DNA from: Metamycoplasma auris 15026
GTDB lineage: Bacteria; Bacillota_I; Bacilli_A; Mycoplasmatales; Metamycoplasmataceae
Assembly (NCBI RefSeq): GCF_000367765.1
Contig: NZ_AORI01000001.1
Coordinates: 1 to 64,000, forward strand
Direction of reading: 5' to 3'
DNA: 64,000 nucleotides
Below the pieces are notes generated by a model. It did no database searches, was not told the DNA's origin, and saw nothing but the letters and a program-made list of their open reading frames with translations. Position numbers and translations under genes: made by a program. Numbering within the stretch: the first letter of the stretch is position 1; the number at the start of each line of letters is the position of its first letter. Of the stretch, positions 1-64,000 are shown in pieces.

Positions 1-919
1 TGAATCACTAAAAGATGCTAGTGAAGAAATTAATGCATATGCTGAAAAAATAAGTTACACAGATACACTAGCAAACTTAGGTATATCAATAAACTCTAAA
101 AGAAATGAAATAAGTAGAAAATTAGAAGCACTAAAAAAAGAATTAATGTCATTAAAATCTGGGGAAGAGTCAAAAATAAAAGAAATTGATGAAAAATTTA
201 AAAATGACACTGAAGAGATCAATCATTTATTAGAATCGGAAAGAAAAGAAAAAATTGAAGTTAAAAAATTACTAACTCAATTTTCTAATGGCTTAAAAGA
301 TTTTGATAAATATATCTTATATGAAACTGGAAAAACAAAAGAATCATACGAAACATATTTAAACAATATTATAGATACTTCTGAAGAAATTGAAATTATA
401 GATTCAACAATTGAAAAACTTTCTAAATTTAAGGAAGAAAATGAAAGAAAAAGAAACATTTCAATTAGTAATATCAAGAACTCCTTAAATAAAAAAGAAA
501 AAGAAACTAGCGAAGCTTCCACAACTTTAGATATACTAAATAAAGAATATAATAGAGTAGATGCTGAAATAAGAAAAGAAAACAAAGATTACAATAAAAG
601 TAAAAGTCAAAGTCTTATAAATCTATATACTAAAAATCTAAAAGACATTCAAGGTTCATTATGAGAACTTGAAACTGAATTAGCTTCTTTAATTAGTTAC
701 CAAAACAAATTACAAGAAGAAAAAACTGCCTTAGATAAAGAAAACCAAGAAATTGATAAACAACTAGAAAAACTAAATGAAAAAGCAGAAGCAATTAGTG
801 AACTAGAAGAAGAGTATGAAGAAGAAATTCTATCTTTAGAAAAAAAAGCTTATGCATCTGAAAAACTTTTAGTTTCCTACAAAGACAAAATTGAAGAAGC
901 TCTAAAAAATCTTAAATAA
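1..919 (+). CDS. Coiled-coil protein, 5' end outside window
   Basis: The reading frame (codons starting at position 2) is open from the window edge to TAA at 917-919, reading one in-frame TGA at 662-664 as Trp. The visible ~305 residues are almost entirely charged heptad-like sequence rich in Lys, Glu, Asn and Leu, with no Cys and no membrane segment. This is typical of a long coiled coil. No catalytic or known domain motif is visible. The N-terminus lies upstream, so a signal peptide or lipobox cannot be excluded. A strong terminator hairpin follows directly. The function is unknown; it could be a cytoskeletal, adhesion-associated or SMC-like protein, but nothing here decides that. Confidence 0.8.
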
Positions 920-929
920 TCTACTAATA

Positions 930-989
930 TATAAAAATAGACTTAAGGAAATTTGCTTACTATAAGCAGCCCTAAAGTCTATTTTTATA
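930..989 (+). terminator. Rho-independent terminator after coiled-coil gene
   Basis: A 15-bp inverted repeat has arms at 930-944 and 975-989. The 3' arm contains a run of Ts (TATTTTTATA). It begins 11 nt after the stop codon of the coiled-coil gene. The A-rich left arm could let it work in both directions. Confidence 0.8.
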
Positions 990-1340
990 TCTTAAAAAAG
1001 TTTGCTTATTTCAAAATTCTTCTTAGTCAGTTTATATCTTAGTTTTTACATCTCTAGAATCTAATCAAAATAAGATCTTTCTAAAGACTTTAATTAACAA
1101 ATTAAAAAACACTCAAGAGTATTGATTTATCTTTCCAATAATTATTCAATATTACTGAATATTCCTTAATATTAATATAAATATACTTATAAACTTATTC
1201 AATTTAAAGCATTATATATTTAATAAATTATAATTTAAATTGGATACATCTACTTAATGCTTTTGCTATAAGTATTATAGCCTTGAATCTTGGTGTATCT
1301 AATTCAAAAATTTTATTTAATTTATCTGAAAGGAAATATC
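990..1340. other. AT-rich intergenic region upstream of permease
   Basis: No open frame of plausible coding content is seen here. Several AT-only stretches could hold -10 elements for the permease gene, but no clear -35/-10 pair stands out. The last ten bases contain the permease ribosome binding site (AAAGGAAA). Confidence 0.5.
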
Positions 1341-3005
1341 ATGGCCGACGAACAAATGGTTGTTACATCGAGCCCAACAAAGAAAATTGGGTTCTTTGCA
1401 GCAATCCTTGTTGTTATTGGTTCAACAATCGGTGTTGGTATATTTCTACGGGCAAAATCAGTTTTAGAAAACTCGGCTGGAAATATATTATGAGCTATCC
1501 TAGTGTGACTAATAGCTGGTTTTGCTGTTATTACTCTAGCACTAGCATTAGTAGAAGTAGCATCTGGGCGTAATGACAACTTAGGTATGATTGGTTGAAG
1601 TAAGGCATTCAACACTTTAGCTATTTATAAAGCTAATAAGTTCTTCATGACTTACTTATATTTACCACTTACATACTTCTTTATGCCTTACTATGTTATA
1701 GTTCAATTCCAAGATGGACTTGACGGATTTGGCGTAACTCCTAACTTCGGCGCAGCAGCTCCTGCAGCACCTTGAATTTACTTTGGAATTGGTTTAGCAA
1801 TGACAGTTTGAATGTTATTCTCAGCTGGTCTAAGTGGACGTGCTGGTAACATTCAAAACATCATTATAACCTCATTTAAGTTCATTCCTTTAGTAGCTAT
1901 TGTTATTATAGGTTTCATTTTCTTTGGTCTACGTGTTCAAACACATGACAAAGAATTTTGAAAAGCAGTTAAAGCTACTGACCTATTTAATAGTAAATCT
2001 ACATCATTCTTAGGTTTAACACCATTCTTAGGAATTTTTGGTTCATTTGCTGGTATCTTCTTTGCTTTTGATGGATTCTATGTATCTGCAGGTATCCAAT
2101 CAGAAATGAAGAACCCAGAAAAAACACCTGCTGTTTTAGTAGTAGGTCTATTCTCAATCACAGCTATTTACATCATCATTGCATTAGCAATGTCACTTGG
2201 TGCTAAAACTGGTGGATTCTATGACTATGGAGGTCTATTAAAACAAAAAGGTCACGGATGAGCATTTGGTGTAATTAACATTTGCATTGCTATTGGGGTA
2301 CTTGGAGTTCTTAACGGATTCTCAATGTGATGTACACGTTTCGTTGAAGACTTAGTTAAGGAAGGTGAAATTTATCTTCCAGTTAAGGCTTATAGATACA
2401 TGAAAAATAGCAAGATGCCAATTGTTGGTGCTCTATTCTCATTAATTCTATCTGTTCCTTTAGCATTAGTTCTAACAATTATTGGAGCTTATGCTTACAC
2501 ACAAACTACTTGAAAAGATGTAGATGGAACTTATGGTAAGCACATGAGTGCTCTACTATCATTCTCAGACCTAATGGCTGACTGAATGGCTCTATTCTCC
2601 TTTGCATTTATCGTAATGGCTGTAGTTGGTGTTATCGAAAATAGAAAGAAAAACTTCATTGAAGTTGAAAAGAATAAACACACCTTGTGAGCTGGATACA
2701 TTGCAATCATCATGGTTATGGGAACATTACTATTCAAGATGATTGACCCATTCATTTCCTTAGGATTATCAATTGCTCAAAAATCAAATTCTGACATAAT
2801 CGGTTATGCAGCAACTTCTGGACTATTCATTGCTTATGTAATCTTTATGTTCGGAGCAACTCCTATTGAAAAAATTCTTGCTCTAAAAAGAAAACAAAGA
2901 CTTGACGCTATCATTGAAGATAACTATGCACCAGCTATAGCTGACGTTAATGAAGCTAAAGAATTAAACGACCTAGTTTTACAAACATACGAAACTGCTC
3001 GTTAA
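1341..3005 (+). CDS. APC-family amino acid permease
   Basis: This 554-aa protein has about 12 to 14 hydrophobic segments and belongs to the amino acid/polyamine/organocation superfamily. The first transmembrane helix carries the family's unwound glycine motif (GSTIGVGIF, about residues 30-38). TM6 reads FFAFDGFYVSAG, the second substrate-contact region. The ATG at 1341 is chosen because AAAGGAAA lies 5-12 nt upstream; an in-frame upstream ATG lacks such a site. Several in-frame TGA codons are Trp. The gene stands alone and ends at a terminator. The substrate cannot be read from the sequence. In arginine-using mycoplasmas, arginine/ornithine exchange would be one option, but no arginine deiminase genes are in the window. 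Confidence 0.88.
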
Positions 3006-3025
3006 TTAAAATTTAAATTTTAATG

Positions 3026-3057
3026 ACTAGATGCTTTAATTAGCATCTGGTTTTTTT
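3026..3057 (+). terminator. Rho-independent terminator after permease
   Basis: The stem CTAGATGC / GCATCTGG (one G-T pair) is followed by TTTTTTT. It sits 20 nt after the permease stop codon. Confidence 0.85.
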
Positions 3058-3066
3058 ATAAACTAA

Positions 3067-3095
3067 TAAAAAAGAGCAAGAACTGCTCGTTTTTA
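3067..3095 (-). terminator. Bidirectional terminator between permease and adh
   Basis: The hairpin GAGCA-agaac-TGCTC is flanked by an A run on the left and a T run on the right, so it can terminate both strands. It lies between the convergent permease and alcohol dehydrogenase genes and probably ends the minus-strand adh transcript. Confidence 0.75.
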
Positions 3096-3120
3096 ATTGC
3101 TTAATAATAACTAATTAATC

Positions 3121-4170
3121 TTATTTATTAATTCTAAAGTCAATCACAGCTCTCCCAATTAATTCCCCTTTAGATAGCTTTTCAAAAACTTCCCCTATTT
3201 GCTCTAAGCTAATTACTTGGCCAACTTTAGATATTATACCTTTTTCACCTAATGCTAGTGCTTCTTTAGTATCTTGTCTTGTACCAACGACAGAACCTAA
3301 TACTTGCTGTTCGCCTGAAATTGTAGCTAATATGGACAAAGGAAATTCAATTTTGTTATTTTTATCTTTCGGAGGTACTCCTACTAATACTTGTTTGCCA
3401 GCCCTACGTAAAATAGACATACCAAGTATAGCTGAGTTAGTTGCAACTGATGTATTAATTACTGCGTGCACACCACCATTTGTAATGCTTTTAATTTGCT
3501 CAACTAATGAGAAATAATTAGCATTAAATGTGTAATGTGCACCTTCATTTTTAGCTGATTCTAATTTCTTATTATTAATATCAATAGCAATAATATTTAG
3601 TCCCATTGCCTTAGCATATGCTATAGCAAAATGCCCTAGTCCACCAATGCCAATGATAGCAACATAATCACCTACTTTTAAATTAGCTTGCTTAAGTGCC
3701 TTGTAACTAGTTACTCCACCACATAATATAGGAGCCCCACCTAAAATATCTAAATTATTTGGTATAGGTAAAACATAATCTTCATTACCAATCGTATACT
3801 GAGCAAAAGTTCCTGGTTTAGTTAATGAAGTAACAACTCTAGAAGGACACAAAATTTCTTTGCCTCCTACACAATATTCACATTGGCCACATGCACTAAA
3901 CATATAACCAATACCCACTCGATCCCCAACTTTTATTTTTTTGCAATTAGGGCCTATTTTTGTAACAATTCCTATTCCTTCATGGCCAGGCACCATTGGA
4001 TATTTAGGTTGTCTAGGTCAATCATTATTAGCTATATGCAAATCTGTATGACATACACCGCTAGTTTCCAATTTAACTAAAACTTCATTATTTAGCGGTT
4101 TTGGTATATCAATTAGCTCAACACTATATTCTTTAGGTCCTTTTACTACGAAAGCTTTCATTTTATTCAT
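3121..4170 (-). CDS. adh: Zinc-dependent alcohol dehydrogenase
   Basis: This 349-aa protein has the medium-chain dehydrogenase layout. The catalytic zinc ligands are Cys40 in GVCHTD and the GHE motif near residue 63. The structural zinc loop CGQCEYCVGG...LCPS has four cysteines at about residues 93-107. The Rossmann fingerprint GIGGLGH follows near residue 174. The family oxidises alcohols or reduces aldehydes with NAD(P), here presumably the cytosolic ethanol/acetaldehyde step. One TGA (Trp) lies near codon 48. Two ATGs are close together (4170 and 4161); the first is used because a purine-rich AAAGG/GGATTAAAG region precedes it. A TATAAT-like -10 lies on the minus strand at about 4204-4209. 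Confidence 0.9.
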
Positions 4171-4463
4171 CTTTAATCCAACCTTTATACTAACTATTAA
4201 TAAATTATATTAGGTTATATTTCTTGATGCATGAATGTAGAAAAAATAGTCTTATTTTTTAAAATAAAAGAAAATTAAGCCTTCACAAGACAATAGGTTT
4301 AGACCAAACATAGAAAACTTGCGAAGCTATAAAATTGACGTGTTAAACAAAAAAGAATAAAAAAAACACAAGATATTGAAATATGTTCAAAATCTTGCTG
4401 ATTTACTAGAACTATAGTACTAGATTAAAACCTATAAATAAAGCTTTTAACTTAAATTAAGAA
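4171..4463. other. Intergenic region between res and adh
   Basis: No coding frame is supported. The region holds the putative adh promoter at its left end and a weak hairpin (CAAGAT...ATCTTG, about 4370-4398) with no T run. Nothing else is recognised. Confidence 0.5.
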
Positions 4464-4499
4464 GAAAAAACTATCAAGCAATTTTAGTTTGATAGTTTA
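4464..4499 (-). terminator. Terminator of the type III RM operon
   Basis: On the minus strand, a 10-bp stem (AAACTATCAA / TTGATAGTTT) is followed by TTTTTT. It starts 8 nt after the res stop codon. Confidence 0.8.
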
Positions 4500-4506
4500 A
4501 GATTAT

Positions 4507-6936
4507 TTAGTTATTTAGAATTGATAATTTAAAAAAGTCTTTAAGTTTACCTATTCCGCTATTTTTAGCATTAAGTTCAATCGAGTTTAGTATATTATTA
4601 ATTTCTTCATTGAAACTTGCTCCATAGTATTGGACATCATTTGTTTTGTTTTTATTAAGCTTTAAAAGTAGTAATGTAATATTAAAGTTATTATCTTCAA
4701 ATAGATTGATTTCTTTTTTGTTTATGTATCGTTTATATGACTTGATTAGCATTTTAGTTTTCTTTTCATCAATGTCTTCAAGGCTTTTAATTTCAATATA
4801 AAAATCATGATATTTTTTTTCATCATTTTTATCAATAATTCTAAAAATAAAATCAGGATATGCTTTTAATATTTCATTATCACTATTGAAATATTCTAAA
4901 AAAATACCTTGAAAAACAGGGTTTTTGGTTCATACTTTGATTTTGTATTCATCAGTTAGTTCTATAACTTCATAATCTTTAAGTAAACTAATGAATTTCT
5001 CTTCAGTGGCTGAATCAAAGTATTGGTTATTTGCTAAGCCTTCTTCATTTTTGTTTAAATAAGCATATTCATTAAATGGTAAATTAATCATATGCTTTCT
5101 TAGATCATCTACAAAAAAATCAGTTCTTTCAGGTAGTAAATGGTTAGTTTTTATTTTGTAAACTGCTTTATTGGAATTTGTTTCTTTGTTAACTTTTGTA
5201 TAAAAGATATCTTTGATTTGACTTAAATAGTTTTTAGCAATTATTAATCAAAATAGATTGATTGAAAAATCATCATAACCAAATGTATTTTGGCGTTTAA
5301 AATCATTGTATTTAAAGTTTTCAATAGCTTGAATTGTGCCACTAGAAAAATACATTTTGTTTTTGCTTAAGAAATTCTCTTTAAAAATTTCAAGATCGAT
5401 GCTGTTGCTTATTTTATCAGTAACAACTTTCTTTTTGCCAAAGTGTTCGGTATAAATTGGGATATATCCATATTTTTGATATTCATTTTTATATTTTTCA
5501 TACTCATCTTTTATTAAATTTATATCAAGAGTTCGTATAAGCTCATTAACATAATTTTCATTTTGAATCATTTTTTGGATTTCTTGCTTATCAATATATC
5601 CAACTTTGAAAGTTTCATTTTTATATTGATCCTTTAAAAAGATATTAATATGATTTTTCCTTGTTTCAGAAACATTTGAATAATAGTAATAATTAAAAGA
5701 TATCGAATTTTGCTTAGCTTCTTCATTAGGATTTGGATTTCTTTTAATTCTGCCCAGAGTTTGAATACTTAATGAAGCAGATGAAACATTACGTAGTTGC
5801 ACTAGCATACAAGCACGCGGAATATTTCAACCAGTAGCTGGACCTAATTTAAAAATAACGACATCAACATCACTACTATTTTTAGAAATTGCATTCAATG
5901 AATAAGAATTAAGTCTTATATTTGAATCAATATCATCTTCCCCAAAATACTTTACATAATTAAGATTATGAGCCTTAAGAACCTCAAGGATTTCATTAAT
6001 GTTAGCATCAAATATTTCTTTATTTGATGCATCTTTATTATTAACTTGAATTAACATTGCAGGATTGATATTTTTTAGCGTTGGTTCTTTATCTACATCT
6101 GCATATCTATCTTTAATGAATTTAAACTTTTTACAAGCAACTTCTAAAATTTGTTTATTTGTAATTGTTTCTTCTTGAATTTCATCTAGTTTTTCGTTGT
6201 ATATTCCATTTTTTTTAAGTAAAAGAATGTCATCTTCTTTAAGATCATTTTCAGTTAATGAAATAAGTTCATTATGTCCTTTAGGAGTTGCTGTCATTTT
6301 AATAATAAAATGGGCATTTTTTTGAAAAGCAACTTCATAATGTACAGATGCATCTTTTGTTTTGGCTAGTAACTTATCAATATTAGCATTTGAGTCAAGA
6401 TCAAGAAACTTTATTTTCTTTTCATCAATTTCACCACCAAGGTGTGCTTCATCCCGAATATAAACCAATTTGAATTCTTCATTTTCAATTTGAGATAAAA
6501 ATGAATCAATTATTCCTTCTTCACTAAAAATTCTTTTTTGTCCAAATGATTGATTACCAAAAATAAGTATTTTATTTTGTTTAGCAAGAATTTGGTAGTG
6601 ACGGTCTTTGTCTTTGTTAAATTTTTTAGATTTATCACTTGAAGAAGGGGAAGTTATATGTTCAATTTCAAGATCTTTATTGATTAAATATTGTTTATAT
6701 TCCAAGAAATTAAAATGCATTTGCTTAGGTAATTTTGCGGCTGAAAGCGTTATTATGACAAAGCAAAATTTTTCATGTGGATTTTGCTGAATTAGTTTGT
6801 CAATAACATTTAAAATCATAAATGTTTTTCCAGAACCAGTTGGGGCTTGAAATTCAATAATCTTCTTATTTTCAATGTCATATTTCGAAACAATCTTTTC
6901 AACTACTTTATTTTGTGAATTAGTTAGTTGCATCAT
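4507..6936 (-). CDS. res: Type III restriction endonuclease, Res subunit
   Basis: This 809-aa protein appears intact once TGA codons at 5827 and 5248 are read as Trp. The N-terminal SF2 helicase/translocase core has Walker A APTGSGKT (residues ~31-38), the DEAH box in RDEAH (~155), TATP motif III (~225), and motif VI QTLGRIKR (~391-398). A PD-(D/E)XK endonuclease domain is near the C-terminus: PDF near 691 and EIKS near 713. Res cuts DNA when two unmethylated sites are engaged, in complex with Mod. The start has AAAGGATAAAG just upstream and overlaps the 3' end of mod by 17 nt, so expression is probably translationally coupled to mod. Loss of Mod by repeat slippage would therefore also affect Res. 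Confidence 0.93.
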
Positions 6937-8632
6937 CTTTATCCTTTGAAATAGGTTTTAGGGCATTTAGATTTCTTAGTATTTCAAGATTATTTAATTC
7001 AATATTTTTAATGTCAAAGTCTTGTAACTCTTTTATAAAAGTTTTTTTGATTTTTTCATTATCATCAGCATTGCTAAATATTGAGCTATCAAAATATTCA
7101 ATTTCAAATACATTAAGATTTGAATCATATGGATTGTTTTTCTTAATTCATTTAAAATTTGAGTCGCCATTAGTGCCAAGGCCTTTGTTTATGCGATGTA
7201 ATCTTTCATAGCAAATGTCTTTACCAATATTATTTTCATTATTTGTTACAAGAGTATAACTTCTATTTCCACCATCTTGTTTATTAAGTTCCATTACTGC
7301 ATGACCTGTAGTTCCTGAACCTGCATAGAAATCTAAAACTCTAGCGTTTCTCTTCGGATTTAAATTTATTAAAAATTTCAATAATTGCAAGGGTTTAGGA
7401 GTTTCAAAATCTGTATTATTTAATATTGATATTAAAAGTTGTGTTCCGTGTGTTGTTGTGCATTCATTATATATATTTGAAAAATTATTACCTTTTTCAC
7501 GTGAAACAATATCATACGAATTATTCTCATTTTTTGAAACAATAACTTTTTCATAAACTTTTTTAATAGCTTTTCATACTAATTGGCCATCTTTTTTTAT
7601 TTGTTTAAATTCAATAAATCCATTTTTGTTTAAAAAATCAAATAATTGTTTACCCGGCAGATAAACATATGATTTAGGTTTCTTTATGTTTCTATAATTT
7701 TTAAAAAATGTTCCATCAGGTGCTTCTATTAAATAATCTCCACCTTCAGTATATTTAAATTTACTTTTAGATGATCTATGGTCTATGTCCTCTAATTTAT
7801 AAAAACCTCTTTCATTATAGTATTCATCTTTAAGTGTATACTCTGCGCTATCTACTTCTTTCTTATTTCATTTCACTTTATCTTTGTTTTTTGAATAAAC
7901 TAATATGAATTCAGTCTCTATATCTATGTTGGCTTTGCCAGCTCCACCTCCTGTATTTTTCTTTTGTCAAATTATATTTGCTACAAAATTTTCTTCCCCA
8001 AAAATTTCATCCATTAAAACTTTTAAATAGGCTTGTTCGCTATCATCAATTGAAACAAAAATTACACCATCTTCCTTTAGAAGTTGGCGAGCCATTATAA
8101 GTCTTTCATTTAGCATATTTAGTCAGCCAGTGCGACTAAATTTGTCACGGTATATAAATTTAGAAGCGCTTACATCATCTTTTTCACTAAGGTTATTACC
8201 ATCAGTTCTTGAAGATTCAGTATTATATGGAGGATCAATATAGATTACATCAAACTTAGAAGAAGTTTGCTCTCTCTCTCTCTCTCTCTCAATTACTAAT
8301 AAATTCTTAAGTGCATCATAGTTTTCTCCTATGATTAAGTAATTTTGGTTAGGATCCATAAAATTACCAAATGATAAGCTATCATTCTTCTTAAGTAAAG
8401 CTATTTGTTTTGCATCAACACTTGGTGCAACATCAAAAACAAATCCTAGTTTGATTCTTTTAATCAAAAATTGGTAAACATTTTGTAAATTTTTATCATT
8501 ATCATCAAATTTACCAAGTATTAATTTGATAAGGTCTTTTTGATCTCCATTTAATTCGTTTGTAAGTTTTAGCTCTTCTGCTTTTTTTAGATATTCTTCT
8601 TTTAAGCTACTCATTCTATTTTTTTTCTCCAT
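6920..8632 (-). CDS. mod: Type III DNA methyltransferase, Mod subunit (phase-variable)
   Basis: This 570-aa N6-adenine methyltransferase has beta-class order: catalytic motif IV IDPPYNT at ~133-139, then the SAM-binding motif FYAGSGTTG at ~430. Between them lies the variable recognition domain, with in-frame TGA (Trp) codons. It modifies the recognition site and gives specificity to the Res complex. Codons ~115-121 are a pure (GA)10-G tract encoding alternating Glu-Arg, just before motif IV. The present repeat number keeps the frame open. Adding or removing one unit gives a stop within about ten codons after the tract, before motif IV. The ORF begins at the first ATG after a short AT-rich leader with a TATAAT-like sequence on the minus strand near 8672. 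Confidence 0.95.
8270..8290 (-). repeat. (GA)10 dinucleotide tract inside mod
   Basis: 21 bases of uninterrupted GA on the coding strand (CT on the plus strand) encode Glu-Arg repeats. This is the only long dinucleotide repeat noticed in the window. It lies in frame within the methyltransferase gene, where slipped-strand mispairing would switch the gene on or off. Confidence 0.95.
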
Positions 8633-8855
8633 ATGCTTTTTAATCTAATATTTATTATATAAAAAAGCTAGATATTATATGGGTTTGTTTATTGTAATTT
8701 TTAATTTTATTCTTACATTATAGTTTGGGGAAATAAAACATAATATGTTAGGATTGTTTTAGAAACATATATCCTTGTTATTAAGCAGATTATAGTATGT
8801 TTCTAACTAAGCTTAGGTGTCTTCCCTCTTAGAAAACAAAAGAAAAAATATATAC
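8633..8855. other. Intergenic region upstream of mod
   Basis: AT-rich DNA with TATAAT-like sequences reading leftward (toward mod, about 8640-8680) and rightward (8856-8861, the candidate small RNA promoter). No coding frame is supported. Confidence 0.4.
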
Positions 8856-8861
8856 TATAAT
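8856..8861 (+). promoter_or_regulatory. Putative -10 box of candidate small RNA
   Basis: A perfect TATAAT at 8856-8861 sits in the context TATACTATAAT. It is six to seven bases upstream of the first stem of the structured element. No strong -35 hexamer is seen, which is common in mycoplasma promoters. Confidence 0.5.
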
Positions 8862-8866
8862 ACAAA

Positions 8867-8979
8867 TGTTCTTAAAAGAACTACATTGACAGTCTAGTTC
8901 TAGCTGACCCTCCTACCATTTGAGATGGTGAAACAAGGAGACAGAACTACTATAAACTATTATGTCTATAGTTTTTTTA
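8867..8979 (+). ncRNA. Candidate structured small RNA, unknown class
   Basis: About 113 nt bounded by a TATAAT promoter and a terminator, with no protein frame of note. Visible structure on the plus strand includes a 5' palindromic stem (GTTCTT-AA-AAGAAC). This is followed by a nested hairpin at about 8896-8946: outer GTT/AAC and CTG/CAG pairs, then CTCCT/AGGAG, then ACCAT-ttgag-ATGGT. A third, T-tailed hairpin ends it (8954-8978). GC content is visibly higher than in the flanks. No gene follows within 1.5 kb on this strand, so a leader or riboswitch is unlikely. The SRP RNA core (GGAAGCAGC) is absent. Expression is inferred, not shown. Confidence 0.5.
8954..8979 (+). terminator. Terminator of the candidate small RNA
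   Basis: A short stem AACTAT / ATAGTT is followed by TTTTT at the 3' end of the structured element. Confidence 0.65.
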
Positions 8980-9628
8980 ACTTTTAAAGTCAATAAATTA
9001 TTTATAGTAAACTATATATCCTTATATATTAGGATGCTTCTATTAAAACAAGTAAGAAAATATAATAGAAGCAAAAAATGTATTTTATAATGGTTACATA
9101 TAAACATAGTTTTCTTGTTTATTAATGGATTAGTTTCAGCCATCATTTGGTCTTGTATCCAGGTTAAAAAAAGAAACAAATGTAGGTTTAATTACCTACA
9201 TTTTTTTATTAATTTTAGAATTTGTATAATTGCAAATAATAATCTTGGTTTTACAGAGTTATATACGATTTGTAATAATAAAAATGTTTATATATTTACC
9301 AAAGATTAATAAAGAAAATAACCAATTGAAAAAAGGAAGATTAGCAATATCTTGGAAGCATAAAATACATTCTCAAGTTAAAAAAATTATTGGTATATAG
9401 TGTCTAAAACAGAAATTTTTTTACAATTTTTTCAGTCTTTTTATCAAAGATTGAAAAATTAAGGGTAATATTGCCCTTTTTATTTCGTCTGCATAAAAAT
9501 TAGGAACTCTATTCTTAATTAGTAAATAACAAAAAAGAACAAATTAACTAGTAAGTTTAATTATCTAAATCTATCTAAAATTTTAAAAAATGACCAACAA
9601 AAACTAATTAAATCTTAATTTTAACCTT
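8980..9628. other. Gene-poor region with hairpins
   Basis: This 650-bp stretch has no convincing gene. It holds a 10-bp inverted repeat without a T run (9036-9072), a clear terminator-like hairpin (9178-9208), and a near-palindrome GGGTAATATTGCCC followed by Ts (about 9463-9482). A 38-codon frame at 9284-9400 has no good ribosome binding site. It may be decayed DNA, perhaps a former insertion, but no transposase signature is left. Confidence 0.4.
9178..9208 (+). terminator. Orphan terminator-like hairpin
   Basis: An 8-bp stem AATGTAGG / CCTACATT with an 8-nt loop is followed by TTTTTT. No gene clearly ends at it; it may mark a decayed or very short transcript. Confidence 0.6.
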
Positions 9629-10321
9629 TTAATTAAAAACTTCCATTAACTCTTCTTTTGATATCTTTCTTAATTGCCCTAATTCAAGATTTTCTAAACT
9701 TAGGTTTCCAATTTTTATTCTTTTTAAATATGTAACATTAAATCCAAAGAATTTAAGCATTTGCTTTACTTGATGAAATTTCCCTTCATAAATACTTAAA
9801 TAGCCACTTGATTCATTAATGAATTCAAATTTGTATTTTGTAACCAAATAATCATTTTCAATTTTGATAACTGAAGGATAGTGTTTTTTTATTTTGTCAT
9901 CAAAAATACTATCAATTTCAAAATAATATTTCTTTTCAATTTGAAATTTTGAATTCATAATTTGATGCCCAACTTTGCCATCATTACTAATAATAAGAAG
10001 CCCTTCAGTATCTTTATCTAGTCTTCCATAAGCAAAGAATTTCTTTCTATCTAAAGGTAAAATATCAAAAATAGTTTGGTTTTTAGTATCAAAATTAGAA
10101 GTGATGTAGCCAGAAGGTTTGTTAAAAAGATAATAACTATAAGCTTCATAGCTAACAATTTCATTATCTATTTTTATGATGTCAACCTCAGGGTTTACTA
10201 AGATAGGTTTATCTATTATTTCATCATTAATTGAAATTCGTTTTTGTCTAATGATTTTCTTTACTTTTAATCTTGAAATACCTAAAAATAAGGCAATAAT
10301 CTTTTCAATTCTAATTTTCAT
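9629..10321 (-). CDS. rRNA pseudouridine synthase, RsuA/RluB family
   Basis: This 230-aa protein has an N-terminal S4 RNA-binding domain (residues ~1-60) and a pseudouridine synthase domain with catalytic GRLDKDTEGLLI near 99-110. The late motif KFHQVKQM is also typical of the RsuA/RluB/RluE branch. It isomerises a specific uridine in rRNA; whether the target is 16S or 23S cannot be read here. An upstream in-frame start exists at 10345, but the ATG at 10321 has AAGGAA eight bases before it and gives the usual family N-terminus. The gene stands alone on the minus strand, head-to-head with the ABC ATPase at 10569. Confidence 0.85.
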   Translation of the reverse strand: MKIRIEKIIALFLGISRLKVKKIIRQKRISINDEIIDKPILVNPEVDIIKIDNEIVSYEAYSYYLFNKPSGYITSNFDTKNQTIFDILPLDRKKFFAYGRLDKDTEGLLIISNDGKVGHQIMNSKFQIEKKYYFEIDSIFDDKIKKHYPSVIKIENDYLVTKYKFEFINESSGYLSIYEGKFHQVKQMLKFFGFNVTYLKRIKIGNLSLENLELGQLRKISKEELMEVFN

Positions 10322-10568
10322 TTTTAAATTCCTTATGATATACAAAAAGAAACATTTTAAATTATTTTAACATTTTAATTAGATAATCCAATTATTGTTT
10401 AATTTAGGTTAAAAGTGTTTTTTAGGCCTATTTTATTTTTAATTTTAGAAAAGTTTTTTGCTTGCAAAAAAAAGTTTTTAGAAGTTTTTAAGGACTAACA
10501 AAACTTTAATTTACTTTTATTTTTTTAGGACTACAATATATAAATAGAAAAGAAGGTTTGTTAATATT

Positions 10569-11285
10569 ATGAGTTTAATTGAGATTAAAAATGTAACGAA
10601 AAAATATGGCAACAAACTGGTATTAGGTCCAATTAATTTAAGTATAAAAAAAGGAACTAGTGTTGCTATTTTTGGTGCCAATGGTGCTGGTAAATCAACA
10701 TTAGTTGAAATTATTGCTAACACAAAAAATCCAACAACAGGCGAAGTTATTTATGCTTTTCCAAAAGAAAAAATTCCATATAAAATTGGAATTAGTTTTC
10801 AATCCCAAGTTTATCCAAATTTTATTAATGTCAAAGAATTAATAAAATTCTATCAAACACTATATAAAGGTATTATTGACAAAGAATATTTCAATCAAAT
10901 GATTGAAAAATTCAATCTTAAAGAACTTTTTAAACAAAAAATTAATGCTCTTTCAGGCGGTCAGCGCCAAAGACTTAATTTATTTGTTTCTTTGTTCAAT
11001 AATCCTGAAATTTATATTGGTGATGAAATTACAACAGGACTTGATGTCGAAAATCAACTTGAAATTATCAATCTTTTAAAACAAGAAATAAAAAATAAGG
11101 GGATGACTTTAATTTTAGTTAGTCATAATCTTAATGAAATTAAAGAATTATGCGAAAGAGTAATTTTCTTAGATCATGGACAAATAATTGATGATACAAG
11201 TGTGCAAGATATTCTTAAGCAAAATGAAACACTTCTAGATTACTATTTAAAAAAGATTAATTCTAATAAAAAAGAAGGTAAATAA
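10569..11285 (+). CDS. ABC transporter ATP-binding protein
   Basis: This 238-aa nucleotide-binding subunit has Walker A GANGAGKST (~38-46), Q-loop SFQSQ, signature LSGGQRQRL (~133-141), Walker B YIGDE (~154-158) and the switch histidine in LVSHN. The Asp of Walker B is preceded by Gly, and the usual DEP is DEI, a mild deviation. The start has AAAAGAAGG upstream. It is followed within 2 nt by an ABC-2 type permease, so the pair is likely an exporter (drug or peptide). The permease is frameshifted in this sequence, so the ATPase may currently lack a full partner. Confidence 0.88.
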   Translation: MSLIEIKNVTKKYGNKLVLGPINLSIKKGTSVAIFGANGAGKSTLVEIIANTKNPTTGEVIYAFPKEKIPYKIGISFQSQVYPNFINVKELIKFYQTLYKGIIDKEYFNQMIEKFNLKELFKQKINALSGGQRQRLNLFVSLFNNPEIYIGDEITTGLDVENQLEIINLLKQEIKNKGMTLILVSHNLNEIKELCERVIFLDHGQIIDDTSVQDILKQNETLLDYYLKKINSNKKEGK

Positions 11286-11286
11286 G

Positions 11287-12037
11287 ATGTTAAGACAATT
11301 CAAAGCAATGTATGGCTTACTTTTTAACTATTGAAGAAAATCATTTCATAATGTCTTTTTTGCTTTTATTTTTCCCATTATGTTTTTATTAATTCTAAGT
11401 GCGATTCCAACATTTTCAATCAAAAACTTAGTTCCCAGGCATGATTGCTTCAGCAGCTCCTGTTGTAGGCATTGTTTCACTTGCTATGTCTTTTAGCGAT
11501 CTAAAAGAAACCATTATTTATAAGCGTATCTCTTTACTTCCTTTAAAACCTTGAATTTTTGTTGCAAGCATTATTTCATTTTATACAATTCTAATTTGAC
11601 TTAGTGGGCTTTGAATTTTTCTTTTTTCTTTAATTTGATATAAACAACTGCCCCTTGTTACAATCAATTTTGGTTACATAATTCTTGGCATGATATTTCT
11701 TTCTATAATTTGTTCTTCTCTTGGCCTAATTGTTGCAACTATCACTAAGGATTACAAGAGTGCAAATGCAATTTCAATGCTTTTTTATTTACCACCTGCT
11801 TTTATATCAGGAATGTATTTACCAATTAGTATCATTATAAAATCAGAAGCTCTAAGAATCATTGCTATAACAATGCCATTTAGTTATCCTGTAAGCTTAA
11901 TTAATTATGGATGAAATAGCAAGCAATCTTTATTATTTAACCAACCTATTTATGTATTTATTTTAATATCTTTAGGAATTGCTATTTTATTTGTTAGTTT
12001 AGCAATTATTACTTTTAAATTTCGCAAGAAAAATTAA
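11287..12037 (+). pseudogene. ABC-2 type permease, frameshifted
   Basis: The frame from ATG 11287 encodes a normal membrane-protein start but ends at TAG 11494-11496 after 69 codons. The sequence continues as a typical ABC-2 permease in the +1 frame from about 11432 to TAA 12035-12037, with four to five further hydrophobic helices. Removing one C from CCC at 11434-11436 joins the two parts smoothly (…LVP-GMIASA…), giving about 249 aa. This is either a true one-base insertion, a sequencing error, or regulated slippage. A 198-aa C-terminal piece could restart at ATG 11441, but no good ribosome binding site precedes it. It pairs with the ATPase just upstream. Confidence 0.8.
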
Positions 12038-12060
12038 AATTTCATTCTAAAAAAGCAACA

Positions 12061-12100
12061 AAAAAACTAGAAAATAAACAATTATTCTTCTAGTTTTTTA
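12061..12100. terminator. Bidirectional terminator between converging genes
   Basis: A long stem AAAAAACTAGAA / TTCTAGTTTTTT lies between the plus-strand ABC permease and the minus-strand lipoprotein operon. T runs follow on both strands. Confidence 0.85.
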
Positions 12101-12119
12101 TTTTATTTTTTTGCCTAAC

Positions 12120-13061
12120 TTAAGATTTAGATGCTTCTTTGTTATCAATATCAACAATGGTATAACGTAATGGTTCACCCCCAAAAGTTTCATCAAAAAG
12201 AATTTTTTCAGCGCTGCCTTCTCTTTTATTACCATCCTTGCTTAGAACACCTTCACCCTTTTTTAAAACAGATACATATCTACCTAAATCAAAATCATCT
12301 TTAATTCTTTTTTCATTATTAAATAAATCAGGATAGATATATGAATATCTAAAAATTGTTGTTGATATTTTTTTAGTTTTTTTATCCTTTTTAAGATCGG
12401 CTTTGAAAATAATTCCTTCTTTGGTAATGAAATGCACTTCTTTAATTCAGTCATTATAAGTATCAGGTTTATTATTTCAAACTGCATAACTATAAATTTG
12501 ATTTGTTTTTGGACGGTTGAAAGCACCTAGTTTTTGGGCATTTTTTTGGAGGTCTTCATTTAGATGATCAAATTCCCCTTTAAAGCCATTAAATACTTCA
12601 TAGTTAATGAAAGTAAAGCGGTCTAAGTTAAATAAGAATCAAAGCCAATCCTCTGTAAAAAGCTTATCCAATTTTGAAGAAAATTCCTCATAGACAACAT
12701 TATCTGTTACATGATGAGACAAAGCGACTGCATTTGTATAATACAAAGCTTCTTTGATTTCATTAAGATAAGCTTCGTCACGTTTTTTTTGGCTTTCAAT
12801 ATATTTATCTCTTTCTTCTTTATTTTCGAAGTTTAATCTTAAAAGCAAATCAATATATTCATATTTTAAAAATGTATTTCAGTTTGTTTCCTTATTATTC
12901 TTTGCTTCTTCTTTTTGTGATTTATTAATATTTATATCTGCATTATTTTTATTTATATTTTCCTTAGTAACACATGAAAGAGAAACCAAAGGTAAGAAAG
13001 TTAGAAACGGCATTATAACTAAGAATTTTTTATTCCATCTTTTTTTCTTTATTATATGCAT
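12120..13061 (-). CDS. Lipoprotein, last gene of ABC/lipoprotein operon
   Basis: This 313-aa predicted lipoprotein has a basic N-terminus, a hydrophobic stretch, and a lipobox ending LVSLSC near residue 30. An Asn/Lys-rich linker follows the Cys. The mature part contains several TGA-encoded Trp residues and no recognised domain. It should be anchored on the outer face of the membrane. The start is well supported: AAGGAGG lies just upstream, inside the 3' end of the preceding lipoprotein gene, which it overlaps by 32 nt. It resembles the two preceding lipoproteins in composition and in having Trp-rich segments, suggesting a family expressed together. Function unknown. Confidence 0.85.
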
Positions 13062-13962
13062 TTCAAACCTCCTTGTCAATTAAAATACCTAATGCTGGAA
13101 AACCATTATTGTGCACCAAAACTTTTTCGAAACTATCATATCCAGCCTTATCCCCATGAATTACTCCTTGGTGAATGGCATCTGAAAGAATTTTTATTGA
13201 AACATCTTTTTTTCTTGCACCAGCTTGTTCATTTCTTGGTGGAAAATAAATAAATTTATCAAAACTTAATTCAGTATTGTCTTTATTTTTTGAAACTAAA
13301 ATACGCATTAAGAAATCAGATTTTGATAAATAGAAAACATATCTACTTGATTCTTTAGATTCATCGCCTTCTTGAAAATGTATAAAATGGTTATTTTGAA
13401 ATACTTTTTCTTTTGGTTCATACTCTTCATTTAATTGTTTTATTTTGTCAAGGAATTCTTTACTGTGTGTTGCATATTTTTGGCCATTTTTTCCTTCCTT
13501 AGTTGGAAGAGTTCACCAAGTTTCATAAGTTCAAACTGTTTCTTTTAGATTTTGAATGATATATAACCAATTTTTTGCATAAAAATCTTCTAGTTCTTTT
13601 TTTGCTTTTTTAGTTTCAATTTGCTCTTTATCTTTATTCTTGCTATCTTTATTTTTTGCTTCAAGAAACTTTTTTGAAAGGTCTTTAAATTCTTTAGATA
13701 TAGCTTCCTTATTTTCTTGACTTTTTTCAAAAATTACTCTTTTTTCTTCATTAGTTTTAAAAGTCTTTTTAATTAAACTATCAATAAAGTTTTTGGTTTT
13801 AACTTCTTCTAGATCCTGAGAACTTAAGGCAATATTAAATTTATCCTCAATTAATTTATTTACTTCTAATGGCAGTTTAGTTGTGATACATGACACTAAG
13901 AAATAACTTGGAAGTAAACTAAGTAAAGAACTAGCAATAATTAATTTATTTTTATTCTTCAT
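13030..13962 (-). CDS. Lipoprotein, second of three in operon
   Basis: This 310-aa predicted lipoprotein starts at ATG 13962 (a TTG one codon upstream is less likely). The signal sequence ends with lipobox YFLVSC near residue 26. The middle is a Lys/Glu-rich helical region, and the C-terminal half contains clustered TGA-encoded Trp. With TGA as Trp the frame runs to TAA at 13030. It overlaps the next lipoprotein gene by 32 nt and the previous one by 11 nt. This implies translational coupling along the operon. No enzymatic motif or known domain is seen. Confidence 0.85.
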
Positions 13963-15523
13963 CAATTAACCTCATAACATATTTATATATCTTAGAATCT
14001 TCTTTATTTATCTTAGTTAAAACTTCAAATAGAAATTGGTTATATTGTTCTTTTGCTTTGTAAGCCATATAGTGTTCATCATTGAAAGTGTTGATTATTG
14101 TTGTGTCATTTATTTTATTTAAGGTTTGTTTAAATACTTCATTTAGAAGCGATGAATAGTCTTTTTCAAACTGTCTTACTCTTTCGTTTGCTATTTCAGT
14201 TTCAAGGTTTTTTAGTTGCTTGTCTATATTTTTCTTATTTTCAAGCACTAATAAATTGGGAATTAATTCAACAACATTTTTTTCTTTGCCATTATCTTTA
14301 GTTGTATATTTTCAAAGTCTTAAAACCTTGTTTCCATCATAAACTAAATAAATTGCTTTTTTATTTTTATATCTATCTAGTTTTAATAAGGACTCTTTTA
14401 TTTTCTTAATTACTTCATCTTTTGTAAAAATATAATCATCTTTTAGTTTACTAAAAGCAATTAGATCAGCTAGTTTAGCATTAATTTTTTGATAAATTGG
14501 TTCAATTTTTTGCTTTATTTCTTGAAGTTTTTTATCATCAACTTCTTTAGGTTTTTTGCCTCGCCCTGTTGGTATTAATTCTTGTAAAATTTCATTAAGT
14601 GTATCCTCTTGATCAGCTAGAAAGCCATCGTCTTCATTATTCAACTTTTTAATATAATCATTAAAGTTTTTAGAAGTTAAGTTTATTTCATCAGTCTTAC
14701 TACTATTTTCTGGCTTTTTCTTTCATTCGTTGTGCTTCTTCTCATCTAGTTCAAGTTTTTCTAATATAACTTCCAATTTTGAAATTTTTTGAATAATACT
14801 TGCTCCACGAGAAAACTTTGACTTTAAGGTTTTTTCATCCTCATTATCCCAAGATAAAAGTTTTATTATCTTACTAATATCATTTGAATTAGATTCATTA
14901 ACTAACTTATCAACATTAGACAAAAATTCTTTACTTAATTCAATGTTTGGAATATCAAATTCATAGATTTCTGGAATCTTATTTTTTATTTGTTGAATTA
15001 GAGATTGATTTTTGTTTCTTACTTTGATATATTCATCAATTTTTTTCTTATCAGATTCATCTAATAAATCACCATAAGGATGATAGATAAATTTGAATTT
15101 ATTAATATTATCTAAGCTTCATAATCAATCTTTAGAAAGGGTATTTTTAATTGTTTCGTTAGCATCTCGAATTAAGATTTTAAATTCACCAGTTTCAATA
15201 GGATCACTAAAAACAAAAAGTGGTGCATAAATGAAAGCAAATTTTAGGTCATTAATTTTTGAGGTTGGAATATTTTTTTGTTGGGAGATATATAAATCTT
15301 TCTTTTCTTTGTTGTTAGAAGAAACAAAATCAAGAAGGGCATTAATTGAAGCAGCTTTTTCGATAGAAAAATCATTAATATTTTTGTTATTGTTTTGATT
15401 GGAAGAAGGTTTTGTGTTAGTGTTATTGTTTGCTGTATTTGGGTTTTTTTTGATGCAGCTTATTGTAAATAATGGCAAAGAAATAAAAGAGAAACTAGTT
15501 AGTATTTTTAATGATTTTTTCAT
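13952..15523 (-). CDS. Large lipoprotein of ABC/lipoprotein operon
   Basis: This 523-aa predicted lipoprotein has signal sequence residues ~1-22, lipobox LFTISC, then an Asn/Thr/Ser-rich linker. The body is mostly charged, helical sequence with several TGA-encoded Trp codons (for example at 15125, 15119, 14723 and 14312). No known fold is recognised. Its start lies inside the 3' end of the ABC ATPase gene (29-nt overlap) and its end overlaps the next lipoprotein by 11 nt. The linkage suggests it works with the transporter at the cell surface, for example as an external partner, but that is inference. Confidence 0.85.
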
Positions 15524-16205
15524 AAAATAAATCTTCTAAAGATTGATTTTTTTTGCCATTATATAAAATATTTCCGTTATGAATTAAGGTCACAGAATTA
15601 ACATATTTATCAATTTCAGCAAGAACATGAGAGCTTATAAAGATTGTGATTTTTTGTTCTAGATTTAGTTTTTTTAATAAGCTAAAAAGTTCATATCTAG
15701 CAGTAGGATCTAAGTTAGCTGCAGGTTCATCTAAAATTAAAAGTCTTGGATTGTGAATTAAAGCTTGAATTAAAAGGATTTTTTTCTTTTGACCAGAAGA
15801 GAAGTTATATGGTTTGTCATGAATTAGATTTTCAATGTTAAATAGCTTTAGATACTTATGAATTTTTTCTTTAATTTCTTCTTTTTTGATATTTGATAAG
15901 TAAGCTAGATTATATAAGTATTCATAAACACTTAGTTCTTTAGGAAAATCAGCAACTTCAGGAATATATCCGATAATTGCTTTTGCTTGGGCATTTTTTA
16001 TATCAATATTATTAATTAGAATATTTCCTTCAAAATTTGTATAAGCCCCAATAATGCTTTTAATTGTTGTTGTTTTTCCAGCACCATTTTCACCTATAAA
16101 AGCATGAAAGTCGCCATCTTGGACACTGAAACTAATTTGGTTAACACCACGGTTTGTTTTCCCAAATAATTTTTTTAAATTGTTTACTTCTAAGATTGCA
16201 CTCAT
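15495..16205 (-). CDS. ABC transporter ATP-binding protein (ABC-2 exporter type)
   Basis: This 236-aa ATPase has Walker A GENGAGKTT (~37-45), a degenerate signature SSGQKKKI (~131-138) in place of LSGGQ, Walker B ILDEP (~154-158), D-loop NLDP and switch His in SSHV. This pattern is typical of ATPases that pair with ABC-2 or lipoprotein-type permeases. The start codon overlaps the stop of the permease gene (TAATG), and the stop overlaps the first lipoprotein gene. It therefore almost certainly drives the permease encoded upstream. Substrate unknown. Confidence 0.9.
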   Translation of the reverse strand: MSAILEVNNLKKLFGKTNRGVNQISFSVQDGDFHAFIGENGAGKTTTIKSIIGAYTNFEGNILINNIDIKNAQAKAIIGYIPEVADFPKELSVYEYLYNLAYLSNIKKEEIKEKIHKYLKLFNIENLIHDKPYNFSSGQKKKILLIQALIHNPRLLILDEPAANLDPTARYELFSLLKKLNLEQKITIFISSHVLAEIDKYVNSVTLIHNGNILYNGKKNQSLEDLFYEKIIKNTN

Positions 16206-18097
16206 TACTTATAATCCTTTCTTGTATACAATTTGAAAACACCAACGAATAATAAAGCAATAATGCCTAATCAAATTACAAAATAAATATTTTTATTAAC
16301 AATTAATTTATCTCTTTTAATTGATTTTACTTCCGAGCTTTGGAATAAAAAGTTATTATCACTTTGATTTAATTTATATCTTTTAATAACTTTATTTTTG
16401 TTTTCTCCATTTTTTGGAGGTCTGACATTAATATCAGTATCATATGAACTATAGCCACCGATTTTGTAGTTATAACCGCTAACTTTTAGAGTAATTTGGT
16501 TATTACCAAATGTTGAATGAATAGGTTTTTTTAACATGGCATCTAATAGGGTTGTATTTTGGTAATTGAAATAAATGTAGTATAGAATACCAACTGCAAA
16601 ATAGATTTTTCTTTCAAATTCAGTTGCAATTTTTTTATCTAAAATTGCTTTTTTATCAAAAATTGTCACTGAACTATCTTCTATTTTAGTAATTGGATTA
16701 TCAGGATTATCAGCTCCACTTAGATAAACTGAAGAAGAAATTTTATCTAATAACAATTGATTAATTGCATCTAATTTAGCATTTTTAGATAATTTATTTA
16801 GTTTTAATTTCTTATCATTAATTTCTTTAATAATGTTTTTTTCAATGAAGTCTTTTGCTATTTCATTGAATTTTTTTGATCTTAATAGCTCATAAACATA
16901 TTGTCATTTGATTTTACCTACAATATCAGGAGCATTTGATGTATATTCATCTTCAGGAAAATCAACGTCTTTATTTTCAGCATTTTCTCTTGCATAAATT
17001 AAATTTGTATCAATTACATTATCAATAACCGATTTTGCTTTTAAAATACCAGGAACTATGTAATTATCTTGAAGTTTCGTACTATCAAAATTTGATTTAG
17101 TTATGTATTTATTTAGAGAAACATTATTTGTTAATTTATATTTATAAGCAATATTGTCTAAGCCATTATAGTAAACATATTTATCTAAATTTGAAAATTT
17201 GTTTTTGGAAAGAGATTCAAAAACATTGTTATTTTTTGCATTAAAAATATCAATAAATTGGTAAGGAAGAGATAATCATGAATAAATTTGTCAATCACTA
17301 GAAGACTTATTAGCAATATTAACTATAGTTTCTAAGTATTTTTCTTGGCCACCTTCATTATTTTTTTGTCCTTTACTAAATTCTTTATTATTCACACCAT
17401 TTGGAATAATAAATAATTCATCTTGATTATTGTTTAAATAAAATAATTCAGTATTGCTTACATTCCCTGAAAGATGATTGTTTTTTTCTTCATTTAAAAA
17501 ATAAGCTGCATTATTGATATTACTTGTTGCGTTAGCTGAAATTAAAGAGCCTCCTAAAGCCAAAGGAATAAAAATTACAAGTGGAATTGTCATAGCAATT
17601 TTTTGGTTTAATTTATAACCAATCAATGCAACAAGAAGTCCAATTAACATATAAACATTTAGTCCTACATATAAAAATAAAAAGGAATAAATAAATAAGT
17701 TTGCAGGACTATAAATTCCATATAGTGAAATAAGGGAAGAAACTAATAAAATTAAAGACCAAATTAAACCATAGAAAAATAATGTTAATAGCTTACCTAA
17801 AATAAGATTTTTTCTTGTAATGGGTTTCGATAATCCAAGCAACTCAATGCCTTCTTTTTCCATGTCTTTAAATATATTTAAAGACTTAATGGAAGCAAAG
17901 ATAACTGTTGTTATCATCAATCCTAAAATATATAAAAAAGAAGAAAGTTCTTTATAAATTTCAGGAACTACAAATTTAAAAAGAAAGCCAATAATAAAAG
18001 AAGCAATTAAAACCAAGGAAGGTAGAATTATTGAATTCTTTCTTTTTAAATTTGTATTAAAAGTAAAAATAGAATATTTTAAAACTGATACTTTCAT
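16205..18097 (-). CDS. ABC-2 type permease with large extracytoplasmic domain
   Basis: This 630-aa membrane protein has about six hydrophobic helices in the first ~200 residues. A ~380-residue hydrophilic segment rich in Asn, Asp and Lys follows, and the protein closes with one helix at the C-terminus. In-frame TGA codons (for example 17291 and 16271) are Trp. The architecture suggests that the long segment faces outside and meets the co-encoded lipoproteins. AAAGG lies nine bases upstream of the start. A TATAAT-like box lies on the minus strand at about 18142-18150. It is the first gene of a five-gene overlapping operon. Confidence 0.85.
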
Positions 18098-18248
18098 ATA
18101 TTTAATAACCTTTCTATCACAAGAAATTTTAACATTTTTTTTATTATTATAGTTTTATTTTTTATGCAATTTTTTTATATCTCGTACTTTCTTAAAGAAG
18201 CTAAAAAATACTTAAAGTAAGAATGATTTTTCTTATTTTTAAATAACA

Positions 18249-18290
18249 AAAAATAGGATTGCATTTTTAGTAATGCTAAATCCTATTTTT
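18249..18290 (-). terminator. Terminator of dnaK
   Basis: The long stem AAAAATAGGATT / AATCCTATTTTT lies just beyond the dnaK stop. On the minus strand it is followed by Ts from the complementary A tract. Confidence 0.85.
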
Positions 18291-18312
18291 AAATTTCAGT
18301 TTTTTAATCTTA

Positions 18313-20136
<1,824 letters not shown>

Positions 20137-20195
20137 TTAAAAAACATATTTCGAATTACTCTAATCTAAGTTCCAAAATTATTTTACCACACTTT

Positions 20196-20222
20196 TTAGC
20201 ACATTACAAAAAAGAGTGCTAA
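20196..20222 (-). promoter_or_regulatory. CIRCE operator upstream of dnaK
   Basis: The arms TTAGCACAT (20196-20204) and GAGTGCTAA (20214-20222) are separated by exactly nine bases. Compared with the CIRCE consensus, the right arm is perfect and the left arm differs at its last two bases. It is about 93 bp upstream of the dnaK start, with TAAAAT-like -10 sequences between. HrcA is the known repressor of such sites; hrcA itself is not in the window. Confidence 0.88.
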
Positions 20223-20447
20223 TTTTTTTATTTTATTTTTTTGGTTTAAGTTAGTGCTTTTTTTAGCTAAATTTCCTTAAAGAAAAAAGCATTTTAAAAA
20301 CTTAAGAAAGATAAAAGTTAAAAAATATGGTACTCAAATAATTTAAATATCATCAAAAATAAGGAAATTTTAAATCTTAATCTTTATAATTAGTTTTGTT
20401 AATTTCAAAACATAAAAAAAATATTTAATCTTAATTTAGGAAAAAAT

Positions 20448-20798
20448 ATGGGAAATAAAAAACACACAGGCCACTATATTGCATATGTTGTATTATTCTC
20501 ATTAACAATGATTTGAATCTTTGCAACATTAGCAACATTAGGCTTTTTAGTTAATGCTAGCCAAAAAGCACCAGAAGCAGCTAAAACAACAAGTTTAGTT
20601 AGTGCAACTGCGATTGCTTTCTGAGCTGTTTTAGCTTTACTAGGTGTATCTATGTTTATTGTGCAAATTATTGCCACAATTAAGGCATTTATGCATGGTT
20701 CAGTTTGAGGTGGAATTCTTTATTTAATAGGTTTTGTATTACCTCCATTTGCTTTAATTGCTTCTGTTGTTGCAGCAGCACACACCTCAAAAATGTAA
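20448..20798 (+). CDS. Small membrane protein, unknown
   Basis: This 116-aa protein starts at ATG 20448 after a TTTAGGAAAAAAT leader. It begins MGNKKHTGHY and has three hydrophobic helices of about 20-25 residues, the last near the C-terminus. Three in-frame TGA codons are Trp. It has no signal lipobox and no catalytic motif. It is followed by a strong terminator, so it is a monocistronic gene. Not recognised as a named family. A standard-code reading would break it at the TGA codons. Confidence 0.8.
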
Positions 20799-20830
20799 TT
20801 AAACCATCCAATTAATTAAATAATTAAAGT

Positions 20831-20873
20831 AAAAAATGCTTAAATTACTTCATTAGTGCTTTAAGCATTTTTT
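20831..20873 (+). terminator. Terminator after small membrane protein
   Basis: The 14-bp stem AAAAAATGCTTAAA / TTTAAGCATTTTTT is followed by Ts, about 30 nt after the stop codon. Confidence 0.88.
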
Positions 20874-20972
20874 TATTGTTTTTTTTAGAAATGAAATTAA
20901 ATTTCTTAGGTTTATTTTTTATATACTTAAGAATATTTAATATTGAATTTTAATTAAGGAAATATAAAAATT

Positions 20973-21707
20973 ATGGAAGAAAATAAGAAGCAATTAGTAG
21001 TAATAACAGGCGCAAATTCAGGAATTGGACTTGCTTGTGTTAATTTATTTTTAGAAAAAGGCTATCCAGTTTTAGGGATTGATAAAGAAATTGAGGTAGT
21101 AAGTCAAATTAAAGACAAAAATCTTGTAGTATCTAAAGTTGATGTTAAAGATTATGCAAGCCTTAAAAAATCTATTAAAGAAGCAAGACAAAAATTTGGA
21201 GATGTAGATTTATTAATCAATAATGCAGGGGTGATGTATCTAGAAAGATATGATAAACAAGATTTAAATGAAAAATATGATATGTTAGATACTAACATTA
21301 AAGGTGTAGTTAATGGCATGGATGCTGTTTTAAGTGACATGGTAAAAAGAAACTGTGGCACAATTATTAATATTTCAAGCGTTGCTGGCAGATATACATA
21401 TAATAACCATGCAATCTATAATTCAACTAAGTTTGCAGTCAATGCTGTTACTGAACAAATAAGAAGAGAACTAGCGCATACAAATATAAGATTTTCTTTG
21501 ATTGAACCTGCTATTGTGGATACTAATCTTTTAGAAAATACTAAAAACAAAGAAATATATGACGATTATAAAAAATGAAGAGATGAAATTAATGGTGGTC
21601 TAAAACCAAAAACAATTGCAGAAACTGCTTTTTATATTTATTCATTACCACAAGACATTTCAATCAAAGAAATTATGCTATCACACACAAATGAAACTGA
21701 TGTATAG
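20973..21707 (+). CDS. SDR-family oxidoreductase
   Basis: This 244-aa short-chain dehydrogenase/reductase has the cofactor motif TGANSGIG (~11-18), the NNAG motif (~85-88), catalytic Ser in NISSVAG (~134), and the YxxxK pair YNSTK (~149-153). One TGA is Trp near the C-terminus. The family reduces or oxidises a carbonyl or alcohol with NAD(P). The substrate is not evident; in mycoplasmas such proteins are often annotated only to family level. AAGGAAATATAAAA precedes the start. A membrane-protein gene follows 73 nt downstream and may be co-transcribed, since no terminator lies between. Confidence 0.9.
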
Positions 21708-21780
21708 AATTTATTAAACAAAACAATTAATACAATAAAATAAATGTATAAATACTAATTTTAAAAAAAGAAGGGAACAA

Positions 21781-22212
21781 GTGTTAGATTACATTAAAGA
21801 AAAAAGAATTCATATTATTAATATCGTTCTATCAGCTATTGGTGCTTTTAGTTACCTAATTTTATTTATACTTATAATTCCATTTGGCTTTTTATTAGAT
21901 TATATGGATAGAAGTGAATCACTACTACTAAGTTTAGTAGAAAGTGAATTTGGTGTTACCTTTCTTATCTTATTTGGTTTAGCTATTTTTGGTATTTCAG
22001 TAGCTAATTTAGTATTTGGAGTTTTTGGCACAATTTATGCAGGAAAAAATGACTATACAATTGGTCTAATTTTATATATTGTTGGCTTCTTTGTATTTCC
22101 TTGCAAAATAATAGCTGCTGCTTTATGTCTTATAAATCTTAAGAAGCTATACACTAAACAATTTCAACAAAATTCCTCTAATCAAGGACAAATTAACAAA
22201 AATAAAGAATAA
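21781..22212 (+). CDS. Four-helix membrane protein, unknown
   Basis: This 143-aa protein has four hydrophobic helices. It starts at GTG 21781, which has AGAAGGGAAC just upstream; no ATG is available near. A hydrophilic Gln/Asn tail ends the protein. No family motif is recognised. It lies downstream of the SDR gene. The 3' end is only 10 nt from the stop of the convergent nadD gene, so the terminator hairpin overlaps nadD. Confidence 0.75.
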   Translation: MLDYIKEKRIHIINIVLSAIGAFSYLILFILIIPFGFLLDYMDRSESLLLSLVESEFGVTFLILFGLAIFGISVANLVFGVFGTIYAGKNDYTIGLILYIVGFFVFPCKIIAAALCLINLKKLYTKQFQQNSSNQGQINKNKE

Positions 22213-22243
22213 AAAATTGAGGTTAGAAATTACCTCATTTTTT
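22211..22243 (+). terminator. Terminator overlapping the nadD 3' end
   Basis: A stem GAGGT / ACCTC with flanking A and T runs forms a bidirectional hairpin at the junction of two converging genes. Part of it encodes the last residues of nadD. Confidence 0.75.
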
Positions 22244-23326
22244 ATATATTTCTTTTTGTTTTTCACTAAAAGCATGACCACGCATTTCGCTTTCATACTC
22301 AGCGCATCTTTTAACTAAATAAGAAAAAGCATATTCAAAATCTTCAAAGCTTAACTTTCGTATTTTTTCAATTCCTTCTCAACGCCGCCCTTTACTTATT
22401 TTATCAGCTACATACAGAATCTTATCTAGCAAGCTTAGTTCAATATCTAAAGAAGTATGCTTTTTAATAGCATTTAAAACTTCTTCATTATCATACTTAT
22501 ATACATCTTTTAATCAATAATATGCAGTAGTTTGATGCAATTTATATACTTCTAAATTGTTTTTATCATAGCCATATTTTTCTAAAAAAGCATATGATTT
22601 TTCGATATCTCAAAATTTAGTAATATCATGTGCTAGTCCAGCTTGGTAGGCATTTTTTATTTTGTAATTTAGATTTTTAGCTAACTCTGCTGCATATTCT
22701 GCAGTTCAGTGTAAATGAAAGTAGCGAAATTGTTTGTCTTTATTTTTTGGATCAAATAATAGATTTCTTGCAATATCATCAAAATATAAGAAATTTTTTC
22801 CAATGTATTCTTGAACTTTGTCTTCGACAACTAAGAAATTACCTTTTTTATATTCTGTGGATGAGTAGTTTCAAACTGGATTATTTAGTAATTTAACATT
22901 ATATTTTTTAATGTTTATTTTTGAATATTTATTTCCACGATTGAATGCTACTAATTGAACTTTTTTTGCAATTTCATCAATATTTTTTCATTTATTCAAT
23001 GAATTAATGTTGTCTGTCCCAATTAAAAAATAAATTTCATCATTAGAATATTTTTGTCTAAAATAATTAATTGTGTCAATTGTATAAGAATTACCTTTTC
23101 TTTTAGTTTCAAATAAAGAAATTTCCATCTTATCACCTAAAACTAATTCAATCATTTTAATTCGGTGTTCTGCATCAGCATATGCATTTTCTTTCTTAAA
23201 TGGATTTTTGTTGGAAGGAACAAAAAATAACTTATCAAGTTCTAAATTTGAAATAGCAAATTTAGCTACTTCAATATGTCCTTTATGAATTGGATTAAAA
23301 CTTCCTCCATAGATTGCTATTCTCAT
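22223..23326 (-). CDS. nadD: NadD-YqeK fusion: nicotinate-nucleotide adenylyltransferase with HD domain
   Basis: This 367-aa protein has two parts. Residues 1-~185 are the adenylyltransferase: nucleotide-binding GGSFNPIHKGH at 7-17, LIGTDN near 101, and an SSTEY segment near 151 in place of the usual ISST. It makes NaAD from NaMN and ATP. Residues ~190-367 form an HD-domain (YqeK-like) phosphohydrolase with AHDITK and the later LYVADKIS motif. YqeK-type proteins hydrolyse Ap4A. GGAGGATGA precedes the start, inside the dinB 3' end (10-nt overlap). The single-chain arrangement is described in mycoplasmas. Confidence 0.9.
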
Positions 23327-24570
23327 TCATCCTCCAAGTTTAGTTTTTTGTTATAAGACTTTGTATTTTTTCTTAAAAATTTAATGTTTTCAACATTCTC
23401 ATTGATTTCTTTTTTATATTGGTCTAAAGTTTTAAGTGTATTTTTTCCAATTGCAAAGTTATTTTCAGAAATAATTTTTTCCACAAGATTTTTTGATTGA
23501 TTTGCAAATAAATCTAAAGAATTATTATCATCAAAAATGGAAACTAATGTATTAAGTGCAACACCAAGGCCTCTTATCTTATTATCATCTCACATACTAA
23601 TAAATAAACTGGAAACATATTTAAATAAAGTGTCAAAATCGTTTGTTAGCGCTGCCATTTTTTTGCTTTTATGAATCCAGATTCGCTCTTGGTTTCTTAT
23701 TGAAACTGCAATTTCTTTACCTTCAAGATTTAAATCTTTTGCTCTTTGTGAAATGTTAATCGTAATTGCTCTTAATTCATTGAGTAAAACATTTAAGTCA
23801 TCATAATCTTCTGACATAAAAGTTTTAGAATTGCTAATGCTTTTAATATCAGATACCAAAATGTGCTCTTTAGTATTTTCACCTTTTAAATCTTTGATAA
23901 ACAAATAATAGTTTTTACCAAAAATGCTTCTTAATAAAAGATCATTTTCACAATTTATCAAGTCTTCATATGTGTTTATATTGCTATGAATAAGTTTTGG
24001 AGCAATAGCTTTCCCTACTCCAAAGATTTTGTTTACAGGAAGATTATAGAAATTATTTTTAATATCTTTTTTAGTTGTTTCTAAAATGCCAAAAGGTTTA
24101 GCTTTGTTTGTTGACATTTTTGCTAAAAACTTTGTATAAGAAATTCCAATGGAACATGGCATTTTAAAAATTTCAAGAATTTTATTTTGAATTTCTTTTG
24201 CCATTTCAATTGGTGAATGAAATTTTTTAACTTCATCAGTAACATCAATATAGCATTCATCAATTGAATAAATTTCAATTTTTGAACTAAAAAAGTCCTG
24301 AATGAATTTAAAAATTTTTTTGGACATTAATGAATATAATTCATAATGAGGCTCAATTACAACTAGATTAGCAATTTTGTCTTTTATTTTATAAAAAGGA
24401 TCTCCTACTTTAAATCCTTGGTTTTTTACTTCATATGACATGGCTGTAACAATTGCCCTTCTTGAATTTGAGGCAATAACTACTGGTTTATTATTCAGAG
24501 ATTCATTTTTTGAACGTTCACAACTAACAAAAAATGAATCCATATCAATATGAAAAATAATTTTAGCCAT
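23317..24570 (-). CDS. dinB: DNA polymerase IV (Y family)
   Basis: This 417-aa protein carries the Y-family signatures: HIDMDSFFVSCE (~7-18) with the first metal-binding Asp, and YSIDECYIDV (~102-111) with the catalytic Asp-Glu pair. A helix-hairpin-helix region (VNKIFGVGKAIAPKL) and a little-finger domain follow. It performs translesion synthesis and mutagenic replication. The C-terminal ~90 residues after a TGA (Trp) at 23590 are helical and may include the clamp-binding tail. The start overlaps the sufU stop by 8 nt and the end overlaps nadD by 10 nt. Confidence 0.93.
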
Positions 24571-24988
24571 CTAATCCTTTTTTAAATGCACGATAGATTA
24601 TTGATGCACATTCTAACCTATTTAAATGAACTTTAACATTTTCAAAAACACATAAGTCCCCTAAGTCAATGTTTTTTGCATCAAATTCAGTTTTGTTAAT
24701 CATTTTAAAATAATTATCTAATATGACATTGATTTCTTGCTTATTTTTGTTAAGCAACTGCTTAATCATTATTTCAATACTAGAAAGAAAAATTGCACAA
24801 CCTAAAGCATAATAGTTAGCATCAATTAAAATATCATCTTTAAAAGTTAAATGTAATTCAATTTCATCAACACAAACTGATGAATGTTCAAAAATACCAC
24901 AGTTTTTTTTGTTATCTAACTTGTATTTTGGATTGGCATAATTATCAAAGATAATCCGTTGCTTTTCTTGATTACTATATGATTTCAA
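24563..24988 (-). CDS. sufU: Fe-S cluster scaffold, SufU/IscU-like
   Basis: The protein is about 141 aa. The three Cys of the family are kept: one in SVCVDEI (~32), one in GCAIF (~59) and one in LECASI (~127). The first context lacks the usual Cys-Gly-Asp: Gly is replaced by Val. It accepts sulfur from the co-encoded cysteine desulfurase. Start choice: the in-frame ATG at 25003 has no SD, and a strong GGAGGT lies inside the frame eight bases before TTG 24988, so TTG is the more likely start. The start codon lies within the sufS 3' end. Confidence 0.85.
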   Translation of the reverse strand: MKSYSNQEKQRIIFDNYANPKYKLDNKKNCGIFEHSSVCVDEIELHLTFKDDILIDANYYALGCAIFLSSIEIMIKQLLNKNKQEINVILDNYFKMINKTEFDAKNIDLGDLCVFENVKVHLNRLECASIIYRAFKKGLDG

Positions 24989-26150
24989 TGAAGTTACCTC
25001 CATTTGCCAAAGTGTCAGCTAAGATATCAATATCTTTTTTTGTATTATACATAGCTAGTGAAACTCTTACATACGAATTACTATACTTATCTATGTTTTT
25101 AAATTTATAAGCACAAAAAGCTCCAGAGCGCACATAAATATCACGATTTCCTAAATAAGAAGCAACATCCTGCGATGGGATATTTTTAAAGTTAAATAAA
25201 ATTATGCCATCGCCTTTTTTAGATGCAATTTCTATGTTTTTTAGTTTTGATAGTTTTGAGTATGCATAATTTGCAATTTCTTTTTCATGCGCAATGATTT
25301 CATTCAAATCAAAAGAATTAAAAAAAGAAATTGCCTCGCCTAATTGAATAATTCCAGCAAAATTTGGTGTTCCTGGTTCCCATTTGCTTCCTAATTCTCT
25401 TAAATTTCAATCAAAATTATCATAAATATCTTGCACTTGCCCACCACCAAATTTGATTGGTGATAATTTTTTTAATAGCTCTTCCTTGATAGCTAATATT
25501 CCAATACCAGTTGGACCATATAATTTGTTAGCTGAAAAAGCCAAAACATCACAAAAACTAAAATCAACTTTGTCATGCACTATTGCTTGTGCTGCATCAT
25601 TGATTAAAATTGCATTATTTTCTTTACATTTTTTATAAATTAATGCCATATTATAATCAATTTGAAAATTATTAGTTTTTTGCGGAATGACAACTATTTT
25701 TGTTTTCTTGTCAATGGAATTAAGAAGATCATTTTCGTCACTTGCATATTTAATTTCAATATTTTTATGCTTGAAGTTTTCAAGAAATGGCACAATAGCT
25801 GAAGAGTGGTTGAAATAGCTTAAAATGATTTTTCCTTTATCAATGATTTTAGATAGCATCATGGCAATTTGGTTAAGACTATCAGTAGTTCCCTGGCTAA
25901 AAATAATTTCATTATCTTTAGCATTAATGAAATTAGAAACTTTATTTCTTACTTCCTTAATTTTTGAATTAATACTAATTCCTAATTTTGAGTCTGACGT
26001 TCTTGTAGAAATTGAGTATTTTTCGTAGTATTCAGATCCTTTATTTATCACAGATTCAGGTTTGAAAGTCAAAGCAGCATTATCCAAATAAACAATATTT
26101 GAATTATTTTTAAACATGGGAAAAAATTTCTTGTTGTCTACTTCAAACAT
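24975..26150 (-). CDS. sufS: Cysteine desulfurase, SufS/CsdA type
   Basis: This 391-aa PLP enzyme has the cofactor-binding Lys in SANKLYGPTGIG (~225-236) and the catalytic Cys in VRSGAFCA (~348-355). The residue before the PLP Lys is Asn rather than the usual His. It releases sulfur from cysteine for Fe-S cluster or tRNA thiolation chemistry, passing it to SufU encoded next. A TGA at 25407 is Trp. The start lies two bases before the tlyA stop. Mycoplasmas keep only this two-component Suf core; no other suf genes are near. Confidence 0.92.
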
Positions 26151-26152
26151 TT

Positions 26153-26890
26153 TTATAATTCCTTTTTTTTAAAATATGCTAAATATTCAATATTCTTTGA
26201 CTTGTCACCTAAAATTGGACTTTTAATAATTTCTTTTTGCAAAGCAAAATTATTTCTAGCTGCTATTTCAACTATCTTATTTTTAATGTAATCATGATGC
26301 TTTTCATCCACATATCCACCAGGTAAAACATATTTCTTGCTTGCTTCAAATTGAGGTTTGATTAAAACAATTAATTGCACATTATTTTTAAAAGTTTTAT
26401 TACATACTAAAAGAACATGTTTTAAACTAATAAAGGAAACATCACAAGTAATTAAATCAATATCTTCTAAAAATAAGTCTTTCTCAATATTCTTTAAGTT
26501 AGTTTTTTCATAAACAACAACTTTTTTGTTAGTACGAAGTGAATAATCCAACTGATTAGTGCCGACATCCAAAGCATAAACTTTTTTGGCATTATTTTCT
26601 AAAAGAATCTGAACAAATCCTCCTGTAGAAGAGCCAATATCTAAACAAACTAAATCCTTAGGATTAATTTCAAATTTTTCAAGTGCTTCTTTTAGTTTAT
26701 ATGCTCCCCTAGAAACATATTTTTCTTTTTGATACTCAATTCTTATGTTAACTTTTTCATCGTATTTTTGACTTGCTAAAAATACTTTTTCATTGTTAAC
26801 ATAAATGCGACCTTGCATTGCTAAAGATTCAATTGTTTTTTCATCAATGTCATATTTTTTCTTAATAAGATCTTTTAAAATGAATTTCAT
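26153..26890 (-). CDS. tlyA: TlyA-family rRNA 2'-O-methyltransferase / hemolysin-like
   Basis: This 245-aa protein has an N-terminal S4-type domain (residues ~1-60). A Rossmann methyltransferase domain follows, with SRGAYKL, SAM motif DIGSSTGGF (~85-93), and acidic motif CDVSFIS. Bacterial TlyA proteins 2'-O-methylate rRNA and affect capreomycin sensitivity. Some are reported as haemolytic, but the sequence supports the methyltransferase role. It begins three bases after the nusB stop and ends just before sufS, in a tightly packed operon. Confidence 0.9.
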   Translation of the reverse strand: MKFILKDLIKKKYDIDEKTIESLAMQGRIYVNNEKVFLASQKYDEKVNIRIEYQKEKYVSRGAYKLKEALEKFEINPKDLVCLDIGSSTGGFVQILLENNAKKVYALDVGTNQLDYSLRTNKKVVVYEKTNLKNIEKDLFLEDIDLITCDVSFISLKHVLLVCNKTFKNNVQLIVLIKPQFEASKKYVLPGGYVDEKHHDYIKNKIVEIAARNNFALQKEIIKSPILGDKSKNIEYLAYFKKKEL

Positions 26891-26893
26891 AAT

Positions 26894-27325
26894 CTATTTT
26901 TTTGCTATTTGTTTTGCTACTCTATCTAAAATTCCATTAATAAATTTATAGTCTTCATTAGGAGATAGTAATTTTGAGATATTAATCATTTCATTAATAA
27001 CGACTTTTGGTTCATTATAAGTTAATTCATAAATTCCAAAAATAATAATTGCACGGCTTAGTGGACTAATGCGGGATCACTCTCATGAATTTAATAGAAA
27101 CTTTTTAGCTATGTTTTTTAAAGTTTCATATTTACATTCAATTAATTCAAGAGTTTTCAGCTCATTTTCATTAATCACATTCAATTTATTATTTACAATT
27201 TCTTCTGTATTTAGATTGATATCAAAAAGTTCAAATTGGTAAATGTAATTAATGATATTTTTACGAAAATGATATTTTTTGACTAAAAAATTACCCTTAT
27301 TTTGAATATCTTTTTTAGTTTCCAT
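26894..27325 (-). CDS. nusB: Transcription antitermination factor NusB
   Basis: This 143-aa protein, with one TGA as Trp near codon 81, has the all-helical NusB layout. The C-terminal signature includes ISPLSRAI, YEL, VVINEMINISK and FINGILDRVAK. NusB with NusE binds boxA of rRNA leader transcripts. It lies directly before tlyA and a few bases after the ymdB stop, so rRNA processing and modification genes cluster here. Confidence 0.88.
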
Positions 27326-27328
27326 GTA

Positions 27329-28132
27329 TTACTCCCAAATCCTAATTAATTTAATTTTTTTATCATTTTCATTTTTTGTTAGAGTAAATAAAACTGCATT
27401 TAATTCACATTTATTGTTTGAAACTTTAAATGGTGCTCTTGCATCATAACGCATTTTTTGATATACTTCTTCAAAATTTGAACCAATAGCACAGTCTCTT
27501 GGCCCACACATTCCAACATCACTAACAAAATATGTTCCCTTAGGTAGCATTCTTGCATCATTAGTTTGCACATGTGTATGTGTGCCAAAAATTGCATCAA
27601 CTTTTCCATCAACATATAAAGAAAAAACGGCTTTTTCTGATGTTGTTTCAGCATGAAAATCAATTATTCAATAATCAGCTAAGGCTGAATTATAAACTTC
27701 GTCAAATTTATCAAAGAAATTGTTTGCAATTTGCTGTTTTCATGGTTCTAATAGTGGATTGAATGTAACACCCATAAATGACATAATTGCAATTTTTTTA
27801 TTTTTAATCTCAAAAAAACGAATTCCTTGTCCTTCATAACCTTCATCAACATTTATTGGGCGAATTAAATCATTGTTATTAATGATTTCAAGGATTTCTT
27901 TCTTTGCTCAAACGTGGTTACCAAGTGTAAATGCATCAACGCCTGCTTCTTTTAGTTCCTTATAATCTTCAGGAACAAAGCCCTTTCTTCCAGAAACATT
28001 TTCAGCTTGAGCAATAACAAAATCAACATTATTATCTTTGATAAGCTTTTTAAGATTCTTTTTTACAAAATTTATACCAGGTTTTCCAAAGATATCTCCA
28101 AGAAATAAAACATTCAGATTTTCTTTTTTCAT
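27329..28132 (-). CDS. ymdB: YmdB-family metallophosphoesterase
   Basis: This 267-aa protein carries dimetal phosphoesterase motifs: FLGDIFGKPG (~11-20), AENVSGRKG (~43-51), TLGNHVW (~69-75) with TGA as Trp, and GTHTHVQTND (~175-184). Family members hydrolyse 2',3'-cyclic nucleotides and influence RNA decay. It begins the dense run ymdB-nusB-tlyA-sufS-sufU-dinB-nadD. A TATAAT-like -10 box lies on the minus strand at about 28141-28146, nine bases from the start. Confidence 0.9.
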
Positions 28133-28182
28133 AGTACTAAATTATATATAATTTAATACCTTTATAACTAACTTATTATTAC

Positions 28183-28218
28183 TAAAAAATATTAGAAATA
28201 TCCTAAAATTTCCTAATC
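28183..28218 (-). terminator. Terminator of recA
   Basis: An imperfect stem (TTAGGAAAT / ATTTCTAA on the minus strand) is followed by ATATTTTTTA. It sits about 15 nt after the recA stop. Confidence 0.6.
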
Positions 28219-28230
28219 TTGAAACACATT

Positions 28231-29238
28231 TTATTCATTGTTTAGTTTCTCAATTACTAAATTATAAATTTCATCATACAAAGGTTTATTTGTTTGTAGC
28301 AGTAATGATAAATTGAGTTGCCCTTGGGCAATATTTTCATTATTATAACTATATCAAGAACCTTTTCTTGTAATAATTTGGAAACTTTCAGCAAGTTGAA
28401 TTACTTCAGTAACCTTAGAAATTCCTTTTGAAAAAATAATTTCAATTTGTGTGCTTTTATAAGGTGGAGCTAACTTGTTTTTTACTATCTTACATTTAAT
28501 TTGATTACCTGTTATATCACCATTATTTGTAATATTTTGCACTTTTCTTACTTCTAATCTAATTGAAGCATAAAATTTCAGAGCTTTTCCACCCGTTGTA
28601 GTTTCAGGATTACCAAATAAAACACCAATTTTTTCCCGAATTTGATTTAAGAAAATAATTGCTGTTTTATTTTTAGAAAGTGTTCCTGTAATCTTTCTAA
28701 GCGCTTTTGACATAAGACGCGCTTGCGCACCAATTGTTTGGTCGCGCATTTCACCATTTAATTCCACCTCAGGAACAAGCGCTGCGACTGAATCAACAAC
28801 AATTAAATCAATTGCACCTGTTTTTACTAATCTATCCACAATTTCAAGTGCTTCTTCACCAGAACTAGGCTGTGCTAAGATTAGATTTTTAATATCTACT
28901 CCTAAATTTTTTGCATAGATTGGATCAATTGAATGCTCAGCATCAATAAATGCTGCAATGCCACCTGTTTTTTGAACTTCGGCAATTGCATGCAATGCTA
29001 AAGTTGTTTTCCCACTACTTTCAGGGCCAAAAATTTCAATAATTCTTCCTTTAGGTCATCCACCTATTCCTAGAATATTATCTATACAAAGTGAGCCACT
29101 ACTAAAAGTATCGGGAATAATGCTAGGTTCCTCTCCTAAAAGCATAATTGATTCTTTCCCAAATTCTTTTTCAATTTCTTTTAGAATCAAACTTATATCA
29201 ATGGTCTTATTTTCTTTAGTTTCTTTGTTTTCATTCAT
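28231..29238 (-). CDS. recA: Recombinase RecA
   Basis: This 335-aa protein has Walker [10 protein letters not shown] (~69-77), Walker [11 protein letters not shown] (~142-151), the L2-proximal [17 protein letters not shown], and the RecA signature [14 protein letters not shown]. TGAs at 29056 and 28354 are Trp. It catalyses strand exchange for repair and for antigenic-variation recombination. GGAGG precedes the ATG at 29238. It is monocistronic with its own terminator, which also marks the boundary with ymdB. Confidence 0.97.
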
Positions 29239-29331
29239 TTTTTATTGCCTCCAATCTATATTTTCATTATATACCTTTAATAAATGTCTAATTTGGGAAA
29301 AATTAGGGAAAAAAGAAAGAAAAAAGTAAAA

Positions 29332-29371
29332 AAAGAAACATTTTTCTTATTTCTAAGCTTTAAATGTTTCT
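29332..29371 (-). terminator. Terminator overlapping the end of pheT
   Basis: On the minus strand a stem AGAAACATTT / AAATGTTTCT is followed by TTTTTTT. The left arm lies inside the last codons of pheT. Confidence 0.8.
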
Positions 29372-31524
29372 TCTAGTTTTTTAATTGCTCAGTCTTCAAT
29401 CTTAAAGGAAAAAGTCACATTTTTAGTTTTTTCATCTTTAACATAAGTATCAATAATTTGGTATGAATGAATTCCTTTGATTGTTTCGATTTTTTTAATA
29501 ATTTCCTCTGTAGATTCAAATTTTGGTAGAGAAATTGTGATATCTCGAACTTTAATTGGTTCATGTTTATAATTTTTAAATTCAAGTTTGTTATCACTTA
29601 ATTCATTCAGTTTTATCTCAGCAAAGAAGGCATCTTCTAAATTATATTTAGGATGCATTTTTCCAAGATAACCAATAAGTTTTTCATCTAAATAAATAAA
29701 GGCTGCTGCATTTGGATTAAAAATTTCAAGATTTGCTTGTTTAAAAACTAATTTCTTATTAGTTAAGGAAATTAAATCTCTTTTAATTTCATTGAAATCT
29801 TTGGAATTAGAAATGATTCCTAAAACATTAGTTTCTCTTCCAACCATACCAATATCAAAATAAGAATTGCATTCAAAACCTTGTTTTTTATTATGGAGCA
29901 TAATAAAGTTAAGGGAGCTTATCATTGATAATCTAATTTGGGAGTGGTCGTAATTTTTTGCATCAATAGCATTGAGCTTTTCTTGCATTGAAAAAGGATT
30001 AAAAATATTGTCTTCAGGCTTTATTAATGTATATGTAATTACATTAGTGTAATTTTTTTGCACTAAATTTTTTATATAGTCAAATGTATTTGATTTTTCA
30101 TAATTTAGCCGACTTATTTTAGGTTGCTTAAGTGGAAAATTATCATAGCCATAAAATCTAAAAACTTCTTCAACAAAGTCTTGAATGGTTTCTAAATCAT
30201 AACGGTAATTTGGAAAAGTTACTGCCGAAAAATCTGACTTAAATTTAAAATCAAGTTTTTCAAGTTTACCTATTACTTCATCAAATTTTTTAGTTTTGCA
30301 GATATTAAAACCAGCTAATTTATTAATGTAGCTTTTATCTAAAAGAATTGTTTTTTTATGCAATCTTGGAGCATTAATTTGCGCTGAAAAATCAGTTAGA
30401 TAACTACTTAAAAAGTTATAAGCTAAAATAAGCGCGCCGTTTGCTATTTCTTTACTTGCTCTTTGGGATGAAGCTGTTGCTAATTTGATTTGTTTAGCAT
30501 TTTTTCTTACATCTGAAGGATTAAAAGAAGCAATTTCAAAAACAACTTTTTGACTTAAGTTATTATATTGGTAATTTTCAAGTCCAATTGTAGCAGCCAA
30601 AGCTACTGGGCTGACACCATTAAAAACACAAAGTCCATTTTTTAAATCTACTTCTTTATTACCTAAAATATTAAGTTTCCCTGAATAATATCCAACACTA
30701 AATTCATTGGATTCCAAATCATCTTTGTTATATAAATGACATGGAACTCCTGTATATAATAAAACTAAGTTAGTCAAATCAATTGCATTATTAAATGTTT
30801 TAATTCCATGTTTTCATAACAACATTTTTTCTTTTATTGAAGCATTTAAATTGAAGTTGGAAGCTTCAATTAAACTAAAAGCATTTGTGTGTTTTAAGTT
30901 ATTTACTACAAAGTTTGAGATGAGATTATGATTTGCTTTTTTTGGTCATTTAATTTCACTATTGAAGTATGCACTTAATTCTTTAGCCATCACTAAATAT
31001 GATTGTGCGTCCGCACGATTAGATAAAATCGAAATATCAATAATTCAATCATCTAAATCAAAATATTCAATTGGATCAATATTTAGATCAATTTTTTCAA
31101 GTTGAAAAATTTGATCTTGAAATTCAGTTGGAATTACTTCCTTATCAAAGCCAATTTCACTAAGTCCAACAAACATTCCTTCTGATACAATGTCTTGCAT
31201 TTTTCTTGAAGAAAAAACTAGATTTTTGCTTCTTGAACCTGGGACAAATGACATGACGTATTGACCTTCTTGCATATTTGTAGCTGTAGTTTGAATAATG
31301 GCTCTGTGTCCGTCACCATATTCAACTTCACAAACAGTTAAACGGTCAGCATTTGGATTTTTATATACTTTTGTAACATAAGTTAGTTTGATTCCTTCAA
31401 CATCAGCAAATTTATAATATGATTCAACTTCGAAACCAATTGAGTTGATTGCATTAACTACTTCTTGGACTGAAGTATCTTTTAGATTTGCTAATCTGCA
31501 TAAATTCTTATAAGAAAAAATCAT
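29353..31524 (-). CDS. pheT: Phenylalanine-tRNA ligase, beta subunit
   Basis: This 723-aa subunit has an N-terminal EMAP-like tRNA-binding domain (residues ~40-150, with PNADRLTVCEV). B3/B4 editing-like and B5 regions follow, then a catalytic-like core and a C-terminal anticodon-binding domain. TGAs at 31045 and 29389 are Trp. It pairs with the alpha subunit encoded just upstream; AAGGAG lies in the 10-nt gap. The length is slightly short, as usual in mycoplasmas. Confidence 0.95.
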
Positions 31525-31533
31525 TTTTACTCC

Positions 31534-32472
31534 TTATTTAAATTGTTTTAAAAATCTTATGTCATTTGTATATAACTCACGAATGTCATCAATGCCATAT
31601 TTAATCATTGCAATTCGCTCAATGCCAATGCCAGCTGCAAAAGCACTCATTGAATTAGTATATCAAGCTGCCCTTAGCACTTTTTCATTAAGCATTCCGG
31701 CTCCTAAAACTTCAATTCATTTATCCTTGTAAAAAATATCAACTTCAACACTTGGTTCAGTAAATGGAAAATAAGAAGGACGTAATCTTATTTTTATTTG
31801 TTGTTCAAAAACATAAGATAGCATCTCTTGCAATGTATAAATTAGTGATGAAAAAGAAACATTGCCAACACTAACTAAATCAAGTTGGGTAAATTGGTGT
31901 GTATGTGTTTTATCTTCTTCATCATTTCGATAGACTCTGCCAATGGCAAATTGGGAGAATTCTTGGTTGGCAAATTTTTCTAGTGCTCTTGCACTAATTC
32001 CTGTATTATGTGTACGTAGTAACTCGAAATTGTTAAGATACAATGAATCTTGCATTTCTCTTGCTGGATGACTAGATGGGATATTAAGATTCTCAAAATT
32101 ATATTTATCATTCTCAATTTCAGAATAACTTAATTCAATATAACCATTTAATAAAAGTCATTCTCTAAAACGCATTGCAACTAAATTGATTGGATGAATA
32201 ATTCCATCAAAAGAAACAGGAGTAGCATAATCAATATATTGGTCGCTTAGTTTTTTTTGGATTTCTAAATTATTAAGTTTTTCTTTTGCAGCATTAAAAA
32301 ATAATTCAGCTTCGTTTTTTAGTTGCTGAATTTTTTTTCCAATTTCAGCTTTATTTTCTTTAGAAGCTTCTTTTAATTGCGTCATCAAACTTTTTAATTC
32401 ATCTGAATTATTGAATTGATTTTTTGCAATCTTTAGGTCTTCTAAAGAATTGATTTTGTCTAAGTCAAACAT
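31534..32472 (-). CDS. pheS: Phenylalanine-tRNA ligase, alpha subunit
   Basis: This 312-aa class II synthetase has a coiled-coil N-terminus (residues ~20-85). Motif 1 lies around HPINLVAMR, motif 2 [14 protein letters not shown], and motif 3 GIGIERIAM near 285. TGAs at 32158 and 31717 are Trp. It activates Phe and forms the alpha2beta2 complex with PheT. The start overlaps the upstream rarA reading by only a few bases, and GGGAGTAAAAG precedes the ATG. Confidence 0.96.
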
Positions 32473-32475
32473 CTT

Positions 32476-33687
32476 TTACTCCCTGTTTTTAATTTGTTTT
32501 CAGTATTCTTTAATTTTTTTCTCTCATCCTTCATTTTGAAATGCATATGCTTGTAAAGAACTTAATTCATTTGGTAAATAAGATTGATTAATTCAGTGAT
32601 TTGGATAATCATGTGGATATTTATAACCAATACCGCGATTTAATTTTTTAGCTGAAGAATAGTGGGCATCTTTTAAATATAGGGGCGGTTCATAAATATA
32701 ATTGTTATCAAGTAATTGTCTTATGTTACTAATTGCTAAATATGATGAATTAGATTTTGGGCTTAAAGCAATATTTAAAATTGCAAAACCAATTGGTAAA
32801 TAACCTTCTGGAAGACCTAGTCTTTCAAATGCTTGAATTGCATTTAGAGTTTGTACCCCACACATTGGATTAGCAAGTCCAACATCTTCATACGCAGCAC
32901 AAAGCATTCTTCGAAATAAGTCATCGACATTTCCTAACTTTAAAATTAAAAGTCCTCAGTATAAAGCTGCATCTGGATCAGATCCGCGCAGTGATTTATG
33001 AAATGCACTTAGTAAATCATAATGTCCATCACCATTTTTATCAGAAAAGAAATTAATTCTTGGAATAATTTCTTTGATGCTTTCAATAGTGATATTTGTA
33101 TCAGCACTTAATTTGTTGATTAATTCAACAATATTAATTGCGATGCGAAAATCAGAATTAGCTTGGGTGGCTATGAAGTTTTGTATTTCTTTTTTTTCTA
33201 ATCATGAAATTTGCAGTTTTTTGGCAATGTCAGATAATTTCTTTTGAATTTGGTCTTTGTTAGGACTTTCTAGTTCAATAATATGTGCTCTTGAACGTAG
33301 GGCTGGATTTAATTTAAAATATGGATTTTCTGTTGTGGTTGCATAAATACTAATATGTCCATCTTCTAAATATGGAAGCAAAATATCTTGTTTATCTTTA
33401 TTTAGTCGATGAATTTCATCAATAATTAAAATATCGTTATTTTTAATTTTGATAATTAGATCTTCTTTTTTATCAATGGCAGCATTAAATAAATCATAGT
33501 TAACATTCATTGCATTTGCTAGAATATTTGCAATTGTACTTTTGCCAACACCGGGTTTACCATAAAAAATAAATGATGAAAAATCTTTATTTTTTATGAT
33601 TGATAAAAATAGCTTCTTTTTTGCTTCAGAACAGATAAAATCATCCAAATTATCAGGGCGCATTTGACTTGCCAGATTTATATTCAT
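32476..33687 (-). CDS. rarA: Replication-associated AAA ATPase RarA/MgsA
   Basis: This 403-aa protein has Walker [10 protein letters not shown] (~44-52), Walker [10 protein letters not shown] (~88-96), sensor ATTTENP (~120-126) and an arginine finger region SRAH. C-terminal helices carry the RarA tetramerisation part ([15 protein letters not shown]). TGAs at 33202 and 32593 are Trp. It acts at stalled replication forks. It is the first gene of a three-gene operon with pheS and pheT; the coupling to the synthetase is positional only. Confidence 0.93.
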
Positions 33688-33805
33688 GTATTTAATTATA
33701 TCTAAAAAAATACCATAAATTTTTTATCCAAAATGAAACTAAATTATTTATTTTATAAATAATAATTGTTAGTTAAATGCCTAAAAAAAGCAAGCAAAAT
33801 AAAAT

Positions 33806-33846
33806 AAAAAAATTAAAGCCACATGAATGCAAAAGGCTTTAATTTC
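33806..33846 (-). terminator. Terminator of the rpsF-ssb-rpsR operon
   Basis: The 11-bp stem AAATTAAAGCC / GGCTTTAATTT is followed by a T tract on the minus strand, 17 nt beyond the rpsR stop. Confidence 0.85.
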
Positions 33847-33863
33847 TAATTTAAATTAAATAA

Positions 33864-34184
33864 TTATTTTTCGTCTGATGTTTCAGCTACAGGTTTAGTT
33901 TCCTTAGTTGCAACTACATCTTTTTTAATGAATTCTTTTTTTACTGAACCAATGTAAGGCAAGATTGCTACTGATCTAGCTCTTTTAATTGCTAAAGCAA
34001 CAGCTCTTTGGTGTTTTGCACAGGTTCCAGTAATTCTTGATGAAATGATTTTTCCTTGTTGGTTTACTAATTTTGATAATAATTCTTCGTTTTTATAGTC
34101 AACATAAACAACAGGAGATTTACTTAAACAAAATTGACATGGACGTTTACGAACAAATAATTTTTTACGAACAATTCTAGCCAT
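33864..34184 (-). CDS. rpsR: 30S ribosomal protein S18
   Basis: This 106-aa protein has an S18 core at residues ~10-80: CQFC, then VDYKNEELLSKLV, ISSRITGTC and RARSVAILPY. A Lys/Glu/Thr-rich C-terminal extension of about 20 residues follows. Four cysteines could bind zinc. It joins S6 on the 30S platform. It is co-transcribed with ssb and rpsF, as in most bacteria. Confidence 0.97.
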   Translation of the reverse strand: MARIVRKKLFVRKRPCQFCLSKSPVVYVDYKNEELLSKLVNQQGKIISSRITGTCAKHQRAVALAIKRARSVAILPYIGSVKKEFIKKDVVATKETKPVAETSDEK

Positions 34185-34197
34185 TTTTTTCTCCTAT

Positions 34198-34674
34198 TTA
34201 AAGATCCCAAGTTAGTCCATCATAATTGATATCGGATTCTTCATCTTCATTTTTTTGTTCATTAGATGTACTATTAGGTATAGTTTGTTTTTTTTCTTCT
34301 TCAGAAATACTAAATTCTTTTTCAAATTCACTATTTTTTCTTCTTGATTCTCTGACTTCTTTTGATTCAAGTGGTTGCATACGATCGACACTAACTACAT
34401 ATGAATTAATTGGTTGTCCATTTTGGTCAGTAAATCTTGAAGATTGAAATGATCCCTCTACTAAAATTAGTGAACCTTTGTCTAAGAATTTATTTATGAA
34501 TGCTGCATTTGATCTTCATGCCACACAAGGCACAAAGTCAGTAACAGGTTCAGTGTTAGGAATTGCATACTCCCTTTGAACTGCAACAGTAAATCTTGAG
34601 TATTCAATATTTGATGCTGTAATTCCTTTAAAAGGTTTTGATGCTAATCTTCCTACCAAAATAACTTTATTCAT
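34198..34674 (-). CDS. ssb: Single-stranded DNA-binding protein
   Basis: This 158-aa protein has an N-terminal OB fold (residues 1-~110; NKVILVGRLASKP start, SRFTVAVQR, one TGA Trp). An acidic, low-complexity linker leads to a short tail ending GLTWDL, in place of the classical DDELPF tip. It binds ssDNA in replication and recombination. The ATG at 34674 is preferred because AAGGAGAT lies nine bases upstream; the longer reading from 34701 lacks one. Confidence 0.94.
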
Positions 34675-34710
34675 AAAAAGTATCTCCTTATTAGATTTCA
34701 AAAACTAAAC

Positions 34711-35136
34711 TTATTCTTCAGTGGATTCTTTTTTAAGTGCTGGTTGTTCTTGTTTCTTTTCTTCTGTTGTTTGTGTTGATTGTCTGTTGTCTTGTCTTTC
34801 AAAAGTTCTTTTATTATCAAAATTTCTTCTTACAAATCTTTTTTGTCTTTTTGGTCTTAGACCTTTTTCTGAATCTAGGTTAATTACTAAACTTCTTAAA
34901 ATTGATTTATCAATATTAAATTTTCTAGTTAATTCTTTAATTAGTTCAGGATTTGTTCTTGTGTGTACAAGGAAATAAGTTGCGTGTGTTAATTTTTTAA
35001 TTGGATATGCTAATTCAGTTCTCTCTAATCGTTCGAATTTTGTGCTTTTTTCGTCTAGAACTGAAAATAACAATTCCTTCACACTTTCTTCTTTAGATGT
35101 AGGGTTAACTAAAATCATAATTTCGTATTTTGACAT
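34711..35136 (-). CDS. rpsF: 30S ribosomal protein S6
   Basis: The S6 fold is at residues ~1-95 (MSKYEIMIL, LAYPIKKLTHATYFLVH, FNIDKSILRSLVI). A ~45-residue basic then Gln/Glu-rich tail follows, giving 141 aa. The ATG at 35136 is the family start; AAAAGGAG precedes it at 12 nt. A longer frame upstream lacks any such signal. It opens the rpsF-ssb-rpsR operon. Confidence 0.96.
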   Translation of the reverse strand: MSKYEIMILVNPTSKEESVKELLFSVLDEKSTKFERLERTELAYPIKKLTHATYFLVHTRTNPELIKELTRKFNIDKSILRSLVINLDSEKGLRPKRQKRFVRRNFDNKRTFERQDNRQSTQTTEEKKQEQPALKKESTEE

Positions 35137-35220
35137 TATAGTTTTTTCTCCTTTTGGACTTTTGGACCATTTTTTGGCCAAGGAGTCTCACCCTTTTTTT
35201 TGTTAAACTTAATAGTTTTT
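35137..35220 (-). promoter_or_regulatory. rpsF leader with possible S6:S18 autoregulatory hairpin
   Basis: Between the -10 box (TATAAT on the minus strand, ~35240-35245) and rpsF, the leader contains GGGTGAGACTCC, then a hairpin TTGG-CCA-AAAAA-TGG-T-CCAA with a single bulged base. The S6:S18 complex is known to repress this operon in many bacteria by binding a leader RNA. The published CCG bulge is not obvious here, so this is only a candidate. Confidence 0.35.
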
Positions 35221-35318
35221 AGACTATATTAACTTAATAATTATATATATTTAACTCTTATATTTAGATATTTTATTACTTTATAATTATCAAATTTCAA
35301 ACGCTTTTTTTAAATTTA

Positions 35319-36020
35319 TTATTCTTTTAATTTTTCTAGAATTTTCTTAGTTGTTTTGAAAGATATTTTTGCAACATTATATAGTTTTTGCTCACCAAAA
35401 TCTTTAATGAATTTTGCCCCTAAATCAATGGTCGCATTGCTTGCTCCTAATATAAAAGGGAAACCATTATATTCTTTAGTTTGCTGTTGCATTTTTTGTA
35501 GCAAAATATATCTAGCCATCATGGAAGCACAAGCGACATTTAAATATTTTTCTTCAGCTTTTGTTTCTAAAACTAAAGAAAAATTATCTAATTTTAAGCT
35601 GCTATTAATTAGATTTTTTTCTTTTAGTGTAACAAGATGCTTTTCTAAATTTGGCTTGGATGCATATTGGTCAATTACAACAATTAAATTCTTTTTTAGG
35701 CTTTTTTGTAATCTTAAAATTGAATTAAAATGAATTAATGTTTTTAGGGCATTGTTATTAATTTTTAGTTTTGTTAAGTCATTATAACCTTTTTGACTTA
35801 GTGTTGTATCTTTAAAAATAGCTAAATTATTTTGCTTGATAATTTCAATTAATTCAATGATTTTTTTGTCGCTTAATTTCTTGCTATCTTTAATGCCTAA
35901 TTCTTTTAGTTTTTTTATATTTTCTTTGGGAATAAAACAAGCTACTGAAACAACTGGACTAAAATAATCGCCAACGCCGCTTTCGTCAACACCAATGTAT
36001 TCTAATTCAAAATCATTCAT
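35319..36020 (-). CDS. RNase HII/HIII-family ribonuclease H
   Basis: This 233-aa protein has the metal-site motif GVDESGVGDYFSP (~10-22). This is the form seen in RNase HIII, where it reads G-x-DE-x-G-x-GDYFGP. Asp in VVIDQYA and the later ASMMARY are also present. The N-terminal TBP-like domain of many HIII enzymes is missing. It removes RNA primers or ribonucleotides in RNA-DNA hybrids. The start overlaps the stop of the HAD phosphatase (TAATG), so the two are co-translated. Confidence 0.8.
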   Translation of the reverse strand: MNDFELEYIGVDESGVGDYFSPVVSVACFIPKENIKKLKELGIKDSKKLSDKKIIELIEIIKQNNLAIFKDTTLSQKGYNDLTKLKINNNALKTLIHFNSILRLQKSLKKNLIVVIDQYASKPNLEKHLVTLKEKNLINSSLKLDNFSLVLETKAEEKYLNVACASMMARYILLQKMQQQTKEYNGFPFILGASNATIDLGAKFIKDFGEQKLYNVAKISFKTTKKILEKLKE

Positions 36021-36976
36021 TATTTTTCTTCTTTACTATAAAAGTTATCAGCACTAACTGTTTTTAGATTTTTATTTGCTTTTGCTCTTTTTTCTTTAGC
36101 TAGATTTATATATTTATCTGGGTTATTTAGAAACTCATCAATGAAATATCCAACAGCACCTTCTTTGTTTGTTTGCTTCATAACTACAGTTGAAATGTTC
36201 TTAATTGCTTGTTCAGCATTAGCTGGAGCTACTCCGACATTTCCAATATCATACATGCTTAAATCATTGTATGAATCGCCCATAACGATTGTATCATCAA
36301 TATCGATATTATAGTATCTCATCATTAATGAAATAACTTTCCCTTTGTCAACACCAATGGAAGTAATATCAAATACAGGACTTAAGCCTTCACCTTTGGA
36401 TCAAGATGAAAATTCACCTAAATCTCCGTATCTTCTTTTTAGATATGTTAATAAATCTAAAACGTTTGTAGTTGGTTGGCAATCAAAAACAATTCCAGTT
36501 GGTTTTAAAGGTAGCTTTTCAAGATTAATTGATTCTTTAAACTTGGTTGCTTGATTGAAACCAAAAACTCTTTCAAGATGCGGATCACGATGCATTAATT
36601 GCACTCAGTCAGGCCCTTCAATTGCATAGTTAGAAATTTCATTTTTAACTTTTGGATCACCTAGAATATATAGCACTTCGTTTAAATCCAGATATGTAAT
36701 TGTTGGAATAAAAAATGGATCAGCAGGATTATGAATATGCGCACCATTGTAATTTCCAACAATTGCATTTAAACCTAATTTTTCATAAACAGGCATAGTT
36801 GATCTTCATGGTCTACCTGTAATAATTGAAACAATATGTCCTTCTTTAACTGCTCTTTTAATTGCTTCTTCAGTTTTTGGATGCACTGTTCCAGCACCTG
36901 AATCAGCTAAAAGGGTACCATCTAAATCAAGCGCAAATAAGAATCTTCTTTGAGTTGAGACTTTATTAAAAGCCAT
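36020..36976 (-). CDS. Cof-type HAD-superfamily phosphatase
   Basis: This 318-aa protein has nucleophile motif DLDGTLLAD (~16-24), motif II IITGRP (~55), Lys in KGEGLSP region and motif IV GDSYNDLSMY (~233-242). TGA codons at 36401 and 36605 are Trp. Members of this Cof/type IIB group dephosphorylate sugar phosphates or nucleotides, but specificity varies. AAGGA lies close to the start. It is cotranscribed with the RNase H gene. Confidence 0.88.
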
Positions 36977-37060
36977 TCCTTTTTCCTTTCAATAGTATTT
37001 TTTAATTTATCCTATGTTTTTTTAGTTGGTAACTATTTTTTAGTTAACCAATTAAACGAC

Positions 37061-37084
37061 AAAAAGAGACATGCAGTCTCTTTA
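37061..37084 (-). terminator. Terminator of the deo-upp operon
   Basis: An 8-bp stem AAAGAGAC / GTCTCTTT with a short loop is followed by TTTTT on the minus strand, two bases beyond the upp stop. Confidence 0.8.
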
Positions 37085-37086
37085 TG

Positions 37087-37713
37087 TTACTTTTTAGTTC
37101 CAAAAATACGGTCTCCAGCATCTCCTAAACCTGGAACAATGTAATCATTTTCATTTAACTCTTTATCTTTTGTTGCTAAGTAAATATCAACATCAGGAAA
37201 TTCGCTACTAATTTTATTAATGCCTCTATCCACACCTAAAAGACATAATAATTTAATATTTAAAAATCCGTCATTTTTTAGTTTTTTTATTGTATGAAAG
37301 GCTGAGCCACCAGTTGCCAACATAGGGTCGACAACAATAATATAACTATCTTTTGAAACTTCAGGAATTTTATAAAAGTATTCAAATACTTGTTTTGTTT
37401 CCTCATCACGATACATGCCAATATGCCCTACGCGAGCTTGGGGAATTAAATTTAAAATTCCATTAACCATGCCAAGTCCTGCTCTTAAAATTGGGATAAT
37501 GACAATTTCTTTATCTAACTGTTGCCCTTCAAAAAAATGCCCAATTGGAGTTTCTACTACTAATGGTTTAGTTTTGTAATCTCTTAACATTTCATAAACC
37601 ATTAGTGAAGTAATTTCGTCTAAATTCTGCCTGAATTCATTGTTGCTAGTATTTTTATCTCTTAATTTTGTTAACTTAGCATCAATAAGGGGATGTGAAA
37701 ATATTTTTACCAT
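37087..37713 (-). CDS. upp: Uracil phosphoribosyltransferase
   Basis: This 208-aa enzyme has the PRPP-binding loop VDPMLATGGSA (~128-138) and the uracil pocket segment YIVPGLGDAGDR near the C-terminus. It makes UMP from uracil and PRPP. It is the last gene of the deo operon, and uses the uracil and sugar chemistry produced by the upstream phosphorylases. No good SD is seen; instead an A14 tract sits about 15 nt before the ATG. Confidence 0.96.
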   Translation of the reverse strand: MVKIFSHPLIDAKLTKLRDKNTSNNEFRQNLDEITSLMVYEMLRDYKTKPLVVETPIGHFFEGQQLDKEIVIIPILRAGLGMVNGILNLIPQARVGHIGMYRDEETKQVFEYFYKIPEVSKDSYIIVVDPMLATGGSAFHTIKKLKNDGFLNIKLLCLLGVDRGINKISSEFPDVDIYLATKDKELNENDYIVPGLGDAGDRIFGTKK

Positions 37714-37727
37714 AATTTTGTTACTAC

Positions 37728-37741
37728 TTTTTTTTTTTTTT
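37728..37741 (-). repeat. A14 homopolymer upstream of upp
   Basis: 14 uninterrupted A residues on the coding strand (Ts on plus) lie between deoC and upp, ending about 15 nt before the upp ATG. This is in the region where length changes could alter translation or promoter spacing. It may also just be AT-biased DNA. Confidence 0.8.
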
Positions 37742-37776
37742 AGTGCGTGTGTTTATTTTTTTAGATTACTTGAATT

Positions 37777-38439
37777 TTAGTAATTTGAACTATTATCAAC
37801 TTTGCCTTCCATAATCACAACTGATTTAGAAGTCCCAAGTCTATTTGCACCTAGCTCAACCATTTTTAAAGCATCTTCTTTAGATTTAATACCACCTGAT
37901 GCTTTTATTAATAGATCATCTTTGGCAATTGATTTCATAATTTCAATGTCTTCAAAAGATGCACCACGGAATGAAAATCCTGTTGAAGTTTTAATAAAAT
38001 CAGCACCTGATTGTAAAACTAATTCAGTTGCTTTGGCAATTTCTTCTTTTGTTAGAAGTGCTGTTTCAATAATAACTTTTAGAACTTTATTGCCACAAAC
38101 TTCTTTAATTGCTTTAATTTCGTTTAAAACATATTCATATTGTTTATCTTTGAAACGGCCAACATTCATTACCATATCAATTTCATCAGCACCGTGTTCT
38201 AAGGCAATCTTAGTTTCAAATACTTTAACACTTGTAACATTGTATCCTAGTGGAAAACCAATTACTGTACAAATTAAAATATTTGAATCCTTTAATTGTT
38301 CCTTAGCATATTTTACATAAGAAGGAGCAATACATACTGATTTAAAATCATATTTAAGTGCTTCTTCAATGATTTTGTCAATATCTTTTGTTGTTCCTGC
38401 TTGACCTAAAAATGTATGGTCAATCATTTTATTTAACAT
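37777..38439 (-). CDS. deoC: Deoxyribose-phosphate aldolase
   Basis: This 220-aa class I aldolase has the Schiff-base Lys in FIKTSTGF (~150-157), the Asp of DEIDMVMNVG (~86-95), and LIKASGGIK near 178. It splits 2-deoxyribose-5-phosphate to acetaldehyde and glyceraldehyde-3-phosphate. The acetaldehyde could be handled by the zinc alcohol dehydrogenase at 3.1 kb, though the two are not linked. Gene order fits the operon deoD-deoA-deoC-upp. Confidence 0.96.
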   Translation of the reverse strand: MLNKMIDHTFLGQAGTTKDIDKIIEEALKYDFKSVCIAPSYVKYAKEQLKDSNILICTVIGFPLGYNVTSVKVFETKIALEHGADEIDMVMNVGRFKDKQYEYVLNEIKAIKEVCGNKVLKVIIETALLTKEEIAKATELVLQSGADFIKTSTGFSFRGASFEDIEIMKSIAKDDLLIKASGGIKSKEDALKMVELGANRLGTSKSVVIMEGKVDNSSNY

Positions 38440-38477
38440 TTTTTTGCCTCTTTTTTTATTTCCATTTTTTTATTTTT

Positions 38478-39773
38478 CTAACTTAGTTTAGCTAAAACTT
38501 CTTTGATTTCAAATGGGTTTTTACTAAATTGAATTACGCTTAATAAATCTTTTGCAAGACCAATATTGATTTCTTTGGATGAGTATAAAGTAAATAGCAC
38601 GTCGCCTTTTTTAACATAATCATTTGAGGTTTTATTCAAATAAATTCCAGCTTCAAAGTCGATACTATCTTCTTTTTTACTTCGACCAGCTCCTAGTTTC
38701 ATTGCAACTAAACCAAATTCAATTGCTGAATCAATTTTTAAATATCCTTCGTTATCTGAAATAACTTCATATTTGTATTTAGGATTAAATCAATTTTCTT
38801 TGTAAACTAAATCAATATCACCATCTTGCGCTTTAATTCATTCATTGAACTTTGTGATTGCTTTTTTATTGTCAATCACTTCTTTAATCATCGCTCTTGC
38901 TTCTTGTTCATTTTTTGCTTTATTTGCTAAAAGAAGTAAAGTAGAACCTGATGAATAAATTATTTCCATGAAATCTTTAGGTCCTTTGCCATTCAATGAA
39001 TCAATGGCTTCAAGAATCTCAATTTTGTTACCAATTGCTCTACCAAGTGGTTTTTCCATATTAGTAATTTCAACAGCAATATTTTTATTTAGTTGTTTAC
39101 CAATTTGAATCATTAGTTTCCCAAGTTCTTTAGCTTGATCTAAGTTTTTCATGAATGCACCATTGCCACATTTAACATCTAGCAAAATGCTAGTTGAACC
39201 AGTTGCTAATTTCTTAGACATAATTGATGCTGCAATTAAAGGAATTGAATCCACAGTGCCAGTGACGTCTCTTAGTGCATATATTTTTTTATCTGCAGGA
39301 ACTAATTTTTCATTTTGCCCAACAATTGCCATGTTGTGTTTTTCAACAACATTCTTAAATTCAGCATCAGATAGTGAAATTCTAAATCCAGCTATTGATT
39401 CTAGTTTGTCAAGAGTTCCTCCAGTGTGCCCTAACCCTCTACCTGACATTTTTGCAATTGTTAAACCTAATGAAGCTAGTATTGGACATAAAACAATACT
39501 TACTTTATCCCCTACTCCACCGGTGGAGTGTTTATCAGCAATGACACTATTTAAATAAGATCAATCAATTGTGTCTCCAGAATTAATCATTGCATTTGTT
39601 AAGTAAGATGTTTCAACTTCATTCATTGAGTTTAATTTGATTGCCATCAAAAGTGCAGAAGCTTGGTAATCTGGAATATTTCCATTTACATAGTTTTCAA
39701 CAAAAAACTCAATTTCTTCTTTGCTTAATTCTTGCTTACTTGCTTTTTTGTTTATGATATCAATTATTCTCAT
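38478..39773 (-). CDS. deoA: Pyrimidine-nucleoside (thymidine) phosphorylase
   Basis: This 431-aa protein has KHSTGGVGDK (~80-89), the phosphate-site SGRGLGHTGGTLDK (~109-122), a glycine-rich LDVKCGNGAFM segment and a C-terminal barrel-sandwich. TGA codons at 39561 and in the 38.8 kb region are Trp. It cleaves thymidine or deoxyuridine to base and deoxyribose-1-phosphate. The ATG overlaps the deoD stop (TAATG). Confidence 0.95.
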
Positions 39774-40492
39774 TATTGGAAGTCCTTAGCTAAGGATAAA
39801 GCTAATTTCATCATTTCATTGAATGAATTTTGTCTTTCTTCACTTGTTGTTGATTCATGTGTCACAATGTTATCTGAAATAGTTAATAATGTTGAAGCTT
39901 TCTTACCTAGTTTTTCAGCAACTGTAAATAAACCATATGCTTCCATGTCAACACAAACTGCACCACCTGAAATATCAACTCTATCTTGTGCTGTTTGGTA
40001 AGTGTAGAATGCATCTTCTGTAATAATTCTTTCTAGATGCACATTCATATTTAATTCTTTAGCATTTTTTAGAATTAAGTCATTTAGTTCTTTATCTGGA
40101 TATACAACATTTGTAGTTGGTGAGTCTTTTAAAACTGTATCTCTAAATGTAGTTGATTGGCTATATGTGGAGTTAGCTAAAACTATTTCGTAGTTTTTTA
40201 AATCAGCTTTTAGCGAACCGGCGGATCCAATTCTAACGATTGCTTCTACCCCATATTCAGCAAATAATTCGTGTGAATAAATACCCATTGAAGGAACTCC
40301 CATTCCAGATGCACAAACTGAAATCTTATTTCCTTGGTAGTATCCTGTATACATAAACATATTTCTTACATTGGAAACTAATTCAGCATTTTCTAAATAA
40401 GTATCAGCAATATATTTTGCCCGAAGTGGATCTCCTGGCATTAAAACTAATTTTGCAAATGCATTATCTTTTGCATTTATATGTGGTGTCAT
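39773..40492 (-). CDS. deoD: Purine-nucleoside phosphorylase
   Basis: This 239-aa protein has LMPGDPLRAKY (~17-27), SGMGVPSMGIYS (~62-73), RIGSAGSL (~87-94) and VDMEAYGLF (~178-186), the hexameric DeoD type. It cleaves purine nucleosides with phosphate. It heads the operon. An AT-rich upstream region (40493-40669) probably holds its promoter, but no single box is clear. Confidence 0.96.
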   Translation of the reverse strand: MTPHINAKDNAFAKLVLMPGDPLRAKYIADTYLENAELVSNVRNMFMYTGYYQGNKISVCASGMGVPSMGIYSHELFAEYGVEAIVRIGSAGSLKADLKNYEIVLANSTYSQSTTFRDTVLKDSPTTNVVYPDKELNDLILKNAKELNMNVHLERIITEDAFYTYQTAQDRVDISGGAVCVDMEAYGLFTVAEKLGKKASTLLTISDNIVTHESTTSEERQNSFNEMMKLALSLAKDFQ

Positions 40493-40669
40493 TTTAATTT
40501 CCTCTTTTCCAAAATTAACTTAAAAATTTTTTTAAATTATTTATATTTTTTATAAATTCCATTAATATTTATCATTTAAATTATATTATTAATTTATTTT
40601 ATAAAGATACTTTATATCTATTGGTCTAAATGTTGCTTAATTCAATAGATTTTTAAGTTAAATTATCTC

Positions 40670-41416
40670 TTAGAAAATTTCTGAAGTTTCTGTGATTAAT
40701 TCAGCTCCTTGGTTAATCAAATCAACATTGCCATCCTTTTTATCATGGTCATTAAATAAAAGACACTGTATATTTTTTCCTTGGTCTAAAAATTCATTGA
40801 TTAATGAATTATATCTTTGGTCAATTGATGATAATAAAACTAGACTACTACATAAACCTGCACTAATTCGATTTCTTGAAATAAATGAGTTTTTTGTTGG
40901 ATGAATATCATTAGGAAATTCGGATAAAAATAAGCAGTTAGGATTTTCAAATTTGCCTAAATTTAGATTTTTTATTGCTCAATCAATTCCACAGGGTAAC
41001 AATATTATTGTTTTGAAATTATTTCTAAAAAGAGTGTTTAGAATTGATTGTTCTAACCCAGGTCAAATTAAATTCAGAAATGTAACATTTTCTTTTTTAC
41101 TTTTTAATTTGGATACATAGTTATTTATAGATTGCGTTTCATAAGCACCTGTTAAATAGATGCATTTGTTTGTTTTATTAAGAATTGATATATTGCCTTT
41201 ATAATACAAAACAAATGGCGGCTGTGTGGTGTGCATTAGCTGTTTTGGATATAAATCATCAAGAATTGTTATATATTCAATTTGATGTTTTTTAAAATCT
41301 TGCATTCTAAGATTAAAATCATTTTCATCAATCATTTCTTTTTTTAATATAGCTTGGTAAATTTCTTTTCATTCGCCTTTATACTTAAGTGAAAAATATA
41401 ATAAAATTTCATTCAT
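40670..41416 (-). CDS. dprA: DNA-processing protein DprA-like
   Basis: This 248-aa protein, shorter than typical DprA (~360), keeps the Rossmann-like core. YPKQL then PPFVLYYKGN match the family's YPxxLxxxxxPPxxLxxxG segment. A later LPCGID and SEFPN, followed by SRNRISAGLCSSLVLL, match the ISGLS region. TGAs, including 41063, are Trp. DprA loads RecA on single-stranded DNA in transformation. AAAGGAGC precedes the ATG at 41416. Competence in mycoplasmas is uncertain. Confidence 0.75.
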
Positions 41417-41504
41417 TTTGTTTGCTCCTTTGATTTCTTAATGCTAATATGCTTTTTTAGAAATTTCTATCAAATGAAGAAAAAATAGCGAAAAAAGAAA
41501 GAAT

Positions 41505-41535
41505 AAAAAAAGGCCTTTTTAATAAGACCTTTTTT
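41505..41535 (-). terminator. Bidirectional terminator beyond rnpB
   Basis: The stem AAAAAAGG / CCTTTTTT with an internal loop is T-tailed on both strands. On the minus strand it lies about 120 nt beyond the RNase P RNA 3' end and may end that transcript. Confidence 0.6.
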
Positions 41536-41659
41536 GCACTATAAACCGCTTTTTGTACTGTGAATTAATTTAGAAATAATAAAGAACATCAATCATTGAA
41601 CAACATTATGTAAAGGAGTTAAAAAATGGATAACAATCGATTATTTTCTAAAAGAATTA

Positions 41660-41952
41660 TTACAAAATTAATTACACAGCGCCAACTATTTATCTAAGCT
41701 ATTTTAAAAATAACTTCCTTGCTTTAGTTTGTTTCCCTTAGCAAAGGTTCCCCTACCAAAATTTGGGTTTCTAACTCATGGAGTTTACACCGTTGCACCT
41801 TAATTTAATAAGCTCGTCTCTGTTGCACTAGTCGTCAACTTCTAAAAAGAAGGTTGCCTAGGTTTATTAGACCTAGCATGATCACTACTTGCATCACAGC
41901 AAGTGCTAGAGCGGATTTTCCTCTACAATTACTTGCAGCAGTTGGCCATGCA
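41660..41952 (-). ncRNA. rnpB: RNase P RNA (type B)
   Basis: On the minus strand the P4 signature GAGGAAAATCCGCTCTAGC is present near the 5' end, preceded by a P3-like hairpin (TGCAA-gta-ATTGTA). The middle has the AAACTCC/GGTGCAACGGTG region. Near the 3' end, GTTGGC can pair with GCCAAC of the 5' end (P2). An extended -10 box (TGTAAAAT) lies just upstream. Ends are approximate. RNase P RNA makes the 5' ends of tRNAs; its protein partner is not in this window. Size near 290-310 nt is compatible with mycoplasma rnpB. Confidence 0.85.
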
Positions 41953-41967
41953 AATAAAATTTTACAT

Positions 41968-42001
41968 TAAAAAACTACAAGTAAGCATTTTACTTGTAGT
42001 C
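41968..42001 (-). terminator. Terminator of the giant lipoprotein gene
   Basis: An 11-bp perfect stem ACTACAAGTAA / TTACTTGTAGT has a 5-nt loop. TTTTTT follows on the minus strand, 18 nt beyond the stop. Confidence 0.88.
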
Positions 42002-42018
42002 ATTTTTTTCTGCAAAAA

Positions 42019-45000
42019 CTAATTTATTTCTTTAGGATAAAAGTCATCAACATTTAAAGTATTTAACCCTGACCATTTAGATTCTGATTTTTTGCTGTTC
42101 AATTTCATGAATTTACCATATCCACCTTCTTTTAGTGTTAGGAGGATATATTCTTTTTTAGATATTCTTTTTGACTTTTCCTTTTCATCTACAGAATATT
42201 TAAATTTAAAGTCCTTTAAATGTTGTTCTTTTTCTTTTTCGTTATATCCAGAACTTGTAATAATATAGGTTATTGATTCAGGACCATAGTCATCTTCAGT
42301 AAAGTAAACATATTTTTTACCAAATCCTAAAAAACCACTAGTTTCATCTTTCAGATAATTAGTAAATTGGCGACGCTCATTTAAATCTTTAAAATATCCT
42401 GCCATTCCATAAAATTTATTACCTACTCCAGGAATTCATTTAAGGTTAGTTCCTTCTTGTAATTCTCACAATAAAGCTCTAGTTCCAGAATATAGATTTA
42501 CCTTACTTCAATTATCACGATCTTTTGTTTCAGTTTCACGTCCAAACATTTCAAAGACAAGAAAATCAATTGCTACCTTCAAACGATAAACAGCTTTTCA
42601 TTCATTTGTTTGCGACTTTTCTTTGAAATCTTTTTTGTCTTTAGTTTTTTTCGAATATTCACCATAAATTATTTTAAAAATATCATCGGCAAATTTCAAT
42701 GCATCCAATGATGGAGTCATATTATGTGGATCATTACTATCGCTTGAATTAGACCCTCTATTAAATGAAAAAATTCCACTAATTGCATTTCCAACTGCAT
42801 CATTTAATGTTTTCATATTTGTTCTCTTTGAAACATCAGGATTCATATTTATATTTCTAAGTGTTTTGTATAATAAGGAATTAGTAAAGTCACTTTTACC
42901 AAATAATAAGTTAACTAGTTTAACTAAGTTTTCTCCATTAATAGGTTTATCTTCCCCTACTAATTCACCTAATATATTTAAGTCTGATAGACTAAATCCA
43001 GATTTAATTTTATCTATTGCATCTATTATTCATTTGAATGGTTCTTTTATTTCAAATTTCTTGCTGTAATCAGTTAAGTGTTGTGTAGTTCTTTTTACAA
43101 TCTTAGTTTTTAAATAATTATTATTAGCTAGATTTTCTAATATTTTTTTCAATAGTTCAGACAAGAATTTTTTGTCTTGTTCGTTTGTATCCTTTAAACC
43201 TAGAAAATCAATTAAGCTACTTGCAATATTTTCCATCAATTTATCGTCACTAGATAAGTTCTTAATCAGATTTGGAATATCTCCATTGATTTTATTTGAA
43301 ACTCTTTCTAATACTTTGTTTAGTATCTCTGAAGATTTATTTTCTTTAATTTCCTTCTTGGATAAGAAATCATCAATAACATTTTTAATTAAATCTTTAA
43401 AGTATTGATTATCTAAAAATGCTTCTATTATTGGAACTAATTTATTTGATGATAATAAATCACTTTTAATATTCTTAATTGCCTTAGATAATTCTTCTTT
43501 AATTATCTTTGATATAGTTTCAACAGTAGCTTCTCTTATATCTTTATAACCCCCATCAGCCAAAGCACCATTCAAACCTTTTAATGAATTAATAATTAGT
43601 TGTTCAAGGCTGTCAAATAGTTTCTTCATTTCTTCGCCTTCACCATTTGAAGAATCGCCACGACCAGGATTGCCAGAAGGACTACTTGAATTTCCATTAC
43701 TTGGTTTTAAAGCAGCTATTAGCTTAGGTATGTTAGTTGATAAATAATAATATAGAGAAGTTAATTCTTTTGTGAATTGTTCTTTAGAAATTGACTTATC
43801 AAATACTGCTTCAGCAGCTTTCTTAAAGAATTCTTCGTTTAGTGTCTCTTTATAATCAAACATCTTTAGTGTTGATAGAACACTATCTTTTATTTTGTTA
43901 GAATCAAATCCCTTGTCAAAAATTCCATTGTTTAATAATGAACCAAATATCTTAATAATTAAGTCTGAAAGTCCATCGCTTTTATTCAAATTACTAATTG
44001 ATCTTGATAAGAATTCTGCAATGTCGTTAACTTGATCATTTATTGAAGTAAAGTTAAATTTCTTACCTACAACTTCTAAAGCAAACTTAATTAATTCTTT
44101 TAAGTATTTTTGATCCCCAATTAATTCACTTAAAATGGTTTTAAGTTTTTCATCAAACAAATTCTTATTTGTCTTTAAAAGCTTCGAAATTCATTTACCT
44201 ATTGAATCTAAATCTTTTAGATTTTCAGTTCCATTCTTATTGTCAAAAAGCGAATTAATTAACTGTGTAATTAATTCTTTAAACTTAATTTCGTCACTTA
44301 AAAGAAGTTTTTGCAACTTTTGCTTAGTTTGTTTTGCAAGCTCTTTAACGTTAGAATCCTCTTTCAAAATTAAGTTACTAATATTATCAATTTGGGAACT
44401 AATAAAGTTTTTGAAGTTTGGACTATCAATAAGTTTTCCTATTAATTTCCCAACTTCTTTTTTAACTGTATCTTTATTTTGGTCATTAACTTTTGATAAT
44501 ACTAATTGCAGTAATTTAACAATTGCACTATCTTTAGCTTCTTTATTTTCACCAACAATTAAACCAAGTAACTCTTCAATATTATTTTTTTCAAATAACG
44601 AACTAGTTAATCTTGAAAGATCATTCTTAAATGCGACTCCTAGTTGACCTAGGTCTTTAATTTCTTTTTTATTTATTTCTTTAACTAAATTAATAAAGTT
44701 AGATTTTAGTGTTGTAAAAATCTTTGATTTAGGGAACTTTCCAAAGAATTTATTGATTGCAGGTAGAATAGTTTTTTTATCTTTTTCATCAATTTCAATC
44801 TTAAAATTCTTTTTTAAATAAAGAGTAATAAAATCAACAAAGAATTTGTAGTTTTCTTGTTTTTTTCCTAGTTGATTACTTACTTCTTCAACTATTTTAA
44901 AGATACCATTTTCCTCAGCATTTTCTAATACTGATAACAAGAATTTAATTGGATTTTCTTTCCTATATTTTTGATTTTCATCAAAAACAATGTTATTGAT

Positions 45001-47649
45001 TGTTTCTTTGATTTTATCAACAACTTCTTTACTTAAAGCTGATTCGTAAAGCCCTTTATATCATGATTTAACTAAGTCTTCAATTGATTTGTAGTTGGAA
45101 TTTAATTCCAATAATTCTTTTTCTAAACCATTAGCCTTAATTAGATTGCTTAAAGGCATAATAATGGCAAAGTTAGTAAATTTTTCTAAGATTAATTTTG
45201 CAAGATTATTATTTAGTCCATCATCAATTACAACTGAAATAAATTTCTTGATATTTTCTTTACCTTCTTGAGTTAAGTCAGCATTATTTTTTTTATCTGA
45301 AATATTCTTAATAAAATCAAGAAGAGGGTCTTTGTTATTTATAAAATCAGAAATTTTATCTGGTTCCAAAAATCTTTCTATATCAATTAATGAAGCAGTT
45401 AGATGCACCATTCCACTAACATATTTATCTTTGTTAAAGGAAGTTAATTTATCTGGAAGAAAACTAATTAATTTAAAGAATAATTTGTTTCCTTGATTAA
45501 TTCCTTGTTTGTTATTAAGTGCTAAATTAATAAGGAATTTTTTTGTAATTTCTTGTTTTGGATTTTCATTATTTAGCACAATACTTTCAATAAGAAGTTT
45601 AAAAATTCCATAAGATCATTCATTTTTATCTTTTAATTTATTTAAATCAACTGCACTTAATAAAGACTTAATGAAATATTTAACATCAGCGACCTTTTCT
45701 TGATGCTTAATTTTATAAAGTCCATCTAAACTAGCAGTTATTTCATCAACTACTTTATTAAATAAATTTTCATTTTTTCTTATTGAGTCTAGCACAAAAG
45801 CATACAAATTAATTTGACTTTCTTCTATATCTTTTAAAAGCGCTTTTACAAATGAAGAAAAATCATTTTCTTTAAAATACTTAGCTCTTTTACTTTTATC
45901 TAAAAGATTTAAAGAAATTTCATTGATAATTTTTGCGAGTTCTTTATTAATTAAATTCTTATCAATCTTATTAAAGAAAATTTCTTTTAGAGGACCTATA
46001 AATAATTTATTAGTTAAAGCATTGCCAAATAAAGATTCAATGATTTTTGGTAAATTTGTTTTTAGAAAATCAAACATTTGCTTATTTTCTAAAAACTTAT
46101 CATTAAAAATATCTTTCAATAAATTAAAAATGATTGTTTTATCTTCTAAAACAAGGGCAGTTTGGTTTCTTATTTGCTCTAAGGTTGTGTTATGGTGTGA
46201 TTGTTTTTCAATTAAAGATAAAATCTTAGTATTAGAAGTTTTTAAAAGCAACATGAAGGTAGAAGATTCTAGAATTTGTTTAATTAGGTTTTTAAGTGAG
46301 ACTAAATCTTTATTGTTTTTTAATAAATCATTAATTAAAGAATAAAAGTCTTTGTTACTAATTCCAATAGATGAAAATAAGCCCATTAAAAGCTTCTTTA
46401 ATGAATTTTCATTTAAAGAATCTAAATTGATTGCAAATTCATCTAAAAGGAATTCTACTGAATTACTCTTTTTTTCTGAATCAATGATTTCTTTGTTTTG
46501 TTCAAGATTTTCAAAAGTATATGGAACATTATAAGCGCCATTACTTGAATCATTAATACCAAAAACAACTGCCTTAATTGTTTCAGGAATTTTGTTAAAT
46601 AAAAGAGCTATTTTATGATCGGATTTTTCTTTGTTACTAAATAGTAAGTTATATTTATCTTTATCTATTGCCATTTTGGCAAAAATATCTTGACCTAATT
46701 TTTTATAAGCGTTTTTATTTGGATAAAAACTTAAGAAATCAGAGCCAAAATCTGAGATATTAGAAATAATTAAGTTTGGATTTTCAAATGAATAGAAATT
46801 AATTTCTTTTTCAGATGCAATTTTTTTAATAATAGCATTAAGTTTGTTTGTAGTTTCATTTAAAAACTTAGAAATTTCTTTATTTTGCTCAATTTTTTGT
46901 AGATGTAAAAAAGGAGTTAAATAACCTGTTAAATTAATATTAATGTTTGGATTAATTTGTTTAATTGCTTCAATTAGTTTTGGATAATTTGCAGCAATTT
47001 CATTTAATCTTTTTGTAATTTCAGCTTCTAAGTTTTTAAGTAGTGTATCTGAATTTTCAATTTGGTTGAAAATTAAGTTTAGTAGTTCTTCTTTTTTAAA
47101 AATATCATTAAAACCAAGAGAAATTGTTAAAAGATTAGCATCCTTTAAACTCTGAATTAAATTCTTTTTTTCTAACTTAGAATTAAAAGTTCCAAGTTTT
47201 TCATTGATTTTTTTAGTTTTTTCTAAGTGGGATGATTGCTTGTTTTCTTTTGTATCTAAAAGTAAAAGTCAATCATCAAGATTAGAAGCTACTAATCCAT
47301 AGTTTTTATAGTCTTTTAAATTTGTATCTTTATCTTTTAGCATTGCAATGGCATTTGCTAAATAAGAAGCATAAGAAATTCCAGAAACTTGGTTTGTTTT
47401 AGGATCAAAATAGTTATTTATTTTTGAGTTATTTGTATTATTGTGTCCAATAGCATAATCATCACCAATTGCTAAATAACTAATGTTGCCCTTAAGTGGT
47501 CTTTGGATGTTATTTTTTATTTTAGCATCATCCTTTTTTTCATCTTTGTTTTCTTTTTTACATGAAGCTGAAACTAAAGGAAGGCTAAGTATTAAAGAAG
47601 TTGAAAGCAAAATCTTGCTTACTTTCTTAATCATCTTAGTTGCTTTCAT
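42019..47649 (-). CDS. Giant lipoprotein with SGNH-hydrolase-like N-terminus
   Basis: One frame of 1876 aa (all TGA as Trp). The N-terminal signal ends with lipobox LVSASC near residue 29. Residues ~50-330 resemble an SGNH/GDSL hydrolase: LAIGDDYAIGHN (block I; Ser replaced by Asp), SLGFND (block III, Asn kept) and FYPNKNAYKKLG (block V; His replaced by Tyr). The rest (~350-1750) is a long run of Leu/Lys/Asn-rich helical repeats, each roughly 80-120 residues. The C-terminal ~120 residues differ. AGGAGA precedes the ATG. The gene follows ktrB by 11 nt and may share its transcript. It should be a cell-surface protein. Confidence 0.88.
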
Positions 47650-47660
47650 AATAATGTCTC

Positions 47661-49190
47661 CTAACCTATTGATACATCTTCATAGATATATTGATAGTGT
47701 TCTGATCTTGTTTTTTCTTTTCCAAAAAACTTAATTACTTGTGGGATACCAAATTGGCCAATAATCATCAGCGAAATAAGACTTAATTTTCCAGCAATAT
47801 GAAGGTTTTGATGTGATGTAACACCAGAGGATAGCCCTGTGTTACCAAAAGCTGAACAAGCTTCAAAAATAACATAGGTTAAATTGGTTTGGTTTGGATG
47901 TTCAAAAGTTGAATATGTAATAATTGAAAAAATAGTAACTAAAACTGATGCAATTGCAAAAACATTTACGGCTCTAATTAAAATATCTTTTCCTATTTGT
48001 CTTTTGAAGGCATTAATTCTTCTAGTACCAGTTATCATTGTTAGAATACTTAAAAAAATTACTGCAATTGTAGTATTACGCACCCCTCCGGCAGTTGATA
48101 CTGGAGAAAAACCAATAAACATAAGAATACTGTGCACCAAAATAGTTGAATGACTAAAATGTGTGTAATCAACTGTTGAAAAACCAGCAGAACGCGTTGA
48201 ACTAACTTGGAAAAAGATAGCAAAAATCTTATCCCCACTGCTTCCATAATCAGCATCTCTTCAAAAAGCATTATCTGCTTTGGAAGTATATTCTAAAAGA
48301 ACTGTTAGACAAAAACCAATTAAGGTTGTAACAATGTAAGTGATGATTGTAAACTTTGTAAAAAGTTGAAATCTATGAACTGCATTGGTTTTTTTTAGCT
48401 GAATTCTTCTTCAAATATCATAAATTACAGGAAAGCCAACTCCTCCAATAATAAAGACAATAATAGTGACTGTTTGGAATGCAAAATCCTTATAAAAAGG
48501 TTGCAAACTTTTGTCTCCAAACAAATCAAAACCGGCATTATTAATGGAACTTATGGCATGAAAAATCCCTAATCTTAAAGCTTGTGAAAAATTCTGGTAA
48601 GGAATTTCATTTTGTGGCATATACACTTGCCCAAAAGCTTTTATATCTTCAGGTCTTGTTACAAAATTATCATTCTTTCTAAAATAAAGAAGCATTGTAA
48701 AAATCATTGAAGCAATGGCAGTTGTAATAATTAAAAATGAAATTGCTACCTTAATCATTTTTCTTGTTTCAAAAATAGTCGAGGATCCTCTTTCTGTTTG
48801 TGAAACCATATTGCTAAATAAATTTGATCTTAGGCCAAATATTGATTGGAATATATATAACTTAATTGTAAAAATTCCAATTCCACCCACTACCATACTA
48901 ATGGCAATTAAAAATTGTCCGAATTCATTAAAAGTACTAGATGGCGTGAGTGTTGTTAGACCAGTATCACTAAAGGCAGACGTTGCAATAAATAGCGCAT
49001 CAATATATTTAATTCCTTTTGGATGATTAGATGCAACATCAACCTTATGAGTAATGTTTCAAAAAAGTAAAAGCGAAATTAAAATTGTGAACAAAATATA
49101 GATAATAAAGATATATCTAATTGTTCCAATTTTTCGCAAAAATTTCAAAATCACATTTACTTTTTTTGCATTACTACTCTTAGTTTGCAT
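47661..49190 (-). CDS. ktrB: K+ uptake channel subunit, KtrB/TrkH family
   Basis: This 509-aa membrane protein has about ten hydrophobic helices and four pore-loop motifs: TSAFSDTGLTT, SINNAGFDL, SSTRSAGFST and CSAFGNTGLSS. The glycines form the K+ selectivity filter in this family. TGA at 48411 is Trp. It needs the RCK-domain KtrA, encoded divergently at 49.4 kb. The start has only a weak SD (GGAA at 20 nt). It sits in the plasma membrane. Confidence 0.92.
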
Positions 49191-49404
49191 GCGCTAATTA
49201 TATTCCAAAATATATAAAATAGTATATTTTATAATATTTTAGAAGTATGCCTAACTAACTAAATTACTTAGTTTTTTAGCTAAAAATGGCCAAAAATTCA
49301 GTAATTTTCTTACTAAAATTAAGTTTTCTTTCTGCGATAGAAAACTAAAAAAATATTATGATAATATTTAATAAACATTATTAGTTTTTATAATGGGGTG
49401 TAGT

Positions 49405-50109
49405 ATGGGAATTTTTAAAAGAGCAAGAGAAATTTGCATCATTGGAATTGGAAGATTTGGGCAAGCAATTGTTAAAAAACTAATTTCAGATAGTGCAAAT
49501 AACTTAAGATTAGTTTTAATTGATAATGATGAACATAATCTAATTCAATTTAAGGATGATGTTGACGGTGTTTATGTGGCAGATTGTGCTGATATTAAAA
49601 CATTAGAATCACTAAATGTCAAAGAATTTGATGTTGTTATTGTTGCAACACCAAATAATATTGAAATTGTTTCAGCACTTTTAGAATTAGGTGTTGAAAC
49701 AATTATTGCAAGATCCTTAAATTCAAGACATGCAAGAATCCTAAAACAAATTGGCATTACGCAAACAATTTCACCTGAAGAAGAAGCAGGAAAAAAAGTA
49801 GCTATTATGGTTTCGGATAATTCCTTAACGCATTTTTCAGAAGATATTGTTGAAATTAAAGATGGCTATGTAAGTACAACAACTTCCATAAAAAATCCAA
49901 ATATTATTAATAGAAATATCAGTGAATTACCATTTAGAGATGAATATAACGTCTTAATTTCTTTAATCCAAAGAGATAAAAAAACATTTCTACCAAGTGG
50001 GGATTTTATTCTTAAAGAAAATGACATGATTACTTTTATAGGAAGTCTAAAAGACATTATTGAAGTAACTGAATTTTGTACAAAAACTAAAAAAAATGGC
50101 AAGAAATAA
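49405..50109 (+). CDS. ktrA: K+ uptake regulator, KtrA/TrkA family
   Basis: This 234-aa cytosolic RCK protein has an N-terminal Rossmann fold with GIGRFGQ (~12-18) and a C-terminal TrkA_C-like domain. It gates KtrB in response to ADP/ATP or NAD(H). Two starts are possible, ATG 49393 and ATG 49405; the second is favoured by GGGGTG six bases upstream. The next gene (pepC) begins 9 nt after the stop. Divergent ktrA and ktrB share a 200-bp AT-rich promoter region. Confidence 0.88.
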   Translation: MGIFKRAREICIIGIGRFGQAIVKKLISDSANNLRLVLIDNDEHNLIQFKDDVDGVYVADCADIKTLESLNVKEFDVVIVATPNNIEIVSALLELGVETIIARSLNSRHARILKQIGITQTISPEEEAGKKVAIMVSDNSLTHFSEDIVEIKDGYVSTTTSIKNPNIINRNISELPFRDEYNVLISLIQRDKKTFLPSGDFILKENDMITFIGSLKDIIEVTEFCTKTKKNGKK

Positions 50110-50118
50110 GGGAAAAAA

Positions 50119-51447
50119 ATGAGTTGCATTACAGATGAATTATTAAATAAATTTCAAGAAAATTATGATTCCAATTTAAGCAATAAAGTTATTGAAGGAG
50201 CAATCTTCAAAGTTGGTTTAAAACAAAGTTCATTAAATAATGAAATAGTAAAAAAACACAATTTCATATTTTCAAATGAAACAAAAGTTGGTAATATAAC
50301 TAACCAAAAACAAAGTGGAAGATGCTGAATTTTTGCTGGTCTTAATTCCATAAGAATTAAATTAATGCAAGATCTAAACATCGAAAATATTGAACTATCA
50401 CAAAACTATTTGCATTTTTATGACAAACTAGAAAAAGCTAATTTTTATTTAGATTGACTTGTAAATGAAGGAATTAATCTAGATAATGAAGATAGATTAT
50501 TTAGACATTTTAACGATACACCAATTTCAGATGGGGGTTATTGAGAGTTCTTTGTAAACTTAGTTAAAAAATATGGCATTGTTCCTAAGGATGCAATGAA
50601 TGAATCACACAGCTCCGAAGCAACTAATGATATGGTAAATCAAATCAACTGAAGATTGAAAGCATACACTTCTAGAATCAAAGAATTATTCAATGAAACA
50701 AAAAACAAAAACGAAATTCTAAAACTAAAAGAAGAAGCTTTAAGTGATGTTTATAATATCTTAATCAAAACCTTAGGAAGACCACCAAAAACATTCAAAT
50801 TTGAATACATGGACAAAGATAGAAAATATGTTTCTTTAGAATGCATGAGCCCAATGCAATTCTTTGATAAATACATTGGCAATTTTATTGATGGCAAAGT
50901 TGATTTAGTAGCTGATCCAAGAAATAAATTTGCCCTTAATTCATTAATTCAAGCCCCTCTTTCAAACAATATGGTTGGCGGTATTCCTTTAACAATGGTC
51001 AATGTTGACATTGAAACTTTAAAGAGAGTTATGATTAACCAAATTAAAGGTGGCGAAGCAATTTGATTTGGTTGCGATGTTTCAACATTTTCAAACCGTG
51101 AAGGTATCTTAGATTCAAAATTGTATAACTATGATTTAACTCTAACTAAGACTCCTAAATTTAGCAAAAAAGAAAAATTTGAATCAAGAGCATCGGTTAT
51201 TTCACATGCTATGAATATGGTTGGAGTTAACTTAGATAAGAATGACAATCCAATTACTTGGAAAGTTGAAAATAGTTGGGGAACTGACAATGGCAATAAA
51301 GGTTTCTTTTCAATGAGCGATGAGTGATTTAGCGATTACAATTACATGGCAATCGTTGATAAAAAATACTTAACAGCTGAGATTCTTGAAGCTCTAGATA
51401 AAAAACCAACATTGATTTCACCTTTTGATCCACTTTGTGCTGAATAA
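50119..51447 (+). CDS. pepC: Aminopeptidase C (papain-like)
   Basis: This 442-aa C1-family peptidase has the catalytic Cys in QKQSGRCWIFA (~63-73), His in SHAMNMVG (~378-385) and Asn in VENSWG (~402-407). TGAs are Trp. Bleomycin-hydrolase-like enzymes trim the N-termini of peptides inside the cell, which suits an auxotroph feeding on host peptides. It is followed by a strong terminator. Confidence 0.94.
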
Positions 51448-51484
51448 TAAAAATATGCAAGTTATGGTTTGCATATTTTTTGTT
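51448..51484 (+). terminator. Terminator of the ktrA-pepC unit
   Basis: The stem AAAATATGCAA / TTTGCATATTTT is followed by TTTG, just after the pepC stop. Confidence 0.85.
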
Positions 51485-51544
51485 TTTAAAGTTCAAAATT
51501 ATTTATTAATTTATAATTAATAATTATTTATCGTTAGAGGCAAA

Positions 51545-51853
51545 ATGATTTCAATTGACTTAACAAAAATCAAACGATTTAAGCATCTTTCAATTAATAC
51601 AATTAAGAAGTTTCTTCACCCCATTGAAATCGAAGAATTCAATTGCTTAAAAAAAGAAAATAAACCAGTTTTTTTAGCAACAAGATGAGCCATTAAAGAA
51701 TGCATTTATAAGATTGATAACTCATTGTTTGATTTTAAGAAATTATTAATAAAAAAAACTAATGAAGGTAAGTATATTTTTTTAGATTTTCAGCTTTCAA
51801 CAACAATTGAAGATGGCTATGTTGCAGCTGTTGCATTTAAAAAAATTGATTAA
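51545..51853 (+). CDS. acpS: Holo-[acyl-carrier-protein] synthase
   Basis: This 102-aa small AcpS has the two metal/CoA motifs: SIDLTKIKRF near the N-terminus and ATRWAIKECIYKI (~47-59), with Trp from TGA. It attaches 4'-phosphopantetheine to ACP. It begins an operon that continues with plsC, scpA and scpB; SD-like GAGGCAAA lies upstream. Confidence 0.85.
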
Positions 51854-51865
51854 GGAGTTTATACT

Positions 51866-52651
51866 ATGAAATTAAAAACACGAATTTTTTGAAGAGCAAT
51901 TCCACTACTTCACAATCTTACAGTTTTAAAATCAAAGGCAGCAAGAAATAGAAAAATGCCTGAATATTATAAACAAAGTGAAAAGCATTTTTATATTCAA
52001 AAACACTGTTCAAATATTCTTAAACATCTAAATGTCGAACTACAAGTTGAAGGATTTGAAAATATTCCAAATGGACCTTGTTTTTTAACACCAAATCATT
52101 CTACATACCTGGATCCATTAATCATAGTTTCAGCACTATGAAACCATGGGGATGGATCTAAGAAATCAAAACCAGCTACCTTTGTTGCACGAAACGAAGT
52201 GCAAAAGAAAAAAATGATTAAAAAAATAGCTGAATTAATTGATACTTTTTACATTGATACAAATAAGCCAAAAGATGCTCTTGCTATTCTTAGAGAATTT
52301 GGCCAATATGTGAAAAGAAATTCAACTTGTGGTGTGATTTTTCCTGAAGGAACAAGAACCAAAGATGGCAAACTACAAACATTTCATGCTGGGGCTTTTT
52401 TAACAGCACAATCAACTTATATTCCTTTAGTACCAGTAACAATTAACAATGCTGCAAATGCATTAGATAAAAATCGTGAAGGCAAACTAGTTGTAACAGT
52501 TAAATTCCACCCCGTAATTAGACCTCAGCAATTCCAAACACTAGACAAAAAAGATTTTGCTGAATGAATTAAAAGCATTGTTGCATCATCATACATAGAC
52601 CAAACAATCACTTCTTCTGAAACAATTAAAAATACATTTTCAAAAAGATAA
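51866..52651 (+). CDS. plsC: 1-acyl-sn-glycerol-3-phosphate acyltransferase
   Basis: This 261-aa membrane-associated acyltransferase has the HX4D motif in NHSTYLD (~77-83) and FPEGTRT (~153-159). TGAs (codon 9 and 52138-52140, among others) are Trp. It makes phosphatidic acid. It lies 12 nt after acpS, with AAGGAG across that gap, linking carrier-protein activation and lipid synthesis. Confidence 0.93.
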
Positions 52652-52671
52652 AAAGGATTACTTTTTAAGGT

Positions 52672-53445
52672 ATGAATACTCTTGAAAATAAAAATTCAAG
52701 TGAGTTTATAAATCAAAATAACAAACATGTTTTTCGATTATCAAATTTTGATGGTCCACTTGATTTGCTTGTCACTTTAGTTAAAGAAAAAAATATTAGT
52801 ATCTTTGAAATTGATTTAATTGAATTAGTTACTCAATATCTTGAAATCATTAAGAATATCAAACCATATGAAATCGATATTGCTTCTGATTATTTAATTA
52901 TGGCAGCCTCACTTTTGCAACTTAAGGCCAAAATGCTTTTGCAAGATGGGCAAGAAGATGAGGAAGTCAAGCAAGAAAAGAAACGTTTGATTGAGCAAAT
53001 TGCTGAATATGAAAAATTCAAAGAAATTTCAATTGTCCTAAAAGAAAAAGAAGAAAAAAGACAAGATATTTTTTCAAAAGAACCAGAAGAAGCTGATAAC
53101 TTTAAAAAAGAAGTTGACCCTTCTAATTTAGATGGCTATTCCAGTAGTTCAAAATTAGTTATTACACTAAGAAAAATGTTTGAACGCACTTATTCAGAAA
53201 TAATAAGAAACATCACAATTTCAACAATCTCAGTAAGCCCTGAACAACAAAAAAGTCGCATCATTAGCCTTTTTAGAAATCGTTTTGAAGTTTCATTTGA
53301 AGAAATTTTTGATGTTCCTTCAATGGGGCATTTTGTAATTACTTTATTAGCTATTTTAGATTTAGCAAGACAAGAAATTTTAGTTATAGAACAAAAAGAA
53401 GACGAAGGTTCAATAAGAATAACTAAGGGGGATAAATATGAATAA
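52672..53445 (+). CDS. scpA: Segregation and condensation protein A
   Basis: This 257-aa kleisin has the N-terminal LSNFDGPLDLLVTLVKEK segment and DIASDYLIMAASLLQLK, with a C-terminal winged helix. It bridges SMC heads with ScpB. The start follows plsC by 20 nt. The stop overlaps scpB by 8 nt. Confidence 0.95.
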   Translation: MNTLENKNSSEFINQNNKHVFRLSNFDGPLDLLVTLVKEKNISIFEIDLIELVTQYLEIIKNIKPYEIDIASDYLIMAASLLQLKAKMLLQDGQEDEEVKQEKKRLIEQIAEYEKFKEISIVLKEKEEKRQDIFSKEPEEADNFKKEVDPSNLDGYSSSSKLVITLRKMFERTYSEIIRNITISTISVSPEQQKSRIISLFRNRFEVSFEEIFDVPSMGHFVITLLAILDLARQEILVIEQKEDEGSIRITKGDKYE

Positions 53446-54058
53446 TAAAATCATTGAAGCGCTTTTATTTATTCAAGGCAGTGATGGTGTTAGTCCCGAA
53501 CAAATAAGAGATGTTTTTAAGCTTAATACAATCCAAGAAGGAAAAAAAATGTTAAAAGACTTTAAAACATTTTTTAATAACCAAGACCGTGGTCTTAAGG
53601 TATATGAATTTAATGATGTTTATAAGTTTTTAACAATTGAAGCAGCTAAGGAACATATTTCAGATTTATTAAGCATTGCTCGTAAGCAAAAACTTTCCAA
53701 TGCTGCTATTGAAGTAGCTGGCATTGTTGCTTACAAGCAACCAGTAACACGTTCCATCATTTCAAACATTCGCGGCATTATAAGCGATGGGATTGTTGCT
53801 AATCTACTTGAAAAAGGCATCATTGAAGAAGTTGGCGTCGCTCAGAGTCCAGGAAATCCTATCCTATATGGCATTACAAACAAATTCTATGACTACTTTA
53901 GAATTAAAACATTAGCTGAACTTCCCATTTTCCCTGAGTTTGATCGTTACTCAAATGTTGAGGAAAATATGCCTGAAAAAGAGTTTAATCTTTTTGATTC
54001 CCAAAGAAGCGATACAAATAACGATGGTATTTTTATAAAGGATGATTTAAATGAATAA
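53438..54058 (+). CDS. scpB: Segregation and condensation protein B
   Basis: This 206-aa protein is two winged-helix domains. The typical VAYKQPVTRSIISNIRG (~105-121) and YGITNKFYDYF segments are present. It forms a dimer on ScpA. An acidic tail of about 30 residues is extra. AAGGGGGATAA precedes the ATG, and the stop overlaps the next gene by 8 nt. Confidence 0.95.
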   Translation: MNNKIIEALLFIQGSDGVSPEQIRDVFKLNTIQEGKKMLKDFKTFFNNQDRGLKVYEFNDVYKFLTIEAAKEHISDLLSIARKQKLSNAAIEVAGIVAYKQPVTRSIISNIRGIISDGIVANLLEKGIIEEVGVAQSPGNPILYGITNKFYDYFRIKTLAELPIFPEFDRYSNVEENMPEKEFNLFDSQRSDTNNDGIFIKDDLNE

Positions 54059-54887
54059 ATTTATTGCAAAAAAAGATGATGTTGGACGTATTCTTTATAA
54101 ATACATTCTTATTGTTTGTGACAATGTTCCTAAATCTAGAATTGAAAAAATCTTTCGACAAAAAGATATCAAGGTTAATGGAATTCGAACCAATGATAAA
54201 CAATATAAATTGCAACTAGGCGATGAAATTATTGTTTATGGCCTTTTAGAAATTAAAAAGCCTGAAAAGAAAAATACAGCTAACATTAATTTCAAAGTAA
54301 TCTATGAAGATAAAAATCTTTTAATCATTGATAAAGAAACAAATGTTGCCATGCATTCAGAAGAAAATTGTTTGGATGACCAAGTGCACAAATACCTTAA
54401 TTTCAAAAAAACTTCTTCTTTTGTACCATCTTCCATTGGAAGATTGGACAAAAAAACAAGTGGCCTTGTAGTTTATGCTAAAAATTATCCAACTCTTGTA
54501 ACTTTTGAAGCCGCCCAAAAACATTTTGAAAAAATTTACCAATTTATTTCTGAAAATTTCAATCAAGAAAAACTTGATATCACAGTTCGCCTAGAAAAAG
54601 ATATTAAAAATGAAAAAATGAAAGTAAATCCTGACTTTGGAATTAAAGCTCATACAATCTTTTTTAAAGAAGGAAACCGTAAATTTGCCCAAATTCTGAC
54701 TGGAAAAAAACATCAAATTAGAGCTACACTAGAATATCTCAAAGCCCCTATTTTAGGTGATACTAAATATGGTGGAAAAAAAGCAAAACGTCTATATTTA
54801 CATTCATATTCAATTAAGTTTGCTGCTCTTCCTGAAGAATATGCTGAATATAATGACCAAATTTTTATTTCATATCCAAGATGATAG
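54051..54887 (+). CDS. RluC/RluD-family pseudouridine synthase
   Basis: This 278-aa protein has an S4-like N-terminus (residues ~14-70) and a synthase domain with GRLDKKTSGLVVYA (~131-144), where HRLD is usual; Gly replaces His. GKKHQIRATLEYL is the later KHQIR motif. It modifies 23S rRNA uridines. The last codon before TAG is TGA (Trp), so the correct end is 54887. Confidence 0.9.
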
Positions 54888-54898
54888 GAAAAAGTCTT

Positions 54899-55201
54899 AT
54901 GAAGATTGAAAAAATTAAGAAATTAGCTAATGATTTATTATTAGAACCAGACAATGAAGTAGTACAGCTAACAAGAAAATTGCTTGCTTCAATTGATAAA
55001 TCTTTGCAAGAATTAGAATGAATAGACCTAGAAAACATTAAACCACTTTCTCATATTAATGAAAAAGAAGTTGACTTTGAATGTTTAAGAGATGATGAAA
55101 TAAATCTAGATAGCACAATAAAAAAATCTGACTTACTAGCCAATGCAGCTTCTCATGATGAGAATTTAGTTATTATGAAAAGAGTCGTCAATGAAGAATA
55201 A
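54899..55201 (+). CDS. gatC: Glutamyl-tRNA(Gln) amidotransferase subunit C
   Basis: This 100-aa small subunit of GatCAB begins MKIEKIKKLANDLLLE, with one TGA Trp. It has WIDLENIKPLSH and KRVVNEE, in line with the short GatC family. It stabilises GatA. The stop overlaps gatA by 11 nt. Confidence 0.85.
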
Positions 55202-56516
55202 AAACCTTAATGATGTTATTAACAAATTAACTAATGATAAAAATAATGCAGTTAGCATTGTTTTTAATAATGCAAAACTAAATGACAGAGGAATTTTATC
55301 TAACTATATTTTTACAATCAAAGATAATTATGCTGACACTAATGTTGCATGTAGAGCTTCTAGTTTATTTTTAAAGACTTTTAAACCTCAGTATAAAGCA
55401 ACGGCTCTTAAATTATTAGAAGAAGCAGGAGCCGCTTGTGTTGCTAGAACTAATTTGGACGAATTTGGATTAGCTGGTAGTGGTGAACATTCAGCTTATG
55501 GTTTAATTAAAAATCCTTTAAATGCTCAATATTTAGTAGGTGGCTCATCTTCAGGAGCAGCTGCGACATTTTATGATGAAATTGATTTTGCAATTGGCTC
55601 AGATACAGGAGATTCAGTGCGAAAACCTGCATCTAACATTGGCCAAATTGGTTTCAAGCCAAGTTATGGAGCAATTAGTCGTTATGGGCTTTTTGCATAT
55701 GCTTCCTCACTAGATACAGTAGCTTACTTCACACATAACATAGAAGATCTCATTAAAATCTCTTCGGTTCTATACAAAAAAGATTTTCAAAATGATATGA
55801 CTTCTATTGATTTAAGCTTTGATTATAATGATATTAAAGAAATTAAGCCTCTAAAAATTGCTTATTTAAATTGCTTTGACAAACTAAGTCCTTCTGTTGC
55901 TTTTGCTTATAAAAAGCTTCTAGAAAAACTAAAAAAAGAAAACATTGAATTAATTGAAATTCAAGAAGATGAAAAACTTTTTAATTCAATTGATGTAATA
56001 TACAAAGTCATTTCATTTTCTGAAGCTTCATCTAATTTAGCTAATTTAACTGGCGTTGCTTTTGGGCAAAGAAAAGAAGAAAAAGATTGAACTGAAACAT
56101 TTATTAAAACAAGATCCCAATATCTTGGCAAAATGGTTAAAAGTCGTTTAATTCTAGGCTCTTTATTTTTAGAAAATGAAAATCAAATTAAATATTTTGT
56201 TAAGGCTAAAAAATTAAGAAGAATTTTAGCTAATCATTTTACAAAAATTCATGAAAGCGCTGATTTATTTATATATCCAGCTTCCAATGACATTGCTTCC
56301 AAAATTAATGAAACTCCAAAATATCAATCATATTTAGATTTCATATTAACTTATGCAAATTTAGTTGGTAATCCTTCTTTAACAATGAAATTAGGAGTCG
56401 ATAAAGAAACTTTGATGCCTTTTAATATCGCAGTTGATACAAAAATTTATCATGATACAAAGTTATTTGCGCACAGCTTATATCTAAAAAAAATCTTGGA
56501 GGATATTAATGAATAG
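55191..56516 (+). CDS. gatA: Glutamyl-tRNA(Gln) amidotransferase subunit A
   Basis: This 441-aa amidase-signature enzyme has the Ser-cis-Ser-Lys triad: Lys in IKDNYAD (~44), GGSSSGAAA (~118-126) and DSVRKPASN (~142-150). It liberates ammonia from glutamine and delivers it to GatB. TGA at 56088-56090 is Trp. It overlaps gatC and gatB. Confidence 0.96.
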
Positions 56517-57933
56517 TAGTTGAGAATTAGTTATTGGAATTGAGATTCATATTGAACTCAATACCAAAACCAAAATGTTTTCAAGTCAACCCAATTTGTA
56601 TTCAGATATTCCAAATATTTATGTATCACCAATTGATTTAGCTTATCCAGGAACACTTCCTTCTTTAAACAAAGAAGCAATAATTAAAGGCATTAAACTC
56701 GCTAAAGGCTTAAAGATGAAAATCGATAATTTAGTGCGTTTTGATAGAAAAAACTACTTTTATCCTGATTTAACTAAAGGCTACCAAATCACCCAACAAT
56801 TTAACCCAATTGGAAAAAATGGCATTATAAAAGCTAAGGTTGATGATATCTGAAAAGATATTTCAATTGAAAGAATTCATCTAGAAGAAGACACAGCTAA
56901 ATCTCTTCACCAAGATAAATATACTCTTCTAAACTACAATCGATCTGGCGTCCCATTAATTGAAATTGTTTCAAATCCAGTAATGCATTCAGCTAAAGAA
57001 GCAACTGCATATGTTGAAGCAATTAGACAAATGGCTCTTGCACTTAATATCTCGGATGCTAAAATGAATGAAGGTAGTTTAAGAGTTGATGTCAATATTT
57101 CAGTAAGAAAAAAGAATTCAGACGATTTAAACACAAGAGTTGAAATTAAAAACTTAAATTCTATTTCAAACATTGAAAAAGCAATTGAATATGAAGCTAA
57201 TTACCAAATAAATTGTTATGAAAATAACATTTCTTTTGAACAATGCACAAAAAGATATGATGAAAACAAAAATATCACAGTTATAATGCGTTCAAAATCA
57301 AGTGCAATTGATTACAAATACTTTCCAGACCCAAACATTCCTTATATTAGATTATCAAATGAATTAATTGATTCAATTAAAATTGAAGAGCTACCTTATG
57401 AAAAAGAACAAAGATATCTAAAAAATGGATTAAATAACGTACAAATTTCGCAACTTATTAATAACACAAGTTACGCTAATTTTTTAGATTCTTTGAATAC
57501 TAACGACTTTAAAAAAACAACAAATATCTTTTTTTCAGAAATTGTTTCATATATCAACCAAAATCCAACCCAAAATGATTTAATTCTATCTAATTCAAAA
57601 GAAATTTCAAAACTAATTCAATTTGCCATTGATGAAAAAATTTCGAAAAATAATATTAAATTAATTCTTGAAGAAATTAAAAATTACAATGATTTCGATA
57701 TTGAAAGCATCATTAAAAATAACAATCTTTTTATAGAAAAAAAGGCCATTGATTTGCATGCAATTATCAAAGAAATTTTTAAAGAAAATCTTTCTTTGGA
57801 AGCTGAATTTAAAAACAATTTCAATCGTGCATCCAAATTTTTAAGTGGTCAAGTAATGAAAAAAACTAGTGGTAAAGCAGACATAATTGAACTAAATAAA
57901 TTAATTAAGGCGTTGAATGAAGAAAAAAAATAA
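56509..57933 (+). CDS. gatB: Glutamyl-tRNA(Gln) amidotransferase subunit B
   Basis: This 474-aa protein has the GatB/PET112 core: IGIEIHIELNTKTKMFSS at the N-terminus, NYNRSGVPLIEIVS, and SLRVDVNISV. A C-terminal Asn/tail-type helical domain ends GKADIIELNKLI. It transamidates Glu-tRNAGln to Gln-tRNAGln, implying that no glutaminyl-tRNA synthetase is needed. GGAGGATATTA precedes the ATG. Confidence 0.96.
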
Positions 57934-59017
57934 AGACTTTTTACAAACTGGATGAGATAAAGACCCAGAGCAACAAGAAGAAAATAAGGAAAATCTTGAG
58001 CAATCTAAAGACTTTTCAACAAGACATATTGTTAAAAATAAAAAAAGACAAAACTTGCTTGAAAAAATTATTAAATGAATTATCTATGGCATTCTCTTCA
58101 TTGCCATGCCTAACTCATTAAGAAGCTCAAAAACAAAAGCAAAAGAAATTGTTAATAATACATATCTTAAAATAAATTCATACGAATTTGCATTTGTACC
58201 TGCGGGATTTGCAATGTATATGTTTTTATCCTTTATTCCAACAATTGGTTTAGTTATTGGAATAGTAGGATTAATTAGTCCAAATTATGAAAATGTAATT
58301 AAGGTTATTATTCTTGGCCAATTAATTCCTGGGATTGAGCATGTTATTCCAACATTCTCAGGAATTCTAAAGACAGCTGGTGGAGCTGTTACATTCATCA
58401 TTTTGGCACTTTCAATCTTATGATTATCATCAAAAGGATATAGTAAATTTGTTCTTTCAATCGATGCATTATATGGACACAAAACAACAAATGCTCTTTG
58501 AAAAACAAGAATTAAGGGCTTTTTAACAAGTATCATTATTACAATTTCATTGACCATTTTTCTATTAACTTACTCGGCTTTTTTAACTTTTATTTTAGAT
58601 AGAGTTTTTGATCAAGGTAAACTTTTACCAAATATTAAACTAAAAGATTTACGTTGGGATTTTCAAATTATTTTTTGATTACCTATTATTTTATTTTTAC
58701 CTCTATTAATTTATTGCTCACTGCTTATTTCTTTCAAATTTTCACCAAATTTCAAAGTTAAATTATCCCAAATTAACCCTGGCGCTTTAATTGCTGCAAT
58801 CCCAACTTCTTTATATATTTTAATTTTTGGATCCTTAGCGTCACTTATTAATTATCATAAATTTGGCATTGTTGCATCTTTTATGTACATTATTTTACTT
58901 CTTAGCATTATGTCATATTTTATTTATACAGGTGTGATTGTTAATGCTAGTTTTTACAAAACCTTTATCAAACTTCCTACCATTGAAAAAAGTAGATGGT
59001 TAAACAAAAGAAGCTAA
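57917..59017 (+). CDS. YihY/BrkB-family membrane protein
   Basis: This 366-aa protein has a ~50-residue charged N-terminus and about six hydrophobic helices. The family feature PAGFAMYMFLSFIPTIGLVI resembles the YihY/BrkB helix. The ATG at 57917 overlaps the gatB stop by 17 nt. TGAs are Trp. No enzymatic role is known; the name ribonuclease BN is a mis-annotation of this family. Confidence 0.8.
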
Positions 59018-59163
59018 GCTGGTTTTTGTTTTGTTTCAAATTGCTTAAATAAAGAAAATAATAATATATTATTATTTATATTAATTAGTACCATTTTTAT
59101 TACTTGTAATAAGACTAAAAAATACTAATTTATAAACCTAAAGTTGAATAATAAAGGAAGGAT

Positions 59164-60171
59164 ATGAAAGAGAAATTGCCTGGTGGTATTAATCACTATC
59201 TAAAGTGAGCAAGATCACAAACAAATATATCTTTTAGAAAATGGAATCCGAAAAAGATTGCATTTGTTGGTGTATTAATTGCTATTTCTGTTGTTATGTT
59301 TCTAATTTCAGTTAGAATTCTTCCAATTAGTGCACTTCCTGCATTTAAATTTAGTTTTATTGGACTACCAATAAAAATTACAGGTTTTGTTTTTGGACCT
59401 GTTGTTGGAATTATAACTGGGGTATTAGCAGATCTTATTTCTTTTGCATTAGTTCCCACTTATTATAGTGTTTTATATACGCTAGCTGTTGCCACAGCTG
59501 GTTTTGTTCCTGGTTTAATTGGCTATTATTTTTTTAATCTAAACGAACTTTTTTTCTCAAGAAAATATCGTATTTACAAATACAAACAAACAATTGAATT
59601 CTTTAAGATTCAATATCTCGAAGCACAAGCAAGAAGAAATTCCGAAGACTTGCAATATTTTTCAGAAAAAATAGCTTTCTATGAAGTAAAAGTTATTATT
59701 CTTGAAACAAAACAAAAACCTGTCGCTATGATTAACTTTTCTTTCATTTCAGCAATTAGTTTTTTAGTGTTACAAATTATTATTATTCTAGCTATTTTTT
59801 CAAAGCTAGATAATTCAATCTTTGAACATAACCGTTTTATTAAGAATCGTTTATTTTATGTAATTCTTACTACTTCTGGTTTTATTGGAATGATTGTTTT
59901 TGTCGTTCTATACCGTTTATTCTTAAGAAAAAACTACCAAACTTTTATTGAAGTTATGGCAATCATTACATTTTGTGCTATTTTAGAATTAGTAAATACA
60001 CTTCTATTAGCATGAGCTGATACTGAAACTCTTAAGACAGACTTCTGGGTGAATTTTACAGGTCAAACGCTAACTAGTCCAATTAAGATATTCTTTAACC
60101 TAGCTATCATTTTAGCAACATACAAAGTAGTTGCCTCACTTATAAGATCGAAAGAAGGCAATAGATTTTAA
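59164..60171 (+). CDS. ECF transporter substrate-binding (S) component
   Basis: This 335-aa membrane protein shows the S-component pattern: IAISVVMFLISVRILP, GLPIKITGFVFGPVVG and GVLADLISFALVPT (helices 1-3). A ~75-residue hydrophilic segment (~138-200) lies within, then further helices. ECF S components capture vitamins or other small molecules and need an EcfA/A'/T module. Which substrate is not readable; a folate-like group is one candidate. TGAs are Trp. The stop overlaps the next start (TAATG). Confidence 0.8.
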
Positions 60172-62549
60172 TGGATAAAAAAATTACAGGTTTAAGAGTT
60201 ACAGGACTTAAGAAAAAAGAAAAAAACTGAATAAATAATAAGATTAATTTTGACTTGCTCATTAGTAATCTTAATTTTTCTTTATCTAAGAATAATATTT
60301 TAGGTATTATTTCGCAAGATAAAGAAACTAAGGATGCAATTTTTAAACTGCTAACTAATAATAAAATTAAATGAAAAGGCTACCAAGGTTTTATTGAATT
60401 CAAGCAAGGAAACAATAAAAATTATTCATTAACATATAAAGATGATGAATACCAAAAAAATCTTGCTTTTGGTTTTGATGATGAAAATCTGTTTCAAAAT
60501 AAAACAAAAGATACTGTTTTTTCTTATTTAGAACGTTATATTATAGAAAATAACATCATCAATTTTATGACTTCTGTTTTTAAAAAAGGATGACAAGACG
60601 TATACCAAGATTCTAAGTACCATTTGCATTTAAAATATTCAGAAATAAATTTAAATTTACAAAAAGAAATTGAACCAATCATTGAAGAAATAAAAAAAAT
60701 CATTGAGTTTAATTCAAATGATAAATTAAATGACTTTAGTTATAATGACAAAATTATCTTAATGCAAAATATTTATAATCTTATTAAAAATGTAATTAAA
60801 ATAATTCAACATTATGAACAAGAATTTTTAAGTTATATTGAAGATCGGATTAATGACTATGAAAAAGGTTCGTCCCTTTTAAAATTTAAAGAATATAACT
60901 ATGCTAGATTAGAATATGAAAAACTAATTAACCAAAATAACCAAAATAAAAAAATCACAATTGACTCACCCCTTTTAAGCAAACTAAAAAATCATCTAAA
61001 AATCCTAAAACTAAAAAAGAATACAAAGCTTGAAATTAAAAGATACTTTGATAAATTACAACATGAATTTATTCTAGAAATTGCTTTTAACAAAGCAAAT
61101 CTAAACAAAAAAAATAAAAGCAATGCTTTTTCTTATTACTATCCAAGATACTATGTCAATAAGACTTTTTATGCGGCTTGCAAAAAACATCTTCCCAAAA
61201 TTCGATTATTTGAAAAGTCCTTAATTATTGATTTTATTAAAGAAATTTATGACTTAAGAGACTATATTGTTAATGAAATTAGTGCTCTTGGCATTCTCAG
61301 TTCCCAAAAACAACTAAAAAACCAAGCTAAATACATTACCAAATCAATTGTTGAAAAAAACATTAAGATGTATGATGAAAGATTTAAGAATCTTATTGAA
61401 GAAGAAAGTTCAAATATCATTAAAAAAATTAATAATGAAATAGCAGAACTAAAAAATGAAAAAAAATACAATCATATTAATATTTCCAAACTCAAAGAGT
61501 ATCAATATGATCTAGAAGAAAAAAAATACGAATACTACTGAAAAATTGATACAGAAGGAAGAAAAATCAAAGCTGAAGCTTCTAAAATATATGCTAATTC
61601 CCTTCCTTTTTATAACAAAAATAAAAACAATCTTTTAGTAATTAAACAAAATCTTAATTTTTTACTTGATGAAATTTTTAAAAAACACGCAGAAGAAATT
61701 GAAAATATCAATATAAAATCTTTATTTTCAAGTCCTCTTTCAAGAATCTTTTATGATTTACAATCAATGAAACTCCTTCTATTTGATTCATTTCATAAGT
61801 TTCATAATTACGAAAAAATCATTAATGATATAAAAAACAACAAAGATGCTTTCTTCCAGTTAATGCTGAAATTAAATATCTATAAAGTTATTCAAAATTC
61901 TGGTATGTCTTTGGATAAATTAGTAATGAATTTATCATATCTAACCTTAGATGAAAAAATAGCTTTAGAAATTAATAAGATTTTTCTAAACAACCCCGAT
62001 CTTATTATTGTAGGTGATTTAATTTCTAAATTAACTAATAAAATTCAACTTGAAACACTCAACAAATTAAATCAATATATTTTAAGTAAAGAAGGTCTTG
62101 GCATCTATCTTTTAGACAAAATTGAAGTTGCCTCAAGAATTACTACTGATTTAAATATTATTTATAACTCCATTACAATTGAACAAGGAAAAACAAATAA
62201 AATCATTGATAATCCAATCAATCCTTATCTAAAAACAATTTTAAATAAAGAAACTGCTGATACAAAAGAAGAATTGGATAACTTTCTTGAAAAAAGCAAT
62301 AATGTTGAAGGTATTTTTAAATACGAAATTGAACCTGATCATTATGTTTGATGTAATTGAAGTCAGTTAACTAGATGAGTAGAAAGTAATAATATAAAAA
62401 ATAAAAAAATAAGAAACCTTCTTTTATTAGATGAAAATCAAAACAAAAGCCCAGCTGAAATAAATGACAAATATGAATTTGAAGAAGAAACAATAATCAA
62501 TCTCGAAAAATCCAATAAAAAAACGCAAGAGCAAAAAGAAGAAAAAGAT
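60171..62549 (+). CDS. Degenerate ABC ATPase-like protein with helical insertion, in frame with valS
   Basis: About 793 codons from ATG 60171 (overlapping the S-component stop, TAATG) to the valS ATG. Residues ~1-80 look like an ABC N-lobe: a GIISQDKETKD loop stands where Walker A would be. Residues ~580-690 resemble the ABC signature-to-H-loop region: LSYLTLDEK for LSGGQ, DLIIVGDLISKL for Walker B, and LLDKI for the switch His. All catalytic residues except perhaps one Lys are gone. Between lies a ~450-residue charged coiled-coil. No TAA or TAG separates it from valS. Confidence 0.75.
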
Positions 62550-64000
62550 ATGGATAAAAATTTCGATCATAAACTAGTTGAAAAAAATAGAAATAAAAAA
62601 TGAGTTGAAATGCAAGCTTTTTCAACTCATGATTTAAGTAAACCTCCATTTACTATTATTCTTCCTCCTCCAAATGTTACCGGACAACTTCATATTGGTC
62701 ATGCTCTAGATACTTATATTGCCGATACAATAATAAGATACAAACGCAATAAAGGTTTTGATGTTAAATGAGTAGCAGGTAAAGACCACGCTGGTATAGC
62801 TACACAAGTTGTTGTTGAAAAAAAATTAGCTAAAGTTGGACTAGATAAATACAAACTTGGAAGAGAAAAATTTATTGAAGAAATTTGAAACTGAAAAACT
62901 GAATACTCCAATAGAATTAGTGAACAATGAGCTAAATTAGGACTTGCATTGGATTATCCAAGCGAACGTTTTACTTTAGATAAAGAAGCTAACGAAGCAG
63001 TACTAAAAGTCTTTGTTTCAATGTACAATGATGGCTTAATTTATCGTGATACAAAAGCGATTTCATGGGATCCAAAACTTAAAACAGCCTTATCAAGTAT
63101 TGAAGTTATTCCAACCGAAGTAAAACAAAAACTTTATTATGTTAAATATCCAATTAAGAATAAAAATGAAGATCTTGTTGTTGCTACAACAAGATTAGAA
63201 ACTATGTTTTCTGACGTTGCAATTGCCATTAATCCAAATGATTCAAGATTCAAACTTCTAATGAATGAAACAATCATTCATCCGCTAACAAAAAAAGAAA
63301 TTCCAATTATTGCTTCTCAGTTAATTGATCCTTCTTTTGGTACTGGAATTATGAAAGTTTCAGCGCATGCTATTGATGATATTGAAATTATTAAGCAAAA
63401 TAATTTGGAAATCATTGAATGTATTGATGACCAAGGTAAAATGAATGAAATCGCCAAAAAATACCAAGGATTGGATCGCTTTGAAGCTAGAAACTTAATT
63501 GCAACAGAACTAATCCAAAATAATTTGATAGAAAAAATAGAAGACATAGTTTCAAATGTTGGCTATGGTGAAAGAAGTAACGAACCAATTGAAATTCTTG
63601 TCAAACCACAATGATTTGTCAAAATGAAATCATTGTCAGAAAAAATTCTTAAAAATCTAGAATCATCAGCAGCTGTAAAATTCATTCCTGAAAGATTTGA
63701 AGATGTTTTAATCAAATGAATGGAAAATGTTCATGATTGAACAATCAGTAGACAACTTTGGTGAGGACACAGAATTCCAGCTTGATATAAGGATAATGAA
63801 GTAGTTGTACAAATTGAAAGTCCTGGTGAAGAATGAATACAAGATAGCGATGTTCTTGATACTTGATTTAGTTCAGCTCTAGCTCCTTTTGTTTTCTTAG
63901 GATGACCACAATCTAATGAACAAATCAAAAGATATTTCCCAACTAGTTTATTAGTTACAGGTTATGACATTATTTTCTTTTGAGTTTCAAGAATGTATTT
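62550..64000 (+). CDS. valS: Valine-tRNA ligase, 3' end outside window
   Basis: From ATG 62550 the protein begins [18 protein letters not shown], a normal ValRS start. The class I HIGH motif appears as HIGHALD, with [15 protein letters not shown] around residues 39-53. [27 protein letters not shown] (editing domain) and DVLDTWFSSALAP follow. It runs past 64000. TGA is Trp at several positions. The SD is weak (GAAGAAAAAGAT). The ORF upstream is open in the same frame. Confidence 0.95.

Follow-up and report, generated by a model that had tools for sequence, protein, structure and literature searches.

We analysed the first 64,000 nucleotides (forward strand) of contig NZ_AORI01000001.1 of Metamycoplasma auris 15026, hereafter the window. 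An ABC ATPase-like protein and valyl-tRNA synthetase (ValRS) were found to share one continuous reading frame, and the same fused frame was present in 22 of the 24 Metamycoplasma species compared. Judged by its sequence, the ATPase-like half is a maintained pseudo-enzyme that is catalytically dead. As the frame holds the only valS and directly follows the gene for a vitamin-transporter-like membrane protein, the arrangement suggests that a ValRS indispensable for translation bears an additional, conserved part for docking.

The shared reading frame and the internal valS start

In this Metamycoplasma genome, TGA encodes Trp (code 4). Under this code, the frame starting with the ATG at 60171 comprised 1629 aa (60171..64000 in the window, forward strand). 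Its stop was at 65060, 1060 bases past the window end. A sequence-only reading of the window had opened the frame at the same ATG, which held under code 4, and had closed it at 62549. That end was wrong. The frame has no stop there, where it passes the codon just before the conserved valS start, and runs on through valS to 65060. The ATPase-like half has 793 residues and is followed in the same frame by a full-length ValRS of 836 aa (62550..64000, forward strand, ending outside the window). The ValRS half scored 870 bits with TIGR00422, against a cut-off of 612, and its LHIGHA (HIGH) and GRKMSKS (KMSKS) motifs were intact. By profile and motifs, it is a ValRS. When the 24 genomes were searched with TIGR00422, each had one valS over the cut-off, always at this locus (24/24), and a second, free-standing valS was absent from all of them.

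Closed fused frames of 1605-1634 aa were found in seven named species (M. spumans, M. anseris, M. orale, M. hyosynoviae, M. gypis, M. zalophi and M. enhydrae). Across the 22 fused species, which share kinship and do not represent 22 independent events, the 15 codons leading up to the valS ATG held no in-frame stop, compared with 27.5 expected from shuffles. The other two frames of the same stretch held 36 and 26 stops. A missed stop or a sequencing error at the junction was rejected because the same open frame recurs in 22 species.

The two unfused exceptions were M. struthionis, by a frameshift, and the species coded G013, by a stop/start overlap (TAATG). In M. struthionis (L061, 11008-13383) the upstream frame ends by the shift, and in the ValRS frame the linker has stayed free of stops. 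This split reflects either a recent event or a sequencing error. As two species carry unfused genes, the fusion is not indispensable. On the tree, the fusion was most simply ancestral in the genus and was followed by two later splits; the deep branches of this tree are weakly supported, and several independent fusions are the alternative history.

The Met of valS was kept within the open frame in 22/22 fused species. The valS ATG was preceded by an SD match of 5 nt or more in 16 of the 22, compared with 8 of 376 other in-frame ATGs (p = 3e-18), and a match of at least 4 nt was found in 21. The lone exception was the window species, whose SD was the weakest of all, with no match of at least 4 nt. 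Its start region (62525..62552, forward strand) has an only purine-rich leader before the ATG at 62550-62552. Since the ABC-like part can be made only in fused form (barring cleavage) and the internal ATG can give free ValRS, two forms are expected. Two products were thus predicted from the sequence, an ABC-like–ValRS fusion and a free ValRS.

Origin and constraint of the ATPase-like half

In the AF2 model of the ATPase-like half (mean pLDDT 77), a helical stretch of about 450 residues interrupts a nucleotide-binding domain (NBD). The N-terminal half of this NBD-like domain covers residues 1-125 (60171..60545; hhalign, AF2 and alignment), and its Walker A site reads GIISQDKETKDA. The all-helical insertion (60549..61898) lies at the same position as in mycoplasma OppF, according to AF2 and the hhalign comparison with OppF. 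The C-terminal half of the domain follows with an OppF-type tail (NPINP; H-x-VWC..W) at 61899..62405, as placed by NCBIfam, hhalign, Foldseek and alignment; the signature, Walker B (LIIVG) and H-loop within it were each degenerate. The linker to ValRS (62406..62549) is probably disordered, the final 40 residues (754-793) having low confidence (pLDDT < 50), and it is flexible and variable between species. All of these segments are on the forward strand. No membrane segment was predicted in the ABC-like part. The top PDB matches of the model in Foldseek were DppF, DppD and OppF (prob 1.00, E 3e-6 to 2e-5, about 130-195 columns). By sequence profile and by the model with Foldseek, this half is a member of the ABC fold. 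The ABC-type architecture with a long helical middle that the sequence-only reading had described was therefore seen with hhalign, AF2 and Foldseek alike, and the predicted fold was not an unrelated one.

That reading had also assigned the protein to the EcfA type, and here it did not hold. A profile of the 24 orthologues matched the OppF of its own genome with E = 5e-19 over 717 columns (hhalign), compared with 2e-7 for OppD, 1e-5 for EcfA2 and 3e-4 for EcfA1, the last two over about 100-115 columns. An EcfA origin was rejected because OppF is far closer in this comparison. As OppF also shares the long helical insertion, the ABC-like half is, on sequence evidence, a full-length mycoplasma OppF paralogue including this insertion. 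The intact OppF (C12, 1785-4325 of L074; 846 aa) has a roughly 500-residue helical insertion between the Q-loop and the signature, and the dead paralogue has this long insertion too. The two proteins are collinear over 717 columns, with the insertion and the C-terminal tail included. However, OppF has intact GESGSGKTT, FSGGQ, ADEP and AHD motifs and lies in an opp operon, whereas the window protein has lost all of these motifs. With EcfA1 and EcfA2 (345 and 269 aa), it shares the ABC superfamily and an adjoining S component; unlike it, they have no comparably long insertion.

In NCBIfam, the window protein matched NF045976 (MAG1360 family OppF-related protein) with 61.3 bits, below the curated cut-off of 200 bits, residues 29-783 aligning with profile positions 39-775. 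Local matches to OppF/DppF were found around Walker B to the H-loop. A Pfam search of the ABC-like part gave nothing useful. M. sturni (662 bits) and G024 (366 bits) have S-adjacent proteins that exceed the NF045976 cut-off, and the window gene is tied to the MAG1360 family by this synteny. The ABC-like half is, by gene order and profile, the syntenic counterpart of that family. Like the Mycoplasmopsis members, it matches the profile over its full length, is of similar size and is placed behind an ECF S-type gene; it differs in its sub-cut-off score and in its fusion to ValRS, which is not part of the 777-position model.

The loss of catalysis was uniform. In the alignment, the Walker A consensus, the SGGQ signature, the catalytic Glu and the switch His were present in 0/24 orthologues. 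The Walker B Asp was kept in one, with Gly instead in the other 23, and the Walker A Lys column held Lys in only 11/24. The combination expected of an active ABC ATPase (Walker A, SGGQ, Walker B Asp-Glu and switch His) was thus found in none of the 24 orthologues. The sequence-only reading had noted substitutions in Walker A, signature, Walker B and switch His, and these were borne out in 24/24 orthologues, with intact catalytic residues in none.

The ABC-like part evolved fast, with 20-55% identity to the copy in the window. Its dN/dS was 0.10-0.27 in five species pairs, with dS near saturation in three. These values were higher than those of the S-type protein (0.01-0.08) or ValRS (0.05-0.15), and all were well below 1. 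Purifying selection thus acts on the ABC-like part, which is a conserved pseudo-ATPase rather than a decaying remnant. Of the earlier description "decayed ABC ATPase", the catalytic loss stands, but the word "decayed" does not fit a conserved protein under such selection.

The S-type neighbour and gene order

Directly upstream lies a gene for an ECF S component-like membrane protein (59164..60171, forward strand; NCBIfam, profile and Foldseek). The protein is FolT/RibU-like, with 335 aa and a helical stretch inserted. Its stop overlaps the ATG of the ABC-like frame by 1 nt (TAATG), as also seen in 19 of the 24 species, in agreement with the earlier proposal of a co-translated ECF S neighbour. 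In NCBIfam, the S-type protein scored 610 bits with NF007179, just below the cut-off of 630, and 35 bits with the FolT family TIGR04518, also below cut-off; the match to PF12822 (5e-5) was below cut-off as well. Its profile matched the folate ECF S component 4z7f (FolT) with 7.7e-7 and a riboflavin uptake protein with 6e-4. The Foldseek match to TmRibU (prob 0.98, E 0.11) was weaker than the sequence-profile match. By homology, it is a putative ECF S component. An intact EcfA1-EcfA2-EcfT set, which the sequence-only reading had suggested looking for, was found on contig C11, and intact OppDF is also encoded in the genome.

The S-type gene was present in 134 of the 135 genomes of the family. 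About 110 of the family genomes lie outside the genus, and 40 of these were surveyed for gene neighbourhood. In several other genera, the order S, ABC-like and valS was present with the genes unfused. The association of these genes therefore predates the fusion. In Mycoplasmopsis, the S-type and ABC-like genes are adjacent without valS alongside, which means that the ABC-like part does not depend on ValRS for its role.

Unfused homologues from three other genera carry a tail of the E[ED]xxIIDL type at their extreme C-terminus or close to it. In the fused species, the motif lies about 10-15 residues ahead of ValRS. Its equivalent in the window is the acidic/hydrophobic EEETIINL within the linker (62481-62504, forward strand). 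In sequence, this tail looks like a docking motif.

Several loci departed from the common arrangement. In G027 (L102, 1148-3325, reverse-complemented), two frames of 437 and 266 aa lie between S and valS and hold the N- and C-terminal halves of the ABC-like protein separately. M. iners (L069, 6958-9900) has the S-type gene, with no ABC-like gene and no open frame of that size behind it. Directly upstream of S in the window, 54881-59017 holds genes that by eye resemble gatC, gatA and gatB (tRNA amidotransferase) and a gene for a multi-span membrane protein. A gatB-like gene and membrane genes are also found ahead of S in most of the named Metamycoplasma loci.

Possible roles of the fusion

It is evenly poised between right and wrong, in our judgement, that an OppF-derived pseudo-ATPase, long linked with an S-type protein, now forms the N-terminal half of the sole ValRS and docks part of the ValRS pool. 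The pseudo-NBD with its helical insertion would serve as a protein-protein docking module rather than a motor, and would bring a fraction of the ValRS pool to a partner. The likeliest partner would be the S-type membrane protein, whose translation immediately precedes that of the fusion, or else a different ABC or ECF component. The flexible linker would join the dead NBD to ValRS, with an adaptor as the simplest working mode, and initiation at the internal ATG would supply free ValRS beside the fused form. The sequence-only reading had already suggested a scaffold or adaptor role for the dead NBD, which such a scheme would retain. It had missed that the ABC-like protein continues into ValRS and forms the N-terminal half of one fused product, and the possible target of the adaptor changes with it. 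Several observations count against the docking scheme: the weak internal SD of the window species, the unfused genes of two species, the fast evolution of the ABC-like part and its lack of a predicted membrane segment, and the Mycoplasmopsis arrangement in which it occurs without valS alongside. More tentatively, and with somewhat more doubt than belief, we consider that the only ValRS is made in two forms from one frame and that the pseudo-ABC form docks to an ECF-type membrane protein, which would connect a transporter physically with tRNA charging.

The chief competing reading is a fusion that is tolerated and functionally neutral, which is possible but a little more doubtful still. The ABC-like part would keep its old job related to the S component and tolerate a C-terminal ValRS, while nearly all working ValRS would come from the internal start or from proteolysis of the linker. 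The conserved internal SD and ATG, the flexible and variable linker, the tolerated fission in two species and the unfused orthologues in other genera are all consistent with a fusion that has no role. However, the linker is A/T-rich and evolves fast, and a single nonsense mutation anywhere in it would be enough to separate the genes; yet the 22 related species have no in-frame stop in it.

Asymmetric NBD pairs in which one site is degenerate are well known among ABC transporters. It is thus conceivable, though unlikely, that the dead domain is the regulatory member of such an asymmetric pair, with an intact NBD (EcfA or OppD/OppF) as its partner, and couples a transporter to the valine or tRNA status sensed by ValRS. 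The genome has intact OppDF and EcfA1A2T, and the protein is an OppF paralogue. Against this, its gene sits with an S component and not with opp genes, and, with both the Walker A/B side and the signature side destroyed, the dead domain would have nothing to contribute to a composite ATP site from either side. A decaying pseudogene or an assembly or frameshift artefact might explain why every catalytic motif is lost and why evolution is fast, but is extremely improbable. The identical continuous frame in 22 species genomes, the low dN/dS and a newly conserved residue (the Gly that replaced the Walker B Asp) all argue against it, and the pseudogene was rejected by dN/dS and conservation.

The best precedent for anchoring by docking is CAAD-ValRS of cyanobacteria, in which an extra domain localises ValRS; in Anabaena, the enzyme is membrane-located and has ATP synthase as an interaction partner (PMC4893482). 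CAAD combines a putative coiled coil with two transmembrane helices (PMC4893482). In the window, by contrast, what is joined to ValRS is a dead, soluble ABC ATPase next to a separate membrane protein; the anchoring domains are unrelated. Aminoacyl-tRNA synthetases with added domains, and membrane anchoring of ValRS in cyanobacteria, were thus already known. Here the fusion replaces the only valS copy in a near-minimal genome. The open-licence literature yielded no record of an aminoacyl-tRNA synthetase fused to a dead ABC ATPase, and none in which a fusion of this kind is the only copy in a near-minimal genome, which is weak evidence of absence. A search of the open-licence papers for MAG1360 and mycoplasma ValRS fusions returned nothing relevant. 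If docking is true, uptake would be physically and directly linked with translation in near-minimal cells. The MAG1360 family gains a testable context, as an OppF-derived pseudo-ATPase that stays beside an ECF S protein in several genera.
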